Shown piece after piece: positions 1 to 64,000 of a stretch of 64,000 bases of DNA (position 1 is the stretch's first letter; each line of letters begins with the position of its first letter). The position numbers were made by a program, and so were the translations under genes. The notes under the pieces were generated by a model. The model did no database searches. It was not told the DNA's origin and saw nothing but the letters and a program-made list of their open reading frames with translations. The stretch is from Algoriphagus sp. TR-M9 (GTDB lineage: Bacteria > Bacteroidota > Bacteroidia > Cytophagales > Cyclobacteriaceae), in NCBI RefSeq assembly GCF_027594545.1, contig NZ_CP115160.1:4460501-4524500 (forward strand). Direction: 5' to 3'.

Positions 1-31
1 TAAAACTAAGGTTTCATCTTGATGGGCTTTG

Positions 32-1075
32 CTATAATTCATAAATAAGCTGATGAATAAATTTCATTTTAGAAATCACCGTTCTGCTGACTACAAATGG
101 ATAAGCATCCGGTACGCCCATGCTCCTGTTTAGGCTATTGATGGCAAAAGAGATCGGTGCCCAGCTTTCATATATTTTATTGAAATTCTGCTCGGTGTAA
201 GGGTCAAATGAAAAAGTTCCTTGCAGAGATTTTTCATTTATTTTTGGACTTACCCCGATGCCATAATAATAGGCAGTCTCGGCCATATCCATGATGTGGA
301 GGTAATGTGCCCAGGTTTCAGCCCAGTCTTCCCAGGGGTGCGCAGTAGCATATTGACTGATATATTGGTTTTGCCAATTTTGCTTTGGTCCATGCTGGTA
401 GTAGGTCTGGAGAGCTTGGGAATAATCAGCCTGCTCATTTCCGAAAATTTCCCTATAATCATTCAAAGCACGCTGATTTTGTGCAATCAATTGATCCCAG
501 TAGTAATGCCCAACTTCGTGCCTAAAATGCCCAATAAGTGTACGATACGGCTCGGACATTTGCTTTCTCATCTGTTCACGGTGGACAGAATCTGCTTCAG
601 CAAGCAGGATGGTTATCACCCCGTTGGCATGGCCGGTCATGATCTTGTCATCACCCTGTCTGGAAAGAAAGTCAAAGCATAGCCCGCCTTCAGACATCTC
701 TTCTTTAGGCGAAGCGGATAATTTGAAGCGGTTGAGCTGGTAAACCAAGCGATGTTTTGCCACCTCTAATTTTTGCCATTTTGGGAAATTCTCTGCATCT
801 GAAAGGTCTGGTATAGTATTATTAAGTGCGCAAGCCTCACAAAATTCATTGCTTTCTTGGGCAGGCACCACCCAATTGCAAACCCCGTATTGGTGATTTG
901 AGCAATGCTTGAAGGTTAAATTGCTATGGTCAGAAACCAGTTCAGGCTTGGCCGGATCAAAAGTCATTAAATTGATTTCTGTGGGATTATAACCTACTAA
1001 ATGACCACAGTTTTCACAGGTATCATTTTCAAAAAACAAGGGATTTCCACAATTACCACATTCAAAAATTTTCAT
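32..1075 (-). CDS. putative zinc-ribbon metallopeptidase
   Basis: This 347-residue protein begins with a zinc-ribbon: cysteines at residues 6, 9, 20 and 23, and a second Cys set near 58, 66, 79 and 82. A gluzincin-type HExxH motif (HEVGH, residues 186-190) follows in the middle. That order matches the Bacteroidota/proteobacterial family annotated as putative zinc-binding metallopeptidase with zinc-ribbon. It has no signal peptide, so it is probably cytoplasmic. It is divergent from the aquaporin gene. The substrate is unknown. I am sure of the family, not of the role. Confidence 0.8.
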   Translation of the reverse strand: MKIFECGNCGNPLFFENDTCENCGHLVGYNPTEINLMTFDPAKPELVSDHSNLTFKHCSNHQYGVCNWVVPAQESNEFCEACALNNTIPDLSDAENFPKWQKLEVAKHRLVYQLNRFKLSASPKEEMSEGGLCFDFLSRQGDDKIMTGHANGVITILLAEADSVHREQMRKQMSEPYRTLIGHFRHEVGHYYWDQLIAQNQRALNDYREIFGNEQADYSQALQTYYQHGPKQNWQNQYISQYATAHPWEDWAETWAHYLHIMDMAETAYYYGIGVSPKINEKSLQGTFSFDPYTEQNFNKIYESWAPISFAINSLNRSMGVPDAYPFVVSRTVISKMKFIHQLIYEL

Positions 1076-1312
1076 AGGTTGCTAGTCGTTTAGAAAGGAA
1101 AAGATAAATAGAAGATACAGCAGCTACAGAAAAGCTGCCAAAAACTTTTTATCCATGACCATATGTCTGAGGATTCGCTCCCGTACCAAAAGGCTAAGGA
1201 AGGATCAAAACATTATTTGTTTATTGGAAAATAACAGAACTATAATTTACACTAACTGTATTATATAAAATTTTATTTTTAAATTCCCTGTAAACAAAAA
1301 CCTCAAATTTTT

Positions 1313-1996
1313 ATGAAAAAGCTTGTAGCAGAATTTATTGGAACCTTCTGGCTGGTGCTGGGAGGTTGCGGAAGTGCCGTTTTGGCGGCAGGTTTCCCAG
1401 AACTGGGAATTGGTTTTGTAGGCGTCTCTTTTGCATTTGGTCTTACTGTTTTGACTATGGCCTATGCAATAGGTCATATTTCAGGATGCCATTTGAACCC
1501 TGCAGTGACGGTAGGGCTATGGATAGGAGGGCGATTTGAAAGCAAGGATGTAGTAGGGTACATCATCGCCCAAGTACTTGGTGGTCTTGCCGGGGCGGCT
1601 GTACTGTATGTAATCGCTACGGGCAAAGCCGGAGTAGAGCTGGGAGGATTTGCAGCAAATGGATATGGAGAAGCCTCTCCCGGAGGATATAACCTTACCT
1701 CGGCCTTGGTTACTGAAGTGGTGATGACCTTCATGTTTTTGATGATAATCTTGGGATCTACTTACCCTGAAGCACCGGCAGGATTTGCAGGTATTGCGAT
1801 AGGATTGGGTTTGGTACTGATACATTTGATCAGTATTCCTGTGACTAATACTTCGGTGAACCCCGCTAGAAGTACCTCTCAAGCCATCTTTGCCGGGGGT
1901 ATTTATTTGCAGCAGTTGTGGCTGTTTTGGCTTGCACCCCTAGTAGGAGCTGTATTAGCTGGGATAGTGTATAAAAATTTGTCTTCTTCTGAATAA
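1313..1996 (+). CDS. aqpZ: aquaporin Z
   Basis: A 227-residue integral membrane water channel with six hydrophobic helices and both NPA half-helix motifs: NPA at 62-64 after GCHL, and NPAR at 183-186 after SV. The selectivity-filter positions look like AqpZ (Phe near 42, His171, Thr180, Arg186) rather than a glycerol facilitator. The length is normal for the family. The ATG at 1313 follows an AT-rich leader. It is monocistronic or loosely linked to the small outer-membrane gene 64 bp downstream. Confidence 0.95.
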
Positions 1997-2060
1997 TTTA
2001 TCAAAAAAAGTTAAATCTTTGTGTATAGAATTATTTCAATATCACATAACTCTTATTAAA

Positions 2061-2528
2061 ATGAAATATTTTAAGATTTTATTCCTAGTCATGTTTTTTG
2101 CCTGCGCTGCTTCCCTGGAGAGTAATGCACAGGAGGTAGGTGTCCGATTTGGCCAGTTTGGCGGAAACAATGTGGCGATTGATGGGGTTTTTTCACTAGG
2201 CCAGTTTAGTCGTATCCATGCTGATGTGAGTTTTGGCTCAGGAGTCGGAATTGATGCGCTTTGGGATTTTATCTACAGACCAGTAGGATCTAGTGACTTC
2301 AAATGGTATGTAGGTGCAGGTCCGTCTTTGTATATTGATGATCCATTCTCCTTAGCTGCAGCAGGTGAAGTTGGGATTGAATATGCTTTTGAAGAAGTTC
2401 CTATTGTGATAGGAGCCGATTGGAGACCAACCTTCAGAATTGTCGAAAACACTGACTTTTTTGCCGATGTGTTTGGGCTGAACATTCGCTGGAGATTCGG
2501 GAATGACGGAAGTAGTTCGATAAATTAA
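2061..2528 (+). CDS. small outer-membrane beta-barrel-like protein
   Basis: This 155-residue protein starts at the ATG at 2061; an in-frame start further upstream lacks the signal peptide at the N-terminus. A signal peptide ending near SNAQ is followed by alternating aromatic/glycine-rich strands and a C-terminal strand ending in WRFG. This is typical of small 8-stranded Bacteroidota outer-membrane barrels. No specific family is recognised. A strong hairpin terminator lies 7 bases after the stop codon, so this gene ends a transcription unit. Confidence 0.6.
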   Translation: MKYFKILFLVMFFACAASLESNAQEVGVRFGQFGGNNVAIDGVFSLGQFSRIHADVSFGSGVGIDALWDFIYRPVGSSDFKWYVGAGPSLYIDDPFSLAAAGEVGIEYAFEEVPIVIGADWRPTFRIVENTDFFADVFGLNIRWRFGNDGSSSIN

Positions 2529-2534
2529 TTTCAA

Positions 2535-2564
2535 AGAGCAGGTCAAGTGGCCTGCTCTTTTTTT
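2535..2564 (+). terminator. rho-independent terminator
   Basis: A perfect 8-bp stem (AGAGCAGG at 2535-2542, CCTGCTCT at 2551-2558) with an 8-nt loop runs into a T-run to 2564. It terminates the outer-membrane protein gene and rules out the GTG at 2547 as the start of the next gene. Confidence 0.85.
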
Positions 2565-3023
2565 ATGCTTGTTTTAGCTGAAGGTAGCTATCTATTGGAG
2601 CGGATGCCGGGTAAAGGGGGCTGGACGTTTGTGAAATTTCCCAAGGATCTCATCCAGACTTCAAAAGCTTTTGGGATGATGAAAGTCTCAGGAAGCATAG
2701 ATGATTTTTCCTTTGAGGGAAAGCATCTGATGCCCATGGGAAATGGCTTTGTTTTTCTGCCTGTGCCCAAAGCTATTCGTAGCAAAATCAAAAAAGAAGC
2801 GGGCGATAGCGTCTCTATTCGACTTTTTAAAGAAGCTATTCCAGATCAGATCCCTGAGGAATTAATCGCCTGCCTGAAAGATGATCCAGGGAAATGGACT
2901 CTTTTCCAAAACCTTAGCAATTCAGAACAAAGGCATTGGGTAGAATACATCTACTACAGTGACAAAATAGAAGTAAGAGCCGAGCGAATCATCAAGTTGC
3001 TTCAGGCTTTGGCCGAAGGCTAG
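2565..3023 (+). CDS. YdeI/OmpD-associated family protein
   Basis: About 152 residues, starting at the ATG at 2565 because the upstream GTG lies inside the terminator hairpin. The N-terminal half (ERMPGKGGWTFVKFP onward) resembles the DUF1905 fold. The C-terminal part, with a region around LSNSEQRHWVEYI, matches the 'bacteriocin-protection, YdeI or OmpD-associated' tail. The protein is cytoplasmic and its biochemical function is unknown. It converges on and overlaps by 4 bp the TonB receptor gene on the other strand. Confidence 0.7.
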   Translation: MLVLAEGSYLLERMPGKGGWTFVKFPKDLIQTSKAFGMMKVSGSIDDFSFEGKHLMPMGNGFVFLPVPKAIRSKIKKEAGDSVSIRLFKEAIPDQIPEELIACLKDDPGKWTLFQNLSNSEQRHWVEYIYYSDKIEVRAERIIKLLQALAEG

Positions 3024-5422
3024 AATTCTACGATGATTCCTACCGTTGGCAAAATGGAGCCAGCTGGATTATCCAGATATTTCAGCTCATAGCGAGTGGG
3101 ATCAGTGGGATCTACCTGGATATTTCCGTCCCCATCACGTACAGGCACTAAGAGTGGAGGCTGCTCAGCCTTAAAGTTGTAGGCATTTTGGATGTCTACG
3201 TACCAGTTTAGATTCCACTTCTTGTAATAATATTTCTTGTCCAACCTTAAGTCCAGTTGATGAAAGCCCTTTAGTCTGATCGCATTGATTTGAGTATAGT
3301 CTAGGATGGGTTGGTTTCTCAGATCCCAGTTGCTGATCAGGCTGGATTGCTCGTAGTCATACGGTGTATAGGGCGTACCGCCCAAAAACCTCCACCGTGC
3401 GCCTACCTCCCAATTGTTCCCAAATCGCTTGCCAGCGGTCAAGCTCACTATAAATCTATTGTCCCAGGAAGATGGGATAAAACCTGCTGTATTTGGGTTG
3501 GTAAACTCGCTTCTCACCAAAGTCAAAGAGGCGATTCCGTAGAAATCGTTGAATAATCTCTGCTGAGCCAGTAGCTCGACCCCATAGGCTCTACCCGCTG
3601 AGTTTGACTCCACCGGTTCATTGCCTATCACCCCAAAATCAGCACCCAGGTTTGCCAAAGAAATGCCATTTCTAACGGAAGAGGGGTAATTGCTGTATTT
3701 CTTATAAAATGCCTCAGCTGTAAAGCGACGGTTTTTATCAGGAACCAGCCATTCTACTCCCGCGATGAGCTGAGAATTTCGGATAAAGCGCACATCATTA
3801 AGTTGATTGATCAGGCCTCCGTTTTCATCCTGGTACCCGAGCACGGTGTAGGACGGTTTTTGATAATAAATACCAGCATTGGCTGTGGCGAAAAGGTTTG
3901 GTTTGAGTTGGTAGGAAAAAGAAACCCGTGGGCTCAGTTGATTTAGAGGATTTTTGGCCGTTTCGGCAAAGTCACCTCCGTCCATCCTGACTCCACCGCT
4001 GATCAGTAATCGCTCCTCATAGAAATTCTTACTGGCAGAAATAAAGGCACCGTAAAGGTTATAATTCGTGGTGGACTCTACATTAATGATTTGGCCTGTG
4101 TTGGCCAGAGTTGCACGGTCAAAATTCCTGATATAATATCTGGAATACTCATAGTTTACCCCATATTTATAGGTGAAGCCATTTTTGAACACGCTGTTTT
4201 CGGCCCGGAATTTATTTTCAGATTCTTGGGACAGGTAGTTGAACAGCAGATTGTCGGGAGAGCTTTCGTCATTTTTAGCGTATTTTTCAGAGTAGTTGTT
4301 CAGCATATTTCTGCTGAGCACAAAGGTCCAAAATCCATTTTCCCGAAACCGCTTCAATTTCACGCCAGTGGCATAATTCCACTGATCCTGCACGGGCAAT
4401 ACATCCAGGAGGTAAAGCCTGTTTTCCCGCTCTTCTTCCGTTTCATCGTCTGGCACATCTTGATTGAGCACAAATTTATCTATGGCACCCACGCCTAAGA
4501 AAGTTAGCTCTGTCTTGTCATTGATTTTGGTAGTGGTTTTAAACTGGAAGTCATTAAAAGTAGGTAAAAAAGGCAGCCCTAGAAGCTTGAAAAGACCCTG
4601 CAAGTAGGATCTCCTCGCAGATAGCAAATAGGTGGTTTTTTCTCCTATTGGGCCTTCGTTTGAGAGGGTTAACTCCGAAGCACCTAAGGTAACCTGAGTA
4701 GCCATCTTATCCCGCTGCCCTTCTTTCAGCTGAAACTCAAAAAATGAGCTCATGGCATCCATCCGATTGGCTGGAAAGCCACCGGCGATCAAATCTACAT
4801 TCTTGATCAGGTTTACATTCAATATGCCTACTGGCCCGCCTGAGGAACCCTGCGTAGCAAAGTGGTTGATGACAGGTACCTCTATTTCATCTATGAAAAA
4901 CTTGTTCTCATTGGGTGCGCCTCCACGAATCAGGATGTCATTTCTAAAACTAGGTGTACTAGCTACACCAGGCAAAGCCTGAATCACTCTAGAAATATCC
5001 CTGTTGCCACCGGGATAGCGCTCGATTTCATTGGCATTTAGCTTTCTTACCGAAAGTGGTGTTTCTTCCGATCTGGTAAATTCCGAATTGACCACGACCT
5101 CAGATAGTTCGGATGCATCTTCTATCAGCTCAATATCCAGTTGAACCGGCCTTGCCCTAGTCACCTGAACTTCGAAAATAGTTTTGGTTTTAAATCCCAC
5201 AAAGCTAGCCCGCACATTGTAGAGACCCGGAGGAACACCTGTGATTTCGTAAACTCCATTTTCATCAGAAATCGCCCCTAGCTCTGTATCCTGAACCAAA
5301 ACATTTGCAAATGCCACAGGCTCATTATTCGTAGGGTTGGTGATTTTTCCACGGATGATTCCTTGCGCAAAACCTGAGAAAGCCAATAGATGAAACAAGA
5401 ACAAAAGTAGAGTGAACCGCAT
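3020..5422 (-). CDS. TonB-dependent receptor with carboxypeptidase-like N-terminal domain
   Basis: An 800-residue outer-membrane receptor. It has a signal peptide (to about residue 19), a carboxypeptidase-regulatory-like domain at roughly 22-110 (GKITNPTNNEPVAFANV), a plug with SEVVVNSEFTRSEETP and GGNRDISRVIQALPGV, and then a 22-strand barrel ending in VGIIVEF. It lies 15 bp downstream of crtW on the same strand, so it may be read through from the carotenoid operon. It carries no SusD partner, so a SUS-type glycan role is not supported. The ligand is unknown. Confidence 0.85.
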   Translation of the reverse strand: MRFTLLLFLFHLLAFSGFAQGIIRGKITNPTNNEPVAFANVLVQDTELGAISDENGVYEITGVPPGLYNVRASFVGFKTKTIFEVQVTRARPVQLDIELIEDASELSEVVVNSEFTRSEETPLSVRKLNANEIERYPGGNRDISRVIQALPGVASTPSFRNDILIRGGAPNENKFFIDEIEVPVINHFATQGSSGGPVGILNVNLIKNVDLIAGGFPANRMDAMSSFFEFQLKEGQRDKMATQVTLGASELTLSNEGPIGEKTTYLLSARRSYLQGLFKLLGLPFLPTFNDFQFKTTTKINDKTELTFLGVGAIDKFVLNQDVPDDETEEERENRLYLLDVLPVQDQWNYATGVKLKRFRENGFWTFVLSRNMLNNYSEKYAKNDESSPDNLLFNYLSQESENKFRAENSVFKNGFTYKYGVNYEYSRYYIRNFDRATLANTGQIINVESTTNYNLYGAFISASKNFYEERLLISGGVRMDGGDFAETAKNPLNQLSPRVSFSYQLKPNLFATANAGIYYQKPSYTVLGYQDENGGLINQLNDVRFIRNSQLIAGVEWLVPDKNRRFTAEAFYKKYSNYPSSVRNGISLANLGADFGVIGNEPVESNSAGRAYGVELLAQQRLFNDFYGIASLTLVRSEFTNPNTAGFIPSSWDNRFIVSLTAGKRFGNNWEVGARWRFLGGTPYTPYDYEQSSLISNWDLRNQPILDYTQINAIRLKGFHQLDLRLDKKYYYKKWNLNWYVDIQNAYNFKAEQPPLLVPVRDGDGNIQVDPTDPTRYELKYLDNPAGSILPTVGIIVEF

Positions 5423-5437
5423 GAATGTGCCAGCTGA

Positions 5438-6154
5438 TTAAGAATTGATATTTACTGATTGATTTTCTTTTACTTTCCATAGTCTCCACCAGGGCGTGCC
5501 CGGAGAGTCGTGGTGCTCATAATGATAGCCGAAGAAGTAACAGGAAAGGAAGGCCCAAAGATGGTTTTTGGGCTGGGTAGTCGAATGATGTTTGTTGTCA
5601 CTTTCTCCCTTATGTGGCAGATAAGTACCAAAGTAGAACAGCTGAAAAGTAGCTAGTACTGCCGGCAACATCCAGAAAATAATCAGGTTTTCTACAGGTA
5701 GAAAGAGCTTCAACACATTGAAAGTGATGGCCATCAGCAAGATCTGCCAGATGCTCAGGTACTGCCTGATAAAGGAAAGGTACCAAGTGAAAAATCCATC
5801 GGAATGATGATAATCTGGATCTTTGTCCGTAGCTACAAACCGGTGATGCTCGTGATGTTTGGGGTAGAGTTTGCCATAAAAATTGTATGAAAAAAGTAAT
5901 GCAGCCAACCAGCCTATTGCTGTATTCAGTTTTTTATTGGCAGAGACTAATCCATGCATTGCATCATGGGCAGTGATGAAAAGGCCCGTATATAGATGCA
6001 TCTGAACCAAAATCCCCAAATAGATCAGAGGATCAGTCCATGAAACGGGGTAAGTGACCAGAAAGTAAAGGTTGATAAACCACAGTGCCATAATGCTTGC
6101 GGCTATGAGTACTCCTTTCGGATCGACTGAAGATTGAGAAATTGCTCGCTTCAT
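5438..6154 (-). CDS. crtW: beta-carotene ketolase (CrtW-type)
   Basis: A 238-residue membrane di-iron oxygenase of the fatty-acid-desaturase superfamily that adds the 4-keto group to a beta ring. Histidine boxes are visible at HDAMH (63-67), HHEHH (100-104) and HYEHH (211-215), with a further HH pair near 189. I chose the ATG at 6154. A start at 6244 would overlap ispH by 67 bp and adds sequence with no homology to the family. It lies 24 bp after ispH at the end of the crt operon. With CrtZ it would give the 3-hydroxy-4-keto ring of flexixanthin-type carotenoids. Confidence 0.85.
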   Translation of the reverse strand: MKRAISQSSVDPKGVLIAASIMALWFINLYFLVTYPVSWTDPLIYLGILVQMHLYTGLFITAHDAMHGLVSANKKLNTAIGWLAALLFSYNFYGKLYPKHHEHHRFVATDKDPDYHHSDGFFTWYLSFIRQYLSIWQILLMAITFNVLKLFLPVENLIIFWMLPAVLATFQLFYFGTYLPHKGESDNKHHSTTQPKNHLWAFLSCYFFGYHYEHHDSPGTPWWRLWKVKENQSVNINS

Positions 6155-6177
6155 TCCGGCAAGTTGCGTATGTTTTT

Positions 6178-7023
6178 TCAAAAAGTAAGGATCTTTTCCT
6201 TCACTTGCTCCATGAGCCACCTGGGGGTAGAAGTAGCCCCACATATTCCTATGCGGTCATTTTCTTCAAACCATCCGGAGTCTAGTTGTTCTGGGTTTGA
6301 TACAAAGTAGGTATGTGGGTTTTTATCCTTGCAGACATTATAGAGCACTTTTCCATTGGATGATTTGGTACCACTTACAAAGATGATCTTGTCATAGTTT
6401 TCTACAAATGCCCTTAATTCTTTGTCCCGATTGGAGACTTGACGGCAGATGGTATCGTTGGTATTGACGCTGATTCCATTGGATTTCAGCACTTCGTTGA
6501 TTTCATAGAATTTATCTGTGCTCTTCGTAGTCTGGGAGTACAGCGTGAGATTTTTGGGAAGCTTGTCTATCTCCAATTCTGCCAAATCCTGAAAGACAAT
6601 CGCCTCATTATTCGTTTGACCCAGCAGACCTATTACTTCCGCGTGGGCATGCTTTCCATAGATATAAATTGGGTCTCCCTTGTCATAGGAGTTTTTGATT
6701 CTGTGCTGCAGTTTGAGCACCACGGGACAGCTGGCATCGATCAGGGTAAGGTTGTTTTGGATAGCGAGCTCGTAGGTAGCGGCAGGTTCTCCATGCGCTC
6801 TGATGAGGACTTTTTCATTTTTGAGCTGTTTGAGATCATTATGATCAATGATTTTGAGACCTTTTCGCTTGAGGCGGTTTACTTCCTCATCATTGTGTAC
6901 GATATCCCCCAGGCAATACAAATGTCCAGTTTCATCCAGAATATCCTCTGCCATCTCAATGGCATAGACTACCCCGAAGCAAAACCCGGAATGATCATCG
7001 ATATGTACCTGCAGATTTCTCAT
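6178..7023 (-). CDS. ispH: 4-hydroxy-3-methylbut-2-enyl diphosphate reductase
   Basis: A 281-residue IspH, the last step of the MEP pathway, making IPP and DMAPP. The three [4Fe-4S] cysteines are present at 15 (GFCFGV), 99 (DASCPVV) and 193 (TICRQ). The conserved histidines occur in IVHN, RAHGEP and KHAHAEV. The C-terminal GATSTPRW is the substrate-phosphate signature. Being embedded between crtY and crtW suggests isoprenoid precursor supply is co-regulated with pigment synthesis. A general housekeeping copy could exist outside the window. Confidence 0.95.
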   Translation of the reverse strand: MRNLQVHIDDHSGFCFGVVYAIEMAEDILDETGHLYCLGDIVHNDEEVNRLKRKGLKIIDHNDLKQLKNEKVLIRAHGEPAATYELAIQNNLTLIDASCPVVLKLQHRIKNSYDKGDPIYIYGKHAHAEVIGLLGQTNNEAIVFQDLAELEIDKLPKNLTLYSQTTKSTDKFYEINEVLKSNGISVNTNDTICRQVSNRDKELRAFVENYDKIIFVSGTKSSNGKVLYNVCKDKNPHTYFVSNPEQLDSGWFEENDRIGICGATSTPRWLMEQVKEKILTF

Positions 7024-7035
7024 AACTTAATAACA

Positions 7036-7737
7036 TTAAGAGATTTGAATTGTTTCACGTTTTCTGAAAATTTCAAATAGGGTAATATTCATTAATAGCA
7101 GGGTCATGGAGTAAATGCTGTCTTCTATGGGCACTGTCCAAATCCGGATTCCCAGGTTTTCAGCGTTGTTATAGATTACCACAGGCTCTTGGGTGACTCC
7201 GCCTGTCAGTATGCCATTACAGATGAAAAATGGGATCAGATGAACCAAATAGGCAAAAATAAAGCGCCCCATAAACCGATCTTTGAAAATCGCCCAGTGC
7301 ACAGCCAACGCTATAGCCCCTATTAGGAAATTGACGGCAGTGTACATTTTGTCCCAATGAATAATTGCTAAAAGCAACAAAACCGGAATCAAAATGAACA
7401 CGAAGGGTTTAGCATAAGGCTTGAAGTGATCTTTAGGGAAAAAGTAAATCAACACTTCGTAAATGAATACGCAGGCAAAAGGAATGGTGAAGAAAAACAG
7501 CCATTCTTCCAGCGGAAGCTCAAAGAGATAGAGCCCTAAAATATACCTGGGATTGAATTCCCAGATTCCCATCACTGTAAACCAGTGATCCCAAATGGTA
7601 AAAAATGCTGCTGTAAGTACAATGGCAGGAAATAAGGCATACCACTTCGAAGCAAAGCGGATTTTTGGCTCAAATGAGCGAATCAGTGGAAAAGAAATAG
7701 CGAATAGATTGAGGGCTAGGTAGAGCGCTTTTTCCAT
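7036..7737 (-). CDS. crtY: fused CrtYcd-type lycopene cyclase
   Basis: A 233-residue polytopic protein with about six to seven membrane helices, made of two tandem heterodimeric-type lycopene cyclase domains. The domain signature PLEEWLFFFTIPFACVF sits at roughly 76-92, and a second, weaker PIEDS motif near the C-terminus. Fusion-type CrtYcd cyclases are known from Algoriphagus-like bacteria. The enzyme cyclises an end of lycopene to a beta ring. The gene lies between crtB and ispH with gaps of 2 and 12 bp, so it is clearly operonic. Confidence 0.85.
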   Translation of the reverse strand: MEKALYLALNLFAISFPLIRSFEPKIRFASKWYALFPAIVLTAAFFTIWDHWFTVMGIWEFNPRYILGLYLFELPLEEWLFFFTIPFACVFIYEVLIYFFPKDHFKPYAKPFVFILIPVLLLLAIIHWDKMYTAVNFLIGAIALAVHWAIFKDRFMGRFIFAYLVHLIPFFICNGILTGGVTQEPVVIYNNAENLGIRIWTVPIEDSIYSMTLLLMNITLFEIFRKRETIQIS

Positions 7738-7739
7738 AG

Positions 7740-8582
7740 TCAGCTGAGCCCGAGTTTACTCCCAAAATAAGTCCCTAGAAGTAAAGTGAATTTTTGGGAA
7801 TTGGGTATGCGCACCCGCTCATGGGTAATAGTGTCAGCAGATACACCCTTGATTTTATCAAACAGTTTTTGATAATAGAGGTAAGCTACTTTGACGCCGA
7901 GTTTGGCTCCTTCAGGAAGCTGTGCAATCCCGATCAGCGCCTCGTCAAAGTCACTCTGAATATCTTTTTCTATGGCCACTTTGGAGATTTTGTCAAACAG
8001 CTCGAAAGAAACCCCGGGAAAATAAACCCTCCCTCTCTCTTCGTAATCGCTTTTGATATCTCTAAGGAAATTTACCTTCTGAAAAGCCGAACCTAACTTT
8101 CTGGCAGGGCTTTTCAGCTTATCGTACATTTCTAGATTCCCTTCCACAAAGACCTTCAAACACATCAAACCTACTACCTCTGCCGATCCATAAATGTACT
8201 CCTGATAATTGCTGTCCTGGTAAGTGCGAAAATCCAGATCCATGGCCATACTTTTGAAGAAGGCTTCGATGAGGTCCAAATCGATGTGGTACTTGTTCAC
8301 TATAAGCTGAAAGCCGTGCAGTACCGGGTTCAAAGACAAACCTCTTTCTATGGATTCATAGGTTTCTTTGCGGAAGGTGGCCAAAAGCTCCGCCTTGTCA
8401 TGATCATGGAAGGTATCGACTATTTCATCTGCAAAGCGTACAAACCCATAAATAGAATAAATAGGTTCGTGAAATTTCTTATCAAGAGTCTGAATGCCCA
8501 GCGTAAAACTAGTGCTGTACCGCTGTGTGATTAATTTCCCACACTCTAAACTGGTCTGATTGAATAATTCTCTTGCATCCAT
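7740..8582 (-). CDS. crtB: phytoene synthase
   Basis: A 280-residue squalene/phytoene synthase that condenses two geranylgeranyl diphosphates to phytoene. Both aspartate-rich metal sites are visible: DEIVD at 52-56 and NFLRDIKSDYEERGR beginning at 171. The length is typical. The gene is 2 bp from crtY and 21 bp after crtI. No geranylgeranyl diphosphate synthase gene occurs in the window, so the substrate must come from a locus elsewhere. Confidence 0.95.
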   Translation of the reverse strand: MDARELFNQTSLECGKLITQRYSTSFTLGIQTLDKKFHEPIYSIYGFVRFADEIVDTFHDHDKAELLATFRKETYESIERGLSLNPVLHGFQLIVNKYHIDLDLIEAFFKSMAMDLDFRTYQDSNYQEYIYGSAEVVGLMCLKVFVEGNLEMYDKLKSPARKLGSAFQKVNFLRDIKSDYEERGRVYFPGVSFELFDKISKVAIEKDIQSDFDEALIGIAQLPEGAKLGVKVAYLYYQKLFDKIKGVSADTITHERVRIPNSQKFTLLLGTYFGSKLGLS

Positions 8583-8603
8583 AGTACTGATTCTTGCTTT
8601 AAG

Positions 8604-10082
8604 TTAAGAAAATTCTTTGGTCACCTCACCAGCCACTACCTGTCCTGATATCAAGGAGGGGGGCACTCCCGGCCCTGGTACGGTCAACTGCCCCGTATAG
8701 AACAGGTTTTTCGTCTTTTTGTTTTTCAACGATGGTTTTAAAAGGGCTGTTTGCTTTAAGGTATTGGCCAGTCCGTAGGCATTTCCCTTGTAGGCATGAT
8801 AGTCGGTTTTGAAATCTGAGTGGGCATAAGATCTTTTGTAAATCACATGAGACCTAATCTCCTGCCCTGTGATTTTTTCCAGCCTTTCCATGATGAGATT
8901 GTAGTATTTTTCCCGCATCTCCTCGGAGTCTTCCAGATCCGGAGCCAAAGGGATCAGCAAAAACAAATTCTCCATATTCTCAGGAGCCACTGTACTGTCC
9001 GTAATGGAAGGAACGCAGGCATAGAATAAGGGCGCTTCTGGCCATCTGGGATGGGTGTAGATGGCGTCTGCATGAGGCCCCAGCGGCTCATCAAAGAAAA
9101 GATTGTGGTGGCGCAGGTTCTTTAGTTTTTTGTCAACTCCTAGGTAAAAAAGCAAACTAGAGGGTGCCAGTACGCGCTTATTCCAATATTCCTCCGTGTA
9201 ATTGCTGTATTTTGGGTTGATCAGGTGTTGATCTACATGATGGTAATCTGCACCGGCTATCACCACATCTGCATCGATTCGCTCTCCAGATACCAAGCGT
9301 ATTCTACGGGCTACTGCATTTTCGATTTCGATTTCTTCTACTTCGGTGTTATACCGGAATTCCACTCCTTTTTCCTCGGCCAGAGTCACCATCCCTTTGA
9401 TGATTTCATGCATGCCGCCTTTAGGGTACCAGGTGCCCAAGGCGATATCTGCATAGTTCATTAAGCTGTAGAGCGCAGGAATATTTTCGGCCGTTTCTCC
9501 AAGGAACAGCACGGGAAACTCCATCAGACGGATGATTTTTTCAGATTTGAAAAATTTCCGAACATGAGCGGACATGGACTGGGAAATATCCATGCGCATG
9601 ACATCTTTAAAGAGCGAAATGGAGGCAAATTCCTTCAGGGAGCGACTGGGTTTTTTGACCAGATCGTGGATTCCTACTTGGTATTTGTATTTGGCTTGGG
9701 CCAAAAAAAGATCCAATTGAGCGGCAGCTCCAGGCTCTATTTCCTCCAGTTTGGCTTTGAATTCAGAGAGATTGGCTGGTATGTCCAAAATGTCATCCTG
9801 ACCATAAACCACCGAATAGGAAGGATCCAGCCGTATTAATTCGTAGTAGTCTTCGGGCTTTTTGCCAAAGTGGGAAAAATAGTCTTCAAAAACGTCCGGC
9901 ATCCAGTACCAGCTCGGCCCCATGTCAAAAGTAAAACCATTGGATTCAAACTTTCTGGCTCGGCCTCCTGGAGATTCGTTTTTTTCCAGGAGGGTCACTG
10001 AAAAGCCGTTTTTTGCCAAGTGGGTGGCTGCGGAGATTCCTGCAAAGCCGGCTCCTATGACCACCGCGTGTTTTTGCTTCAT
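8604..10082 (-). CDS. crtI: phytoene desaturase
   Basis: A 492-residue CrtI-type FAD-dependent desaturase. The Rossmann dinucleotide site is at the N-terminus (GAGFAGISAATHLA near 11-24, then EKNESPGGRAR). The C-terminal CrtI signature PGPGVPPSLISGQVVAGE is complete. It converts phytoene to lycopene. It is the only desaturase in the cluster, so if the pigment has a 3',4'-desaturated end, either this enzyme performs it or a crtD-like gene lies elsewhere. The start is 4 bp after the sigma-factor gene. Confidence 0.95.
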   Translation of the reverse strand: MKQKHAVVIGAGFAGISAATHLAKNGFSVTLLEKNESPGGRARKFESNGFTFDMGPSWYWMPDVFEDYFSHFGKKPEDYYELIRLDPSYSVVYGQDDILDIPANLSEFKAKLEEIEPGAAAQLDLFLAQAKYKYQVGIHDLVKKPSRSLKEFASISLFKDVMRMDISQSMSAHVRKFFKSEKIIRLMEFPVLFLGETAENIPALYSLMNYADIALGTWYPKGGMHEIIKGMVTLAEEKGVEFRYNTEVEEIEIENAVARRIRLVSGERIDADVVIAGADYHHVDQHLINPKYSNYTEEYWNKRVLAPSSLLFYLGVDKKLKNLRHHNLFFDEPLGPHADAIYTHPRWPEAPLFYACVPSITDSTVAPENMENLFLLIPLAPDLEDSEEMREKYYNLIMERLEKITGQEIRSHVIYKRSYAHSDFKTDYHAYKGNAYGLANTLKQTALLKPSLKNKKTKNLFYTGQLTVPGPGVPPSLISGQVVAGEVTKEFS

Positions 10083-10086
10083 TTGC

Positions 10087-10599
10087 TTAATTGATATGCT
10101 TGTAAACCTTCAAATCTTGCTTGAGGTATTTACGGGCAATATGAATTCTATTTTTCACAGTTCCAATCGGGATAGAAAGGCGATCTGCGATCTCATGATA
10201 CTTGAAGCCCCTGTAATAGAGTAAAAACGGGGTGCTGAACATATCGTCTAGTCTGTCTATGGCTTCATAAATATCCTCAATCGCAAAGTCTCCATAGACA
10301 TTATTTTCAATCAGAGAATCGCTGGAGTTGATATAGTGAAGATTGTCCGTGGTATCCACAAAGGTGTTGCGACGCACCATTTTCTGATAGTTGGTGATGA
10401 AGGTATTCTTCATGATGGTGTAAAGCCATGCTTTCAGATTAGTGCCTTCGGCAAACTTATCCTGGTTGGTGTAGGCTTTGACCATGGTGTCCTGGAGCAG
10501 GTCATTGGCGTCATCCAAATCTCTGGTCAGCTTTAATGCAAAAGGCTTTAGAACACCTGATAGTTGATTGAGTGAGTAACTGAATTCTACTGATGTCAT
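10087..10599 (-). CDS. ECF-type RNA polymerase sigma factor
   Basis: A 170-residue sigma-70 family factor with region 2 (LTRDLDDANDLLQDTMVKAY) and region 4 (YHEIADRLSIPIGTVKNRI) and little else, as in ECF sigmas. I start it at the ATG at 10599; the longer reading starts at a TTG that is part of the promoter -7 element. It is the first gene of the crtI-crtB-crtY-ispH-crtW unit. No anti-sigma gene is adjacent, unlike CarQ/CarR. Control is therefore more likely by the MerR/B12 protein encoded just upstream, at the operator array. Confidence 0.9.
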   Translation of the reverse strand: MTSVEFSYSLNQLSGVLKPFALKLTRDLDDANDLLQDTMVKAYTNQDKFAEGTNLKAWLYTIMKNTFITNYQKMVRRNTFVDTTDNLHYINSSDSLIENNVYGDFAIEDIYEAIDRLDDMFSTPFLLYYRGFKYHEIADRLSIPIGTVKNRIHIARKYLKQDLKVYKHIN

Positions 10600-10613
10600 G
10601 GCTTTGTGGTTTT

Positions 10614-10685
10614 GTTTAATCAAACGTACAGATAGTTAAACGGAATTACAAGAAAATGTTTAGCGAAACTGTAAAAAGATTAAAC
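10614..10685. promoter_or_regulatory. 22-bp-phased half-site array over the sigma-crt promoter
   Basis: Four GTTTAA-like hexamers lie at 10614-10619 (GTTTAA), 10636-10641 (TTAAAC), 10658-10663 (GTTTAG) and 10680-10685 (TTAAAC). Their centres are exactly 22 bp apart and orientations alternate. The outer pair forms a perfect 11-bp inverted repeat (10611-10621 and 10678-10688). The array brackets the promoter. I infer it is the operator of the CarH-like MerR protein. Confidence 0.5.
10621..10652 (-). promoter_or_regulatory. Bacteroidota-type promoter of the sigma-crt operon
   Basis: On the minus strand, TACGTTTG (10628-10621) matches the -7 consensus TAnnTTTG exactly. CTTG (10652-10649) serves as the -33 element with a 20-nt spacer. 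Transcription would start about 15 nt before the ATG at 10599, giving a very short leader. Confidence 0.65.
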
Positions 10686-10747
10686 AAAAAAGTTTCTGTA
10701 TCTTATGATATTACGCCATAAAGCTGGTTTAAATGATTTTTGGGCAC

Positions 10748-10783
10748 AAAAAAAGCATTCTGGCTAAGAATGCTTTTGTTTAA
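10748..10783 (-). terminator. terminator of the merR unit
   Basis: A hairpin with stems AAAAGCATTC (10751-10760) and GAATGCTTTT (10768-10777) is followed on the minus strand by a run of T. It lies just after merR and separates the cruF-crtZ-merR unit from the sigma-crt unit. Confidence 0.75.
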
Positions 10784-10799
10784 TTTTTTTTGAAAAATT

Positions 10800-11690
10800 C
10801 TAAACAATCTCTTGTTCCATTTCCAAAAGGACCTGTTTAATCTCCTTGGCGTAGGTGAGCAGTCGGATATTCGTAGGGATTTGCACGGGTTGCTCTAAAG
10901 TTTGAAGTCCTGTTACAAAGATTTCACTTTGCGAAAATTCATGACTTAGCCAGTTGACGTATTCCTGTACTCCATCACCTGCAGGCGCTGAGGTAATGAT
11001 AGTCAGCAAGAAGTCAGGTTTCTGAAGTTTGTACACTGAGAGCAGGTCTTCCTGTGGGGTGCTTTGACCTAGGTAGATGACTTTATGCCCGTGCTTTTTG
11101 ATCAAGTAAGAGCTGAAAAGCAAGGAGAGCTCGTGCAGCTCACCTTCAGGAAGGAAAAGCATAAAAGTTTTGCCTGAGTATCCATTTACCTGTCCGTCTA
11201 TCGCTACTATAAGTTTCTGCCGGATCAAGTTGGAGATGAAATGTTCCTGTGCGGGATTGATAGCACCTGTTTGCCAGAGAATCCCGATTTTCGAAAGAAA
11301 AGGATAGATGATATTGAGTACAGTATCCTCAAAGCCCAGTTTCAGGATATTGGTGGAGAGTACTTTTTCAAATCTTTCCTCGTCCATCTCTACCATACAG
11401 ATAGTCAGTGCCTGGATTTGGTCATTATGATCGGTAGACTGGTCTGTGAGCTTGATGATTTCTTGGGAAATGTCCGTTTTGGACATGGCAGCTATCTTAC
11501 TGATCTTTATGCCATGGGCATTGAGCATGGCTACGTTGAGGATGAGTTTGAGATCTGCATCGTCATAATAGCGGATATTGGTCTCTGTCCTTTTTGGGCA
11601 AAGTAGCTTATACCGCTGCTCCCAGATTCTCAGGGTATGCGCCTTGATTCCGGATAGTTGTTCTAGATCTTTGATAGAATAATTGCTCAC
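10800..11690 (-). CDS. MerR-family regulator with cobalamin-binding domain (CarH/LitR-like)
   Basis: A 296-residue protein with a MerR winged helix at 1-70 (SIKDLEQLSGIKAHTLRIWEQR), a B12 cap helical domain, and a Rossmann-type B12-binding domain from about 174. The cap has the W-x9-EH motif of CarH photoreceptors: Trp139 and Glu149-His150. The axial-ligand motif is PEGELHEL with His186. In Thermus CarH the residue after the Trp is the His that ligates cobalt in the light state; here it is Gln140. The gene overlaps crtZ by 4 bp. It probably represses carotenoid genes in the dark through adenosylcobalamin. Confidence 0.85.
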   Translation of the reverse strand: MSNYSIKDLEQLSGIKAHTLRIWEQRYKLLCPKRTETNIRYYDDADLKLILNVAMLNAHGIKISKIAAMSKTDISQEIIKLTDQSTDHNDQIQALTICMVEMDEERFEKVLSTNILKLGFEDTVLNIIYPFLSKIGILWQTGAINPAQEHFISNLIRQKLIVAIDGQVNGYSGKTFMLFLPEGELHELSLLFSSYLIKKHGHKVIYLGQSTPQEDLLSVYKLQKPDFLLTIITSAPAGDGVQEYVNWLSHEFSQSEIFVTGLQTLEQPVQIPTNIRLLTYAKEIKQVLLEMEQEIV

Positions 11691-12133
11691 CTTTCTTTCT
11701 GCTTAAAATATTTCCTAGGTACCAGGAATAGTCCAAATGATACCGCTCCGTCTCTTTTTCTACTTTGATGATGCGCTTGGTGTGCCTTCAATATTCCTTT
11801 CAAAAAGCCACTTTTGGGTCTGTCCAGCCACTTCACCCTCCTATGGATCAAGACATCGTGTAGGAAGAAATACAGCATTCCGTAGGTGCTGATCCCCGTT
11901 CCCATCCAAAATCTATAATCCAATTCTCCTACTCCCAGCACTATCAGAAGTACAGCAATACCTCCAAATAATAGTGAAAAGAGATCGTTCAACTCGAAAA
12001 AAGAATTGGAGTGCTCATGGTGTGTTCTGTGAATCATCCAAAGTGGCCCGTGCATTAAATACTTATGTATGGCCCAACCGGAGACTTCCATCAAAACAAA
12101 CCCGAGCAAGAAAAAACCAATTGCTTCAATCAT
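11687..12133 (-). CDS. crtZ: beta-carotene hydroxylase (CrtZ-type)
   Basis: About 148 residues from the ATG at 12133; an upstream TTG at 12202 is possible but adds an unlikely N-terminus. It is a membrane di-iron hydroxylase with histidine clusters HKYLMH, HRTHHEH, HDVLIHRR and KAHQAHH, the CrtZ pattern, and hydroxylates C-3 of the beta ring. The stop overlaps the ATG of merR (ATGA), which means the light regulator and the hydroxylase are co-translated. Confidence 0.88.
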   Translation of the reverse strand: MIEAIGFFLLGFVLMEVSGWAIHKYLMHGPLWMIHRTHHEHSNSFFELNDLFSLLFGGIAVLLIVLGVGELDYRFWMGTGISTYGMLYFFLHDVLIHRRVKWLDRPKSGFLKGILKAHQAHHQSRKRDGAVSFGLFLVPRKYFKQKER

Positions 12134-12203
12134 CACACATACAACCTTAGGGTTTCCAATTTGTTTTTCAATAATTAAAGAGCGGCTGATTTTCAGGAGC
12201 AAA

Positions 12204-12872
12204 TTATAGCTCCAGGGTAAAATTCAGCACCGTAAAAAAGAGTGTCATGGCTACCAACATGAAGGCTGCCAGCGGGTTACTCTTCTCAAAATTACCCTTT
12301 CTGAAGATATAATGTATCAGAAAAGCCACCGCAAACCAAGTTAGGTAGTTTTCGGCAGGAATAATGTCAAACTTCCAGTACCAGAAATCCAATGCCACGG
12401 CCACGGGTTCCATGATGTAATCCAAGGCCGTCATGGCCGCAGCTCCCAGAAATGCAGCGTAGAGATCATTATCAGTGACCTTATAAAAAACCGAACCGGT
12501 AAGGTAAACCAGAATGAACCAGTTGACTCCGATCACGATGGGAACCTCCCAAAGCTTTGGCCCCAAAGTCTCTCCATATACATAGTCACCAAAGATATAG
12601 CCGGTATGGATTCCAATCAGCTCTGCACCAAACCCCAGCCAAAATGCTGCCGTGGCAAAGATGGGAAATGCCTCATTCCAGCCCCGGTGAAAGCCCAAGA
12701 GCAGTGCCAAAGAAAGCAGCAGCTGAGCAGGAGTTAACAGCAGAAAATACTCCCTATACTCCGGTATACTCAGCCCCACTGCGCCTACACCGTACAGGGC
12801 TACCACCACGATCTTAGCAATAACCAATTGCTTATTCTGGGCCTTTGGTGGAGGCTGGGCTATTTTATGCAT
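12204..12872 (-). CDS. cruF: carotenoid biosynthesis membrane protein (CruF-type 1',2'-hydratase)
   Basis: A 222-residue polytopic protein with about six helices. Conserved acidic motifs include FGAELIGIHTGYIFGDY, DYIMEPVAVALDFWYW and PVVIGVNW-like segments, as in the DUF422/CruF family that hydrates the psi end of acyclic or monocyclic carotenoids. It is the first gene of the unit with crtZ and merR. Together with one cyclised end from CrtY, a 1'-hydroxy psi end fits flexixanthin-type products. The biochemical assignment is by family. Confidence 0.75.
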   Translation of the reverse strand: MHKIAQPPPKAQNKQLVIAKIVVVALYGVGAVGLSIPEYREYFLLLTPAQLLLSLALLLGFHRGWNEAFPIFATAAFWLGFGAELIGIHTGYIFGDYVYGETLGPKLWEVPIVIGVNWFILVYLTGSVFYKVTDNDLYAAFLGAAAMTALDYIMEPVAVALDFWYWKFDIIPAENYLTWFAVAFLIHYIFRKGNFEKSNPLAAFMLVAMTLFFTVLNFTLEL

Positions 12873-12923
12873 AATTTTGGGAGCTTTGGTACGGGTATAT
12901 TCTATTATTCGTTCTGGGATTCC

Positions 12924-12931
12924 TAACTTTG
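12924..12931 (+). promoter_or_regulatory. possible -7 element for the DUF4286 gene
   Basis: TAACTTTG at 12924-12931 matches TAnnTTTG exactly and lies 53 bases before the ATG at 12984. No good -33 TTG is present at the expected distance, so the call is weak. Confidence 0.35.
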
Positions 12932-12983
12932 AATCCTCAAATCTGTTTGCAAAAAAACGAAATTCCAGCTAAAATCCCCCGAT

Positions 12984-13289
12984 ATGATTCTATACAACGT
13001 CACATTCACCGTCGCCAATGAAGTAGAAGAAGATTTTGTGCAGTGGATGAAAAGCACCCATATACCCGATATTTTTGCTACGGGAATGTTTCTGGAGCAC
13101 AAGTTTTTCCGCTTGCTGAATAGCCCTGATGACAGTGTTACGAATTATAGTCTGCAGTTTTATGCGGCAAGCACAAAGAAGCTGATCGAATACGAAAGCA
13201 GATTTGCCCATGAGTTGCGCTACGAAACGCAGGCCAGATATGGTGAAAAGGCAATGCCCTTTCGTACCCTGATGGAATTGGTGGAGTAG
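12984..13289 (+). CDS. DUF4286 family protein
   Basis: A 101-residue cytoplasmic protein beginning MILYNVTFTVANEVEEDF and containing WMKSTHIPDIFATGMF. This is the small ferredoxin-like-fold DUF4286 family found throughout Bacteroidota. Its function is unknown. It is divergent from cruF. The hairpin repeat array starts only about 10 bp after its stop codon, so the array was inserted at the very end of the gene. Confidence 0.8.
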   Translation: MILYNVTFTVANEVEEDFVQWMKSTHIPDIFATGMFLEHKFFRLLNSPDDSVTNYSLQFYAASTKKLIEYESRFAHELRYETQARYGEKAMPFRTLMELVE

Positions 13290-13298
13290 GTGAAAATA

Positions 13299-13795
13299 GG
13301 CGCCCCACTCGGGGCTTCCGTGCAGGTCTTGCTACAATGCCCCCCGGCTTTGCCGAGGGTTATGAATAGTCGCAACCCTTCGGGTTTTTCGCATAGCTAA
13401 TCCGCTACAAATCACGGTAGAGATTAAAAAGCTAGTTTAGTTGTTAACCAGCTCCAAAGGAGCCAAACCATTCATGACCCTGTATGCAGTGCAGGGCACA
13501 GGAAACCAGTAAACCAAGGAGCCCTGAAAGGGTGAAACTTAGGCGTTTCGCCCCATTCGGGGCTTCCATGCAGGTTTTGTCCCAATACCCCCCGGCTTTG
13601 CCGAGGGTTATGAATAGTCGCAACCCTTCGGGTTTTTTGCATAGCTAATCTGCTACAAATCACTGTAGAGATTAAAAAGCTAGTTTAGTTGTTACCCAGC
13701 TCCAAAGGAGCCAAACCATTCATGACCCTGTACGCAGTGCAGGGAACCAAGAGTAATGAAATGGATGAGCCCTGAAAGGGCGGAACTTTTACCAA
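13299..13795. repeat. hairpin-repeat array, left block (units 1-2)
   Basis: Two tandem copies of a ~248 bp unit begin with the hairpin GCCCC-NNTC-GGGGC at 13302 and 13550. Within each unit six short hairpins follow: GCCCC/GGGGC, CCCCGGC/GCCGAGGG, AACCC/GGGTT, GCTCC/GGAGC, an imperfect CCCTG/CAGGG and CCCT/AGGG. Unit 2 ends at a longer GCCCT/GGGC hairpin, directly upstream of the Y1 transposase gene. Short ORFs in the repeats are not genes. Confidence 0.9.
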
Positions 13796-13832
13796 AAAAA
13801 CTTAACTTCCTTAAAGCAAACTTTTTAAAAAA

Positions 13833-14279
13833 ATGACTTCTTACCGACAAATGTATTATCACGTCATATTTCATACTAAGAGGAACAAGCCTTCCTTAAA
13901 TTCAGACTGCAAGGACGTTTACAACTATTTATGGGGAATAGTTAAAAACAAAAAATCAAAACTTTATCAAATCAATGGGATTGAAAACCATATTCATTTG
14001 CTGGTGGATATCCACCCCACAAATGCTGTTGCAGATTTCATGCAGGATTTAAAAGCCTATTCAAGTGCTTGGATTAAAAAATCAAAAGCACATCCAAATT
14101 TTACAGGTTGGGCAGACGGATATGGATGCTTTACCTGTTCCATTCATGAAAAGGATAGATTAATAAATTACATCAAGGGACAAAAGGAACATCACAAAAC
14201 AGAAACCTTTGAGGATGAGTATCGAAGGATTTTAATTGAAAATGGAATTGAGATTGATGAAAGGTATTTTTTGAAATAG
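13833..14279 (+). CDS. tnpA: IS200/RAYT-type Y1 transposase
   Basis: A 148-residue HUH single-strand transposase. The metal-binding HUH motif is NHIHLL with His53 and His55. The catalytic tyrosine is Tyr113 in YIKGQ, where the helix residue Gln117 follows. Length and start (MTSYRQMYYHVIFH) match IS200/IS605 TnpA and REP-associated tyrosine transposases. It is intact and sits at the junction of two repeat units, bracketed by a GCCCT/GGGC hairpin upstream and a GCCCC/GGGGC hairpin downstream. No TnpB/IscB gene accompanies it. I infer it made, or is a relic of, the repeat array. Confidence 0.9.
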   Translation: MTSYRQMYYHVIFHTKRNKPSLNSDCKDVYNYLWGIVKNKKSKLYQINGIENHIHLLVDIHPTNAVADFMQDLKAYSSAWIKKSKAHPNFTGWADGYGCFTCSIHEKDRLINYIKGQKEHHKTETFEDEYRRILIENGIEIDERYFLK

Positions 14280-14882
14280 AAAGTAGTTTCGCCCCATTCG
14301 GGGCTTCCGTGCAGGTTTTGCTACAATGCCCCCCGGCTTTGCCGAGGGTTATGAATAGTCGCAACCCTTCGGGTTTTTTGCATAGCTAATCCGCTACAAA
14401 TCACTGTAGAGATTAAAAAGCTAGTTTAGTTGTTAACCAGCTCCAAAGGAGCCTAACCATTCACGAGCCTGTACGCAGTGCAGGGTACATACAGGAAACT
14501 AGTAAACAAAGGAGCCCTGAAAGGGTGAAACTTAGGCGTTTCGCCCCATTCGGGGCTTCCATGCAGGTTTTGTCCCAATACCCCCCGGCTTTGCCGAGGG
14601 TTATGAATAGTCGCAACCCTTCGGGTTTTTTGCATAGCTAATCCGCTACAAATCACTGTAGAGATTATAAAGCTAGTTTAGTTGTTAACCAGCTCCAAAG
14701 GAGCCTAACCATTCACGAGCCTGTACGCAGTGCAGGGTACATACAGGAAACCAGTAAACAAAGGAGCCCTGAAAGGGTGAAACTTAGGCGTTTCGCCCCA
14801 CTCGGGGCTGCCATCCAGGTTTTGTCCCAATGCCCCCCAGCTTTGCCGAGGGTTATGAATAGTCGCAACCCTTCGGGTTTTT

Positions 14883-14952
14883 CCTCCTGTGCATTTAATT
14901 TTCAGGTATGAATTACCCAAGAATAGGATTTAATGAAGTGCTTCGTTTTTTT
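14883..14952. repeat. type-B central module, copy 1
   Basis: A 70-bp segment beginning CCTCCTGTGCATTTAATTTT replaces the usual ~60-bp central module between the AACCC/GGGTT and GCTCC/GGAGC hairpins of unit 5. It is identical base for base to the copy at 15396-15465. Confidence 0.85.
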
Positions 14953-15395
14953 ACCAGCTCCAAAGGAGCCAAACCATTCATGACCCTGTATGCAGTGCAG
15001 GGCACAGGAAACCAGTAAACCAAGGAGCCCTGAAAGGGTGAAACTTAGGCGTTTCGCCCCATTCGGGGCTTCCGTGCAGGTCTTGCTACAATGCCCCCCG
15101 GCTTTGCCGAGGGTTATGAATAGTCGCAACCCTTCGGGTTTTTTGCATAGCTAATCCGCTACAAATCACTGTAGAGATTAAAAAGCTAGTTTAGTTGTTA
15201 ACCAGCTCCAAAGGAGCCTAACCATTCATGACCCTGTACGCAGTGCAGGGTACATACAGGAAACTAGTAAACAAAGGAGCCCTGAAAGGGTGAAACTTAG
15301 GCGTTTCGCCCCATTCGGGGCTTCCATTCAGGTTTTTTCTCAATGCCCCCCAGCTTTGCCGAGGGTTATGAATAGTCGCAACCCTTCGGGTTTTT

Positions 15396-15465
15396 CCTCC
15401 TGTGCATTTAATTTTCAGGTATGAATTACCCAAGAATAGGATTTAATGAAGTGCTTCGTTTTTTT
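15396..15465. repeat. type-B central module, copy 2
   Basis: The second copy of the 70-bp alternative module, in unit 7, is identical to the copy 513 bp upstream. The identity indicates recent duplication of a two-unit block. Confidence 0.85.
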
Positions 15466-15831
15466 ACCAGCTCCAAAGGAGCCAAACCATTCATGACCCT
15501 GTACGCAGTGCAGGGTACAGGAAACTAGTAAACAAAGGAGCCCTGAAAGGGTGAAACTTAGGCGTTTCGCCCCATTCGGGGCTTCCGTCCAGGTCTTGCT
15601 ACAATGCCCCCCGGCTTTGCCGAGGGTTATGAATAGTCGCAACCCTTCGGGTTTTTTGCATAGCTAATCCGCTACAAATCACGGTAGAGATTAAAAAGCT
15701 AGTTTAGCTTTCAGAGCCAAAGTATCACACCGCACATTAGTGTAATTCTCCACTAATTTTTTGAATAATTAACATTTAAGGGTCGGTTTTCACTTACAGT
15801 TTTTTTAGTTTTATAGCTAACCCTCCTGTAA

Positions 15832-16953
15832 ATGAAGAGACTAATTATTTTTTCCATTCTGACTGTTTTATTTTTTTCCTGCGGAGAAAAAAGCAACACC
15901 GAAAAATCCGAATCCGAAAATATACTCGAAAACCTGACTTACTCCATCGATACGGTTCTAGTGGATTCGGGTGAAGAAATACTTTTTCTACAAAGTGACT
16001 TAAGTCATTCCACACTTTCTATGGATCAAAAGAAACTCTTCAATTTTTCTCCCAAAAGTGAGCTGGAAGTGATAGACTTGGAAAGCTTGAAGTTGCTTGA
16101 CAAGGTTTCCACTGATAAGGAAGGACCACTTGGTACAGGCTGGCCTTACGCCATCCAGGTGGATCAAACTGGAAATATGGTTTTTTATGGGGTTGAGGAA
16201 GTAAGAATTTTTAGTTCTGACTTGAGCTCCATGAAACGTTATCAACTTACTACCGAGGCTTTGTCAGGGCTAGAACCTGAGATGTTATCCATGTTTAACC
16301 CAAAGATCACTGATGGTAACCTCCTTTTTAGCATTTATGAAAATCAGGAACAAGTACCTCAAGGGCTTGCGATCATTTCTTTGGAAGAAGCAACTGTGAA
16401 AAAATTCGAACTCAGTTTGGCTGAAAAAATCACTCCTTTCACCTTTTCGCTTTATGTACAAGGAAGGTTGAGCAACAAAGCCTATGAACCCATCCATTTG
16501 GAACTGGCAAATAATCAACTCATTGTCTCCACTGCCTATTTTAATGAGGCGATTATTTTTGACCTGGCGAGTGAAACAGTCACTACTAAAACCTTCCATT
16601 CAGAACTGACCCAAGACCAAACGGCTATTCCTCCTAAAACCTCCGCCGAAACCATCAATGAAATGGAGACTATCAGGAAGGAAACTTCAAAAAGTGTCAA
16701 GTTCGGCCCTATTTATTTTGATAAGAATAACGAGAAGTTTTGGAGATTTTCCCGGGAACTTGACCGGGAAATCGCTGACTCCTTGATTTTCAGAAATGTA
16801 CTTACAGTCTTTGACAAAGACCTGAATCAGCTTGCAGAGACCGAAGTGTCTGTAGATCCCTTTTCGAAAAAATTCTTCAAAAACGGCAAGCTCTACTCCT
16901 ATGTCAACGTCGAGGACGAGCTCGGCTTCGCAGTATTTACTTTTGATTTTTAA
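15832..16953 (+). CDS. propeller-type lipoprotein, array member 1
   Basis: A 373-residue lipoprotein with lipobox FFSC (Cys17). It has the family hallmarks: a TYSIDTVLVDSGEEIL segment near 40, the LLDKVSTDKEGPLGTG blade signature near 87, and the C-terminus FKNGKLYSYVNVEDELG followed by FAVFTFDF. The fold is probably a six-bladed beta-propeller of the DUF4221/BF3164 lipoprotein type. It is the first of eleven same-strand paralogues and starts about 120 bp after the hairpin array. It is most like members 4 and 6. No enzymatic motif is visible. The function is unknown. Confidence 0.75.
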   Translation: MKRLIIFSILTVLFFSCGEKSNTEKSESENILENLTYSIDTVLVDSGEEILFLQSDLSHSTLSMDQKKLFNFSPKSELEVIDLESLKLLDKVSTDKEGPLGTGWPYAIQVDQTGNMVFYGVEEVRIFSSDLSSMKRYQLTTEALSGLEPEMLSMFNPKITDGNLLFSIYENQEQVPQGLAIISLEEATVKKFELSLAEKITPFTFSLYVQGRLSNKAYEPIHLELANNQLIVSTAYFNEAIIFDLASETVTTKTFHSELTQDQTAIPPKTSAETINEMETIRKETSKSVKFGPIYFDKNNEKFWRFSRELDREIADSLIFRNVLTVFDKDLNQLAETEVSVDPFSKKFFKNGKLYSYVNVEDELGFAVFTFDF

Positions 16954-16959
16954 TAAATT

Positions 16960-18105
16960 ATGAAAAAACTACTTACGATTTCATTTCTCTCCTTACTTGC
17001 CGCCTGTGGCGGTAAAGAATCCGATTCCACAGAACAAAAAAACATACTCGAAGACCTGACATACTCTGTGGATACTGTGGTAGTAAATCCGGGAGAGAAC
17101 ATTATTGACCTATCGCATGGGTCAAGGTTTTCTTCAGTTTCGTTAGACGAGCAGAAATTCTACCATTATGACTACCGTATGACAGCCATTAACGAGATTG
17201 ATTTACAAAAATTAGAATTGACAGATAGGTATCAATTCTCCAAAGAAGGTCCAAACTCTATCGGTTTCAATCCTCCCACTATTCAACCTTTGAGTAGTGA
17301 TAGATTCTTATTTGTTTCTTCTGGTATAAATGTCGGAACCTACTTCAAGAGTGGAGAACAGGAGAAAAACCTAAAATTCAATTTTAAAGAAATAGATGGC
17401 CTTGACCTAGATGAAGGAGGCCTTATTACCTACCAAGCCCATATCTCACCTGATGAAAAACACCTCTTTGCATTGACAAGTCCTTACAAAACAAGTTCGG
17501 ATGTAAGGCTAATTATAATAAACCCTGAAACAAAAACCGGGAAATCAATTTCACTGCCCGCTATGGTTTCAACATTAAAGTTTAGAGTAAGCCTCCAATC
17601 GGGAAAAAATTTTAGGGGAAGAGGGGAGGCCGTCAATTTAAATGTGTTGAATAATAAACTTTTTATAACAAGCAGTGCCAATTCAGATGCCTATGTGTAT
17701 GATTATCAATCTGACTCGTTGAGCTTATTTGAGTTTCCACATCAGTTAGTATCTCCAAGGAAATTAGGGGAAATAAAACAAGAGGTATCTGATGGAAATG
17801 AATTCAACGCTGAAACGGCCAAATTCATCTATCAAACAAGCTTTGACAAATTCTTATGGGATAAGAAGCGACAACAACATTTTCGATTGGGATATAAATT
17901 AATCCCACAGGAAACGCCCGAATTGGAAAAAAAATCTGAGGTATTCCTCTTCGCCTATGACAAAGACTTAAATCTTCTCGGAGAGAAACAACTAGATCAA
18001 ATTGATAATAGACTTGAATCCCCCTTCTTCAAAGATGGCAAGCTTTACTCCTTTGTCAACGTCGAGGACGAGCTGGGCTTTGCTGTATTTACTTTTGATT
18101 TTTAA
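16960..18105 (+). CDS. propeller-type lipoprotein, array member 2
   Basis: A 381-residue lipoprotein with lipobox LAAC (Cys16). It starts 6 bp after member 1. The LEDLTYSVDTVVVNPG segment and KEGPNSIG motif identify the family. The central part is clearly divergent from member 1, but the last ~25 codons, including the stop and the next ATGAAAAAACT, are nearly identical in DNA. It belongs with members 3 and 5 by its LFAYDKDLNLLGEK segment. Unknown function; probably anchored in the outer or inner membrane facing the periplasm. Confidence 0.75.
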   Translation: MKKLLTISFLSLLAACGGKESDSTEQKNILEDLTYSVDTVVVNPGENIIDLSHGSRFSSVSLDEQKFYHYDYRMTAINEIDLQKLELTDRYQFSKEGPNSIGFNPPTIQPLSSDRFLFVSSGINVGTYFKSGEQEKNLKFNFKEIDGLDLDEGGLITYQAHISPDEKHLFALTSPYKTSSDVRLIIINPETKTGKSISLPAMVSTLKFRVSLQSGKNFRGRGEAVNLNVLNNKLFITSSANSDAYVYDYQSDSLSLFEFPHQLVSPRKLGEIKQEVSDGNEFNAETAKFIYQTSFDKFLWDKKRQQHFRLGYKLIPQETPELEKKSEVFLFAYDKDLNLLGEKQLDQIDNRLESPFFKDGKLYSFVNVEDELGFAVFTFDF

Positions 18106-18110
18106 AAACC

Positions 18111-19283
18111 ATGAAAAAACTACTTCCTATAATATCCATTGCATTATTTGCCGCTTGTACGGAAAAGCCTAAATCCGTGGAAGTTTCTATTATAGAGGAG
18201 CCTAAGAATATCCTTGAGGATCTGACATACTCCATCGATACAGTGGTGGTTGATCCTGGTAATGAACTTTTTAACTTAAAGGATTTATCAGATTTTGGCA
18301 AAAGGAATTATTTCTCTGTGTCCCAAAACTCCGACTATCTATATTTCTTTGATCGACACAGTCTTCTTCTCAACGAAATTAATCTCAATTCGATAGAATT
18401 GGTAAAGATTTACCCATTCGAAGAAGAGGGACCAGATGGAATAGGAAGGTTCGTTTACACATTCAAAAGTCTACCAAATGGAAATTTTTATGGAAGGGAT
18501 TTATTTGGAGCTGCTTGGTTTTTTTCCAAGACAGGAAAAAAGATCAAGAAGTTTGAGTTTAATGAGGAAGTACTTTTAAATGACTTCCCCCTTGGTCTTA
18601 ACCTAGCTAATCAGCTTCAAGTGGATTTGGATCGAAAAAAGCTTTATTCATTGCCAATTTACATAAATGTCAATGAGGTGTTTTTTGCAGTAATGGACTC
18701 TTTAGGGCAGAAAGGAAAAATTCTGCAGCTCCCCCAGTTTCGAAAAATAGACAACTATAAAATTGGATATAATAGCGGTAGAGAAGGTGGAGAAGCGAGA
18801 AGTGAACAAGTATTTCTACAACAACTTAATGATCTGATATTAATATCTTCTACAGTCGGAAATTCCATCTATATCTACGATCCAGAGCTGGACAGCCTCT
18901 GGTATCAGGATTTTGCCCATGAATTGGTGCCTTTGGAGAAAAACGTAAAAGTCAAAAATGAAGTGTTCAGCCGCATGGAATTCCATGCCGAAGCATCTAA
19001 GCTTCATACCCAAATCAACTATTATGATTTTTACTGGGATGAGATGACCCAGAGGTATTATCGATTTGCTAACAAAGGCCTTCCACTTGCAAATGTAGAT
19101 GCTCCTAAGCACTACGAATACTTCATGTTTGCATACGACAAGGACTTAACTCTCAAAGGGGAAACTAAGCTGGAAGTTCTCAGGGAATTACCTCTCGGAG
19201 GCTTCTTCAAAGACGGCAAACTCTATTCCTACGTCAACCTAGAAGACGAGCTCGGCTTCGCTGTATTCACTTTTGATTTTTAA
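18111..19283 (+). CDS. propeller-type lipoprotein, array member 3
   Basis: A 390-residue lipoprotein with lipobox FAAC (Cys16). The family segments are LEDLTYSIDTVVVDPG, EEEGPDGIG and MFAYDKDLTLKGETK, and the C-terminus is DGKLYSYVNLEDELGFAVF. It is 5 bp after member 2. Its middle third is AT-richer than members 1 and 4, consistent with a different history for the core than for the ends. Function unknown. Confidence 0.75.
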   Translation: MKKLLPIISIALFAACTEKPKSVEVSIIEEPKNILEDLTYSIDTVVVDPGNELFNLKDLSDFGKRNYFSVSQNSDYLYFFDRHSLLLNEINLNSIELVKIYPFEEEGPDGIGRFVYTFKSLPNGNFYGRDLFGAAWFFSKTGKKIKKFEFNEEVLLNDFPLGLNLANQLQVDLDRKKLYSLPIYINVNEVFFAVMDSLGQKGKILQLPQFRKIDNYKIGYNSGREGGEARSEQVFLQQLNDLILISSTVGNSIYIYDPELDSLWYQDFAHELVPLEKNVKVKNEVFSRMEFHAEASKLHTQINYYDFYWDEMTQRYYRFANKGLPLANVDAPKHYEYFMFAYDKDLTLKGETKLEVLRELPLGGFFKDGKLYSYVNLEDELGFAVFTFDF

Positions 19284-19289
19284 AAAACT

Positions 19290-20411
19290 ATGAAAAGACC
19301 ACTCATTCTTATCCTAATAACGGTAGTTTGCCACTCCTGCAGTAAACAATCTAATGAATCCGAGCAAGGCGAATTTGACTTTTCTTATTCCATCGATACC
19401 GTGATGGTAGATCCAGGAGATGAGATTATTTATTTGAAAAGAGGGCTAAACACTGCTGCACTTTCTCCTGATAATACACAGCTTTTCAATTTCAATCCTG
19501 ATCTCGCTGAGTTTGAAGTCATCGATTTGGATAATTTGAAACTTCAGAGAAGAATCAAAATGGAAAAGGAAGGACCACTTGGTACAGGAAATCCAAGAAA
19601 TGTTTTGATTTCTACTGATGGCAGGTTCTTTTTTACAAGTTTCGTAGATGTCCGAGAATTCAATTCTCAGTTGGATTCTATGGAGACCTATAAAATCCGC
19701 ACAGAAAAATTTGAAGCATTGAATCTGAATGAAGCCTTGGGTGCTGATTACCAAATTTCTCCCGATGGCAAATATCTGTTTGTCCCATATGGTCCTGAAG
19801 ATTACCTAAAACCAAACACAGGACTAGTGATCTTAAAACTAGAAGATCTGTCTTTAAAAAAAATCCCTATGGATCTATGGGAACGTGCTCATGCATACGT
19901 AAGAACTTTTCTTCAAGACGGAGAGCCGGTATCTTGGACAAATGAATTTGTATATGCCGATCCCATAGACCACCGTGTTCTTCTTTCCTCTCACAATTTC
20001 AACGAAGTCTATATTTTGGACTTAACTACAGATTCCATTTCCCATAAGGTTTTTCATTCTACTATCACCCAAGACAGTAAAAAAATCCCTTCCAAAACCA
20101 CATTCGATTCGCCCAGTGAGATGCGTGGGGTATTTCAAGATCAAGGGGATCAAGTAGAGTTTAGTAAGTTCTATTATGACGACAGCCGGGAAATATTCAT
20201 GCGCTTTTCACGGGACCTAGATCGAAAGATCGGAGACTCATCAGTGTACAAGCATGTCACGACTCTATTTGATATAAACCTCAATCAACTTCATGAGGAA
20301 GAGATCCCAATACCCTTTTTCGGATTCAAGTTCTTCAAAGACGGCAAGCTCTACTCTTATGTCAACGTCGAGGACGAGCTCGGCTTGGCAGTATTCACTT
20401 TTGATTTTTAA
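19290..20411 (+). CDS. propeller-type lipoprotein, array member 4
   Basis: A 373-residue lipoprotein (lipobox CHSC, Cys17), the same length as member 1. It shares EKEGPLGTGNP, a FSRDLDRKIGDS segment and an FDINLNQLHEEE segment with member 1. It lies 6 bp after member 3. The C-terminal coding block (about 20338-20411) repeats that of members 1-3. Members 1 and 4 probably arose by duplication of a larger block. Function unknown. Confidence 0.75.
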   Translation: MKRPLILILITVVCHSCSKQSNESEQGEFDFSYSIDTVMVDPGDEIIYLKRGLNTAALSPDNTQLFNFNPDLAEFEVIDLDNLKLQRRIKMEKEGPLGTGNPRNVLISTDGRFFFTSFVDVREFNSQLDSMETYKIRTEKFEALNLNEALGADYQISPDGKYLFVPYGPEDYLKPNTGLVILKLEDLSLKKIPMDLWERAHAYVRTFLQDGEPVSWTNEFVYADPIDHRVLLSSHNFNEVYILDLTTDSISHKVFHSTITQDSKKIPSKTTFDSPSEMRGVFQDQGDQVEFSKFYYDDSREIFMRFSRDLDRKIGDSSVYKHVTTLFDINLNQLHEEEIPIPFFGFKFFKDGKLYSYVNVEDELGLAVFTFDF

Positions 20412-20416
20412 AAACT

Positions 20417-21550
20417 ATGAAAAAACTATTTTCCATTACACTTCTTGTCCTATTTGTTTCCTGTGGAGCCAAAGAATCAGAACATGAGGAATCTTTAAAT
20501 CTCCTTGAAAACCTGACTTTCACCGTGGACACCTTGGTGGTAGATGTGGGCGAGGAGATTTTTAATCCCGGAGCCTATTATGTAAATGATCTAAGCCCTG
20601 ATCAATCCAAGGCGTATTTTCTCTATATGGAAAATGAAATCCATGAAATTGATCTAGAGCATATGAAGCTTCTGAATCGCTATGTATTTCAACAAGATGG
20701 ACCCGATGCAATACCCCAATATCCAAATACCTTTCAAATTTTACCGGACGATGAGGTGTTTTTGGGAGGATATGCTCAAACTGGGCTTTTTAAAATCTCG
20801 GGAGAAAATGTCGCTTCTTTTAAAGTGAGACCAGAAAATCTAGAAGGAATCCCTAATGACGCCCCCTATTCCATGACCAATTCGCTTCATATCAGTCCGG
20901 ATAAATCCACGATGGTTTCCCTGCCAAATATTTTTGGAGAAGCCATTGAAGGACTGGCAGTGATCAACATTGCCGACATGAGCGCCAAGATCCTGGACCT
21001 ACCTGCATTGGAACTGACTAGTAAATACCAACTTGTGTTTAGAGAAGGAAATGGAGCTACTGCCATTGGGGACTTTGACAGAATTAAATTCCTGAATAAT
21101 CAATTTATCATCCACAGTGGAGCCACTTCAGATATATACAGGTATGATTGGAAAACGGACTCTCTCCAACTCCTCAATTTTCCCCATCAGCTAGTTCCTA
21201 GCTCCAAAACCGAAGAGATTTCCGCTAACATTGATTCTCGAGAGGCCTTGTTTGAACAAAGAAAAACCCTCAGAAAGCAAATCACTTTCAGTGAGTTCTT
21301 TTGGGACAAAGAAAAAGAAATGTATTTCAGGTTTGCGGTTATGAACGCGCAATACAATGATGAAGGCAGGGAAATAGGATCGGATGTATATCTATTTTCT
21401 TATGATAAAGATTGGAAGCTAACAGGAGAAAAGCTTGTCGAAGAATTAGACCATCAACCCTATGCAGCATTTATGAAGGATGGCAAATTCTATACTAGAT
21501 GGGTGGTCGGCGAAAACCCAGCTTTTGTTGTTTACAGCTTTGATTTTTAA
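20417..21550 (+). CDS. propeller-type lipoprotein, array member 5
   Basis: A 377-residue lipoprotein with lipobox FVSC (Cys16). It has the LENLTFTVDTLVVDVG and QQDGPDAIP segments of the family. It is the odd one among the first five: its C-terminus (DGKFYTRWVVGENPAFVV) has lost the VEDELGFAVF block but still ends YSFDF. It is closest to members 2 and 3 in the core. A 122-bp gap with a relic sequence follows, the largest gap inside the array. Function unknown. Confidence 0.75.
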   Translation: MKKLFSITLLVLFVSCGAKESEHEESLNLLENLTFTVDTLVVDVGEEIFNPGAYYVNDLSPDQSKAYFLYMENEIHEIDLEHMKLLNRYVFQQDGPDAIPQYPNTFQILPDDEVFLGGYAQTGLFKISGENVASFKVRPENLEGIPNDAPYSMTNSLHISPDKSTMVSLPNIFGEAIEGLAVINIADMSAKILDLPALELTSKYQLVFREGNGATAIGDFDRIKFLNNQFIIHSGATSDIYRYDWKTDSLQLLNFPHQLVPSSKTEEISANIDSREALFEQRKTLRKQITFSEFFWDKEKEMYFRFAVMNAQYNDEGREIGSDVYLFSYDKDWKLTGEKLVEELDHQPYAAFMKDGKFYTRWVVGENPAFVVYSFDF

Positions 21551-21672
21551 AAAATTATGAAATCGAGCATGAGGGATATCGTCAAAATCAGAGATTATTA
21601 TTCATCTGCGAGATTCTCCCGCAGAAAAATCGGGACAGGCTATCTGACCATTAAAAAATTAATAACAAACAG
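21551..21672 (+). other. intra-array gap with a short relic ORF
   Basis: This gap begins with TTATGAAAT, as if another family member started at 21558. The reading frame soon leaves the family and stops after about 39 codons, overlapping the ATG of member 6. It contains a TCTCCCGCAG...CGGGACAGGCT segment, reminiscent of one near 54893-54915. Probably a remnant of a deleted paralogue or a small inserted repeat. Confidence 0.35.
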
Positions 21673-22812
21673 ATGAAAAAACTACTCACACTACTATTCC
21701 TTTCTGCCCTCTTTTCTTGCGGAGCAGGCTCTTCGGATTCGGAAGAACTAACTGATTTTCCTTTTTCTTTTACCAGGGATACCGTCCAGGTGGATCCTGG
21801 AGACCACTTGGTGTTCATCAGCAATTACATGAGCTCCGCGGCGGTTTCTCCGGATCAGAAAACTTTGTATAACCTGAACACCAAAGCTCCCGAACTAGAG
21901 ATTATAGATCTGGAGACATTGGCGTATCAGGAATCTATCCCTTTGGAAAAAGAAGGCCCGGAGGGTATTGGCACCTTTGTTTCAGACTTTGCCGTGTCAG
22001 AGGGTGGAGACTTTATCTTTCAGGGCTATAGATCCTTTGTGAAAGCTAATGCTGCGCTAGATCAGTACGAAATATTTAAGTTTGATGCTCAGCACCTGAA
22101 AGGAGACAGCCTGGCCGAAAAGGAGGGCGTGGATTTCGGGTCCATCCCCTCTCTAGATGGAAACTTCCTTTTTGCGACCTATTCGGTACAGGAGTTTGGA
22201 GGAGCGGCAAAGGGGCTGGCCATAGTGGATTTGCGCACCAAGGAGCTACAAAAAATCCCCATCCCAGAACTGGAATCCCTGACAGATTTTAATATCAATC
22301 AGTTTGACGAGAAGGGAAATCCCCGCATGAGCACCATAGAGCGAATTTGGCTTTTACAGGTAGGAGACAAAGTCTATTTGACGAATACATCACGAAATGA
22401 GGCTTTTATCTATGATTTGCAAGCAGATTCCTTACAGAAAAAGACTTTTCATTCCTTACTGACTTCGGATTCGAAAAAGGGACTTTATACCAAAACTACC
22501 AATAGCGACAAGGAAATGAGTGATGCCTGGGCTGAAAAGAACAGGGAGGTGAATTTCAACAATCTGGTGTATGATGATAAGAACAAAAAATTCTGGAGAG
22601 TAAGCACTGAAATGGACCGCATGATCGCCGACTCCGTAGTGAACAAAAAAGTGTTGACCATTTTTGACCAGGACCTCAATCAGCTGCATGAGCAGCAAAT
22701 AGATTTTAACCTATCCCAAAGCCTAGCCTTCTTCAAAAACGGCACACTCTATACATTCATCAATCTAGAAGATGAGTTGGGCTTCGTCAGAATCAAACCA
22801 ACTTATGAATAA
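21673..22812 (+). CDS. propeller-type lipoprotein, array member 6
   Basis: A 379-residue lipoprotein with lipobox LFSC (Cys16). It shares EKEGPEGIGTF, STEMDRMIADSVVNKKVLT and FDQDLNQLHEQQ with members 1 and 4. Its C-terminus (TFINLEDELGFVRIKPTYE) is the version used by members 7-10 rather than the FTFDF version of members 1-4. It therefore looks like a hybrid between the two halves of the array. Its stop overlaps the start of member 7 by 8 bp (ATGAATAA). Confidence 0.75.
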   Translation: MKKLLTLLFLSALFSCGAGSSDSEELTDFPFSFTRDTVQVDPGDHLVFISNYMSSAAVSPDQKTLYNLNTKAPELEIIDLETLAYQESIPLEKEGPEGIGTFVSDFAVSEGGDFIFQGYRSFVKANAALDQYEIFKFDAQHLKGDSLAEKEGVDFGSIPSLDGNFLFATYSVQEFGGAAKGLAIVDLRTKELQKIPIPELESLTDFNINQFDEKGNPRMSTIERIWLLQVGDKVYLTNTSRNEAFIYDLQADSLQKKTFHSLLTSDSKKGLYTKTTNSDKEMSDAWAEKNREVNFNNLVYDDKNKKFWRVSTEMDRMIADSVVNKKVLTIFDQDLNQLHEQQIDFNLSQSLAFFKNGTLYTFINLEDELGFVRIKPTYE

Positions 22813-23983
22813 AATCAAACTACTTACTCCGATTATTTTAGCAGTATTAGCCAGTTGCGGGACCAAAGAGTACGTTGATAAAACAAATGAAAGCGCCTTG
22901 AATTCCTCAATTGATTTCTCTTATGAAGTGGATACAGTGCTGATTGATGCAGGCGGCGAGTTTCTGTTTTTAAACATGGATCTATACTTTTCAGATTATT
23001 CTACCAATGAAGGATTTTTTTATAATCTTAACCCAGAATCTGGTAGAATGGAGGTCATGGATTTGGATAAAAATGCATTGCAAGAAATCATTCAGTATGA
23101 CCTGGACGGCCCAAACAATGTAAAGGGAATGGCCATCACCGGGATCAAAAAGGCAGATTCAGGCGATTTGTTTTTTATGAATTACTTTTCGCTGGTTCAA
23201 TTGGATTCCAGTAACACAAAAATAGCTTCTTACAAATTGACCAACGAATTTCTAAACGGGGATGAACTGGCGGCAAATGATGAAATTGATGGGATGGGTA
23301 AGATCGATAAAGACGGAAAGTACTTCGTCAGCTTTTATGGGGATTATAGCAGAAAAGACGGGCTGAAGGGAATCGCCAGAATCAGTCTCGCTGACAGTTC
23401 CTTGCGGCTCTTTCCTCTGGACTTTTGGGGGGACTTGGATAAGTATGAAGTAAGCATGGATCCAGGAGGAGGAAGAGCCATTTCAGCACCTGAAGCAAAA
23501 TTTCTCGTAGCGAATGGAGAAGATTTTATCGTCTCTACCACAGCAAAAAATGAACTCTGGCAATATAGCAATGAGGTGGATAGTATAATCAATCATCAAT
23601 ATTCCAGCCAATTCACAGAAAATATAAAGCCCGGTAAATTTCAACAAATAGCCAAAAACCAGACAGAATTTGATGAGCTTATTCAGCAGAAAGTTGACGA
23701 GGTGGTATTTGGTCCACTAGTGAAGGATGAGGCTTCAGGCAGATTTTACAGATACTCTCGTGAGCTGGACAAAAGTTCTAACAACTATACCTATGTGCTT
23801 GCCATCTTTGATCAGGAACTAAATCAACTCCATGAGGAAAAGCTGAGAGAAGATGTGGCTATTCCTGGAAAGTATTTGCCAGGGGGGATGGCCTTTGTTC
23901 ACATGGGTAATTTGTACAGTTTTCTAAATATTAATGATGAGCTAGCCTTTGTCCGCTTAAAACCTATTATAAACCATGAATAA
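22805..23983 (+). CDS. propeller-type lipoprotein, array member 7
   Basis: A 392-residue lipoprotein starting at the ATG at 22805, inside the stop of member 6; this gives the lipobox LASC (Cys18). It has YEVDTVLIDAGGEFLF, YDLDGPNNVKG, RYSRELDKS and FDQELNQLHEEK. It is most like member 9 in the core. The first ~30 bases are nearly identical to those of member 8. The ATGAATAA overlap indicates translational coupling. Confidence 0.75.
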   Translation: MNKIKLLTPIILAVLASCGTKEYVDKTNESALNSSIDFSYEVDTVLIDAGGEFLFLNMDLYFSDYSTNEGFFYNLNPESGRMEVMDLDKNALQEIIQYDLDGPNNVKGMAITGIKKADSGDLFFMNYFSLVQLDSSNTKIASYKLTNEFLNGDELAANDEIDGMGKIDKDGKYFVSFYGDYSRKDGLKGIARISLADSSLRLFPLDFWGDLDKYEVSMDPGGGRAISAPEAKFLVANGEDFIVSTTAKNELWQYSNEVDSIINHQYSSQFTENIKPGKFQQIAKNQTEFDELIQQKVDEVVFGPLVKDEASGRFYRYSRELDKSSNNYTYVLAIFDQELNQLHEEKLREDVAIPGKYLPGGMAFVHMGNLYSFLNINDELAFVRLKPIINHE

Positions 23984-25136
23984 AATCAAACTACTCACTC
24001 CGATTTTTCTGGCGGTTTTGGCCAGTTGCTCTTCCAAAGAAAGCACTGATAATTCTGGCACCAGCACCGTTGAGTTCACCTATGAGGTGGATACGGTGAT
24101 GGTGGATGCAGGAGAGGAGTTTATCCATGTAAACTGGAACTTAACCACTTCGGATCTCTCGGAGGATGGAAAGTATTTTTACAACTTCAAAACAGGGGCA
24201 GACAAGCCTGGGTTGGAAATCATAGACCTGGAAAACCTGAACTTGGAGCGCGTCATTCCCATGGAGCTGGATGGGCCCAATGCTATCCGCTCGCCTTATA
24301 TGTCTGATGTGTATTTGCTTTCGGATGGCACCTTTTATCTTTCTGACAGCTACGTTTTATATCTTTTTGATCAGGAAGGGAATAAGCGCTCTGAGCTGAC
24401 CTTTGCTAATCATGATTTCGATGGAGACAAGCTTCCTGAAGAGCTGCGGATAGACCTCAATCAGGCATTTGACGAAGCAGGTAATCGGGTGGTTACTTTT
24501 TACTCCGATCAAAAACTGGAGAAAGCTCCCTTAGGAATCGCTGTTTTTGATCTTGAGAACAAACAGTTTTTCTATAAACCAGTACCTCTTTTAAGCGAAA
24601 TGGAGAAGTACCGCACCAATTACTACATAGATGATTATCCCGTTGGAGCGATGTTTTCATCCTTTTACCTATTGACCAAAGGAGACTCATTGATTGTATC
24701 CAATAGCGGATCCAATGAACTGTATTTTTATAATCTGAAGACTGACTCAGTCAGCTCCAAAGCCTATTCCAGCCAATACACCAGTTTTGAGATCACTAAG
24801 TCCTTTCCGGAGCGCGTGGACTCAGAAGCGGAATACCGAAGCTTGATTCAGGAAACCAGGAAAAATGTACACTATGGCTCCCTGATTTTTGACGGGCAGC
24901 ACGATGTCTACTGGAGGTTCAGCAAGGAAATGGACCGCATGAAAGGCGATACACTGGTTTATAAAAATGTACTCACAGCTTTTGATCCCCAATTCAATCA
25001 ACTGCATGAAGAGCTCCTGCCAGAGGATTTTGAGGTTCCATATAAAGCCTTTGTGAGAAAGGGCATGATCTATACATTTTTGAATATAGACGATGAGGTA
25101 GCATTTGTGAGATATAACCCAAGTTTTGAAAAATGA
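23976..25136 (+). CDS. propeller-type lipoprotein, array member 8
   Basis: A 386-residue lipoprotein with lipobox LASC (Cys18) and nearly the same signal-peptide coding sequence as member 7. The core (MELDGPNAIRSPY, FSKEMDRMKGDTLVYKNVLT, YKAFVRKGMIYTFLNIDDE) is closer to member 10. It overlaps member 7 by 8 bp and member 9 by 4 bp (ATGA). The mismatch between start-region and core affinities again suggests exchange of ends between paralogues. Confidence 0.75.
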   Translation: MNKIKLLTPIFLAVLASCSSKESTDNSGTSTVEFTYEVDTVMVDAGEEFIHVNWNLTTSDLSEDGKYFYNFKTGADKPGLEIIDLENLNLERVIPMELDGPNAIRSPYMSDVYLLSDGTFYLSDSYVLYLFDQEGNKRSELTFANHDFDGDKLPEELRIDLNQAFDEAGNRVVTFYSDQKLEKAPLGIAVFDLENKQFFYKPVPLLSEMEKYRTNYYIDDYPVGAMFSSFYLLTKGDSLIVSNSGSNELYFYNLKTDSVSSKAYSSQYTSFEITKSFPERVDSEAEYRSLIQETRKNVHYGSLIFDGQHDVYWRFSKEMDRMKGDTLVYKNVLTAFDPQFNQLHEELLPEDFEVPYKAFVRKGMIYTFLNIDDEVAFVRYNPSFEK

Positions 25137-26317
25137 ACAGACTTCTTGCTTTTCTTTTTGTGCCAGTGATTTTCAGTTGCTCTGCCAAATTGGAAAAGGA
25201 AGAAGTATTGGCTGAGGAAAGTAGCGCTTTGCTCTTTGATTACACCTTGGATACGGTGATAATAGATTCCGGGGACTCCAAGCCTTACCTGGATATGAAG
25301 TTGGTATCCTCGGATTATGTGGCCTCGGAAGGATTGCTGTACAATCTGGATCCGGGTACCGGAAGGGTAGATGTGATTGATATTGCTGCGCAAAAGCTCA
25401 CCGATCAAATCCAATTTGAAATAGATGGACCCAATGGTATCCGTAGGTACTTTCCCACTGGAATCAAAAAGACCAGCGGTGACGATCTGATCATCCGGGA
25501 CTACTACGATATCCTGCGAATGGGAACGGATAAAAAACTCAAGGATTCCTATCGCCTGCGTAACCATACCCTGGCCGGAGACAATCTCAGAGATGGTCAG
25601 GAGATCAACGGCATGGGAGAAGTGGCTCAGGATGGCACTTTCTTCGCAAGCTATTACGGCTATTATCCTTCCAATGGCCCCATCATGGGGTTGGCTAAGG
25701 TTGATTTCGCCAGTAAATCCCTGCGACTGATCCCGGTGGATTTCAAGGAGCAGTCTGCCAAGCTCACCATACGCTGGGATTTTCGCGAAGGGAAAAGCAC
25801 CGTAATTCCCGAATTCAAGTTTCTCACCTTGGATAAGCATAATTTTATTGCTTCCAATACCTACAAAAACGAACTCTGGTACTATGATGCCGGGACAGAT
25901 TCGGTCTATCACAGGGTATATAAAAGTAAACTCACAGCAAATGTCAAACGCGGGAACTTCCGTAAGCGGGTGCGCTCCATGCGGGAATATACCTTGGCCA
26001 AAAACCGGAAATACCAGGAGGTGGTTTTTGGTCCCATCGTCAAGGATCCGACAAAACAGCTTTTCTATCGATATAGCCGGGAGGTGCAGCAGGTTCCCGA
26101 TCGAGGAGGCAGCTTTTTCCGTTTTGTTTTGACCGTTTTTGATGATCAACTCAACCAAGTTCACGAGGAAAAACTGGCTTTATCCGCCGCGATTCCCGGG
26201 GAATACTATGCAAACAAAACCTTTGTCCATCAGGGCATGCTTTATACATTTTTGGATCTAAAAAGCCAGTTGGCTTTTGTCCGACTTAAGCCCACCTTCT
26301 ATCATGAAAAGAATTAG
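25133..26317 (+). CDS. propeller-type lipoprotein, array member 9
   Basis: A 394-residue lipoprotein with lipobox IFSC (Cys16), the longest of the set. It is related to member 7 through YVASEGLLYNLDPGTGRVDVID, EIDGPNGIR and FDDQLNQVHEEK. It is noticeably richer in basic residues than its neighbours. A long antisense frame runs across the member 8/9 region but is only a shadow. Function unknown. Confidence 0.75.
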   Translation: MNRLLAFLFVPVIFSCSAKLEKEEVLAEESSALLFDYTLDTVIIDSGDSKPYLDMKLVSSDYVASEGLLYNLDPGTGRVDVIDIAAQKLTDQIQFEIDGPNGIRRYFPTGIKKTSGDDLIIRDYYDILRMGTDKKLKDSYRLRNHTLAGDNLRDGQEINGMGEVAQDGTFFASYYGYYPSNGPIMGLAKVDFASKSLRLIPVDFKEQSAKLTIRWDFREGKSTVIPEFKFLTLDKHNFIASNTYKNELWYYDAGTDSVYHRVYKSKLTANVKRGNFRKRVRSMREYTLAKNRKYQEVVFGPIVKDPTKQLFYRYSREVQQVPDRGGSFFRFVLTVFDDQLNQVHEEKLALSAAIPGEYYANKTFVHQGMLYTFLDLKSQLAFVRLKPTFYHEKN

Positions 26318-27443
26318 TTATTTAGTACTCGCCTTTTGTGTTTTTACGGCATGCTCTTCCCCTTCTGAAAAGCTTGTTCAGAAAAAAAGCTTAGCTATTG
26401 AGATCGATACAGTGCGGGTGGACAGCAAGGATGAACTCCTGTTTTTGAATTATTTTCTTAATGTATCCTCTTTAGACGCTTCAGGAGATTACCTGTACAA
26501 TTTCAATATGCCTCAGTTTAGGTTGGAGAAAATCAATATGGAAACCTTAGAACTGGACAGCTTGATCCAGCTGGAAAAGGATGGGCCTAATGCCCTCCAA
26601 AATTTTATTTCCACCCTTAAGGTGCTGGACCATGGGGGGTTCTTGTTTTACAATGGAAATACAGTAGTTCAGCTGAATGAAGCGGGCGAAAGAACCATGA
26701 ATATTAACCTGGTTCAGGAAACCTGGTTTAATGAGTTGATCCCGGAGGGCAAGGGTGTTCTGGGTCAGTCCAGCGGGATTTCAAGTGACGGAAAGCTATT
26801 CAGCGCTTTCTACGGAGATCCCGGTATTGGGACCAAGCCAGAGGGAATTGCCCATATCGATCTGGAGTCGAAAACAGGGGAAATCATCCCCACGGAGGAA
26901 TTTGATTATGTAGCTGGCAGTAGCCTTCTCCTCAGACTGGACGGCATGATCAGGGGAGGAAGTACTGCACTCGTTTTTTTCAATCCAGAGAAAGACAAAA
27001 TCTTCATGTCCAGTAGCTCTAGAAATGATTTTATGAGCTATGATCTAGCAGCAGATAGCCTGATGGAGAAGCAGTATGAAAGCGCACTTACCAGCAATGC
27101 AGTAGAAACAAGTGATCCGGTGATCGTGGAGGATTTGGAAGAATTTCGGCGTCTGGGAGATGAAAAAGATAAGGAGGTAGTGTTTGGTCAGTGGTTTCTA
27201 GATCAGGAAAGCGGGAATCGATGGAGATTTTCCAAGGAGATGGACCGGATACTAGCTGAGGATAGTGTGATTTTCAAGACAGTTCTGACCGGGATTGATA
27301 AAAATTACGAAATGATCGGAGAAACCGAGCTTCCAGTAGGGTTTCGATTTCCCTATAAAGCTTGGGTTAGAAAAGGAATGATTTACACCTTCTTGAATGA
27401 AAATGATGAACTGGCCTTTATTCGGATCAAACCTGAGTTTTAA
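26304..27443 (+). CDS. propeller-type lipoprotein, array member 10
   Basis: A 379-residue lipoprotein; the ATG at 26304 gives lipobox FTAC (Cys17) and overlaps member 9 by 14 bp. The signatures are EIDTVRVDSKDELLF, EKDGPNALQNF, FSKEMDRILAEDSVIFKTVLT and YKAWVRKGMIYTFLNENDE. The closest relative in the core is member 8. Function unknown. Confidence 0.75.
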   Translation: MKRISYLVLAFCVFTACSSPSEKLVQKKSLAIEIDTVRVDSKDELLFLNYFLNVSSLDASGDYLYNFNMPQFRLEKINMETLELDSLIQLEKDGPNALQNFISTLKVLDHGGFLFYNGNTVVQLNEAGERTMNINLVQETWFNELIPEGKGVLGQSSGISSDGKLFSAFYGDPGIGTKPEGIAHIDLESKTGEIIPTEEFDYVAGSSLLLRLDGMIRGGSTALVFFNPEKDKIFMSSSSRNDFMSYDLAADSLMEKQYESALTSNAVETSDPVIVEDLEEFRRLGDEKDKEVVFGQWFLDQESGNRWRFSKEMDRILAEDSVIFKTVLTGIDKNYEMIGETELPVGFRFPYKAWVRKGMIYTFLNENDELAFIRIKPEF

Positions 27444-27444
27444 C

Positions 27445-28545
27445 ATGAATAGGATTCTTTATCTGGCAGGTTTGCTATTACTTTTATCTTGTTCTCAACA
27501 TAGGGAACAAAATCATGATGAGAGAAAGCTTTCGTTTTCATATGAGCTAGACACCCTTAGGGTCGATAGTCAAAACCATTTGTTTAACCTAGCTCATAAT
27601 TTGCCCATGGTGAAGCTTTCCCCAGATGGACGTTACCTTTATTTCTTCGATGATTATAATTATGCTTTAGATAAAGTAGATATGATTTCAATGAAGTACG
27701 ATTTGTCAGTTCCGTTGGAAAAAGAAGGTCCCAAAGGAGTCGGAAATTCGTTTGATTTCGCCCCAAAAGATGATGGGACTATTCAATTACTAACAGAAAA
27801 GGCATTAATAAAAATAGATGGGAGCGGTAACCTTCTCAATGCCTCGCCTGTCTTGAGTTCCATTTTTGATGTAGAGAAAGAGAAGCAGTTTTTTCGTTAC
27901 GCTAAAATTTCCAGCGATCAAAGGTTCCTGTTTGGCTTGACCTCTTCGATTAAGCAAGAGCAATACCTGGGTTGGATAGATTTAGTAGATTCTTTGTACC
28001 ATGAAGTGCTTCCAGATAGTATGAGGTACCGAGAAAACTTAAAAGTTGACTTGGGAAGATTAAGTCTCAGTGGGATGTTTGAACCTGAGTATTTAAACAA
28101 CCGAATAGTACTTTATCACGATGATGGAATTGACTTTTACACACTTGACCCTGCTTCGAGGACTTGGGTTTTTCATGACTTTTCTCCTGGCTTAATAGAG
28201 AAGAGAAAAGCAGGGAATTACCCTAATAAGGGTTCTATGGAGGATCTGCCAAAGATTCTTGAAATGGAGAAACTGGAAATCAATTATCGCCGATTAGTAT
28301 ATGATTCCAAGAATAAGCGCTATTATCGAATAGCATCGAAAAGGAGGGAAAACCAGACTAGAGGCACTGTGCCTAATCAATACCTGCTTGTGTTTTCGGA
28401 AGATTTCAAGCTAATACATGAGGAAGATATGTCTGATTTACCGATTTCTCTTCATAGCTATTTTGTACGGGAGGGTAAATTTTGGATTCGAAATCAGGAA
28501 ACTGAAGAACTGGAGTTTTTAGTTTTTGAATTTAGCCTGAACTAA
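27445..28545 (+). CDS. propeller-type lipoprotein, array member 11
   Basis: A 366-residue lipoprotein, the last and shortest member, starting one base after the stop of member 10. The lipobox is LLSC (Cys16). It retains YELDTLRVDSQNHLFN and EKEGPKGVGN, but the C-terminus (REGKFWIRNQETEELEFLVFEF) is divergent. A weak hairpin-plus-T-run terminator lies directly after its stop codon, so the eleven genes can be one transcription unit. Confidence 0.75.
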   Translation: MNRILYLAGLLLLLSCSQHREQNHDERKLSFSYELDTLRVDSQNHLFNLAHNLPMVKLSPDGRYLYFFDDYNYALDKVDMISMKYDLSVPLEKEGPKGVGNSFDFAPKDDGTIQLLTEKALIKIDGSGNLLNASPVLSSIFDVEKEKQFFRYAKISSDQRFLFGLTSSIKQEQYLGWIDLVDSLYHEVLPDSMRYRENLKVDLGRLSLSGMFEPEYLNNRIVLYHDDGIDFYTLDPASRTWVFHDFSPGLIEKRKAGNYPNKGSMEDLPKILEMEKLEINYRRLVYDSKNKRYYRIASKRRENQTRGTVPNQYLLVFSEDFKLIHEEDMSDLPISLHSYFVREGKFWIRNQETEELEFLVFEFSLN

Positions 28546-28576
28546 GTCAGAAATATCTCTTGGACTGACTTTTTGG
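28545..28576 (+). terminator. probable terminator of the lipoprotein array
   Basis: AGTCAG (28545-28550) and CTGACT (28565-28570) form a stem with a 14-nt loop followed by TTTTT. The stem is short, so the call is moderate. Confidence 0.5.
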
Positions 28577-28578
28577 TT

Positions 28579-29181
28579 TTAGTCTAACCTCGGTAAGCTC
28601 AGTTTGAACCGCATGGCGATCAGGCGAATGGCAATAATCAATGCCACAGAAACCAACAAATTGATGTCCCGGGGCACCTCGAAATAGTTGAGTACTAAAT
28701 AGAAAATAGCACCCGAAAGACAGGCTGATGCATAGATTTCCTTGCGGAAAAGTATGGGGATTTCATTGGTCAAGGTATCCCGGATCACTCCGCCCATCAC
28801 AGCTGAAAACATCCCCATGATGGCGGCTATTTCTGGCCTCACGCCTAGATGCAAGGCTTTTTCTACCCCCAAAACTGTGAAAAATGCAATTCCCAAGGTA
28901 TCAAACAAAAAGAAGGTTTTGCGCAGCCTGCTCAGAAAATTGGGAAAAATAAAGGCGGCCAGAATCCCAACCAAAATCGCATAGAGAAACTTCACATCTC
29001 CGATCCAGACCAGGGGATAGCTGTCCAGCAAGATGTCCCGAAGTGTACCTCCGCCTATGGCTGTAATGAAACCAGTAAATCCAGCTCCAAACATATCGTG
29101 CTCCCGCTCCCGGACGGCTAATACTCCTGAAATGGCGAATACAATGGTTCCTACCAGTTCTAAGGCATATTGTAAATCCAT
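28579..29181 (-). CDS. TRIC-type cation channel family protein (UPF0126)
   Basis: A 200-residue polytopic membrane protein made of two internal repeats. Each repeat carries the family glycine/basic signature: GGGTLRD near 44 and GGVIRDTL near 130. It is a prokaryotic homologue of trimeric intracellular cation channels, normally potassium-permeable, with about seven helices. It is convergent with the lipoprotein array. The identification is firm; the physiological role is inferred from the family. Confidence 0.88.
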   Translation of the reverse strand: MDLQYALELVGTIVFAISGVLAVREREHDMFGAGFTGFITAIGGGTLRDILLDSYPLVWIGDVKFLYAILVGILAAFIFPNFLSRLRKTFFLFDTLGIAFFTVLGVEKALHLGVRPEIAAIMGMFSAVMGGVIRDTLTNEIPILFRKEIYASACLSGAIFYLVLNYFEVPRDINLLVSVALIIAIRLIAMRFKLSLPRLD

Positions 29182-29365
29182 GGTCTCTCTTTAAAGTTTA
29201 ATAATTAGAAATACATCCAGTATTTTCATCAGGTTTCATTTCGACCAATGGGAGTACTCTCCATTTTCTCCAGGCCAAAGTAGTACTTTGGAGAGTTTCT
29301 TTAATTCATTTATGCTTGGGTCTTTTCGCTGCTGTCAACCTTACCACCTTTCAAACTTATCTACC

Positions 29366-29980
29366 TCAGCTTTTCTCCATTACAAAAACCCCCATTGCCC
29401 GCTGTCCATGCACCAAAACCGACTTGGGAGCTTCCAGAAATAGTAATCCCATATCCTCTAATTTATCCAAATGCCTCTGCTGCAGCAAAAAGCGCTCTGA
29501 GCCATCCGGAAGCGTATATCTTCCTCCGCTGACTTCCTTGCTTTGCTCCAGAATTCCTCCGAAAGCGGTACACATCCGAAACCAAAGCGTTCCGCCGGGT
29601 TTTAACACTCGAAGCATCTCGTCCATCATCTGCCAGAAGTTGGCCTCATCCATGGCAAAATGCAAAACGGCGGAGCAGATGACCGCATCAAAGGCCTCAT
29701 AATGAAAAGGAATATCCTCCATTTTGCCCACTTGGAATCTATAGATGTCATAGCTTGGGTCCAGGCTTTTTGCCGCATAACGCAGGTACTGTATGGCCAT
29801 TTCCTGCTGGTCGATTCCGAAAACCTGATAGCCCGCATGGATGAAATACTGTGCATTTCTACCCTCACCACAGCCTGCATCTAAGATTTTCATCTGTTGG
29901 TTAAATCTCCCTTTCAGGATCTGGTCCAGTAGGTAGATATCTATATTTCCGAGTAACTTATTCAGTTCTGAGATTTGCAT
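29366..29980 (-). CDS. class I SAM-dependent methyltransferase
   Basis: A 204-residue Rossmann-fold methyltransferase. Motif I is ILDAGCGEGRNAQYF (from residue 32), the acidic motif II is FGIDQ, and motif IV-V includes FDAVICSAVLHFA followed by MLRVLKPGGTLWFR. It overlaps the patatin gene by 23 bp on the same strand. The substrate is unknown; small-molecule or quinone-type methylation is as likely as any other. Confidence 0.8.
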   Translation of the reverse strand: MQISELNKLLGNIDIYLLDQILKGRFNQQMKILDAGCGEGRNAQYFIHAGYQVFGIDQQEMAIQYLRYAAKSLDPSYDIYRFQVGKMEDIPFHYEAFDAVICSAVLHFAMDEANFWQMMDEMLRVLKPGGTLWFRMCTAFGGILEQSKEVSGGRYTLPDGSERFLLQQRHLDKLEDMGLLFLEAPKSVLVHGQRAMGVFVMEKS

Positions 29981-30869
29981 TTTCCCATTCGTCTAAGGCC
30001 AATATTGCTTTTTGTCGGCCGATTTCTATTAATTCTGCTGCCCGGTGAAATTCCAGGGTTCCGGCCTGTTTTCGGGATAGTTTTACCAGTACATCCACCG
30101 GATATTGCTGGAGCACCAGCTCACAGAATCTGTCCTGTAAAAGATCAAAAGATCGCTTGAGGAGATTGAAGGAGGAGTAAGAGGGCTCCTTGGCGACTAT
30201 TTTTTCTTCGGGAAAATATTGGCCCATTTTGGCTTTATAGTCTTTCAGCCATTGAGGAATTTTGAGATAACTATTGCCTGAAGGGTCTTTTTTGGGTGGC
30301 TCTACGAATTCCGAATCCAAGCCATTCACATCCACCACCAGTAGTAGATGGTCTTTCCTGTTTCTCAGTAGGGATATAGGAATGGGATTGAGCACACCTC
30401 CGTCGATCAGGGAGTTCTTACCTACCAGTGCAGGTACGAATACAGAGGGAATACTCCCTGAGGCACGGATCGCTTCATATAGACTTCCCTTTCTGAAAAT
30501 TATTTCCTTGCCCGTGATCGCATTGACGGCATTGCAGGAGAAAGGAATTTCCAGGTCCTCTATTTGGCAGTCTGGGACTACATTTTTCAGGGCGTTGTAC
30601 ACTTTTTCGCCCTTGATAAATCCCCGGCTGGAAAAAGTAAAATCCATCAATGAAAATACGTCCAACCTGTCCAGGTGGCAGATCCAATCCTTAAACTGTC
30701 CTAGTTTGCCGGCAGCATGCATCCCGCCTACCAGTGCTCCGGCAGAACAACCAGCAATTTCCGCAATATGATAACCTCGGTTTTCCAGTTCTTCTATGAC
30801 CCCCACATGCGCTAATCCCCGCGCACCGCCGCTACTCAAAACCAAGGATACTGTTTTACTTTTCTCCAT
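29958..30869 (-). CDS. patatin-like phospholipase (RssA/NTE family)
   Basis: A 303-residue serine hydrolase. The oxyanion-hole motif is SSGGARG (12-18), the nucleophile elbow is GCSAG (Ser42) and the catalytic aspartate lies in SLIDGGVLNP near 176. There is no signal peptide, so it acts in the cytoplasm or at the inner membrane, probably as a lysophospholipase/esterase. Its 3' end overlaps the methyltransferase gene, so the two are co-expressed. Confidence 0.85.
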   Translation of the reverse strand: MEKSKTVSLVLSSGGARGLAHVGVIEELENRGYHIAEIAGCSAGALVGGMHAAGKLGQFKDWICHLDRLDVFSLMDFTFSSRGFIKGEKVYNALKNVVPDCQIEDLEIPFSCNAVNAITGKEIIFRKGSLYEAIRASGSIPSVFVPALVGKNSLIDGGVLNPIPISLLRNRKDHLLLVVDVNGLDSEFVEPPKKDPSGNSYLKIPQWLKDYKAKMGQYFPEEKIVAKEPSYSSFNLLKRSFDLLQDRFCELVLQQYPVDVLVKLSRKQAGTLEFHRAAELIEIGRQKAILALDEWENANLRTE

Positions 30870-30929
30870 AATTGTTAGAGATTAAACAACTAAATTGAAG
30901 CCGAAAAACTCTTAACGAAAGTACACATT

Positions 30930-31352
30930 ATGAGCCAATTTAAACCCTTTCACCTGGCTTTCCCAATTAGGAACATCGAAGAAACACGCACATTCTATGG
31001 AGATCTACTTGGCTGTGAGATCGGTAGAAGCACGGACAAGTGGATTGATTTTAATTTCTTTGGGCATCAGCTATCTGCACACATCAAACCGGAAGAACTG
31101 GCACAGGCTAAAACCAATGAAGTGGACGGAAAAAATGTACCGGTACGACACTTTGGAGCCATTTTGCCCTGGGATGAATGGCATGAGTTGGCTGAAAAAC
31201 TCAAAGCTCATGGGATAGAGTTCGTCGTTGAGCCTTATATTCGATTCAAAGGAGAAGTTGGCGAGCAAGCGACTATGTTTTTCCTGGATCCCTGTGGAAA
31301 TGCACTGGAATTCAAGTCCTTTCGCGATGAATCGCAGATTTTTGCCAAATAG
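30930..31352 (+). CDS. VOC-family (glyoxalase/bleomycin resistance) protein
   Basis: A 140-residue vicinal-oxygen-chelate protein with two beta-alpha-beta-beta-beta modules. It starts [20 protein letters not shown] and ends with the usual [15 protein letters not shown], giving the metal ligands His8 and a C-terminal Glu. Divergent from the patatin gene and 8 bp upstream of the PLP enzyme. The substrate cannot be read from the sequence. Confidence 0.85.
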
Positions 31353-31360
31353 GAAACAAT

Positions 31361-32419
31361 TTGAAAAACCATTATCTAAATACCGGCATTGGGCGAATGA
31401 TAGAATTAGAGGGGAAAGAGTACCTCTATTTCAGCGGAACTTCTTATTTGGGGATAGCTCAGCATCTTGATTTTTTGGACATTCTGACCAATAATTTGTT
31501 TGAATTCGGGGCAAATCACGGGCAAAGCAGGATCAATAATATAAGATTACAGGTGTTTGATGAGTTTGAGGAGGAGTTTGCACTATCCGCAGGAGCGCCC
31601 GCAGCGGCTGTGCTGAGTTCTGGCTATCTGGCAGGAATGGCAGCTTGGAAGGCTCTTTTTGAAAAGGACAAGCACACCTGGGTGGCTCCTGATGCGCATT
31701 CGGCGATTCTGCCGGATGGTATTTTTCCTAATGCACAATTAGATTTTACACAATGGAAAAAAGATTGCCTAGCGCAATCTGAGCAGCTTTCACCTCAGAA
31801 AATCCTAATTATAGGCAATGCAGTGGATCCTTTTCGCTGCCAGATTCACCAGTACGACTGGGTCAGAGAAATCGCTAAAAAGCATGAGGTTAGTTTGCTG
31901 ATCGACGACAGTCATGCATTCGGGGTAATCGGGGATAGCATTTATGGTACCTATGATCAGTGGTCCCACCCTTCCATCAATTTGCTGGTTGCGGGTTCTC
32001 TGGGAAAAGGCCTGGGCTTACCGGCCGGGATCATTCTAGGCGATGAGGTACAAATCCAGAAGATAAAAAGCACGGCCTTATTTGGTGGGGCCTCGCCAGG
32101 TTCCCCAGCACATCTCCAGACATTTCTACAGATGGAACATCTCTACGATGGGCAAAAACTCTGGCTCAACGATGCCTGCGGTATTTTTGCCCAGGAAACT
32201 GCCGATGTCCTGCAAGTGATCGGGAGTCAGGATTTTCCTGCTTTTGTGTATACAGATGACAGTTGGACCAGGCAGTTTGAAAAAGCAGGTATTATCACTT
32301 CTTCCTTTCCATACCCCACTCCGGAGAGCCCTTCTGTAAATAGAATAGTCATTTCTGCTTTCCATGAACTGGGAGATATTCAGTATTTGAATGATATTAT
32401 ACATGACCTAGCACAATGA
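31361..32419 (+). CDS. alpha-oxoamine-synthase-like PLP enzyme (fold type I)
   Basis: A 352-residue PLP-dependent protein related to the BioF/Kbl/serine-palmitoyltransferase family. The start is TTG at 31361 with AGGA upstream. The PLP lysine lies in AGSLGKGLGLPAG and the aspartate-histidine motif is DDSHAFGVIG, both close to the family but with altered spacing. It is some 40 residues shorter than typical BioF or SPT because the C-terminal domain is reduced. It overlaps the next gene by ATGA. The reaction is unknown. Confidence 0.7.
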   Translation: MKNHYLNTGIGRMIELEGKEYLYFSGTSYLGIAQHLDFLDILTNNLFEFGANHGQSRINNIRLQVFDEFEEEFALSAGAPAAAVLSSGYLAGMAAWKALFEKDKHTWVAPDAHSAILPDGIFPNAQLDFTQWKKDCLAQSEQLSPQKILIIGNAVDPFRCQIHQYDWVREIAKKHEVSLLIDDSHAFGVIGDSIYGTYDQWSHPSINLLVAGSLGKGLGLPAGIILGDEVQIQKIKSTALFGGASPGSPAHLQTFLQMEHLYDGQKLWLNDACGIFAQETADVLQVIGSQDFPAFVYTDDSWTRQFEKAGIITSSFPYPTPESPSVNRIVISAFHELGDIQYLNDIIHDLAQ

Positions 32420-33660
32420 TAAGATCTATACTTTGCCTTTTGTTTGTCACAGTCTTTATCCTCTCTTGCTCAAACCGGAGCGATATCCCATTTGAAGGTA
32501 ATCTGGATGAATACCCCACGCTGAAAAGAGTTCTGGACAGTGCGGATAAGTATAAGGTGCAGCTCATCTACACGCAAATCGACCGGAATGAGCATGGGAA
32601 TCCCCTATTCACAGACTACACCGTAAATCTCGAAGACCAGCGTTATTTCTATCCGGCGTCCACGGTCAAGCTTCCGGTGGCATTGCTGAGTTTGGAATGG
32701 CTGGAGGAGCAAAGTGTGGCTGGACTTACTGAAGAAACCACTATGCTAATCGATTCTGTGAGACCTTCCCAGGTGCCGGCTTTGAGCGATTTCACAGCGG
32801 AGGATTCTCTTCCAAGCATCGCGCAATACATCAAAAAAATTCTGTTGGTATCCGACAATGACGCTTACAACAGGCTTTACGAATTGCTGGGTCAGGATTA
32901 CATCAATGAGAAGCTAAAGGAAAAGGGGCTGCAGCACACCATGATCAACCATAGGCTGAGCTTTCCTATCTCAGCAGAGGAAAATCGATATTTCAATCCG
33001 GTAAAGTTTGTAGACAGCAGTGGGAATGTACTTTTGGAGCTTCCGGAGCGGCATGCTGAAAGGGAATATGCGCTGGAATCGCAGCCAAGTTTGGGCATAG
33101 CGCACTATGCCGGAGAGAAGCTGGTCGAGGCTCCTATGGATTTTACTTTCAAAAATAAATTTGCGCTTTCGGATCTTCATGGAGTAGTGCAGCGAATCGT
33201 TTTTCCGGGAGCGTTTATGGAATCCCAACGCTTTCAACTCAATGAGGAACACCGGGACATGATCCTGAAGTACATGAGCATGTATCCTGGAGAGAGCGAT
33301 TTTCCTAAGTATGAACTTCCGGAATACTACGACAGCTATTCCAAATTCTTCAAGTTTGGATCCGATCAAAAACCTATTCCTGAGCAGTTTCGAATTTTCA
33401 ATAAAACCGGCTGGGCTTATGGGCATCTGATTGATGGCAGCTACTTTGTGGATTTTGAAAGTGGTGTGGAGTTCTTTGTTTCCGCCGTGATATATGTCAA
33501 TGAAAATGAGACGCTCAATGACAACGAGTATGAATTTGAAGAAATAGGAACTCCGTTTTTCACCGAATTGGGGGAGTATTTATATAACCTAGAATTAAAA
33601 CGAAAGCGGATGATTTCCCCGGATTTGAGTCAATTTCGATTTGATTATGCTGGAGATTAG
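32416..33660 (+). CDS. serine hydrolase lipoprotein (class A beta-lactamase-like fold)
   Basis: A 414-residue lipoprotein (lipobox ILSC, Cys18). The three active-site boxes of the penicillin-interacting superfamily are present: STVK (Ser82-Lys85), SDN (146-148) and KTG (330-332). It lacks the omega-loop glutamate pattern I would expect from a true class A enzyme and is longer than they are. A peptidase or amidase acting on cell-wall peptides is as likely as a lactamase. It is coupled to the PLP enzyme gene. Confidence 0.8.
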   Translation: MIRSILCLLFVTVFILSCSNRSDIPFEGNLDEYPTLKRVLDSADKYKVQLIYTQIDRNEHGNPLFTDYTVNLEDQRYFYPASTVKLPVALLSLEWLEEQSVAGLTEETTMLIDSVRPSQVPALSDFTAEDSLPSIAQYIKKILLVSDNDAYNRLYELLGQDYINEKLKEKGLQHTMINHRLSFPISAEENRYFNPVKFVDSSGNVLLELPERHAEREYALESQPSLGIAHYAGEKLVEAPMDFTFKNKFALSDLHGVVQRIVFPGAFMESQRFQLNEEHRDMILKYMSMYPGESDFPKYELPEYYDSYSKFFKFGSDQKPIPEQFRIFNKTGWAYGHLIDGSYFVDFESGVEFFVSAVIYVNENETLNDNEYEFEEIGTPFFTELGEYLYNLELKRKRMISPDLSQFRFDYAGD

Positions 33661-33798
33661 CTAAACAAATATGATTGTAGGCTTTTTACCAGTAAAGCGA
33701 CCAAATCATTCTATGAGGCTCTTTTCTGTCTCCCTTTCTGCGATACAAAGGAAATTAGGCTATTGGCATCAATCCGTATATTCAGTAATAAATAATCA

Positions 33799-33831
33799 TT
33801 GATTTTATCAATTCTGAGAGTCTTAATTTTG
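33799..33831 (+). promoter_or_regulatory. possible promoter of the 82-residue membrane protein gene
   Basis: TAATTTTG (33824-33831) matches the TAnnTTTG element exactly. TTG at 33799-33801 is 22 nt upstream, slightly longer than the usual spacer. It lies 11 bases before the ATG, which would give an almost leaderless transcript. Confidence 0.4.
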
Positions 33832-33842
33832 CCAGTGAAAGC

Positions 33843-34091
33843 ATGAACGAAAAAAGTATTCCATTCATTTACCGATCCTTTTTCAATTTCTGGCTGTTGG
33901 TGGTCCTACCTGCAACTTTAATTGCCCTGACCCTTTCTAAGCTTTATTACAACAATACCATCAACCTCGAACCCTTAAAAGATCCGAATGTGTGGTTTTA
34001 CTTGCTTCTTTTGCAGGTTTTTGTCAGCTTCTTCTCCTACATTTGGGTGTATAGACCACAGGCTAAAAAACTAAAGGATAAAGCGCATTGA
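33843..34091 (+). CDS. small two-helix membrane protein
   Basis: An 82-residue protein with two hydrophobic helices (about 16-36 and 52-73) and charged ends (IWVYRPQAKKLKDKAH). I do not recognise a family. The ATG follows a near-consensus promoter, and codon use fits the neighbourhood, which favours a real gene. It is flanked by gaps of about 180 and 160 bp that hold nothing else recognisable. Confidence 0.55.
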   Translation: MNEKSIPFIYRSFFNFWLLVVLPATLIALTLSKLYYNNTINLEPLKDPNVWFYLLLLQVFVSFFSYIWVYRPQAKKLKDKAH

Positions 34092-34251
34092 ACAGTTGTG
34101 TTTTTTTGTTTTAGCCTCCGAGAGTATCATCACTTAGAAGGTAACACTGCTCATTGCCCTAGAAGTCTGCGGCTAATGCCCAGCTTACAGCCACTGCCTG
34201 TAAAGTACAAAATCCATGAATGTTTTTATCTTGGACAAACAATAACCCAAA

Positions 34252-35184
34252 ATGAAAAGACTATTTACCTTAACCCTTTTGCTGGCTTTCTCAGCAGCTA
34301 GTTCCATTGCTCAAAATCTGGCCGAAAAACTCGGTTATCCTGCCGATACCAAGCTGCTGATAATTCATGGCGATGACGTGGGAGTATCTCATTCCCAAAC
34401 CAAGGCAACTTTTGATGCCATGAAAAATGGAGTGGTCAATTCCACCAGCATGATGGTTCCTACGGGCTGGTCGGCAGAGGTAGGGGAGATGGCTAAGGAA
34501 CTGCCAAATGCAGACATAGGAATTCACATTACCTTGACCAACGAATGGTTGAATTTCAACTGGGGACCAGAAGCAGGGAAGACGGCCGTTCCCGGTCTGG
34601 CCAATGCCAAAGGTCACATGTATCCGGATTGTGGACAAGTGGCCGCAAACGCAAGTCCCGAAGAGGTGGAAAGAGAGATCCGAGCACAAATCAAAGCTGC
34701 CAATCAGATGGGAATCATTCCTACTCATCTGGACTCTCACATGGGCTGTATTTTCTATGGAAGACCTGAATATCTAGCCTCATACCTCAGAATCGCCCAG
34801 GAACTGCAGATTCCGGCTATGATCAATCAAATGATGATAGATAATCTGGTGAAGCCAAATGCCCAGTTGTTTTCAGGGATCAATGTGGATAACTTCCCTG
34901 TGGTAGATCAGCTATTTATGGCCGAGCCGCAGGATTATCAAGCGGGAATGGAAGCTTATTATACCAAAGCACTCACTAATTTGACTGCGGGATTGAATGT
35001 GATTTTGATTCATTTGGCTTTTGATGATGAGGAAATGAATGCAGTGACTAAGGATCATGACACCTATCACGCTCCCTGGAGACAGGAGGATTATGATTTT
35101 TTCACCAGTGAAAAAGCCAAGAATCTCCTGAAGCAAAATAAAGTGCAGCTAGTGACCTGGCGCGAAGTGGGCAAAACCATGTAG
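34252..35184 (+). CDS. ChbG/YdjC-type carbohydrate deacetylase
   Basis: A 310-residue secreted protein with a signal peptide (to about residue 21, SSIAQ). The YdjC fold is shown by LLIIHGDDVGVSHSQTKA with the metal-binding GDD, IGIHITLTNEW and THLDSHMG, which provide the zinc-binding histidines. The family removes acetyl groups from diacetylchitobiose and related sugars. A secreted form is common in Bacteroidota. It is followed after 20 bp by a glycosidase-like lipoprotein, suggesting a joint role in processing an amino-sugar polymer. Confidence 0.85.
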   Translation: MKRLFTLTLLLAFSAASSIAQNLAEKLGYPADTKLLIIHGDDVGVSHSQTKATFDAMKNGVVNSTSMMVPTGWSAEVGEMAKELPNADIGIHITLTNEWLNFNWGPEAGKTAVPGLANAKGHMYPDCGQVAANASPEEVEREIRAQIKAANQMGIIPTHLDSHMGCIFYGRPEYLASYLRIAQELQIPAMINQMMIDNLVKPNAQLFSGINVDNFPVVDQLFMAEPQDYQAGMEAYYTKALTNLTAGLNVILIHLAFDDEEMNAVTKDHDTYHAPWRQEDYDFFTSEKAKNLLKQNKVQLVTWREVGKTM

Positions 35185-35204
35185 TTTTGCGAAAAATCTA
35201 TTTC

Positions 35205-36587
35205 ATGTCTAGAGTATTATTACCAATACTGCTGCTTAGCGTTATTTTATATGCCTGTCAAGGGTCAAAGCCTGAAGAGGCAAAACTATTGGAAAGCTTG
35301 GAGCGCTTGCCCTCTTTGGATGTTACAGAAGTGGAGACTTTTTCTTTGGCCAATGACCAAATTCTGATTTCTGAAGGATCTGTATCGCTTAAATCCATCC
35401 AACTGCTTCAGGGTTTTTCTTCGGTTATAAAGATCGATGATCAAAACTTTTGCCTTGAAAACCCAATTGCGGAGAAAAAGTATCCTTTTGCCATCAAACA
35501 GGAGTTCGAGCTGGAGGAAATGGAAGTGCTGCGTTTGCTTGTTTTAAGTCAAGACAAACCGGGGCTGACTATGCTGAATTTTATCAAAAATGTGGGCAAC
35601 GCTCCCTTAAACCTGAGTTTTCAGTTTGGTGCAGCGAGTGAGCTCAAACCTAGTATGTTGATGGATAGCACGTATGGAGTGGATGGAGCGGATCAGGTGA
35701 TTTTTGATGAGTTAACGGGCGTTATTACTGCCAAAGATGCACTAAATGACTGGTATGCAACTTGGGCCTCTTCTGCAGATTATGTGCTGAAACCGGCCTC
35801 AATAGCGTGTGATGCTGCAGATTCAACGCTGAGCAAAACATCCGGTTTCCAGGTTGATCTGATGCTTGCACCGGGTCAAGAGCAGGTTGTTCCGGTTTAT
35901 CTAGCAGGCTCTGACCAGAGTGAGCTTATGGCTATGGAGACTCTGGCGGAGCTTCGAACGGATTTGTATTCAGATTGGGACCAGAGTTATGCACTTGTAG
36001 ATTCTTTATTGTCCACTTCGAAAGTAACACTACCTTCGGTCGAATTGCAGCAAGCTTACCTATGGAGTAAGTTTAAGGCTGGTGTTTACCAATTTCCAGC
36101 AGAGAAAAAGGAAACTGCTGCAATCGACCCTGATCAGCTTCTCCATTTTTATGAGATGAACTATAAGGGCTTTACTGCCTCGATTGACCAAACGCTTTTT
36201 TTCACAGATTTAGATCAGCCTAGGCATCTGACTCCTGCTTTTAAATATATGCAGCCTTTGGTTTTGAGCTTGATGGGAATTCAGGGTGATATAGTAAACA
36301 GAGTGACTTATGTCCGTCCCAATTTACCTACTGAATGGAATGAAGCATCCATAGAAAATCTCTGGATAGACGATAACCAACTGGATATAGCCATTACCTC
36401 GGAGGAAAATCACCTAACAGTAGAAATCACCCAGAGCCAGAAAAAAGCCGGCTTATCCATAGAATTGCCCGAAGCATTTATGCAGGTAAAAGTGCTGGGC
36501 AAGGAAGTGAGTAACGATACCAAAGATGGCTTCCGCAGGATATTGATGACTGGAGACCATGTGAGGATTGAGGCTAGTAAAAAATAA
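35205..36587 (+). CDS. lipoprotein resembling a glycosidase with a reduced catalytic barrel
   Basis: About 460 residues from the ATG at 35205, with lipobox LYAC. The N-terminal beta-sandwich-like half and the C-terminal segment (TYVRPNLPTEWNEASIENLW) resemble the flanking domains of (alpha/alpha)6 glycoside hydrolases. Between them, where a ~350-residue barrel should lie, there are only about 130 residues, and I see no catalytic carboxylate motif. It may be a sugar-binding remnant rather than an enzyme. It sits 20 bp after the ChbG-type gene. This reading is inference; the family is not recognised with certainty. Confidence 0.5.
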   Translation: MSRVLLPILLLSVILYACQGSKPEEAKLLESLERLPSLDVTEVETFSLANDQILISEGSVSLKSIQLLQGFSSVIKIDDQNFCLENPIAEKKYPFAIKQEFELEEMEVLRLLVLSQDKPGLTMLNFIKNVGNAPLNLSFQFGAASELKPSMLMDSTYGVDGADQVIFDELTGVITAKDALNDWYATWASSADYVLKPASIACDAADSTLSKTSGFQVDLMLAPGQEQVVPVYLAGSDQSELMAMETLAELRTDLYSDWDQSYALVDSLLSTSKVTLPSVELQQAYLWSKFKAGVYQFPAEKKETAAIDPDQLLHFYEMNYKGFTASIDQTLFFTDLDQPRHLTPAFKYMQPLVLSLMGIQGDIVNRVTYVRPNLPTEWNEASIENLWIDDNQLDIAITSEENHLTVEITQSQKKAGLSIELPEAFMQVKVLGKEVSNDTKDGFRRILMTGDHVRIEASKK

Positions 36588-36588
36588 G

Positions 36589-37020
36589 CTATCGTAATTC
36601 TCCAAATGCCGTCAAAATCAACCTTCTACCTCCCCCGTATTTGCGAAATTCGCAGAGATAAATTCCCTGCCAAGTTCCAAGGTTGAGTTTTCCACCAGTA
36701 ATCGGGATTTGAAGATGGCTATCAAAAAAACTGGCTTTAATGTGCGCAGGCATATCATCAGGCCCTTCATAAGTGTGGATAAAACGTGGATAAGATTCTG
36801 GAATTAACTCATTTACGAAGGTCTGGAAGTCCTTTCTGACAGTAGGATCAGCATTTTCATTGATAGTCAAAGCAGCAGAAGTATGCTGGATAAAGACTTG
36901 AAGAAATCCGGTTTGGATTTTCCTGATTTCCGGTATTGCCTCTTCTATTTCATCGGTGATCAGATGATACCCTGCGGGAAAAGCGTTTAATTGAAGTTGG
37001 TGTTGGAAAAAACTGTTCAT
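36589..37020 (-). CDS. YjbQ/UPF0047 family protein
   Basis: A 143-residue cytoplasmic protein from the ATG at 37020. The family signatures are FIQHTSAALTINENADP, HTYEGPDDMPAHIKAS and GTWQGIYLCEFR. Members form trimers and some have weak thiamine-phosphate-synthase activity; the family is sometimes annotated as secondary thiamine-phosphate synthase. It is convergent with the glycosidase-like gene. It lies about 2.2 kb from a TPP-riboswitch operon, which may be chance. Confidence 0.9.
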   Translation of the reverse strand: MNSFFQHQLQLNAFPAGYHLITDEIEEAIPEIRKIQTGFLQVFIQHTSAALTINENADPTVRKDFQTFVNELIPESYPRFIHTYEGPDDMPAHIKASFFDSHLQIPITGGKLNLGTWQGIYLCEFRKYGGGRRLILTAFGELR

Positions 37021-37075
37021 TTTCAAAAATAAGGCTAGATCCCGAGATATTAAAAATCGGACTTTCGCCCCTCAT

Positions 37076-37486
37076 TTACTGCCTGTCCAAAAACAGCTTG
37101 ACACCATTACAGGAATCCCAAGTACCAGCCAGCTCTCCTTGGCTATTGACGAAATAATCCTCCATTCCTTCTTCGCAACTATGGATAAGCACACTGTTGC
37201 TGGTATTGAACTGAAAGATGTAGTGCGTAAGATTATCAGCATTCATTGTTTCATAAGTGCCATCTACGGTGTATTTGCCTACTTTTTTTACAAATGTCCC
37301 GTCTGTGCGCAGCGAATAGGAAAATGTGGAGTCAGATACGCTGGTATATTCCAGCTTTCCGTCTTTCATTTCTTGATAGCCAACTAGATTCCAGGTCTGT
37401 CCCTGGTCTTTGGGCTCTGGCTGATCGTTGAAGTCACAGGAGAATGCGATTAGAGCGATTAGGGAGAAAATTAGTGATCTTTGCAT
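37076..37486 (-). CDS. lipocalin-like lipoprotein, paralogue 1
   Basis: A 136-residue lipoprotein from the ATG at 37486 (lipobox AFSC). The short beta-rich body has QTWNLVGYQE at the start, SDSTFSYSLRTDGTFVK in the middle and a paired cysteine motif near the end. This is like Bacteroidota lipocalin-like domain proteins. It is paralogous to the gene at 37753-38175: order of motifs, lengths and the Cys pair match. Ligand unknown. Confidence 0.65.
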   Translation of the reverse strand: MQRSLIFSLIALIAFSCDFNDQPEPKDQGQTWNLVGYQEMKDGKLEYTSVSDSTFSYSLRTDGTFVKKVGKYTVDGTYETMNADNLTHYIFQFNTSNSVLIHSCEEGMEDYFVNSQGELAGTWDSCNGVKLFLDRQ

Positions 37487-37752
37487 GGCAATTACTAAAT
37501 GGTTGGTAGAAATTCTATTGCCCAAAAATCAATTACTTTGCCATAATGGAATATTCCCCAAAAATCTTTACTCTTTTCAGCTATTAACTTGAAATTCAGT
37601 GTTATTCTAGCCTATAGCGCCTATAGGATTAGCAAAGTAATTTCCATTAAGCCAACTGTTAATTCGCTTGATATCAGATACCTGGGCTTGCCTTCCGTGT
37701 ACAAAATGCCCTTTTTCTACACATTTTCATTACAGGAATAATCTGGGCTGAT

Positions 37753-38175
37753 TCACTCTACCAAAGTAAAATACAAGGATGCACCATCGCATGGAGCGCT
37801 TCCGCCCACCAGCATCCCATTTTCATCAATGAAAAGATATTCCCGGTTTGCAAAGCAGCTATGTCTTAAAATGTCCTCTTCGAAATTCAGTATGTATTCC
37901 TTCCTTTCTCCTCCGACTTCATAGATTTTAAACTCTTGCTTGTAAGTACCAGAAGTGCTTTCCTCGCCTACTGTTTTGACGTAGGTTCCGTCCTTTTTGA
38001 ACAAATAGGTGTACGAGGAGTCACTGATAGTCTGAAAACCAGAATCTCCCCCAAAACCGAAAACCCGCCAACCGGCTATTTTCCAGGTCTGCGGGTATTC
38101 ATTGTAGGGTTTTTCATCCTCCTGACAGGAAAATGTGAAAATAGAAAGAAGGCAAAGTAGCAACAATCGGGTCAT
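37753..38175 (-). CDS. lipocalin-like lipoprotein, paralogue 2
   Basis: A 140-residue lipoprotein (lipobox TFSC, Cys17). It shares the QTWKIAGW start, SDSSYTYLFKKDGTYVKTVG middle and CDGASLYF end with the neighbour at 37076-37486. The 266-bp gap between the two contains no hairpin terminator I can recognise. Function unknown. Confidence 0.65.
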   Translation of the reverse strand: MTRLLLLCLLSIFTFSCQEDEKPYNEYPQTWKIAGWRVFGFGGDSGFQTISDSSYTYLFKKDGTYVKTVGEESTSGTYKQEFKIYEVGGERKEYILNFEEDILRHSCFANREYLFIDENGMLVGGSAPCDGASLYFTLVE

Positions 38176-38241
38176 GCGGTAAGATGCTTTGTTGAGAGAC
38201 TTTCCTAGACCAGACGCAGGACTCAGGCAATTCGCTACCGA

Positions 38242-39087
38242 TCAGATCTTTTCTATGTGGTTTTCCAAAACTCCTACTTGATCAATTCCGATTCGGACTT
38301 TGTCTCCTTCTGCCAATGTAAAATCATCCGGGACTATGCCTGTGCCGGTCATCAGAAAGCAACCTATAGGAAATGTATTTGCCCGAAATAGCCAACCGGC
38401 TAATTCCTTCGGCTTTCGTTTCAGCTGGGTGAGTGGAGTTTCTCCCACAAAGGCCAGCACATCATCTCTGAAGATCTCCAGACGGATATTTGCTGTCTCT
38501 TCTATGGCTTCATCTGTGAGGTAGAGGCATGGGCCTATGGCTGCACAGCCTGCATAAACCTTTGCCTGCGGCAAATAAAGCGGGTTTTCACCTTCTATAC
38601 TTCTGCTGCTCATGTCATTTCCACAGGTATAGCCTTGGATTTTTCCTGTAGGAGAAATCACCAAAGTCAGTTCTGGTTCTGGTACATCCCAGGTGGAATC
38701 TTTTCGGATATTCACAGCTGCTCCAGGAGGGGAAACCCGGCTTGCAGTAGCTTTGAAGAAAAGTTCCGGTCGATCTGCATGGTAAACCTTGTCGTAGAAA
38801 TCCGCCCCTCCGGCATCTTGTGATTCCTCCATTCTAGCGGTTCGGCTTCGGTAGTAAGTCACACCTGCAGCCCAGATTTCCTGATTGCCCATAGGAGCTA
38901 AAATTCCCCTGGCCAAAGTGGCCTCAGCTTCTTCATCGGAAATCTGCGTCCAGGAATGTGATTCTGCGCTTAAATAATCCTTGAGATTCTCCTGAGCGAG
39001 GAGCTGGTCCCAGTCTAATTCCGGTCCTAAAAGGAATTGGTTTTCTTGCTGTAAAAGTGTGCCCGTGGGCAGTTTATAGATTTTCAT
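38242..39087 (-). CDS. fumarylacetoacetate hydrolase family protein
   Basis: A 281-residue FAH-fold enzyme with the N-terminal lead-in domain and the metal-binding core: DVPEPELTLVISPTGKIQGY, GNDMSSRSIEGENPLYLPQAK and an FLMTGTGIVPDDFTL end. It probably acts as a 2-keto acid (hydroxy-keto-pentanoate type) hydratase or hydrolase in sugar-acid or aromatic catabolism. There is no catabolic operon around it. Divergent from the TPP-controlled operon. Confidence 0.85.
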   Translation of the reverse strand: MKIYKLPTGTLLQQENQFLLGPELDWDQLLAQENLKDYLSAESHSWTQISDEEAEATLARGILAPMGNQEIWAAGVTYYRSRTARMEESQDAGGADFYDKVYHADRPELFFKATASRVSPPGAAVNIRKDSTWDVPEPELTLVISPTGKIQGYTCGNDMSSRSIEGENPLYLPQAKVYAGCAAIGPCLYLTDEAIEETANIRLEIFRDDVLAFVGETPLTQLKRKPKELAGWLFRANTFPIGCFLMTGTGIVPDDFTLAEGDKVRIGIDQVGVLENHIEKI

Positions 39088-39214
39088 AGGTTAATAGGGT
39101 TTAGCTGGGAATTTATGAAAAACTTTTAAGAAGAAAGTAAGATCAATACAAGAGATAGCACATTTCCTGGGCCGTATAGATGAAATCTCTTGAATTAATT
39201 TTCTAATCCATAGG

Positions 39215-39245
39215 TTTGGATGGCAATTTTTCCATCTTACCTTTG
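39215..39245 (+). promoter_or_regulatory. consensus Bacteroidota promoter of the TPP operon
   Basis: TTTG at 39215-39218 and TACCTTTG at 39238-39245 are separated by 19 nt. This is a perfect match to TTTG-N19-TAnnTTTG. The expected start is near 39251, a few bases before the riboswitch. Confidence 0.85.
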
Positions 39246-39255
39246 CCAATAGATC

Positions 39256-39331
39256 ATAAGGGGTGCCTTAATAAAACGGGCTGAGATCATACCCATACGA
39301 CCTGATCCGGGTAATGCCGGCGAAGGGAAAT
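39256..39331 (+). promoter_or_regulatory. TPP riboswitch (THI element)
   Basis: The thiamine-pyrophosphate aptamer is recognisable from GGGGTGCC (39260-39267), CTGAGATCATACCC (39281-39294, the pyrimidine-binding CUGAGA), CCTGATCCGGGTAATGCCGG (39301-39320) and CGAAGGGA (39321-39328). The 150-nt expression platform to the ATG at 39481 holds a small CCCGAAAGGG hairpin ending 13 bases before the start codon. CTTTCCC near 39436 could pair with the aptamer's GGGAAA. Translational control is my inference, since no T-rich terminator is present. Confidence 0.95.
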
Positions 39332-39480
39332 GAACGAGCAACATCATACTGGAATCTTTAGCAGAGCGGTACCCTCTGAGCATTTTGCAGTTTTGATGTG
39401 CATGCGGGTAAACAATCACGGAAAACTTCCCCTAAGCTTTCCCATGTTTCACTCAAAATCCCGAAAGGGACATTTATTAC

Positions 39481-41868
39481 ATGAAAAAAGTATTAATAGG
39501 TTTGGCATTTTGCCTAGCCGCAATTTCTAGCTGGGCCCAGCAAAGCCTCAGTGGAAAAGTGCTCGATGCTAGTACTGGTGAACCTCTGGTAGGCGCTTCA
39601 GTCTGGGCAGAAAATCAGGGAAAAGGTGGAGTCACTGACGAAAATGGCCTGTTCACCATCAATAAATTGAACGAAGGAAGTCTGGAACTGCGCGTTTCTT
39701 ACATTGGCTACCTCACGGTCAAGCAGGGCATAACTTTTCCTTATTCAGGAGAGCTGATCTTCAGGCTCCAGCCTACAGAACTGATGACTGAGGAGATCAT
39801 CGTGTCTGCCACGAGGGCCTCGCAAAGTACTCCTACCACGTTTCAGGAGATCAGTAAAGAAGAGCTTGCCAAGCGCAATCTAGGTCAGGATATCCCTATG
39901 CTCTTGAATTTTACGCCTTCTGTAGTGACCAACTCAGATGCTGGTGCAGGAATAGGATACACTGGCATGAGAATTCGAGGATCGGATCAGACCAGAATCA
40001 ATGTGACAGTAAATGGTATTCCTATGAATGACGCAGAGTCCCATGGGGTATTCTGGGTAAATATGCCGGATTTTGCTTCCTCGGTGAATACCATGCAGAT
40101 TCAGCGCGGAGTCGGCACATCTACCAATGGTGCCGCGACTTTTGGCGCAAGCCTGAATATCCAAACGGACACCCGAAATGACGAGGCTTATGCAGAAATC
40201 GATAATTCTGCCGGCTCATTCAATTCCTGGAAACATACCGTAAAAGCCGGAACGGGGCTACTCAATAACCGTTTTGCGGTGGATGCCAGGCTTTCAAAGA
40301 TTTCCTCTGACGGATATGTGGATCGGGCGACTTCTGATTTGCGCTCCTACTTTGTGTCGGCTGGCTTTTATGGGGAAGACCATGTATTGAAGTTGAATGT
40401 GTTTTCAGGAAAGGAAAAGACGTACCAAAGCTGGTACGGACTGCCGGAGTCTAAGCTGGAAGATGACCGAACGTTCAATTACTACACGTACGACAATGAA
40501 ACGGATAACTATCAGCAGGATCACTACCAGCTGATCTATGCAGGTAAAATCGGCGATAACTGGAAAACCAATGCCGCACTACACTACACTTATGGTCGCG
40601 GATATTATGAGCAGTATCGGGAAGATGACGATTTTGCCAGCTATAATTTACCTGATGTGGTGATCGGAGACTCTACCATCAGCAGCACGGACATTATTCG
40701 CAGAAGATGGCTGGACAATGACTTCTACGGTGCAGTTGCCTCCATCAATTATGTCTCTGACAATGGCAAATGGGATGTGGTACTAGGCGGTGGAGCCAAT
40801 CGCTACGATGGTGATCACTTTGGAGAAATCATCTGGGCTAGAATCGCCGGGGATACAGATATTCGGGATCGTTATTATGACAACAATGCCGTCAAAGATG
40901 ACCGGAATATCTATTTGAAAGGGACTTATGAGGTTTCTCCAGGCCTAAATCTCTTTGGAGATCTTCAGGTGCGAGGGATTGACTACTCTTTCATAGGAGT
41001 AAATGACGACGGTAGAATAGTAGATGGAGAAGAAAAATACACCTTCTTCAATCCCAAATTTGGCGCTAGTTATGAGAAAAATGGCCGAACCTGGTATGCC
41101 AGTTTTGCTGTCGCAAACCGTGAGCCTACCCGATCTGATTTCACCGATAATCCGATCACCGAAGTGCCCAGACCTGAGCGGCTCAATAATGTGGAGGCAG
41201 GAATCCGCTCCCAAAGTGGAAGGTTCAGTTACAATGCCAATTTCTACTACATGGGCTACAAAGACCAGCTGATCCAAACCGGGCAAATCAATGATGTGGG
41301 TGCTTATATCCGGGAAAATGTCCCTGATTCATACCGGGCCGGTATAGAACTGGATGGGGCTTACCAGCTTTCTGATGCCTGGGTCATCGGGGGTAATTTG
41401 GCTTTAAGCCAAAATAAAATCAAGGAATTCACCGAGTACATCGATGACTATAGCACAGATGAATTCACACAGGAATCCTTTACCTATACCGATACGGATA
41501 TCGCCTTTTCTCCAAACATAGTTTCCTCGGCGATGATTGAATTCAAGCCTGTCCAGAACCTTTCACTCAACTGGATGAGCAAGTATGTGGGCAAGCAATA
41601 TTTAGATAATACCTCCAATGACGCACGAACCTTGGATGCGTTTTTTACCAATGATTTCAGGGTGAGTTATTCAGTGCAGCCTAGGTATTTCAAAAGCATA
41701 GAGCTGAACCTCATGGTCAATAATGTTTTCAATGAGATGTACGAACCTAATGGCTACACCTTTAGCTATTACGTGCCGGGAGAAAATGAAAAGGAACTGG
41801 TGACAGAGAACTATTACTACCCCATGGCCGGCACTAATTTTATGCTGGGGTTGAGTTTGAAATTCTAA
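39481..41868 (+). CDS. TonB-dependent receptor under TPP control (thiamine-type)
   Basis: A 795-residue outer-membrane receptor with signal peptide (to WAQ), carboxypeptidase-like domain (about 21-100), plug (EEIIVSATRASQSTPTTF onward with RIRGSDQTRINVTVNGIP) and a 22-strand barrel ending LGLSLKF. As the first gene after a TPP riboswitch it most likely imports thiamine or a precursor or a phosphorylated form, like Omr1 receptors of Bacteroides. Unlike those, no PnuT-type inner-membrane transporter or TnR3 kinase gene follows. Confidence 0.88.
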   Translation: MKKVLIGLAFCLAAISSWAQQSLSGKVLDASTGEPLVGASVWAENQGKGGVTDENGLFTINKLNEGSLELRVSYIGYLTVKQGITFPYSGELIFRLQPTELMTEEIIVSATRASQSTPTTFQEISKEELAKRNLGQDIPMLLNFTPSVVTNSDAGAGIGYTGMRIRGSDQTRINVTVNGIPMNDAESHGVFWVNMPDFASSVNTMQIQRGVGTSTNGAATFGASLNIQTDTRNDEAYAEIDNSAGSFNSWKHTVKAGTGLLNNRFAVDARLSKISSDGYVDRATSDLRSYFVSAGFYGEDHVLKLNVFSGKEKTYQSWYGLPESKLEDDRTFNYYTYDNETDNYQQDHYQLIYAGKIGDNWKTNAALHYTYGRGYYEQYREDDDFASYNLPDVVIGDSTISSTDIIRRRWLDNDFYGAVASINYVSDNGKWDVVLGGGANRYDGDHFGEIIWARIAGDTDIRDRYYDNNAVKDDRNIYLKGTYEVSPGLNLFGDLQVRGIDYSFIGVNDDGRIVDGEEKYTFFNPKFGASYEKNGRTWYASFAVANREPTRSDFTDNPITEVPRPERLNNVEAGIRSQSGRFSYNANFYYMGYKDQLIQTGQINDVGAYIRENVPDSYRAGIELDGAYQLSDAWVIGGNLALSQNKIKEFTEYIDDYSTDEFTQESFTYTDTDIAFSPNIVSSAMIEFKPVQNLSLNWMSKYVGKQYLDNTSNDARTLDAFFTNDFRVSYSVQPRYFKSIELNLMVNNVFNEMYEPNGYTFSYYVPGENEKELVTENYYYPMAGTNFMLGLSLKF

Positions 41869-41890
41869 GAAATCTAAGCTGAAGCAAACC

Positions 41891-42613
41891 ATGCAACTCG
41901 AGAAAAAACACTTTGAAATACTTCCAAAAGCGCAGCAAAACTGGCAAAACAGGCCGGAATGGTTTTTCAACCGAGCGCATACTGATACCTATGAACTTTG
42001 GTATGAAGGCAGGTACAAGCGGGCGGAAATCTGGCAAAAGAAGGTGATGGAGCAGCTGGTTTCCAAAGATACCCGGATCAAAACCTTGCTTGAATTTGGC
42101 TGTGGCACCACCAGATTCACCCGCTGGTGGAAGGAAATCGGGATCAAAGCAACCGGAGGGGACATTTCCCCTCTGATGCTTTCCCAAGCCATCAATCTCT
42201 TCGAGGGAGATCTGGTCATGGCAGATTCTCATCACATGCCTTTCAAGGATCATACCTTTGATTCCCTGGCTTTCATTACCACTTTTGAATATTATAAAGA
42301 TCCCGTAAAAGTGATTCGTGAATCTGCCCGTGTGGCCAAATACGGTATCGCGATGGGTATGATGAACCGAAATTCCCCTAAAGTACTGAGGCGGAGGGTA
42401 CAGCAGGTTTTTGGCAAAAATCCGTTCTACGTGACAGCTACATTTTATACTCCTGCCATGCTGATCAAAATCATTGAAGAGGCATTGCAAGGAAGGGAAT
42501 ATACCATAGAATGGTCGTGCACAGGTTTGCCCAAGTGGTTTCCGGTGCAGCAATGGAGCGTTCCGTACGGAGATTTCTTTGGCTTATATGTGAAATTCAC
42601 AGATGTAGACTGA
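41891..42613 (+). CDS. SAM-dependent methyltransferase in the TPP operon
   Basis: A 240-residue class I methyltransferase with motif I LLEFGCGTTRFTRWW (near 66), acidic GGDISPLM, motif IV FDSLAFITTFEY and a basic region PKVLRRRVQQV. It resembles Ubie/BioC-type small-molecule enzymes. It starts 22 bp after the receptor gene and its stop shares bases with the next ATG (ATGA). A methyltransferase is not part of any known thiamine route. A Trm112-like protein, a known methyltransferase activator fold, is encoded three genes later in the same operon. Confidence 0.82.
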   Translation: MQLEKKHFEILPKAQQNWQNRPEWFFNRAHTDTYELWYEGRYKRAEIWQKKVMEQLVSKDTRIKTLLEFGCGTTRFTRWWKEIGIKATGGDISPLMLSQAINLFEGDLVMADSHHMPFKDHTFDSLAFITTFEYYKDPVKVIRESARVAKYGIAMGMMNRNSPKVLRRRVQQVFGKNPFYVTATFYTPAMLIKIIEEALQGREYTIEWSCTGLPKWFPVQQWSVPYGDFFGLYVKFTDVD

Positions 42614-43665
42614 TGGCAGAGCTGGGCAAAATCAATCACGAAGGGTATCAAAACTTGCTTGCAGGCAGGCTGGGTGCGCTGCGCCCAGAAGTAAGACAAG
42701 GGCCAGATTTTGGGGTAGATGTTTCGATTACTGCTTTGCCGGGAGGTTTGGCCATGGCGGCCACCAGCGATCCTTTGTCATTGATTCCTTCCCTGGGATT
42801 GCAGGAATCGGCCTGGCTCAGCGTGCACCTCATGGCAAATGACATGGCGACTACTGGTTTTGCCCCGCAATATGGGCAGTTTGTATTGAACCTTCCGGAT
42901 ACGTTAAGCAATGAAGACTTTAGTACCTACTGGGGTTTTATTGATCGCTATTGTAAAGAAATCGGAGTAGCTATTACAGGGGGACATACCGGTTTTGTGC
43001 CAGGACAAAATTCAACTTTCGCCGGTGGCGGTACCTTGATTACCATTGCTCCAGAATCAGAAATGGTCTGTGCTACTGGTGCGAAAGAGGGTGATGTGAT
43101 TTTGGTGACCAAGTCCTGTGCTTTGACGGCCACGGCGATTTTGGGAATGAGCTTCCCTGAAACCATCAAGAATAAGCTGGGGAAAGAAATCTATGAGTCT
43201 GCCTGCGCGCAATTCTATCAAACTTCTTCGCTGAAAGATGGCTTGATCGCAGCCGGGCAAAGCGAGAAATTCCCGGAAATCACAGCCATGCACGATGTGA
43301 CGGAAGGCGGAGTATTAGGAGCGATTTACGAAATGTTGACTGCTTCAGGAAAAGGTGGAAGAATAGAAAATGACTTGATTCCTGTGGGAGAAATAGCTTC
43401 CCAAATTTCTACGTTATTTGATTTAGACCCACGCTACTGTGTGGGAGCTGGGGCAATGGTGATTTCCTGCAATTCTGAGAAATCGGATGAATTGATCTCC
43501 AGATTGGCAAAAGCAAACATTGCCTGCGCAGCTGTGGGCACCGTGAAATCTGCGGAATCTGGCATTATGCTGAGCGAGAAAGAATCGGTATCCCCGCTCA
43601 TTTACCAAGAAACTGATCCCTACTGGGCGGCCTATTTCAACGCATTAAAGCAAGGATGGAAATGA
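42613..43665 (+). CDS. AIR-synthase-related (HypE/ThiL-like) ATP-binding protein
   Basis: A 350-residue protein of the PurM/HypE/ThiL superfamily, from the ATG at 42613. The N-terminal half has TSDPLSLIPSLG and HLMANDMATTGFAPQYGQF; the C-terminal half has ITGGHTGFVPGQNSTFAGGG, MHDVTEGGVLGAIYEML and DPRYCVGAGAMV. ThiL is the thiamine-monophosphate kinase of this superfamily, so in a TPP-controlled operon it may replace ThiL. Its motifs are nearer the HypE-like AIR-synthase-related group. It overlaps the methyltransferase and ThiE-like genes. Confidence 0.78.
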   Translation: MAELGKINHEGYQNLLAGRLGALRPEVRQGPDFGVDVSITALPGGLAMAATSDPLSLIPSLGLQESAWLSVHLMANDMATTGFAPQYGQFVLNLPDTLSNEDFSTYWGFIDRYCKEIGVAITGGHTGFVPGQNSTFAGGGTLITIAPESEMVCATGAKEGDVILVTKSCALTATAILGMSFPETIKNKLGKEIYESACAQFYQTSSLKDGLIAAGQSEKFPEITAMHDVTEGGVLGAIYEMLTASGKGGRIENDLIPVGEIASQISTLFDLDPRYCVGAGAMVISCNSEKSDELISRLAKANIACAAVGTVKSAESGIMLSEKESVSPLIYQETDPYWAAYFNALKQGWK

Positions 43666-44306
43666 AAAAACAAGATAAAATAGCTGGAGGACTGTACCTG
43701 GTCATAGACCCGGGCAAAGATGAGGCTGAACTTTTAGGTACATTGGAACAGGCCTTAAAAGCAAGACCCTGCGCCGTTCAGATCTGGGACAACTTTGCCG
43801 AACATTCTGCTGTACCTGCTTTGATCGGTAGGATCAAGGTGCTTTGTAATGCGGCATCCGTTCCGCTTTTGATCAATAATCACCCAGAGTGGGTCGAGCT
43901 TTTCGATCTGGACGGAGTGCACTTTGACGAAGTCAATCAGCTTTCGGAAAGCTGCCTGAGAGCCTTTAAGGGTATGGGCAAAACGGTGGGGCTGACCACC
44001 AATAATGATTTTGAAGCGATCAAGGCAGCGGTGTATTCCGGTATAGATTACCTTTCTTTTTGCTCTATGTTTCCCTCTGGCACCAGTAACAGTTGTGAGC
44101 TGGTGGACTTTGATACGGTGATCAAAACCAGGGAGATCACCAGCATACCGATTTTCTTGGCAGGAGGAATAAACCCGGAAAATCTAGCACAACTAGGAAG
44201 CTTGAAGTTTGACGGAATCGCGGTGGTCTCAGGTGTGATGAGCGCCGAAGATCCTCAAGCAGCCATTTTGAAATATCAACAAGCCCTTTCAATACTTAAA
44301 TCATGA
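43656..44306 (+). CDS. divergent thiamine-phosphate-synthase-like protein
   Basis: A 216-residue TIM-barrel of the ThiE/TenI superfamily, starting at 43656 (or 43662) inside the previous gene. Recognisable blocks are GLYLVIDPG, PLLINNHPEWVELF, GVHFDEVNQL, DYLSFCSMFP and IFLAGGINPENLAQLG. Canonical ThiE residues are changed: the VQLRDK block is VQIWDN, INDR is INNH and GVHLGQED is GVHFDEVN. It may therefore act on a different substrate or be non-catalytic like TenI. It overlaps the Trm112-like gene by ATGA. Confidence 0.75.
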   Translation: MEMKKQDKIAGGLYLVIDPGKDEAELLGTLEQALKARPCAVQIWDNFAEHSAVPALIGRIKVLCNAASVPLLINNHPEWVELFDLDGVHFDEVNQLSESCLRAFKGMGKTVGLTTNNDFEAIKAAVYSGIDYLSFCSMFPSGTSNSCELVDFDTVIKTREITSIPIFLAGGINPENLAQLGSLKFDGIAVVSGVMSAEDPQAAILKYQQALSILKS

Positions 44307-44587
44307 AACTAGAAACAATAGCCAAACTATGCTGTCCTTTTGATAAAGAGGATCTGGAATTGAAAACCATACTGACCGATGATCAGGATAATATCCTGGA
44401 AGGCTGGTTGACTTGTGGATCCTGCACACGTATTTACCCAATCATCAAGGGGATTCCTATCATGAACCCGGATGAGTACCGTGAGGAGCATCTGGAGCAG
44501 CCGGTATTGGACCGTTGGCAAAAGCAATTGGAAGGAAAAGAAATTAAGGATTTTAGGCTTTTGGAGGGAAATTCAAAGGATACCTAG
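44303..44587 (+). CDS. Trm112-like zinc protein
   Basis: A 94-residue protein of the Trm112p/UPF0434 type. It has a zinc site made from CCPFDKEDL near 10 and CGSC near 37, then RIYPIIKGIPIMNPDE, the hydrophobic strand that in Trm112 docks to methyltransferase partners. It is the last gene of the TPP operon and overlaps the convergent membrane-protein gene by 15 bp. Its partner may be the methyltransferase at 41891-42613; this is inference. Confidence 0.8.
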   Translation: MKLETIAKLCCPFDKEDLELKTILTDDQDNILEGWLTCGSCTRIYPIIKGIPIMNPDEYREEHLEQPVLDRWQKQLEGKEIKDFRLLEGNSKDT

Positions 44588-45088
44588 GCCTTCTTTGATC
44601 TTTTGCAGGGCATCTACAGCTGCCTTTTCTTTTTCAAAATCCAAGGCGAGAAACTTGGTGCCATTGGATAGTAAAACACATTTATAGATCGTGACCTGAC
44701 CGTTAATTGTAGGCGTAATCCCATTTGGCATAAAAGACGTTCGAAAACTGTGGAACACCAATTCCACTTGGTCAATTTCCGGTAGGCCTTCCCATTCGCC
44801 AGATTCAAACCATAGGAACCTCTGATATTCCTTGAATTTTCTGTTTTGAAAATCAAAAAGAGTTCCTGAATTAAGAGTGCTCAAAATTGCTCCAATCACT
44901 AGTGCTCCTCCAGCAACTAGTGCAATTTTAGTATTTTCTGTTTCCAAATCATTAATAAAGGATAAAAGGATTACAATCACCCCAGAAGCAAGAAATATCT
45001 GGCCAAGTAGTCTGGGGCCCTTAGTCCCATCATTTCTGCTTTTGTAGTTGAAATACTTCTCTGCTTTTCGATCAGTTAGGTTTGACAT
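44573..45088 (-). CDS. membrane protein of unknown function
   Basis: A 171-residue protein with two adjacent hydrophobic helices (about 27-44 and 53-70) and a C-terminal cytoplasmic domain with the features of a small PH-like/STM3941-like fold (NRKFKEYQRFLWFESGEWEGLP). No family is certain. It overlaps the gene upstream by 17 bp and is convergent with the TPP operon. Confidence 0.6.
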   Translation of the reverse strand: MSNLTDRKAEKYFNYKSRNDGTKGPRLLGQIFLASGVIVILLSFINDLETENTKIALVAGGALVIGAILSTLNSGTLFDFQNRKFKEYQRFLWFESGEWEGLPEIDQVELVFHSFRTSFMPNGITPTINGQVTIYKCVLLSNGTKFLALDFEKEKAAVDALQKIKEGLGIL

Positions 45089-45539
45089 TCCTCTCCTTTT
45101 TTATCAATATCAGCGATATCACCGAATAAATTAGCAAATACTTATACAAATCCACTGAAATAATAAACTTGATATTGGTGGAGAAAGGGATATTATGCCC
45201 GTAGAAGTGTCCTGAAAAGAAGGCTGCCAGGCCTGCAAAAACCAAAATGTGGGAAACAGTCGCCAAAAGAATAAACAGGATTCTTTTGAGCAAAAGCACG
45301 GGCACGTTGGCGAGTAATCCTATTTTTTTGAAAATAAGATTCCATATCAGGGCAACCGGGAAAAGCAGGATCCAAAGTGAATTGATCAGGCGTTTTTCCG
45401 TTTCGTAAACAGAATGATCAAAATTCTGCCTGTACAGGTAATCCTGAAAAACCGCCACCAGCAAAATCAGGATCAGCACCAAAAGATACTTCAGTGTGGC
45501 CTTGATCCGGAGTTTCTTCTGTTGGAAAACAGGGGACAT
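45072..45539 (-). CDS. four-helix membrane protein of unknown function
   Basis: A 155-residue protein with four hydrophobic helices (near 17-33, 49-66, 83-103 and 124-146) and a basic C-terminal tail (KKERNVKPN). No conserved catalytic motif is visible. Its 3' end overlaps the next membrane-protein gene, so the pair are probably co-expressed. Confidence 0.6.
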   Translation of the reverse strand: MSPVFQQKKLRIKATLKYLLVLILILLVAVFQDYLYRQNFDHSVYETEKRLINSLWILLFPVALIWNLIFKKIGLLANVPVLLLKRILFILLATVSHILVFAGLAAFFSGHFYGHNIPFSTNIKFIISVDLYKYLLIYSVISLILIKKERNVKPN

Positions 45540-45573
45540 ACTTACAGCAATTGGTGTTGCTTTAAGTTACATA

Positions 45574-45605
45574 ATAAAAAATAGGTGGGCTGCGCAAAAC
45601 AGCCC
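45574..45605 (-). terminator. terminator of the fic gene
   Basis: A 6-bp GGGCTG/CAGCCC stem (45587-45592 and 45600-45605) with a 7-nt loop lies just past the fic stop. On the minus strand it is followed by TATTTTTTATT. It is a good rho-independent terminator. Confidence 0.75.
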
Positions 45606-45609
45606 GATC

Positions 45610-46674
45610 TTATGAGTTTACAGGCAAGAGATTATATAGCTTCTCGTTCACATAGTAATTCCCCGTCCCCAACTTTTCCTTGCGCAGCACACCGTCTTCT
45701 GCAAGTTTATTGAGGTAATTGGCAGCGGTGATCCTAGATACGCCCAAGTCCCTGACGACAAATTCAATTTTGGTGTAGGGATGTTTGAAGAGGTTGTTCA
45801 GCAGCTCCTGGGAGTAAAATTTATAGTGGTCCCGAAGTTGGACTTTCATTTCAGCCATCAGCTTCTCCATGTTCTCAATCAATGAGATGGTATCCCTTGC
45901 GGTATTTTCCACTCCTTTGATCATATACGTCAGCCAACTTTGCCAATCTCCATTTTCACGCACCCCCTGAAGCAGTTTGTAATAATCTGTCTTATTCCGA
46001 ATGATATGGCTGCTGAGGTACAGAATCGGAAGTTTTTGCAAGCCACACAAAATCAGGTACAAAGTGTTCAAAATCCTTCCCGTCCGGCCATTTCCATCAT
46101 AGAAAGGGTGGATGCTTTCAAATTGTAAATGGATGATCGCCATTCTCACCAACTCATCGTAATCGCTCAGTTGGGGGCGGTTGATAAACTGCTCCAGATT
46201 GGCCATCAGCTCAAGAATCTCATTTGCATCCTGCGGCGGAAGATAGACGGTCTCTCCTGTCTGGGCATTTTTCAAAGCCGTGCCCGGGAGTTTTCGGAAA
46301 CCGGCATTTTTTCCTTCCAAAGTCTCCTGGATCTGTATAATGGTCTGATTGGTCAGCATACCCTGGCTCTGGACCAGTTCAAATCCACGCTTCATCGCAG
46401 CTACATAATTCTGCACTTCCTTGATGGCCGGGGACATGGATTCAAATTCCAAGTCTGATTTGAACAATTCATCATGGGTGGTGATGATATTTTCCACGGC
46501 AGAACTGTCCTTGGCTTCCTGGAGCGCCAAGGTATTCAGCAAAATTTCGTGATTTGGAATGGAATATACCAGCCCCTTTAACTCTGCCAATGCCGCATGA
46601 GCGGCAGGCAATAGCTTGAGAATTGTCCTTGTCTCCAATTCATCTTCGTATGGCAAAGGGATCAACTTCCACAT
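45610..46674 (-). CDS. fic: Fic-domain AMPylase with C-terminal winged helix
   Basis: A 354-residue Fic protein. The inhibitory helix motif is SSAVEN with Glu61, placing it among class II (N-terminally self-inhibited) proteins. The active-site motif HPFYDGNGRTGR is complete at 189-200 with His189. The beta-hairpin flap TGETVYLPP precedes it. The C-terminal 70 residues form a winged helix (FVVRDLGVSRITAANYLNKL). It is autonomous: no antitoxin-like gene adjoins it. It probably AMPylates a cytoplasmic target and may regulate its own promoter. Confidence 0.92.
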   Translation of the reverse strand: MWKLIPLPYEDELETRTILKLLPAAHAALAELKGLVYSIPNHEILLNTLALQEAKDSSAVENIITTHDELFKSDLEFESMSPAIKEVQNYVAAMKRGFELVQSQGMLTNQTIIQIQETLEGKNAGFRKLPGTALKNAQTGETVYLPPQDANEILELMANLEQFINRPQLSDYDELVRMAIIHLQFESIHPFYDGNGRTGRILNTLYLILCGLQKLPILYLSSHIIRNKTDYYKLLQGVRENGDWQSWLTYMIKGVENTARDTISLIENMEKLMAEMKVQLRDHYKFYSQELLNNLFKHPYTKIEFVVRDLGVSRITAANYLNKLAEDGVLRKEKLGTGNYYVNEKLYNLLPVNS

Positions 46675-46677
46675 CTT

Positions 46678-46737
46678 TTGTAAAGATTTTTCGATTTTCT
46701 TTACATATACGGACAGCTATGTAAAGCATCTTTACAT
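46678..46737. promoter_or_regulatory. CTTTACAT half-site cluster before fic
   Basis: Four copies of CTTTACAT or its complement lie at 46678-46685 (TTGTAAAG), 46699-46706 (CTTTACAT), 46719-46726 (ATGTAAAG) and 46730-46737 (CTTTACAT). They alternate in direction and lie immediately upstream of the fic start codon. They look like binding sites for a winged-helix protein, perhaps the Fic protein itself. Confidence 0.55.
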
Positions 46738-47154
46738 TAGATTTTAAAAAAATATGAAGTAACCTCAAGTCGAGTTTCAAAAACTTCATCGGGGATTAGT
46801 GGAGTAAAGCCGTGGGAATCTCAAAAAAAGGGAGATTGGCACACACTTTTCCTTCCCTATGCCGACGCCAAAAGGATCCGCAATGACGTTGATTCGTCAC
46901 TGCCAGCCCTCCGGGAGGCGGGCGAACGCAGGAACGGAGCGAAGCAGTCTTCCAATCCTGCAGCTGCTCTTCCCTAGAGATTGCTTCGGGGCTTTTAAAG
47001 CTCTAGTCAAGACTAACTCTTTTGGAACAGCCCCTACCGATGACGTTAGCTATTCCATTTCTCCGCTTTTTAAATCGAACTCAAAGAAGTAGCGAAATTT
47101 ACACCGCTTGCCAGTTTGAAAATTTCAGCGATAAGCTGCGGAAAAACAAGAATA
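46738..47154. repeat. gene-free stretch with a dispersed intergenic repeat
   Basis: No gene is supported here. Between about 46880 and 46990 it holds a structured element: TGACGttgattCGTCA, a GC-rich CCCTCCGGGAGG hairpin, and CGAAGCAGTCT (46940-46950) facing AGAGATTGCTTCG (46976-46988). Sequences of this kind are spread through intergenic DNA of Bacteroidota. The remainder shows nothing I can name. Confidence 0.45.
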
Positions 47155-48273
47155 TCAATCCGGAAAAACACTTTTATCCATGCCTGGCACAATCCTCAAC
47201 GCATTTTTGTAATACAGCTTTTTCAACACCTCCTCAGAAAGCCCTAAACCATACATCGCCCAGAAAGCGTGGTACTTTTTGTAATAGGGAAAATACTCAT
47301 CCTCAGTCTCCAGCACCCTGAAATAGGTGTAAAATTCCTCTTTGTTGTAGGCGTCTTTACCAAAAAGCACACGGTCCTGATATTTTTCGAAAAACTCCTT
47401 TGCTCGTCTGGGTTGTCTACCAAACTCAGCGATCACCGCACCTATCCCAAAATTGACATTGGGGTACTTTTCCAAATGTTCACTAGCCGCATCCAGATCA
47501 TTGGCCATCCAGCCCATGTGGGCATTGATAAAAGTGGTCTCAGGATGCTTCGCAAAAACATCGTGTTGTTCTGCTATAATCTGTTCAAAAGGAGCCGGAT
47601 TTTCTGCTCCCCGCTGTCGGCGAGGATGGGTTTTGAGCTCTAGCCAGCGTTCATTATTCGCATCCATGGGCTGCCAAAACTGGGCGGGGTCTGCGGAGTG
47701 AATGATTACAGGAATTCCCAGTTCACCGGCTTTTGCCCAAACGGCATCAAGGTCTGGATGGTTTACAGGCACTCGGTTCCCGTTCACATCGTTTACATTC
47801 AGACCTAGGCTTTTGTAGATTTTCAAGCCGCTTGCACCTGCAGCCACATCTTCTTCCAATTCCTTCACTGCGATCCTCGTCCAGTTTTCATCCCCAAAGC
47901 CTGCAAAGTTCAGATTGGTAAATACCATGAACCTCCCCGGTGCGTGGGTATTAAACTCCCCGATCATGGATTTAATATATTCCTGCTGGGAATTGCTATC
48001 TCCTCTACCGAATCCACGTCCACTGAGGTTCACCAGTACGCCCATATTTAGCTCATCCATTTCTGCAACCAATTGATCTATTTTCTCCTTGTTTATCCCT
48101 CCCTGATGCGAGTGGATGTCCACAAATGGAAATTTGGCGCGCTGTACAGGATGCTCTGGTACCTTTAGCGTAGAGGGCGGGTTGTACTCTTCAAAGCTCA
48201 TCTCCTGGGCCATGGTAATAGAAAAGGAGCAGGCGAAAAATGAGGCAATCAAAAATTTGGCAGAAGTATGCAT
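47155..48273 (-). CDS. secreted amidohydrolase (amidohydrolase-2 family)
   Basis: A 372-residue TIM-barrel metal-dependent hydrolase with a signal peptide (to TMAQ). The metal-binding motifs are DIHSHQG, VIIHSADP and FINAHMGW; the C-terminal aspartate position lies in LFGKDAY. This is the decarboxylase/lactonase-like branch of the superfamily. It is likely periplasmic. It stands alone and its substrate is not predictable. Confidence 0.85.
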   Translation of the reverse strand: MHTSAKFLIASFFACSFSITMAQEMSFEEYNPPSTLKVPEHPVQRAKFPFVDIHSHQGGINKEKIDQLVAEMDELNMGVLVNLSGRGFGRGDSNSQQEYIKSMIGEFNTHAPGRFMVFTNLNFAGFGDENWTRIAVKELEEDVAAGASGLKIYKSLGLNVNDVNGNRVPVNHPDLDAVWAKAGELGIPVIIHSADPAQFWQPMDANNERWLELKTHPRRQRGAENPAPFEQIIAEQHDVFAKHPETTFINAHMGWMANDLDAASEHLEKYPNVNFGIGAVIAEFGRQPRRAKEFFEKYQDRVLFGKDAYNKEEFYTYFRVLETEDEYFPYYKKYHAFWAMYGLGLSEEVLKKLYYKNALRIVPGMDKSVFPD

Positions 48274-48346
48274 AGCTAGGTCTTTGTGAGTTTTAGGCTG
48301 TTACGCAATAGAGTCAGGAATAGTTTGAGCTTTTTTGAAGAAGGAA

Positions 48347-48465
48347 GGGGCTGTCTCAAAAGGCTTTTCGATGTCTGCTTGAGCGGAGGCGAAGTCCAAT
48401 TCCTGTAAATTAGGATGCATTTCGACTTCGCTCATAGCGGTAACCTATACTTTTGAAACAGGCCC
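48347..48465. repeat. ~119-bp imperfect inverted-repeat element
   Basis: GGGGCTGTCTCAAAAGG (48347-48363) and ACTTTTGAAACAGGCCC (48449-48465) form terminal inverted repeats with about three mismatches. The interior contains two inverse copies of a GAGCGGAGGCGAAGTC-like word. It looks like a small MITE or dispersed element. It ends 8 bp before the M14 peptidase gene and may also serve as its terminator. Confidence 0.5.
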
Positions 48466-48472
48466 ATGCTTT

Positions 48473-51025
48473 TTACCGGGTAGTTCCACTTTGGATTACC
48501 TGCCCAAAGAATATTGCATTTGTATACAATTTATTTGTACCAAACCAGAATGCTCTGAAGTTCATGTTATCCGTAAAGGCAACTATCCGTCCTCTTCCTA
48601 CACCGGCCACCTGGATCACAGAGCCATTTTGGAGTCCAGGTACGTTGGATGGGTGTAAGTATCCCGAAGCCAGTGGCTGATCAGTGTAAACCAAAGGATT
48701 AGCGTAGGGGTTTTTGGAAGGTTCTAAAAAGAGGTTGTCATTTCTGAAAGTGTGAATATCAGCCTTGGTGTACCCATAGCCAATCGGATGGGTCAAATCC
48801 AAGTGAGCATTGAAAATAGCACCACCGGTGACTTTTGCGCCTCTGGCATTATCGTAGTCTGCATAGTTTTTCTGAAGTGCGGAATCCGAAGCTGCTATTT
48901 CCCTGAATTCGAAGTCACCGATATCATGCTGCGCCAAAAACTCAATGGCCCCACCTTTTGCCAGCAAGGTGCCGCCTCTGGCGACCCAAGACTGAATAGA
49001 GGAAGCACCGGATTTGCCCAGTCCACTATATCTTCCATCAGGCATCAGCAATACATTATATCTATCCAGGGTACTGCTGCTCACTCTGTCCATAGCAAGT
49101 AGGGTAATCGGAATCTCGTAGCGCTGATCCATCAGGTGCCAGATTTCTCCTGCTTCGTAGCTGCTTACTCCTCCTTCTACCAAAAGTGCGATTTCTGGTT
49201 TATCCAGTGGGGTGATGTTTGGAGAGCCTAGGTTTATCCCTGTGGTATTGCCACTGGTGAGTGCATAAATATCTACTGTAGATGCAGCTGCGATTTCTGA
49301 GATTTTTTGATAAAAAGCCTGATCATCCAGACCGCTTTCTCCTTTGGAAATCAGTAAGGTTCCTCGTCCGAATTGCTTATCATCCATTCCAAATTCCATA
49401 GTCGCTACACGAACCAGGAATCCTGCTTCCATTAGTTTGTAAGCAGCTTTAGGGGCATAGTAATCTGTCCATTCCATGGCATAAGCATAGGCTCCTGGGT
49501 TGCCGATCACCTGACCTGGCTGTAGTGTCAGGTTATCTTTGGTGACCTCTTCTGTGTTTGCCAGATTTAGGATCTGGGAGTTGAGCGCCATGTAGTCCAG
49601 GTTGAATGCCATAGGGTATGTCCAGGCAGATACATCATAGAACAGGCTGTCTTTGAAAGTATTTCTGGTTTCAAACATGGCTTTGATCAGGCGGTATTGA
49701 GGCTGATCTGCCGGGACTATGAATGAGTTTTCACTTTTAAACTGCGTGCCATTCACTGTGATATCCTCGTTCAGACTGAATACCTTGATGTCATGCTGCA
49801 AGATCAAATCTGCGAGGTGAAAGCTTTTGGCATCGTCTTGCTCATTTCCGAATATGTAAGCTTTATTAGGATCGGAGGAGACTTCATTTTTGATTTCATC
49901 ATAGAAATCAGCCATAAAAGTATTCAGTTCTTGCCTCATTTCCTTTGCGGCTTCGTAGGAGGAAAGGTTAGCGGTAAATTGATTTCTGATGGTGAAAGGA
50001 AAGCTCAGCATGCCATTGACGCTTTCCTGTAGGTGCCCTCTGGAGCTAGCCTGCTCAAATAGAATCCCAATGGATCCCTGCACATCTGGGTAGGTGGAAC
50101 CTTTGCCGTAGTAATAGTCATCGTAATTTTCCTGATTGAAATACAGGGAGCCGATTTTGTCCAAGGCCTTGGCGTGATAGGTACCAATTTTGGCAGTCAA
50201 CTCAAAGTTCTTCTCAGGGGTGAGTGGGTGCATTCTGGCCGGAACTCCTGGCTGAAAAAAGAAGGTGCTGTTGGTTCCCATTTCATGGAAATCCAAGTGG
50301 ATATTTGGAAGCCATTCCTGAAATACCTTGACGCGGTTTCTGGATTCTGGGTGCTGTACCGGTAGCCAGTCTCTATTCAGATCAAACCAATAATGGTTGG
50401 TTCTTCCCCGTGGCCAAGCTTCGTTAAATTCCACATTATTAGGGTCACCGTTCATGTTGTAGGATTTGTGGCTGTTCACCCAGGAAGCAAACCGGTTTAG
50501 ACCGTCCGGATTGATGGCTGGGTCTAATAGGAGTACGATGTCTTCCAGTTCGGCCTCGATTTCATTGGCAGCGGCAAAGTGGTAAGCCGCCAAAAGTGAA
50601 GCATTTGCTCCACTGGCTTCATTGCCATGTACTGAATAACCCATAAACATCACCACCGGCATATTTTCCAGGTCTGCTGATGCCCCGGGAGTACGGAGTT
50701 TGGCTCTTTCAGCTTTAATCTGGTCTATTTTGCCCAGGTTAGAAGGAGAAGTGATAGTAAGGAGAACCTGTGGTCTTTTTTCGTAAGTTCTGCCCGTTTC
50801 TTCAAACGTGACACGGTCTGATGCCTCAGCCACAGCCTTCATGTACATGACCAGCTGGTCATGGCTGACATGCCATTCCCCTACTTCATAGCCCAAAATT
50901 TCTTTAGGTGTAGGGATGGATTCATCGTAAGTATATCCTTCGGGTAAGTAATAGCTTATGTCTACCTGAGCATAGGTAGAAAGCGTAAAAAGGGACAAAA
51001 GCAGCGCAAGCAGACTTTTTTTCAT
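48473..51025 (-). CDS. secreted M14-family zinc carboxypeptidase
   Basis: An 850-residue exported protein with a signal peptide (to TYAQ). The peptidase M14 domain spans about 60-350, with zinc ligands in YSVHGNEASG and LDFHEMGT and a substrate Arg in FDLNRDW. A long C-terminal half follows, with glutamine-amidotransferase-like alpha/beta features (LLMPDGRYSGLG, LLAKGGAIEF). The domain order is common in Bacteroidota periplasmic or secreted M14 enzymes. Divergent from the PLDc_N genes. Confidence 0.9.
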   Translation of the reverse strand: MKKSLLALLLSLFTLSTYAQVDISYYLPEGYTYDESIPTPKEILGYEVGEWHVSHDQLVMYMKAVAEASDRVTFEETGRTYEKRPQVLLTITSPSNLGKIDQIKAERAKLRTPGASADLENMPVVMFMGYSVHGNEASGANASLLAAYHFAAANEIEAELEDIVLLLDPAINPDGLNRFASWVNSHKSYNMNGDPNNVEFNEAWPRGRTNHYWFDLNRDWLPVQHPESRNRVKVFQEWLPNIHLDFHEMGTNSTFFFQPGVPARMHPLTPEKNFELTAKIGTYHAKALDKIGSLYFNQENYDDYYYGKGSTYPDVQGSIGILFEQASSRGHLQESVNGMLSFPFTIRNQFTANLSSYEAAKEMRQELNTFMADFYDEIKNEVSSDPNKAYIFGNEQDDAKSFHLADLILQHDIKVFSLNEDITVNGTQFKSENSFIVPADQPQYRLIKAMFETRNTFKDSLFYDVSAWTYPMAFNLDYMALNSQILNLANTEEVTKDNLTLQPGQVIGNPGAYAYAMEWTDYYAPKAAYKLMEAGFLVRVATMEFGMDDKQFGRGTLLISKGESGLDDQAFYQKISEIAAASTVDIYALTSGNTTGINLGSPNITPLDKPEIALLVEGGVSSYEAGEIWHLMDQRYEIPITLLAMDRVSSSTLDRYNVLLMPDGRYSGLGKSGASSIQSWVARGGTLLAKGGAIEFLAQHDIGDFEFREIAASDSALQKNYADYDNARGAKVTGGAIFNAHLDLTHPIGYGYTKADIHTFRNDNLFLEPSKNPYANPLVYTDQPLASGYLHPSNVPGLQNGSVIQVAGVGRGRIVAFTDNMNFRAFWFGTNKLYTNAIFFGQVIQSGTTR

Positions 51026-51119
51026 AGAGATTGGTAGTTTAACTTTTAGCTAAATTCATACTTTAGATCCTTAAAAAAAGCTATTTTGGTTCAATGGTTA
51101 AAATAATTGAAGAAAAGAG

Positions 51120-51365
51120 ATGGAAATAAATCAGTACTTTAACAGCATTACCTATTGACAGTTTGGCGGCTTACTGTATTTGCTGGTCATCGGCTATGTG
51201 CTCTATAATCTCATGATGAGGCAGGACTTTAGACATTCCCATGAGAAGCTGGTTTGGATCCTTCTATTGCTGATTACCCCGGTTTTTGGGATGATGCTCT
51301 ATTTCATAAAAAGCAATCCTCGTCGCAGAAGAAGAGGGTTTAATCCGGATTTTTCGAAAAATTAA
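51120..51365 (+). CDS. PLDc_N mini-protein 1, interrupted by in-frame TGA
   Basis: The open frame from a TTG at 51180 encodes 61 residues (GYVLYNLMMRQDF, then LVWILLLLITPVFG), a PLDc_N-type two-helix protein. The same frame is open upstream to an ATG at 51120 (MEINQYFNSITY) except for one TGA at 51156, which would be Trp in a TGG. The stretch after the TGA (QFGGLLYLLVIGY) completes the first helix. So the gene is either a recent nonsense mutant, carries a sequencing error, or uses the TTG and a shortened first helix. Confidence 0.6.
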
Positions 51366-51374
51366 ACACAAAAT

Positions 51375-51605
51375 ATGACTACATTATTTATTCAGAATAT
51401 AGGAGGAGGATCCTTATTGATGTTGTTTTTAGTTGGGCTATATTTTGCACTTTGGATATATTGTTTGGTGGATATTGTCCGCTCAGAATTCAAGGATTCT
51501 AACATGAAACTCATTTGGATAGTCATTATCCTTTTTGCACAGCTGATCGGGCCACTTATATATTTGGTCATCGGGAAAGGCACAAAATCCAGAAATTTTA
51601 CTTGA
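51375..51605 (+). CDS. PLDc_N mini-protein 2
   Basis: A 76-residue membrane protein with two helices separated by the family linker: CLVDIVRSEFKDSNMKLIWI, then ILFAQLIGPLIYLVIGKG. It matches the N-terminal two-helix domain of cardiolipin synthase-like phospholipase D proteins but has no catalytic domain. It is one of three tandem small paralogues and starts 9 bp after the first. Confidence 0.75.
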   Translation: MTTLFIQNIGGGSLLMLFLVGLYFALWIYCLVDIVRSEFKDSNMKLIWIVIILFAQLIGPLIYLVIGKGTKSRNFT

Positions 51606-51606
51606 T

Positions 51607-51780
51607 ATGTTTGGACTAGGAATTATAGGCTTGGCGATCTATGCCTACACGATTTATGATGTAATCATCAGTAATTTTGCCAATGATAACGATAAGCTAA
51701 TCTGGGTGATCATAGTGGTGCTGGTACCCTTGCTGGGCACGGTGCTTTGGTTTTTGATTGGGAGGGGGAAGAGGATTTAG
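51607..51780 (+). CDS. PLDc_N mini-protein 3
   Basis: A 57-residue two-helix protein beginning MFGLGIIGLAIYAYTIYDVI and ending GTVLWFLIGRGKRI, with the linker FANDNDKLIWVII that aligns to the second mini-protein. The ATG at 51607 lies one base after the stop of mini-protein 2. Its small size makes it easy to miss in automated calls. Function unknown; other members are annotated as PLDc_N domain proteins. Confidence 0.75.
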   Translation: MFGLGIIGLAIYAYTIYDVIISNFANDNDKLIWVIIVVLVPLLGTVLWFLIGRGKRI

Positions 51781-51796
51781 TTTTCTACCGTCAGTT

Positions 51797-53464
51797 TTAT
51801 CTCTTTATCCGATAAATCTTTCCTTCTGTTTTGCTCATGATATACACCTGCCCGTCTGCATCTTGGCCAAATTTTAAATCCACACGTTTTCCTCCACAGA
51901 GTTCCAGCAAGCTGATTTCCTGGCCTTCATATAGCACACCCCAACTTTGAACGCCTGCAGCTTCGGGGTCATCCAGATCAGTGAAGAATAAGCGCCCAGA
52001 TAAGATGTCTCCAAAAATCAATTTGCCTTCCAGCGGGCCATAGGGCATAACATACCCTGCAAAAATAGCTGCTAGCTCATCGTGATCGAGTTGGACTATT
52101 GGGTAGGTTACCCCGTACTTTTCGTCGTCTTCTTTTAGCGGGAAGATTTCATTGAATTTTCCGTAAGGGTTTATGATAAACCTACCTTCGCGAATCGGCC
52201 AGCCGTAGAAATTACCTTTTTCAATTTTATTGATTTCCTCTACGCTATGTTGTCCGATGTCGGTGGCGTACATGTTCCCTTTCTTATCCCAAAAAACCCT
52301 GTTCGGATTCCGGAAACCATTGGCGTAGACCTCGCCAGCTTTACCGGCCTCCCCAGCAAATGGGTTGCTCTTGGGAATGCCATATTGCCCATTGGGACTA
52401 TCATTGCCTAGAGGATCAATCCTGAGAATGCTGCTATAGATCCGTGTACCTTTACTGTCAGATACATAGGCAGCTCTTTGCTCCGCCAGTCCTCCATCAC
52501 CAAAGCCTATGAAAAGTAAGCCATAATCCTCATCTCCTGGTTTGGAATTTGGGTTAAAGGTCAGTTCCTGCATACCATGGGCCTGGGAAGGAATATCAAT
52601 TCTGAGCAGTTCCCGGGATGAACCTTTGAAACTAGCTGCCGCGGGATCCTCTGCCTGCCACTCCGTCAAAACCCACTGCATAAATACCCGAATGCTATCC
52701 GGGTAGCCATAATCAGGTTCTAGCGTGCCACCAGGCTCGGTGTGGGCCGTATAGAAAAGACCATTTTCAGTAAATTCCGGGTGAAAGCTAAAGCTTGCCA
52801 TTCCTGTAGCCCAGCCTGGCTTGCTGATTAATTCCGGTTTGTGATCCAATATTGGCAAATACATTTGCGGTTTTTGACCGATCAACTCATATAACCCTAC
52901 CCGCTGATCATTGACAAAAACGCGATTGGTTCCTGGCACAACATCCATTTTGGTCATTTTTGCCAAAGGCTGCGCTTCATCCGAAGCAGGTAGCTGACTG
53001 AATAGCTCCAGCTCCACCCGTATCCCGGAGTCTGGAACTGGCTCCGGGATAGGGTCCTGCAGACCGGTCAGGGGTAGGGTATCCGGTAAACTCTCGTAAG
53101 TGTGGAGGTAAGCGAGTATTTGGTCAATGCCTTCTTCACCCAAAGAAGCAAAAGGAGGCATGTATGTTTTGAATTTTTCAAATAGAGCCATTGCTCTAGG
53201 GTCTTTGGACTCTATGGCTAGGGAAGGGTCCTTGATGAAGTTTTTGACCCAGTCTGTTTCTACATGATGGGTGATGCCGCTGAGGTTTGGCCCGATTCCA
53301 TCTTGCTGAAAGTTATGACAGGTGCTGCAGTTATTTTCAAAAAGTGTCTTTCCGGCCGCAATTTGTTCGGCGTCAGTGCTGATTTCCGAACCAAATTCAT
53401 TGCTTTTTGTACAGGAGAATATTAAAAGAGAAGAGAATAAAAGAGTGCCTAAAGATAATTTCAT
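51797..53464 (-). CDS. cytochrome c-PQQ-type sugar dehydrogenase lipoprotein
   Basis: About 555 residues from the ATG at 53464. A lipobox (IFSC) is followed by a single-haem cytochrome c domain (CSTCH near 40-44, distal methionine in YMPPFASLG near 100). A glucose/sorbosone dehydrogenase-type beta-propeller follows (MQELTFNPNSKPGDEDYG, GFRNPNRVFWDKKGNMYATD, GWPIREG). The fusion suggests a membrane-tethered periplasmic dehydrogenase feeding electrons to the respiratory chain. The quinone cofactor and sugar are unconfirmed. Confidence 0.85.
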   Translation of the reverse strand: MKLSLGTLLFSSLLIFSCTKSNEFGSEISTDAEQIAAGKTLFENNCSTCHNFQQDGIGPNLSGITHHVETDWVKNFIKDPSLAIESKDPRAMALFEKFKTYMPPFASLGEEGIDQILAYLHTYESLPDTLPLTGLQDPIPEPVPDSGIRVELELFSQLPASDEAQPLAKMTKMDVVPGTNRVFVNDQRVGLYELIGQKPQMYLPILDHKPELISKPGWATGMASFSFHPEFTENGLFYTAHTEPGGTLEPDYGYPDSIRVFMQWVLTEWQAEDPAAASFKGSSRELLRIDIPSQAHGMQELTFNPNSKPGDEDYGLLFIGFGDGGLAEQRAAYVSDSKGTRIYSSILRIDPLGNDSPNGQYGIPKSNPFAGEAGKAGEVYANGFRNPNRVFWDKKGNMYATDIGQHSVEEINKIEKGNFYGWPIREGRFIINPYGKFNEIFPLKEDDEKYGVTYPIVQLDHDELAAIFAGYVMPYGPLEGKLIFGDILSGRLFFTDLDDPEAAGVQSWGVLYEGQEISLLELCGGKRVDLKFGQDADGQVYIMSKTEGKIYRIKR

Positions 53465-53567
53465 GCCTGCTAAATAGTAGATTTTGCTGAATTCTGCCAA
53501 AGAAAACAGTTAATTCCACCTGACTGTCCTGTATTGTAGGCTAGTTAGTGATTTGTAGTCTAGTGGG

Positions 53568-54635
53568 TTAAGGTTTCAGAATAAGTGTGAAAATAGTGCC
53601 TACTCCGGGTGTGCTGTCTACCTTGATTTTTCCACCTAGGCTTTGCACATGGTTATAAACCAGATAAAGTCCAATCCCCCGGCTGTCTGAATTTTGGTGA
53701 AAGGTCTGCTGAAAACCGAAAATTTTATCCTTTACTTCAGTCATATCAAAACCTATCCCATTGTCAGCAAATGTGAGGTGAACGAATCCGTTTTTTAAAC
53801 TGGAGCAAATTTTAATATGTGGGCGGGCCCCAGCTTTTTTATATTTAATGGAATTGCTGATCAGGTTTAGAAATATACTTTCCAGATAAGTTTGATTGGA
53901 ATGTATACTAGGAACCTGCTCAAAATCCATATCGACTTGGGCTTGAGAGATTTGCAATAAAGTACCGATGGATTTGGATATTCTATTCACCACATCTTCC
54001 AGCAGAATATTTTCAAATGGAATGTGCAGGGATTGCTTTTCCTTGAGATCCACCGAGAATTGGTCCAGTTTTTCTTTCAAATCTTCACAGCAGACCTTGA
54101 AAAGATCCAGGTATTCCAAAGTTTCCGGATCGGTGATTTTGCTCGAATCAATCAGCTCAAAAATCGAGAGAATATTGCTGACAGGAGACCTCAGGTCATG
54201 GGAAGTCATGTAGCCCAAATGCCGCAGCCCTTTATTAATCTCAGTAAGATTGGTTAGCAGCGCATTTCTGTCGTTTTCCAGCTGTTTTTTCTGTGTGATA
54301 TTCTTTGCTATCGCAAAGACCACCTGCGAATCCGCTATGGGCTGGGAAGTCCAGGAAAGCCATACGATTTCGCCGGATTTGGTCAGGTAGCGGTTTTCAA
54401 AATTGGTAAGTGTAGTATCACGCAAGAGTTCATCTCTCACGGTGGCAGTTTTGTCTCTGTCGGCTGGATGAATAAACTCCTTGATGGGTTTGGAGTAAAG
54501 CTCCTCATAGGTATATCCTAGCGCCTGTGGTACGGCCGGGTTTATTTTTTTGAAATAACCGTCGTATCCAGCGATGCAAACTAAATCCGGAGTTTGATCA
54601 AAGAAAACAGAATAATTGGAAAATTCCGGGTTCAT
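53568..54635 (-). CDS. PAS-domain sensor histidine kinase
   Basis: A 355-residue soluble kinase with an N-terminal PAS domain (about 8-115; ALGYTYEELYSKPIKEFIHP), a HisKA domain with the phospho-acceptor in MTSHDLRSPVSN (His146), and a HATPase_c domain with N-box HLTFADNGIGFDM and G-boxes SRGIGLYLVYN. No transmembrane segment is visible, so it senses a cytoplasmic signal. No response regulator is adjacent: it is an orphan kinase. Confidence 0.92.
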   Translation of the reverse strand: MNPEFSNYSVFFDQTPDLVCIAGYDGYFKKINPAVPQALGYTYEELYSKPIKEFIHPADRDKTATVRDELLRDTTLTNFENRYLTKSGEIVWLSWTSQPIADSQVVFAIAKNITQKKQLENDRNALLTNLTEINKGLRHLGYMTSHDLRSPVSNILSIFELIDSSKITDPETLEYLDLFKVCCEDLKEKLDQFSVDLKEKQSLHIPFENILLEDVVNRISKSIGTLLQISQAQVDMDFEQVPSIHSNQTYLESIFLNLISNSIKYKKAGARPHIKICSSLKNGFVHLTFADNGIGFDMTEVKDKIFGFQQTFHQNSDSRGIGLYLVYNHVQSLGGKIKVDSTPGVGTIFTLILKP

Positions 54636-55029
54636 AATGCTGAAAAAGCCTTTGTACTTGAAGACGAGAATAAGAAATATTCCGCTTTAATACTAAAGCA
54701 TAATTTCTAGTTGTTAAAAATTAATACGAAATCTTGGCGGTAACCGAATTCTTTTGTCTAACTGGAAGGGGACCGAAGAGCTCCACAGCGTATAATCCAC
54801 CCTCCTAACAAATGGGTATTACATAAAACAAATGATTATCCGCAATGATGCCCGTAGCCATAAAATCTTTGCTTATCTGGTGGGAAGGCCGATGACCGAA
54901 GACTCTCGCAGGAGCGGGACAGGCTGAAGCGGCCTCATTTGTTAAGTTTAACATATCCTACATTGCTTTTGCCTCTTTACTGGTAGAAAAGCGGATATTC
55001 AGATAAAATTAATACAGGGCCCGCTTCTT
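54636..55029. other. 394-bp intergenic stretch without a supported gene
   Basis: I see no convincing gene. A 31-codon frame at about 54831 is too short to trust. A GC-rich part near 54880-54930 contains GACCGAAGACTCTCGCAGGAG followed by GCGGGACAGGCT, partly like the relic in the lipoprotein array at 21621-21641. No promoter or terminator is evident beyond AT-rich DNA. Confidence 0.4.
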
Positions 55030-56277
55030 TTAGTTTATACTGAAAGTCTGATCATCTAGGTAGTGCGGGTAGATTTTACGGTGTTGTTTTTTCACTTCAG
55101 TGATCAGCGCTTCACGAAATTCCTCCACATTGGTACCATTACCAGCGGCCATGAAGACCGGCGGAATACCGGTTTTTTTGCCATAGGACTCTGCCAGTGC
55201 AGCAAAATCCACATAATTTGCCTCTTCTAGTTCATGCTCGGACATGTTCATGCTTTCTTCCTCACTGGGCATGGTTTCTACCAGATCCGTTTTATTAAAG
55301 ACCAGGAGAACAGGCTTATCTCCAGCTTTGATCTCATTAAGCGTCTGGGTGACTACGGCAATGTGGTCTTCGAAGTGCGGATGTGATATATCCACCACAT
55401 GCACCAGTAGATCTGCCTCTCGGATCTCATCTAGGGTGGATTTAAACGCCTCGATCAGGTGAGTAGGGAGCTTGCGTATGAAACCTACCGTATCTGACAA
55501 CAGAAATGGAATAGTGTCCAGCACCACCTTGCGCACGGTGGAATCTACCGTGGCAAAAAGCTTGTTTTCGGCTAGGATGTCCGTCTTGGTGATCAGGTTC
55601 ATCAGTGTGCTTTTACCCACATTGGTATAACCTACCACGGCCACGCGGACTATTCCTTTTCTGCCTTTACGTTGCGTTTCGCCTTGTTTTTCGATTTCTC
55701 GTAGCTTTTGCTTCAGCAGGGTGATGCGGTTTCGTATGTTTCGCTTATCTGTTTCGATCTCCTTTTCACCTGCTCCTCCACGGGTAGATGTACCACCTCT
55801 TTGCCGCTCCAGGTGAGTCCACATTCTGGTCAATCTAGGCAGGAGGTATTGGAATCTTGCCAGTTCCACTTGGGTTTTGGCCTGTGCAGTCTGGGCTCTT
55901 TTCAGGAAAATATCCAGAATCAAAAGGGATCTATCGTAGATTTTTACCTTGAGTTCATTTTCTAGATTTCGCATTTGCGAAGGGGATAAGTCATCATCGA
56001 ATATGACCATGTCCACCTCAAAATGCTTAATGTAAGCCTGAATTTCCTCCAGTTTTCCTGATCCCACAAAGGTTCGGATGTCAGGTTTTTCCATTTTCTG
56101 GGTGAATCGGTATACGGTTTTGGCACCGAGAGTTTCGGTCAAAAATGCGAGTTCATCCAAATGTTCCTCGGTCTCCTGTTCAGATTGCTGCTGACGCACT
56201 ATGCTTACTAGAACAGCAGTTTCCTGCTCCACGGAGGTATCGAATAGTTTTTGAAGTTTTCTGGAGTATTTGCTCAT
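55030..56277 (-). CDS. hflX: ribosome-associated GTPase HflX
   Basis: A 415-residue GTPase from the ATG at 56277 (a longer reading to 56490 lacks family similarity). The N-terminal HflX domain includes RTFVGSGKLEEIQ and VIFDDDLSPSQMRNLE, then a GGAGEKEIETDKR linker. The G domain follows with G1 GYTNVGKST, G3 DTVGFIRKLP and G4 NKTD. HflX splits stalled ribosomes, particularly under heat stress. Divergent from rfbC. Confidence 0.95.
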   Translation of the reverse strand: MSKYSRKLQKLFDTSVEQETAVLVSIVRQQQSEQETEEHLDELAFLTETLGAKTVYRFTQKMEKPDIRTFVGSGKLEEIQAYIKHFEVDMVIFDDDLSPSQMRNLENELKVKIYDRSLLILDIFLKRAQTAQAKTQVELARFQYLLPRLTRMWTHLERQRGGTSTRGGAGEKEIETDKRNIRNRITLLKQKLREIEKQGETQRKGRKGIVRVAVVGYTNVGKSTLMNLITKTDILAENKLFATVDSTVRKVVLDTIPFLLSDTVGFIRKLPTHLIEAFKSTLDEIREADLLVHVVDISHPHFEDHIAVVTQTLNEIKAGDKPVLLVFNKTDLVETMPSEEESMNMSEHELEEANYVDFAALAESYGKKTGIPPVFMAAGNGTNVEEFREALITEVKKQHRKIYPHYLDDQTFSIN

Positions 56278-56476
56278 AGATTTAATGCTATATCCAAACA
56301 ATGCGAAACAGCGTAAATTAGTTTCTCCGGTGCTGCAAAAGGCCTTGAGCAGGAGTGAATTTGCAATTCGATTGATAGAATGTCGCAAAGTTCGGCATAT
56401 TTCCTTACAATTGTTTAGGATACTGCGATGTCCAGTGGTTATTTTGCTGTAGTGAGCTGAACCCAACCCACACCCA

Positions 56477-57028
56477 ATGGTCGAAATCAAGCAAACAGCC
56501 CTAGCAGGGGTTTTAGAAATATTTCCAAAAGTTTTTAAAGATCAAAGAGGCTATTTCTTTGAGTCGTATCGTGAAGATTGGCTTCAGCAAGAAGGAGTTG
56601 CGCATGGCTGGGTGCAGGACAATCAGAGCTTTTCTCAAAAAGGAACCGTTCGTGGCCTGCATTTTCAGCGTGGTGAATATGCTCAGGCCAAACTGGTGCG
56701 GGTGATCCAAGGCAAGGTGCTGGATGTAGTCGTAGATCTAAGAAAGGATTCTCCTACTTTTGGGCAAAGCTATTCAGCATTGTTGACCACTGAGGCAAAC
56801 AATCTAATGTACGTACCCGTAGGTTTTGCTCATGGGTTTTCAGTTTTGGAAGATGCGATTTTTGCCTACAAGTGTTCTAATTATTACCACAAGGAAAGTG
56901 AAGGAGGAATACGCTGGAATGACCCAAAATTGGCCATAGATTGGCGAGTATCTGAGCCGATCATCTCAGAGAAGGACAAAGATTGGCCGACTATCGAAGA
57001 ATTTAAATTAAGTGAAGGAGGATTGTAA
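56477..57028 (+). CDS. rfbC: dTDP-4-dehydrorhamnose 3,5-epimerase
   Basis: A 183-residue RmlC-type cupin epimerase of the dTDP-rhamnose pathway. The family signatures are FKDQRGYFFESYRED, VRGLHFQRGEYAQAKLVRV (active-site His) and YVPVGFAHGFSVL, with NDPKLAIDW near the end. RmlA, B and D are not in the window. The stop is adjacent to the start of the PHP gene (1-bp overlap), linking it to polysaccharide export functions. Confidence 0.95.
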   Translation: MVEIKQTALAGVLEIFPKVFKDQRGYFFESYREDWLQQEGVAHGWVQDNQSFSQKGTVRGLHFQRGEYAQAKLVRVIQGKVLDVVVDLRKDSPTFGQSYSALLTTEANNLMYVPVGFAHGFSVLEDAIFAYKCSNYYHKESEGGIRWNDPKLAIDWRVSEPIISEKDKDWPTIEEFKLSEGGL

Positions 57029-57774
57029 TGGGGTTTTTAGACCTTTTTAAAAAGAAGCCAGAAATAATCGAAGATTTACATCTGGGTTGGCTGGAAGTGG
57101 ATATGCACTCCCACCTGATTCCTGGGATAGATGATGGCTCTAAGACTATGGAGGAGTCTCTGCACCTGATCAAGCGTATGGAAGATTATGGTCTGAGAAA
57201 GATTATCACCACTCCGCATATCATGTCTGAGTACTATAGAAATACTCCTGAAATCATCCGGATGGGCTTGGAGGATCTACGCAAGGCTGCCAAAAAAGAA
57301 GGGATCAATGTGGAGATAGACGCTGCGGCCGAATACTACATGGATGAAATCTTTCTGGAGAAAATCAAGGAAGGGCAAGAGGTACTCACCTTCGGGGACA
57401 ATTACATTTTGGTAGAAACAGGTTTTATCAATAAACCGCAAATGTTGCTTGAAATTATCTTCCAATTGGAAATGGCTGGTTTCAAGCCTATTCTGGCGCA
57501 CCCAGAGCGCTACCAATACCTGATTGCTGATAAGAAACTTCTGGAAGACCTTCTGGATAGAAACATACTTTTCCAGGTGAATCTCCTTTCTTTGACGGGG
57601 TTTTACTCCAAGCAGGTGAAGGATTTTGGGGAGTCGCTGCTTGAGACAGGTCAGGTCCGTTTCTTTGGTACAGACTGCCACAACCCCCGGTATCTGGACA
57701 TGCTGGAAACCCTGCCAAAGTCAAAGGTTTACGATAAAATCAAGCAGCTAAACCTGCTGAATACTACGCTTTGA
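57028..57774 (+). CDS. CpsB/CapC-type PHP tyrosine phosphatase
   Basis: A 248-residue manganese-dependent PHP phosphatase. The first metal motif is DMHSHLIPGIDDGSKT (near 25), followed by ITTPHIMSEYY, VEIDAAAEYYMDE, ILAHPERYQY and FFGTDCHNPRY. Enzymes of this type dephosphorylate tyrosine kinases that control capsule or exopolysaccharide assembly. It overlaps rfbC by 1 bp. No BY-kinase gene lies in this window. Confidence 0.9.
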   Translation: MGFLDLFKKKPEIIEDLHLGWLEVDMHSHLIPGIDDGSKTMEESLHLIKRMEDYGLRKIITTPHIMSEYYRNTPEIIRMGLEDLRKAAKKEGINVEIDAAAEYYMDEIFLEKIKEGQEVLTFGDNYILVETGFINKPQMLLEIIFQLEMAGFKPILAHPERYQYLIADKKLLEDLLDRNILFQVNLLSLTGFYSKQVKDFGESLLETGQVRFFGTDCHNPRYLDMLETLPKSKVYDKIKQLNLLNTTL

Positions 57775-57788
57775 TTTTTCCTTAGTCA

Positions 57789-58742
57789 ATGAAAATCCTC
57801 ATCACTGGTATTACTGGATTATTTGGAAGCTACCTGGCTAGGGAGTTTGCCCCCATGGGCGAAATACATGGCTTTCGTAGAAAGAACTCCTCTGCGAGAT
57901 TGCTGGAGGGTAGTGATTTTCCGGTTACCTGGCATGAGGGCGATCTTTCGGATATCGCATCGCTGGAGGAAGCCATGCGTGGTATTGATCTAGTGATTCA
58001 TGCCGCGGGCAAAGTCTCATTTGATCCAAAACATGAGGAGCTGCTGCATGAGGTGAATGTCAAAGGGACTACCCATGTGGTGAATGCGATGCTGAACAGT
58101 GGGGTTCCCAAACTGGTTTACGTCAGTTCGGTCTCGGCTATAGGGCGAAGTGCTGAGCAATCCAGGATAGATGAGAATTTTAAATGGGTCAAATCCCCGC
58201 TGAACACGGATTACGGGGTGTCAAAATATCTGGCTGAGTTAGAAGCCTGGAGAGGAGAGCAGGAAGGATTGGAATTGCTGGTCGTAAACCCATCCATTCT
58301 TCTGGGGAAAATCAAGGACGATAGGAGCTCCACTGACATTTATCAGTATGTTTTGGAAGAAAGAAAGTATTATCCTGTAGGCGATCTGAATTACATAGAT
58401 GTGCGTGATGCGGCCCAGCAAGTAAGAGCACTTGTGGAGAATAATCACTGGGGAGAGCGCTTCATATTGAACAATGCGCGTATTTCCTATCAGGAGTTTT
58501 TTGCAGAGATGGCCGGAGTATTTGGAAAAAAAGCTCCATCCAGGCCTCTTTCCGGAAACCTTTTAAACCTAGTGGTTTTCGGAAGCAGTATTCTGCGAAA
58601 AGTCGGGCTGAGCAAAGTGCAATTGGGTAAAAAATCTGCTTTGCTTTCCCAGCAGAAAGTGTTTTTCGACAATGCTAAGGTCAATCGCGTGCTCAATCCA
58701 AAGTATACCTCCTTGAAAGACACCTTTCTTGCCGCAAAATAA
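57789..58742 (+). CDS. NAD-dependent sugar epimerase/dehydratase family protein
   Basis: A 317-residue extended short-chain dehydrogenase. The nucleotide-binding motif is TGITGLFGSYLAREF (near 7), active-site YGVSKYLAE (Tyr-x3-Lys) near 145, and NPSILLG after it. The substrate may be a nucleotide sugar or a dihydroflavonol-type ketone; the C-terminal half is too divergent to tell. It is 14 bp after the PHP gene, so it is likely part of the same operon. Confidence 0.85.
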   Translation: MKILITGITGLFGSYLAREFAPMGEIHGFRRKNSSARLLEGSDFPVTWHEGDLSDIASLEEAMRGIDLVIHAAGKVSFDPKHEELLHEVNVKGTTHVVNAMLNSGVPKLVYVSSVSAIGRSAEQSRIDENFKWVKSPLNTDYGVSKYLAELEAWRGEQEGLELLVVNPSILLGKIKDDRSSTDIYQYVLEERKYYPVGDLNYIDVRDAAQQVRALVENNHWGERFILNNARISYQEFFAEMAGVFGKKAPSRPLSGNLLNLVVFGSSILRKVGLSKVQLGKKSALLSQQKVFFDNAKVNRVLNPKYTSLKDTFLAAK

Positions 58743-58887
58743 ACTAATTGGAGAAGGGAAGCGTTTGCTTTTTTACGTTGCGTATTCCTAGTAGTGATTA
58801 GGGGTGTACCTTCTTACAAAAATTAACAAATCGAGACTTTGAGAGACCAAATAATTTGGTAACTTAAATAAACCATAAAACATCCTA

Positions 58888-60303
58888 ATGACTGGAGATC
58901 ACGATCAAGATTGGGAAAACGACAAAAAGCTGGTAGAACGGTTTGAAAATTCCCTAAAATCCAATCTGGACCTTTATTTTGAAGAGGAGGAACTGGAAGA
59001 TGTTATCCGCTTTTATTTTGATCAGCAGAAATTTCTGAAGGCACTTCGGGCATCAGAATTTTCACTGGAGAGGTTTCCGTTTTCGGTAGAGATCAAGCTG
59101 CTCAAGGCGCAGTGTTTGATATTCAACGATGAGCTGGAAGAAGGTTTAGAAATCCTGGAAAACATCAATAATATATCTCCAAACAATGAGGAGATTATTT
59201 TGGCATTGGCAAATGCCCATATTCTTGCAGGCACACCGCAATTTGGGATAGAAATTCTGGAAAATTTCCTACCTCTGGCAGAGGATAAGGCTGAGGTCTA
59301 TTATTCTCTGGGTAACCTGTACCGGGTTCAGAACAAAAACGAAAAAGCCAGCTACTACTTCAAGGAAGCAGTGAAAAACCGCATCAACCATGAAGATGCC
59401 CTGTTTCAGCTGGCCATGATCACAGAAGAAGAAGGGTCCTTTGATGAGATTTTGCATTTCTATCAGGAATTTATCGATCAGGATCCTTACAGCGCAGGGG
59501 CTTGGTATAATCTGGGGGTGGTGTACAATCGCCTCGGTAGATATGAAGATGCGATCAAAGCCTACGATTATGCCATTCTGATCGACGATACCTTTGCATC
59601 AGCCTATTTTAATCTGGGCAATGCCCTGATGAATACCAAGCAATACGAGCTCGCACTGGAAGCCTATCAAAACACCATTAACTGTGAAGGGGCTAATTCA
59701 GAAAACTGCTGCTACATAGGCGCTGCTTATGAAAAACTCAATAAGATAGACGAGGCTTTCAAGTACTTCAAAAAATCAGCAAAATTTGATGAGGAGTATG
59801 ATGATGCTTGGTTTGGGCTGGGGATGTGCATGCTAAAGAAGGAAAAGTACTTCGAAGCCATACATTATTTTAAGAAAGCCCTCAAACTCACGAAAGAAAA
59901 TCCGAATTATTGGGTAGGACTGGCCGATGCAGAATTTCAATTGGGAAATATGCAGGCGAGCTCTGAAGCGTATGAAGAAGCGATCAATCTGGAGCCTGGG
60001 ATTCTGGAAACCTATATAAATCTGGCACTTATCTATCATGAGCAGAACAGATTTGAAGAGGCGATAGACGTGACCAGAGAAGGAATAGAGGAGCTTCCTG
60101 AAGAAGCAGAGCTGTATTATCGCATGGTAGTTTACCTGATCAAAATGGGCAATTACAAAGAGGCGTTTTCATTTTTGGAAAATGGGTTAACTTTGGACTT
60201 CGAAAAGCATACGGTCTTATACGATCTCATGCCTGAGCTGAAGCAGCAGAAGGCCTTGTATAAGATAATTGCCCAATATCGGGAGGAAAGTCCCGAGTCC
60301 TAA
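58888..60303 (+). CDS. tetratricopeptide-repeat protein
   Basis: A 471-residue soluble protein made almost wholly of about eleven TPR units (for example SAGAWYNLGVVYNRLGRYED and ASAYFNLGNALMNTKQYELA). It has no signal peptide or enzymatic domain, so it is probably a cytoplasmic scaffold. The partner is unknown. It is followed after 16 bp by comA on the same strand. Confidence 0.9.
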   Translation: MTGDHDQDWENDKKLVERFENSLKSNLDLYFEEEELEDVIRFYFDQQKFLKALRASEFSLERFPFSVEIKLLKAQCLIFNDELEEGLEILENINNISPNNEEIILALANAHILAGTPQFGIEILENFLPLAEDKAEVYYSLGNLYRVQNKNEKASYYFKEAVKNRINHEDALFQLAMITEEEGSFDEILHFYQEFIDQDPYSAGAWYNLGVVYNRLGRYEDAIKAYDYAILIDDTFASAYFNLGNALMNTKQYELALEAYQNTINCEGANSENCCYIGAAYEKLNKIDEAFKYFKKSAKFDEEYDDAWFGLGMCMLKKEKYFEAIHYFKKALKLTKENPNYWVGLADAEFQLGNMQASSEAYEEAINLEPGILETYINLALIYHEQNRFEEAIDVTREGIEELPEEAELYYRMVVYLIKMGNYKEAFSFLENGLTLDFEKHTVLYDLMPELKQQKALYKIIAQYREESPES

Positions 60304-60319
60304 CATTAAAACCTAGCTA

Positions 60320-61090
60320 ATGAATTATGAGCTGAATAATATCCCCGTTCGGACTGAAAAGCCACGGACAAAGGGATTTACCATGGCCATGGACAAAGGC
60401 CTTAGCCTAAGAGCCACCGAAGATTTTGTTGACAGTTGTGCAGATTACGTGGATATCGTAAAACTCGGTTGGGCTACATCTTATGTGACTAAAAACCTCA
60501 GTGAGAAACTTGCTATTTACAAAGAAGCTGGAATTCCTGTTTATCTGGGAGGAACACTCTTTGAAGCTTTTATAGTAAGAGGGCAGTTTGATGATTATAG
60601 AAAAGTTCTCGACCGCTATAACCTCTCTTTTGCGGAGGTGTCTGATGGATCGATCTCCCTCAATCATGATAAAAAGTGCGAATTCATCTCCACCCTAGCT
60701 CAGCAGGTAACGGTACTTTCCGAAGTGGGATCTAAAGATGCCGCGAAAATCATCCCACCATATAAGTGGATAGAGCAGATGCAGACTGAACTGGACGCTG
60801 GAGCCTGGAAAGTAATCGGAGAAGCCAGAGAAGGTGGAAACGTGGGGCTGTTCAGAGATTCAGGTGAAGTGAGGCAGGGACTGGTAGAGGAAATTTTGAC
60901 GCAAATCCCGGAAGAACGTATTATCTGGGAAGCCCCTATCAAATCCCAGCAAGTGTGGTTTATCAAACTGATCGGTGCCAATGTAAATCTTGGAAACATC
61001 AGTCCATCTGAAGTGATTCCTTTGGAAACGATCCGATTGGGACTGAGAGGAGATACATTTGATCACTTTTTGGGAGAAATTAAATTGTAA
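60320..61090 (+). CDS. comA: phosphosulfolactate synthase (ComA family)
   Basis: A 256-residue TIM-barrel of the ComA family, which joins sulfite to phosphoenolpyruvate giving phosphosulfolactate. The family signatures are RTKGFTMAMDKGLSLRA, DYVDIVKLGWATSYV, GIPVYLGGTLFEAF, FAEVSDGSI and IIWEAPIKSQQVWFIKLIG. In archaea it starts coenzyme M synthesis. In Bacteroidota, which lack coenzyme M, it may supply sulfonate precursors; I infer this. A terminator follows it. Confidence 0.93.
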   Translation: MNYELNNIPVRTEKPRTKGFTMAMDKGLSLRATEDFVDSCADYVDIVKLGWATSYVTKNLSEKLAIYKEAGIPVYLGGTLFEAFIVRGQFDDYRKVLDRYNLSFAEVSDGSISLNHDKKCEFISTLAQQVTVLSEVGSKDAAKIIPPYKWIEQMQTELDAGAWKVIGEAREGGNVGLFRDSGEVRQGLVEEILTQIPEERIIWEAPIKSQQVWFIKLIGANVNLGNISPSEVIPLETIRLGLRGDTFDHFLGEIKL

Positions 61091-61108
61091 TACTACTCAA
61101 CTCATATT

Positions 61109-61144
61109 AGGCTGATTGGATAACTCTGATCAGCCTTTATTTTT
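61109..61144 (+). terminator. rho-independent terminator after comA
   Basis: The 8-bp stem AGGCTGAT (61109-61116) and ATCAGCCT (61129-61136) is followed by TTATTTTT. It ends the TPR-comA unit and shows that the next gene must start downstream, at 61149. Confidence 0.85.
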
Positions 61145-61148
61145 GACC

Positions 61149-62084
61149 ATGGATTTTATCAAAAAATATATACTCACTTACCTGAAAGGTATGGGTATGG
61201 GAGCAGCGGATATAGTACCTGGCGTATCAGGAGGGTCCATAGCACTGATCACGGGCATCTACGAGGAGCTACTGCGGAGCATCAATTCATTCAATGGGGA
61301 TAATCTGAAGCTATTAATCAAATTTCAGTTTAAAGCTTTTTTCCAAGCAGTGAACGGAGCCTTTTTGATCAGCTTGTTTTTGGGGATTTTGACCAGCATT
61401 TTCTCTCTTTCCAAGCTTATCACGTTCCTCATGCTGGAGCATCCCATTCCGCTGTGGTCATTTTTCTGTGGTTTGATTCTGATCAGTGCTTTTCTTATTC
61501 TGAAGGATATCAAAAACTGGAGCTTAGGTGTAGTGATTGCTTTGATCCTTGGCACTGTGGTGGCTTATTTCATTACCGAGCTTCCGCCGACTAGTAGCCC
61601 AGATGCAGTATGGTTTACATTCCTGGCAGGAGCTATTGCGATTTGTGCTATGATTTTGCCGGGGATAAGCGGGAGTTTTATTCTGCTTATTTTGGGTCAG
61701 TACGAAAGGATTCTCCAAGCAGTTTCAGAACGTGATTTTGTGACGCTTGGCGTTTTTGCGGTAGGATGTATCATAGGCCTATTGAGTTTCAGTAGAGTGA
61801 TTTCTTGGCTGTTAAAGCGGTTTTACTCCCTTACCATTGGATTGTTATCAGGTTTTATGCTTGGGTCTATCAATAAACTTTGGCCATGGAAGATAGTCAC
61901 TGCTTACAGGACCTCTTCCAGCGGGGAGCAAAAGCCCTTTTTGACCGAAAACCTTTCTCCTTCAGCCTACCTAGAGCAGACGGGTATGGAACCTAACCTG
62001 ATGTGGGCAAGCATGGCTTTCCTTTTAGGAATAGTTCTGGTTTTTGGTATAGATAGATTAGCAGCATATTTGAGTAAATCATGA
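61149..62084 (+). CDS. popT: DUF368 polyprenyl-phosphate transporter
   Basis: A 311-residue polytopic protein from the ATG at 61149; the TTG at 61116 lies in the terminator hairpin. DUF368 signatures are GMGMGAADIVPGVSGGSIAL near 15 and ICAMILPGISGSFILLILGQY near 180, two inverted repeats of about 4-5 helices each. Members recycle undecaprenyl phosphate across the membrane for cell-wall synthesis. It overlaps aroE by 4 bp. Confidence 0.9.
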   Translation: MDFIKKYILTYLKGMGMGAADIVPGVSGGSIALITGIYEELLRSINSFNGDNLKLLIKFQFKAFFQAVNGAFLISLFLGILTSIFSLSKLITFLMLEHPIPLWSFFCGLILISAFLILKDIKNWSLGVVIALILGTVVAYFITELPPTSSPDAVWFTFLAGAIAICAMILPGISGSFILLILGQYERILQAVSERDFVTLGVFAVGCIIGLLSFSRVISWLLKRFYSLTIGLLSGFMLGSINKLWPWKIVTAYRTSSSGEQKPFLTENLSPSAYLEQTGMEPNLMWASMAFLLGIVLVFGIDRLAAYLSKS

Positions 62085-62818
62085 GAAAATTTGGACTGAT
62101 AGGACATCCTTTGACACATTCTTTTTCAAAGAAATTTTTCTCAGAGAAATTTGAAAAGGAAGGGATTGAGGGCTGTACCTATGAATTGTATGACATCCCC
62201 GATGCACGAGACTTGGAAGATATTCTAGAGGAAAATCCAGAGATAGAAGGCATCAATGTGACTATTCCCCACAAGGAAGATGTCATAGCATTGATGGATG
62301 ATCTGGAAGAAGCCTGTGAGGAAATTGGTGCAGTAAATTGTATTCATATCCAGGATGGGATTCGCACAGGTTATAATACCGATTACATAGGATTCAAAAA
62401 TTCGCTTTCTCCCTGGCTTGGCGATGCGAAAGTAAAAGCGTTGATTTTAGGGACTGGCGGAGCATCCAAAGCTGTAAAGCAGGCATTGATAGATTTGGAT
62501 ATTGAGTTTCTCTATGTTTCAAGAATAGAAGATGAGGATCAAATCACTTACGAAGATCTTGCTGCTGACCCGGAGATTATGAAGACACATCATCTGATTG
62601 TGAATACCACGCCTCTTGGCACTTTTCCAAATGTGGAAGGCATGCCTGCCATTCCCCTGGAGCAATTTTCCCCATCTCATTTTGTGTACGATTTGGTATA
62701 TAATCCTCCAGTGACTACGCTAATGCAAGCTTGCTTGGATGCTGGAGGAAAAGCTAAAAATGGGCATGAAATGCTAATACTTCAGGCAGAAGCTTCTTGG
62801 GAGATCTGGAATTCTTAA
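62081..62818 (+). CDS. aroE: shikimate dehydrogenase
   Basis: A 245-residue AroE-type NADP-dependent dehydrogenase of the chorismate pathway. The substrate-binding region is GHPLTHSFSKKFF, the catalytic lysine lies in NVTIPHKEDV (near 65), and the nucleotide site is LGTGGASKAV near 125, followed by NTTPLGTFP. It is somewhat short, a form common in Bacteroidota. Coupled to DUF368 and 9 bp before purU. Confidence 0.93.
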   Translation: MRKFGLIGHPLTHSFSKKFFSEKFEKEGIEGCTYELYDIPDARDLEDILEENPEIEGINVTIPHKEDVIALMDDLEEACEEIGAVNCIHIQDGIRTGYNTDYIGFKNSLSPWLGDAKVKALILGTGGASKAVKQALIDLDIEFLYVSRIEDEDQITYEDLAADPEIMKTHHLIVNTTPLGTFPNVEGMPAIPLEQFSPSHFVYDLVYNPPVTTLMQACLDAGGKAKNGHEMLILQAEASWEIWNS

Positions 62819-62827
62819 TAGAGCATC

Positions 62828-63682
62828 ATGAAAAAAGCCATACTCATCATTCAGTGCCCCGACCAAAAGGGGATAGTAGCCGAAGTTTCTCAGTTTTTAT
62901 ACGCTTATCAAGGCAATATTTTGGAAGTGGATCAGCATGTAGATGAGGAGATGGGGATGTTTTTCATGCGGGCTGCCTGGGAGTTGGACTCCTTTTCTTT
63001 GCACAAAGAGGAGATTGCTGAGCGCTTCCAAGCGGAAGTTGGGAAGAGATTTCAGATGGAGTTTAAATTGCATTTTAATTTTCCCAAGCCGAGAATGGCC
63101 ATTTTTGTCAGCAAACTTTCCCATTGTCTCTTTGATATTTTAGGGAGGCATCATGCGGGACAGTTAGAGGTGGATATCCCGTTGGTAGTGTCCAATCATG
63201 AGTCTTTGCGAGATATAGTGGAGGCCTTTAGGATACCTTTTCACCATATTCCTGTCACCCCAGAGACTAAGGCCGCTGCAGAAGCAAATCAACTCGAACT
63301 GATGAAAGCGCATGAAGTTGATTTTGTGGTTTTGGGGCGATATATGCAGATCCTTTCGCCGGAGTTTATTGCCCATTTTCCGCATCGCATCATCAATATC
63401 CACCATTCCTTTTTGCCTGCTTTCGTAGGTGCAAAACCCTACCATGCCGCCTTTGAAAGAGGCGTGAAAATCATAGGAGCCACAGCCCATTATGTAACTG
63501 AGGAGCTGGATGCCGGGCCTATCATAGAGCAGGAAGTAGCCAGAGTGAGGCATCACAATACCATATCTGAACTGGTTCAGATCGGTCAGGATGTGGAAAA
63601 AGTCGTGCTTTCCAAAGCTATCAAATACCACTTGGACCGAAAGGTGCTGGCCTTCAAAAACAAGACGGTTATCTTTTATTAA
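62828..63682 (+). CDS. purU: formyltetrahydrofolate deformylase
   Basis: A 284-residue PurU with an N-terminal ACT domain (LIIQCPDQKGIVAEVSQFL) and a C-terminal formyltransferase-like domain (INIHHSFLPAFVGAKPYHAA, TAHYVTEELDAGPIIEQ). It hydrolyses 10-formyl-tetrahydrofolate to formate, balancing one-carbon pools. The length is standard. It is convergent with the alanine racemase gene, overlapping by 4 bp. Confidence 0.95.
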   Translation: MKKAILIIQCPDQKGIVAEVSQFLYAYQGNILEVDQHVDEEMGMFFMRAAWELDSFSLHKEEIAERFQAEVGKRFQMEFKLHFNFPKPRMAIFVSKLSHCLFDILGRHHAGQLEVDIPLVVSNHESLRDIVEAFRIPFHHIPVTPETKAAAEANQLELMKAHEVDFVVLGRYMQILSPEFIAHFPHRIINIHHSFLPAFVGAKPYHAAFERGVKIIGATAHYVTEELDAGPIIEQEVARVRHHNTISELVQIGQDVEKVVLSKAIKYHLDRKVLAFKNKTVIFY

Positions 63683-64000
63683 GGGATGATTCTTCTCGGG
63701 ATGTCTTTAGGCAGTCGAGTCAGTAATTCATAGTTGACCTGCTGTGTAGATTCTGAAAATGAAGCTACTGTGATTTCCTTTCCTTTTTGCTTTCCGATCA
63801 GGATCACTTCATCGTCTATTTTCACATTTTTCACCTTGCTGATGTCCACAGCTATGGTGTTCATGGTGACTGTGCCTACCACCTGGCAATATTGCCCTTG
63901 GATCAGTACGGTGCCTTGATTGCTGAGCAGTCTGCTGTAGCCATGCCCATAGCCTACAGGCACTATGGCCATGCTGATGTTTTCCAGCGCCATGTAGCTG
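63679..64000 (-). CDS. alanine racemase, C-terminal part (truncated by the window)
   Basis: Only the last ~107 residues are in the window; the frame stays open through base 64000. The segment has PVGYGHGYSRLLSNQG, ILIQG-like VLIQGQYCQVVGTVTMN and a DISKVKNVKIDDEVILIG end, which is the C-terminal beta-domain of alanine racemase. In many Bacteroidota this domain is fused to MurF; the rest of the gene is needed to tell. It makes D-alanine for peptidoglycan. Confidence 0.88.
   Translation of the reverse strand, partial: SYMALENISMAIVPVGYGHGYSRLLSNQGTVLIQGQYCQVVGTVTMNTIAVDISKVKNVKIDDEVILIGKQKGKEITVASFSESTQQVNYELLTRLPKDIPRRIIP

Follow-up and report, generated by a model that had tools for sequence, protein, structure and literature searches.

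Four adjacent genes found in Bacteroidota, for a methyltransferase, an AIR-synthase-like ATPase, a ThiE-fold protein and a Trm112-like protein, appear to be a so far undescribed means of producing or recovering vitamin B1: with a probability that we put at about one half (0.52), they form a TPP-repressed supply of thiamine, acting through salvage of a thiamine-related compound or through alternative synthesis. Few vitamin pathways are as well mapped as that of thiamine, to which TPP riboswitches are good guides; a TPP-controlled set of four genes, carried mostly where the classical enzymes are not found, would point to a missing pathway or to an unrecognised environmental form of the vitamin. 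The window, the whole 64-kb stretch of DNA analysed, contains the following features.

39215..39245, + strand: promoter TTTG-N19-TACCTTTG, by sequence and pattern match, ending immediately 5' of the aptamer
39249..39345, + strand: TPP riboswitch aptamer (RF00059, 66.1 bits)
39481..41868, + strand: TonB-dependent receptor with carboxypeptidase-regulatory domain, plug and barrel (Pfam)
41891..42613, + strand: module gene 1, class I SAM-dependent methyltransferase (Pfam Methyltransf_11, 60.8 bits)
42613..43665, + strand: module gene 2, AIR-synthase-superfamily ATPase, nearest HypE (Pfam AIRS_C and AIRS)
43656..44306, + strand: module gene 3, ThiE/TenI-fold protein (TMP-TENI, 107.3 bits)
44303..44587, + strand: module gene 4, Trm112-like zinc protein (Pfam PF03966, 30.6 bits, cut-off 22)

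The promoter, aptamer and five genes are thus present where the original prediction had placed them, as judged by Rfam, Pfam and the sequence itself. Pfam scores exceed the cut-off for all five genes, and the RF00059 match, which at 66.1 bits exceeds the gathering score of 54.3, is the only Rfam match above gathering in the whole 64-kb window. Overlaps of 1 bp (TGATG), 10 bp and 4 bp (ATGA) run along the last four genes; we set the start of the AIR-synthase gene at the ATG at 42613, rather than at 42511 where the longest open reading frame begins, because the product then has 350 amino acids, as in relatives. The promoter fits the Bacteroidota consensus.

Relatives were gathered through the methyltransferase—the best 80 of 137 matches in one scan, plus seven carriers from an evenly drawn sample of the phylum—and counts on these 87 loci concern methyltransferase-bearing loci. 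A TPP motif, sought between 500 nt upstream and 400 nt downstream of where the longest methyltransferase open reading frame begins, adjoins the methyltransferase in 87 of 87; the Rfam gathering score is reached by 21 of the 22 module-locus motifs tested. The order methyltransferase, HypE/AIR-synthase-like ATPase, ThiE-fold protein, Trm112 is complete in all 85 uncut loci, two of the 80 kept from the scan leaving their contig after one or two genes, and this association is far beyond chance. The original prediction was to fall if most genomes carried the gene set without a TPP riboswitch; since the motif precedes it in every relative compared, the link to TPP survives. The five-gene order it envisaged does not recur. 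In all 87 relatives the motif stands directly before the methyltransferase with no TonB receptor between them, which rules out the receptor as a conserved part of the module and leaves import as part of the proposed system without support; of the 88 loci compared, only the window has a receptor within the operon. The conserved unit is therefore a four-gene module, not a five-gene operon. An extended operon was likewise ruled out, the flanking genes not being conserved: among the best 80 of 137, neighbouring families other than the four each occur in at most 11 loci, and none of six downstream genes tested shows an obvious connection with thiamine. The module is rare, with carriers making up 8 of 238 Bacteroidota genomes in the even sample, and carriage on plasmids found no support, its methyltransferase having no match at 1e-20 in 72,556 plasmid records.

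A terminator-like hairpin follows the aptamer in 61 of the 87 relatives, where five mononucleotide shuffles gave 7-15 of 87, and TPP should therefore stop transcription; the same hairpin test finds none in the window itself. The promoter pattern lies upstream of only 17 of the 87, where shuffled sequences gave a mean of 0.5 and a maximum of 3.

The available portions of PMC5613172 describe Bacteroidota thiamine operons with TPP riboswitches that contain OMthi, pnuT-tnr3 and thiSEGCHF-tenI; the module genes are not among these contents, as had been anticipated, and the word 'methyltransferase' is absent from the main text. The operon in the window is like them in its TPP riboswitch and in having a TonB receptor as first gene, but is without PnuT, kinase or ThiS/G/C/H/F: it is the module that follows the outer-membrane receptor, and a PnuC-like gene stands elsewhere. 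In the available portions of PMC9425974 Trm112 is mentioned once, in archaea, and thiamine not at all. A full-text search, whose coverage mostly excludes subscription papers and preprints, returned no paper whose title or abstract describes the gene set.

Classical thiamine genes were sought in 57 carrier genomes (49 from the best-80 loci, the seven sample genomes and this one), with bit thresholds of 100 for ThiE, 130 for ThiD and 300 for ThiG that were set by gaps in the score lists rather than curated. ThiC occurs in 6 of the 57 and in 83 of 230 genomes without the module (Fisher p = 1e-4, kinship ignored); within the even sample alone the figures are 0 of 8 against 83 of 230, with p only 0.05, and ThiC is found in just 18 of 118 sampled Bacteroidota genera, so that it is mostly missing whether or not the module is there. 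ThiG, ThiD and ThiE were counted in carriers only: full-length ThiG above 300 bits occurs in four of 57, a ThiD-like match above 130 bits in five, and 49 are without a second ThiE-family match above 100 bits. Curated cut-offs instead give 4/56 for ThiE, 0/60 for ThiD and, for ThiG, 29/57, with 25 of these ThiG matches partial and scoring no more than 32 bits. Five of the 57 have full-length ThiC, ThiD-like and ThiE genes besides the module, which is therefore not simply a replacement. ThiL, present in all 57, was rejected as a module-specific marker, since it is also common in non-carriers (170 of 230).

ThiE is the closest fold of the module gene 3 product, the genome contains no other ThiE-family match, and the ATPase shows similarity to ThiL (57.0 bits), as would be expected if the module completed ordinary thiamine synthesis with a divergent TMP synthase and a second TMP kinase, the methyltransferase and Trm112 being passengers. 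We consider this improbable. Neither protein reaches the relevant NCBIfam cut-off (96.9 against 145.1 bits for thiE, 184.15 for thiL). The thiazole-phosphate site is retained, by sequence comparison, in the ThiE-fold protein. The pyrophosphate/Mg (HMP-PP) residues of B. subtilis ThiE, R59, K61, D93, D112 and K159, are replaced across the family: R59 by W, K61 by N or H and D93 by N in all 42 sequences, D112 by P in 39 of 42, and K159 mostly by A or S (37 of 42). Judged by these positions the HMP-PP site is lost, and two cysteines that never vary, Cys136 and Cys147, together with a Q-x-W-D motif further set the family apart from ThiE (TMP synthase) and TenI (thiazole tautomerase). PMC3144219, searched for ThiE residue numbers, yielded none.

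The ATPase has both AIRS domains of the HypE/SelD/ThiL/PurM superfamily and aspartates (36, 53, 77 and 228) that are invariant in 80 of 80 sequences, but lies below every curated cut-off listed, selD and hypE (63.7 against 251.6 bits) included. The family profile matches HypE best, nearer than ThiL, and a separate true ThiL is encoded elsewhere in the genome (324.4 bits), as it is in all other carriers tested. Phosphorylation of the ThiL kind is accordingly no longer the likeliest step: of the scheme first put forward, import followed by methylation and phosphorylation, the TPP link is supported and those two outer steps are not. Ordinary completion also sits poorly with the 52 carriers that have no ThiD-like match above 130 bits, and with the methyltransferase being the most conserved module member, unlike a passenger. 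Across 81 methyltransferase sequences, 153 of the 240 alignment columns are invariant to at least 95%.

The methyltransferase and Trm112 may together form a holoenzyme. Trm112 passes the PF03966 gathering score, falls short of NCBIfam Trm112_arch (58.3 against 77 bits) and keeps the four Cys of the zinc site (10, 11, 38 and 41) in all 79 sequences. It matches 6f5z_C, and the methyltransferase profile matches, weakly (E 0.0011), 6f5z_A of the same entry, a Trm112-methyltransferase complex; with the single methyltransferase sequence instead of the profile, 6f5z is absent from the matches listed. A structure prediction for the methyltransferase reached a mean pLDDT of only 62.4, probably from too uniform an alignment, and the model was therefore left out of the fold search. 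What distinguishes the pair from such holoenzymes is its place beside thiamine-type enzymes in an operon under TPP control. To our knowledge every Trm112 partner has RNA or protein as its substrate. The same might be true of this pair, as a response to TPP scarcity that tunes translation or TPP-dependent enzymes and makes no thiamine. Solved relatives of the methyltransferase do include an 18S rRNA methyltransferase (6g4w/7wtw), a Trm112 partner; median pair identity is 0.83; and its invariant Arg/Lys would suit a macromolecular substrate too. We hold this reading to be no likelier than ordinary completion, since it leaves the ThiE-fold protein and the ATPase unexplained, the patchy spread (8 of 238) is odd for a core RNA modification, and the best solved matches, 3l8d and 1vlm, are methyltransferases without an assigned name.

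HypE and PurM activate amide or thioamide oxygens at the expense of ATP. With HypE as the best profile match of the ATPase and the thiazole-phosphate site retained, the module might repair damaged thiamine: the ATPase would re-close or activate a ring-opened formamide, its thiazole-phosphate end held by the ThiE-fold enzyme, and a side product would be trapped or tagged by the methyltransferase; the reasoning is purely chemical and leaves methylation without a clear role, and we rank it somewhat lower again. Production of a bacimethrin-like antimetabolite by the methyltransferase is very unlikely: the thiaminase I operons of Paenibacillus, in the available portions of PMC5627462, do combine a TPP riboswitch with thiE and a SAM methyltransferase, but the module is without thymidylate synthase, deoxyribosyltransferase, thiaminase I, a pyrimidine kinase, ThiM and ThiD, and no further family is frequent beside it.

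As a source of thiamine, the self-contained module would be switched on when TPP is scarce and would bypass ThiC, ThiD, ThiG and ThiE. Trm112 would activate the methyltransferase, and the pair would methylate a thiamine-related substrate that is small and either aromatic or cationic; the HypE-like ATPase would activate an amide- or thioamide-like oxygen, or phosphorylate; the ThiE-fold enzyme would hold a thiazole-phosphate-like compound, a cysteine site replacing HMP-PP chemistry; and the product might enter at TMP or thiamine, for ThiL to make TPP. In its most specific form, a route to thiamine monophosphate free of those four enzymes and encoded by a TPP-controlled cassette exchanged among Bacteroidota, the proposal is tentative and clearly less probable than a thiamine supply in general. 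It would also make it possible to test whether a Trm112 methyltransferase can act on a small molecule.

In this genome the module lies behind both the riboswitch and the TonB receptor, a possible outer-membrane thiamine receptor because a TPP riboswitch precedes it; uptake may here be tied to processing. A second, weaker TPP element stands before the PnuC-like gene. The window aptamer is 79% identical to this one, against a median of 65% and a maximum of 74% to the 87 module aptamers, and so by sequence is nearer the PnuC-linked type than the module's usual type. With the module behind a different type of aptamer, TPP control has apparently been exchanged, not lost, and seems to have been kept through a riboswitch swap.

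The elements that the original prediction had observed in the window were all recovered: a complete TPP aptamer (39249-39345; 66.1 bits against a gathering threshold of 54.3), with no second Rfam match above gathering in the whole window; an element 5' of it that we take to be a promoter; and, 3' of the aptamer, genes for a TonB receptor and for class I methyltransferase, AIR-synthase-family, TMP-TENI and Trm112 proteins, with successive overlaps of 1, 10 and 4 bp among the last four.

39215-39245, upstream of the TPP aptamer: promoter-like TTTG-N19-TACCTTTG (sequence and pattern match)

A YjbQ gene lies on the opposite strand (36589-37026, -), 2.2 kb upstream of the riboswitch. Its product ('secondary thiamine-phosphate synthase enzyme', TIGR00149, 127.8 bits against 67.75), from which a TMP synthase side activity could come, has no match among the kept ORFs of the best 80 of 137 loci described below.

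Comparison with relatives redefines the unit as four genes, without the receptor. A scan with the methyltransferase over one-per-species genomes matched 137 places, and the best 80 loci, from Algoriphagus, Cyclobacterium, Arenibacter, Salegentibacter, Chryseobacterium, Pedobacter, Sphingobacterium, Parapedobacter, Runella, Mucilaginibacter and others, all have a TPP motif directly 5' of the methyltransferase gene; the AIRS, ThiE-like and Trm112 genes follow it except at L071 and L077, which a contig edge cuts after two genes and one gene, respectively. Another set of 238 Bacteroidota genomes, sampled evenly, contained the methyltransferase (E 1e-40) in eight, including the window's own, and the other seven show the same gene order. 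A TPP motif preceding the gene set, a test set beforehand, was found in 87 of 87 relatives, and 21 of 22 loci tested pass Rfam gathering (L099 fails). Only seven further motif matches occur elsewhere in the 80 loci (1.24 million bases), so chance cannot explain the motif beside every methyltransferase gene. The TonB receptor, predicted as part of a five-gene unit, separates riboswitch and methyltransferase in none of the 87 relatives, and every family outside the four genes is limited to 11 or fewer of the 80 neighbourhoods (best 80 of 137 loci); the unit is thus the four genes.

Two Arenibacter genomes carry two copies each (L044 and L048, about 32 kb apart on one contig; L047 and L049), every copy with its own TPP motif. 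Within the window's genus the module is gained or lost often: several Algoriphagus are carriers among the best 80 of 137 loci, and the three other sampled genomes of this genus (G076, G111, G194) have no methyltransferase match at E 1e-40.

Bacteroidota TPP regulons contain OMthi, pnuT-tnr3 and thiSEGCHF-tenI, according to passages of PMC5613172. The module occurs mostly in genomes in which no classical pathway was detected. Of 57 carriers (the window's genome, seven of the even sample, 49 reached via loci), ThiC is found in six (one partial), ThiG above 300 bits in four, ThiD above 130 bits in five (none reaching the NCBIfam cut-off, with weaker partial matches being frequent), a ThiE-family protein other than the module's own, above 100 bits, in eight, and ThiL in all (partial in G272). 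Sampled genomes without the module have ThiC in 83 and ThiL in 170 of 230 (Fisher p = 1e-4 and 6e-7 against carriers, uncorrected for kinship and for the selection of most carriers by similarity); in the even sample alone, carriers have ThiC in 0/8 (p = 0.05) and ThiL in 8/8 (p = 0.2). Five carriers (G250, G255, G260, G279, G280) possess full-length ThiC together with ThiD-like and ThiE genes, G260 ThiE being slightly under cut-off and G279 lacking full ThiG; the module is therefore not merely a substitute for the classical enzymes. The carrier G268 has a partial ThiC-like match (G268:C46:75559-76533; 192.7 bits, positions 47-375); other classical enzymes were not found there.

We put at about 0.5 the probability that the module is a TPP-repressed pathway supplying thiamine by chemistry not yet described. 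The analysis establishes its regulatory element, gene content and genomic context; we infer its substrates and step order, the product presumably entering at TMP or thiamine. For the AIRS protein, HypE-type or PurM-type amide activation fits the profile better than the ThiL-like phosphorylation of the original prediction, which stays one option. Alternatively, the ThiE-like and AIRS proteins could be a divergent TMP synthase and kinase, or the module could repair damaged thiamine or belong to a response that modifies RNA or protein. It could also be an antivitamin pathway: passages of PMC5627462 describe thiaminase I/bacimethrin operons, which likewise combine a TPP riboswitch with a methyltransferase, but whose remaining genes, as given there, are absent from the module locus. 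No description of the four-gene set was found in open-licence full-text literature, which includes a minority of subscription papers and preprints.

Module aptamers resemble one another (median 82% identity, n=87); that of the window matches them less well (median 65%, maximum 74%) and is 79% identical to the aptamer before a PnuC-like gene of the same genome. The simplest reading would be that the module was put behind another riboswitch, with a receptor, and lost its own riboswitch. TPP control kept through such an exchange is an additional argument for a thiamine role.

A hairpin followed by a T-run separates aptamer and methyltransferase in 61 of 87 loci, where five mononucleotide shuffles gave 7-15 of 87, an excess suggesting that TPP would terminate transcription; the same test finds none in the window. 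A GCTCCATT stem, common across genera to four of the 12 terminator-like hairpins listed (L033, L038, L047, L070) and located at most 170 nt 3' of the aptamer, may be a conserved expression platform.

The second TPP element of the window's genome (47.1 bits, below gathering) lies 5' of this PnuC-like transporter gene, possibly PnuT, which is followed by an ORF of 357 aa.

L095:5149-5802 = genome C1:1505148-1505801, -: PnuC-family transporter (TIGR01528)
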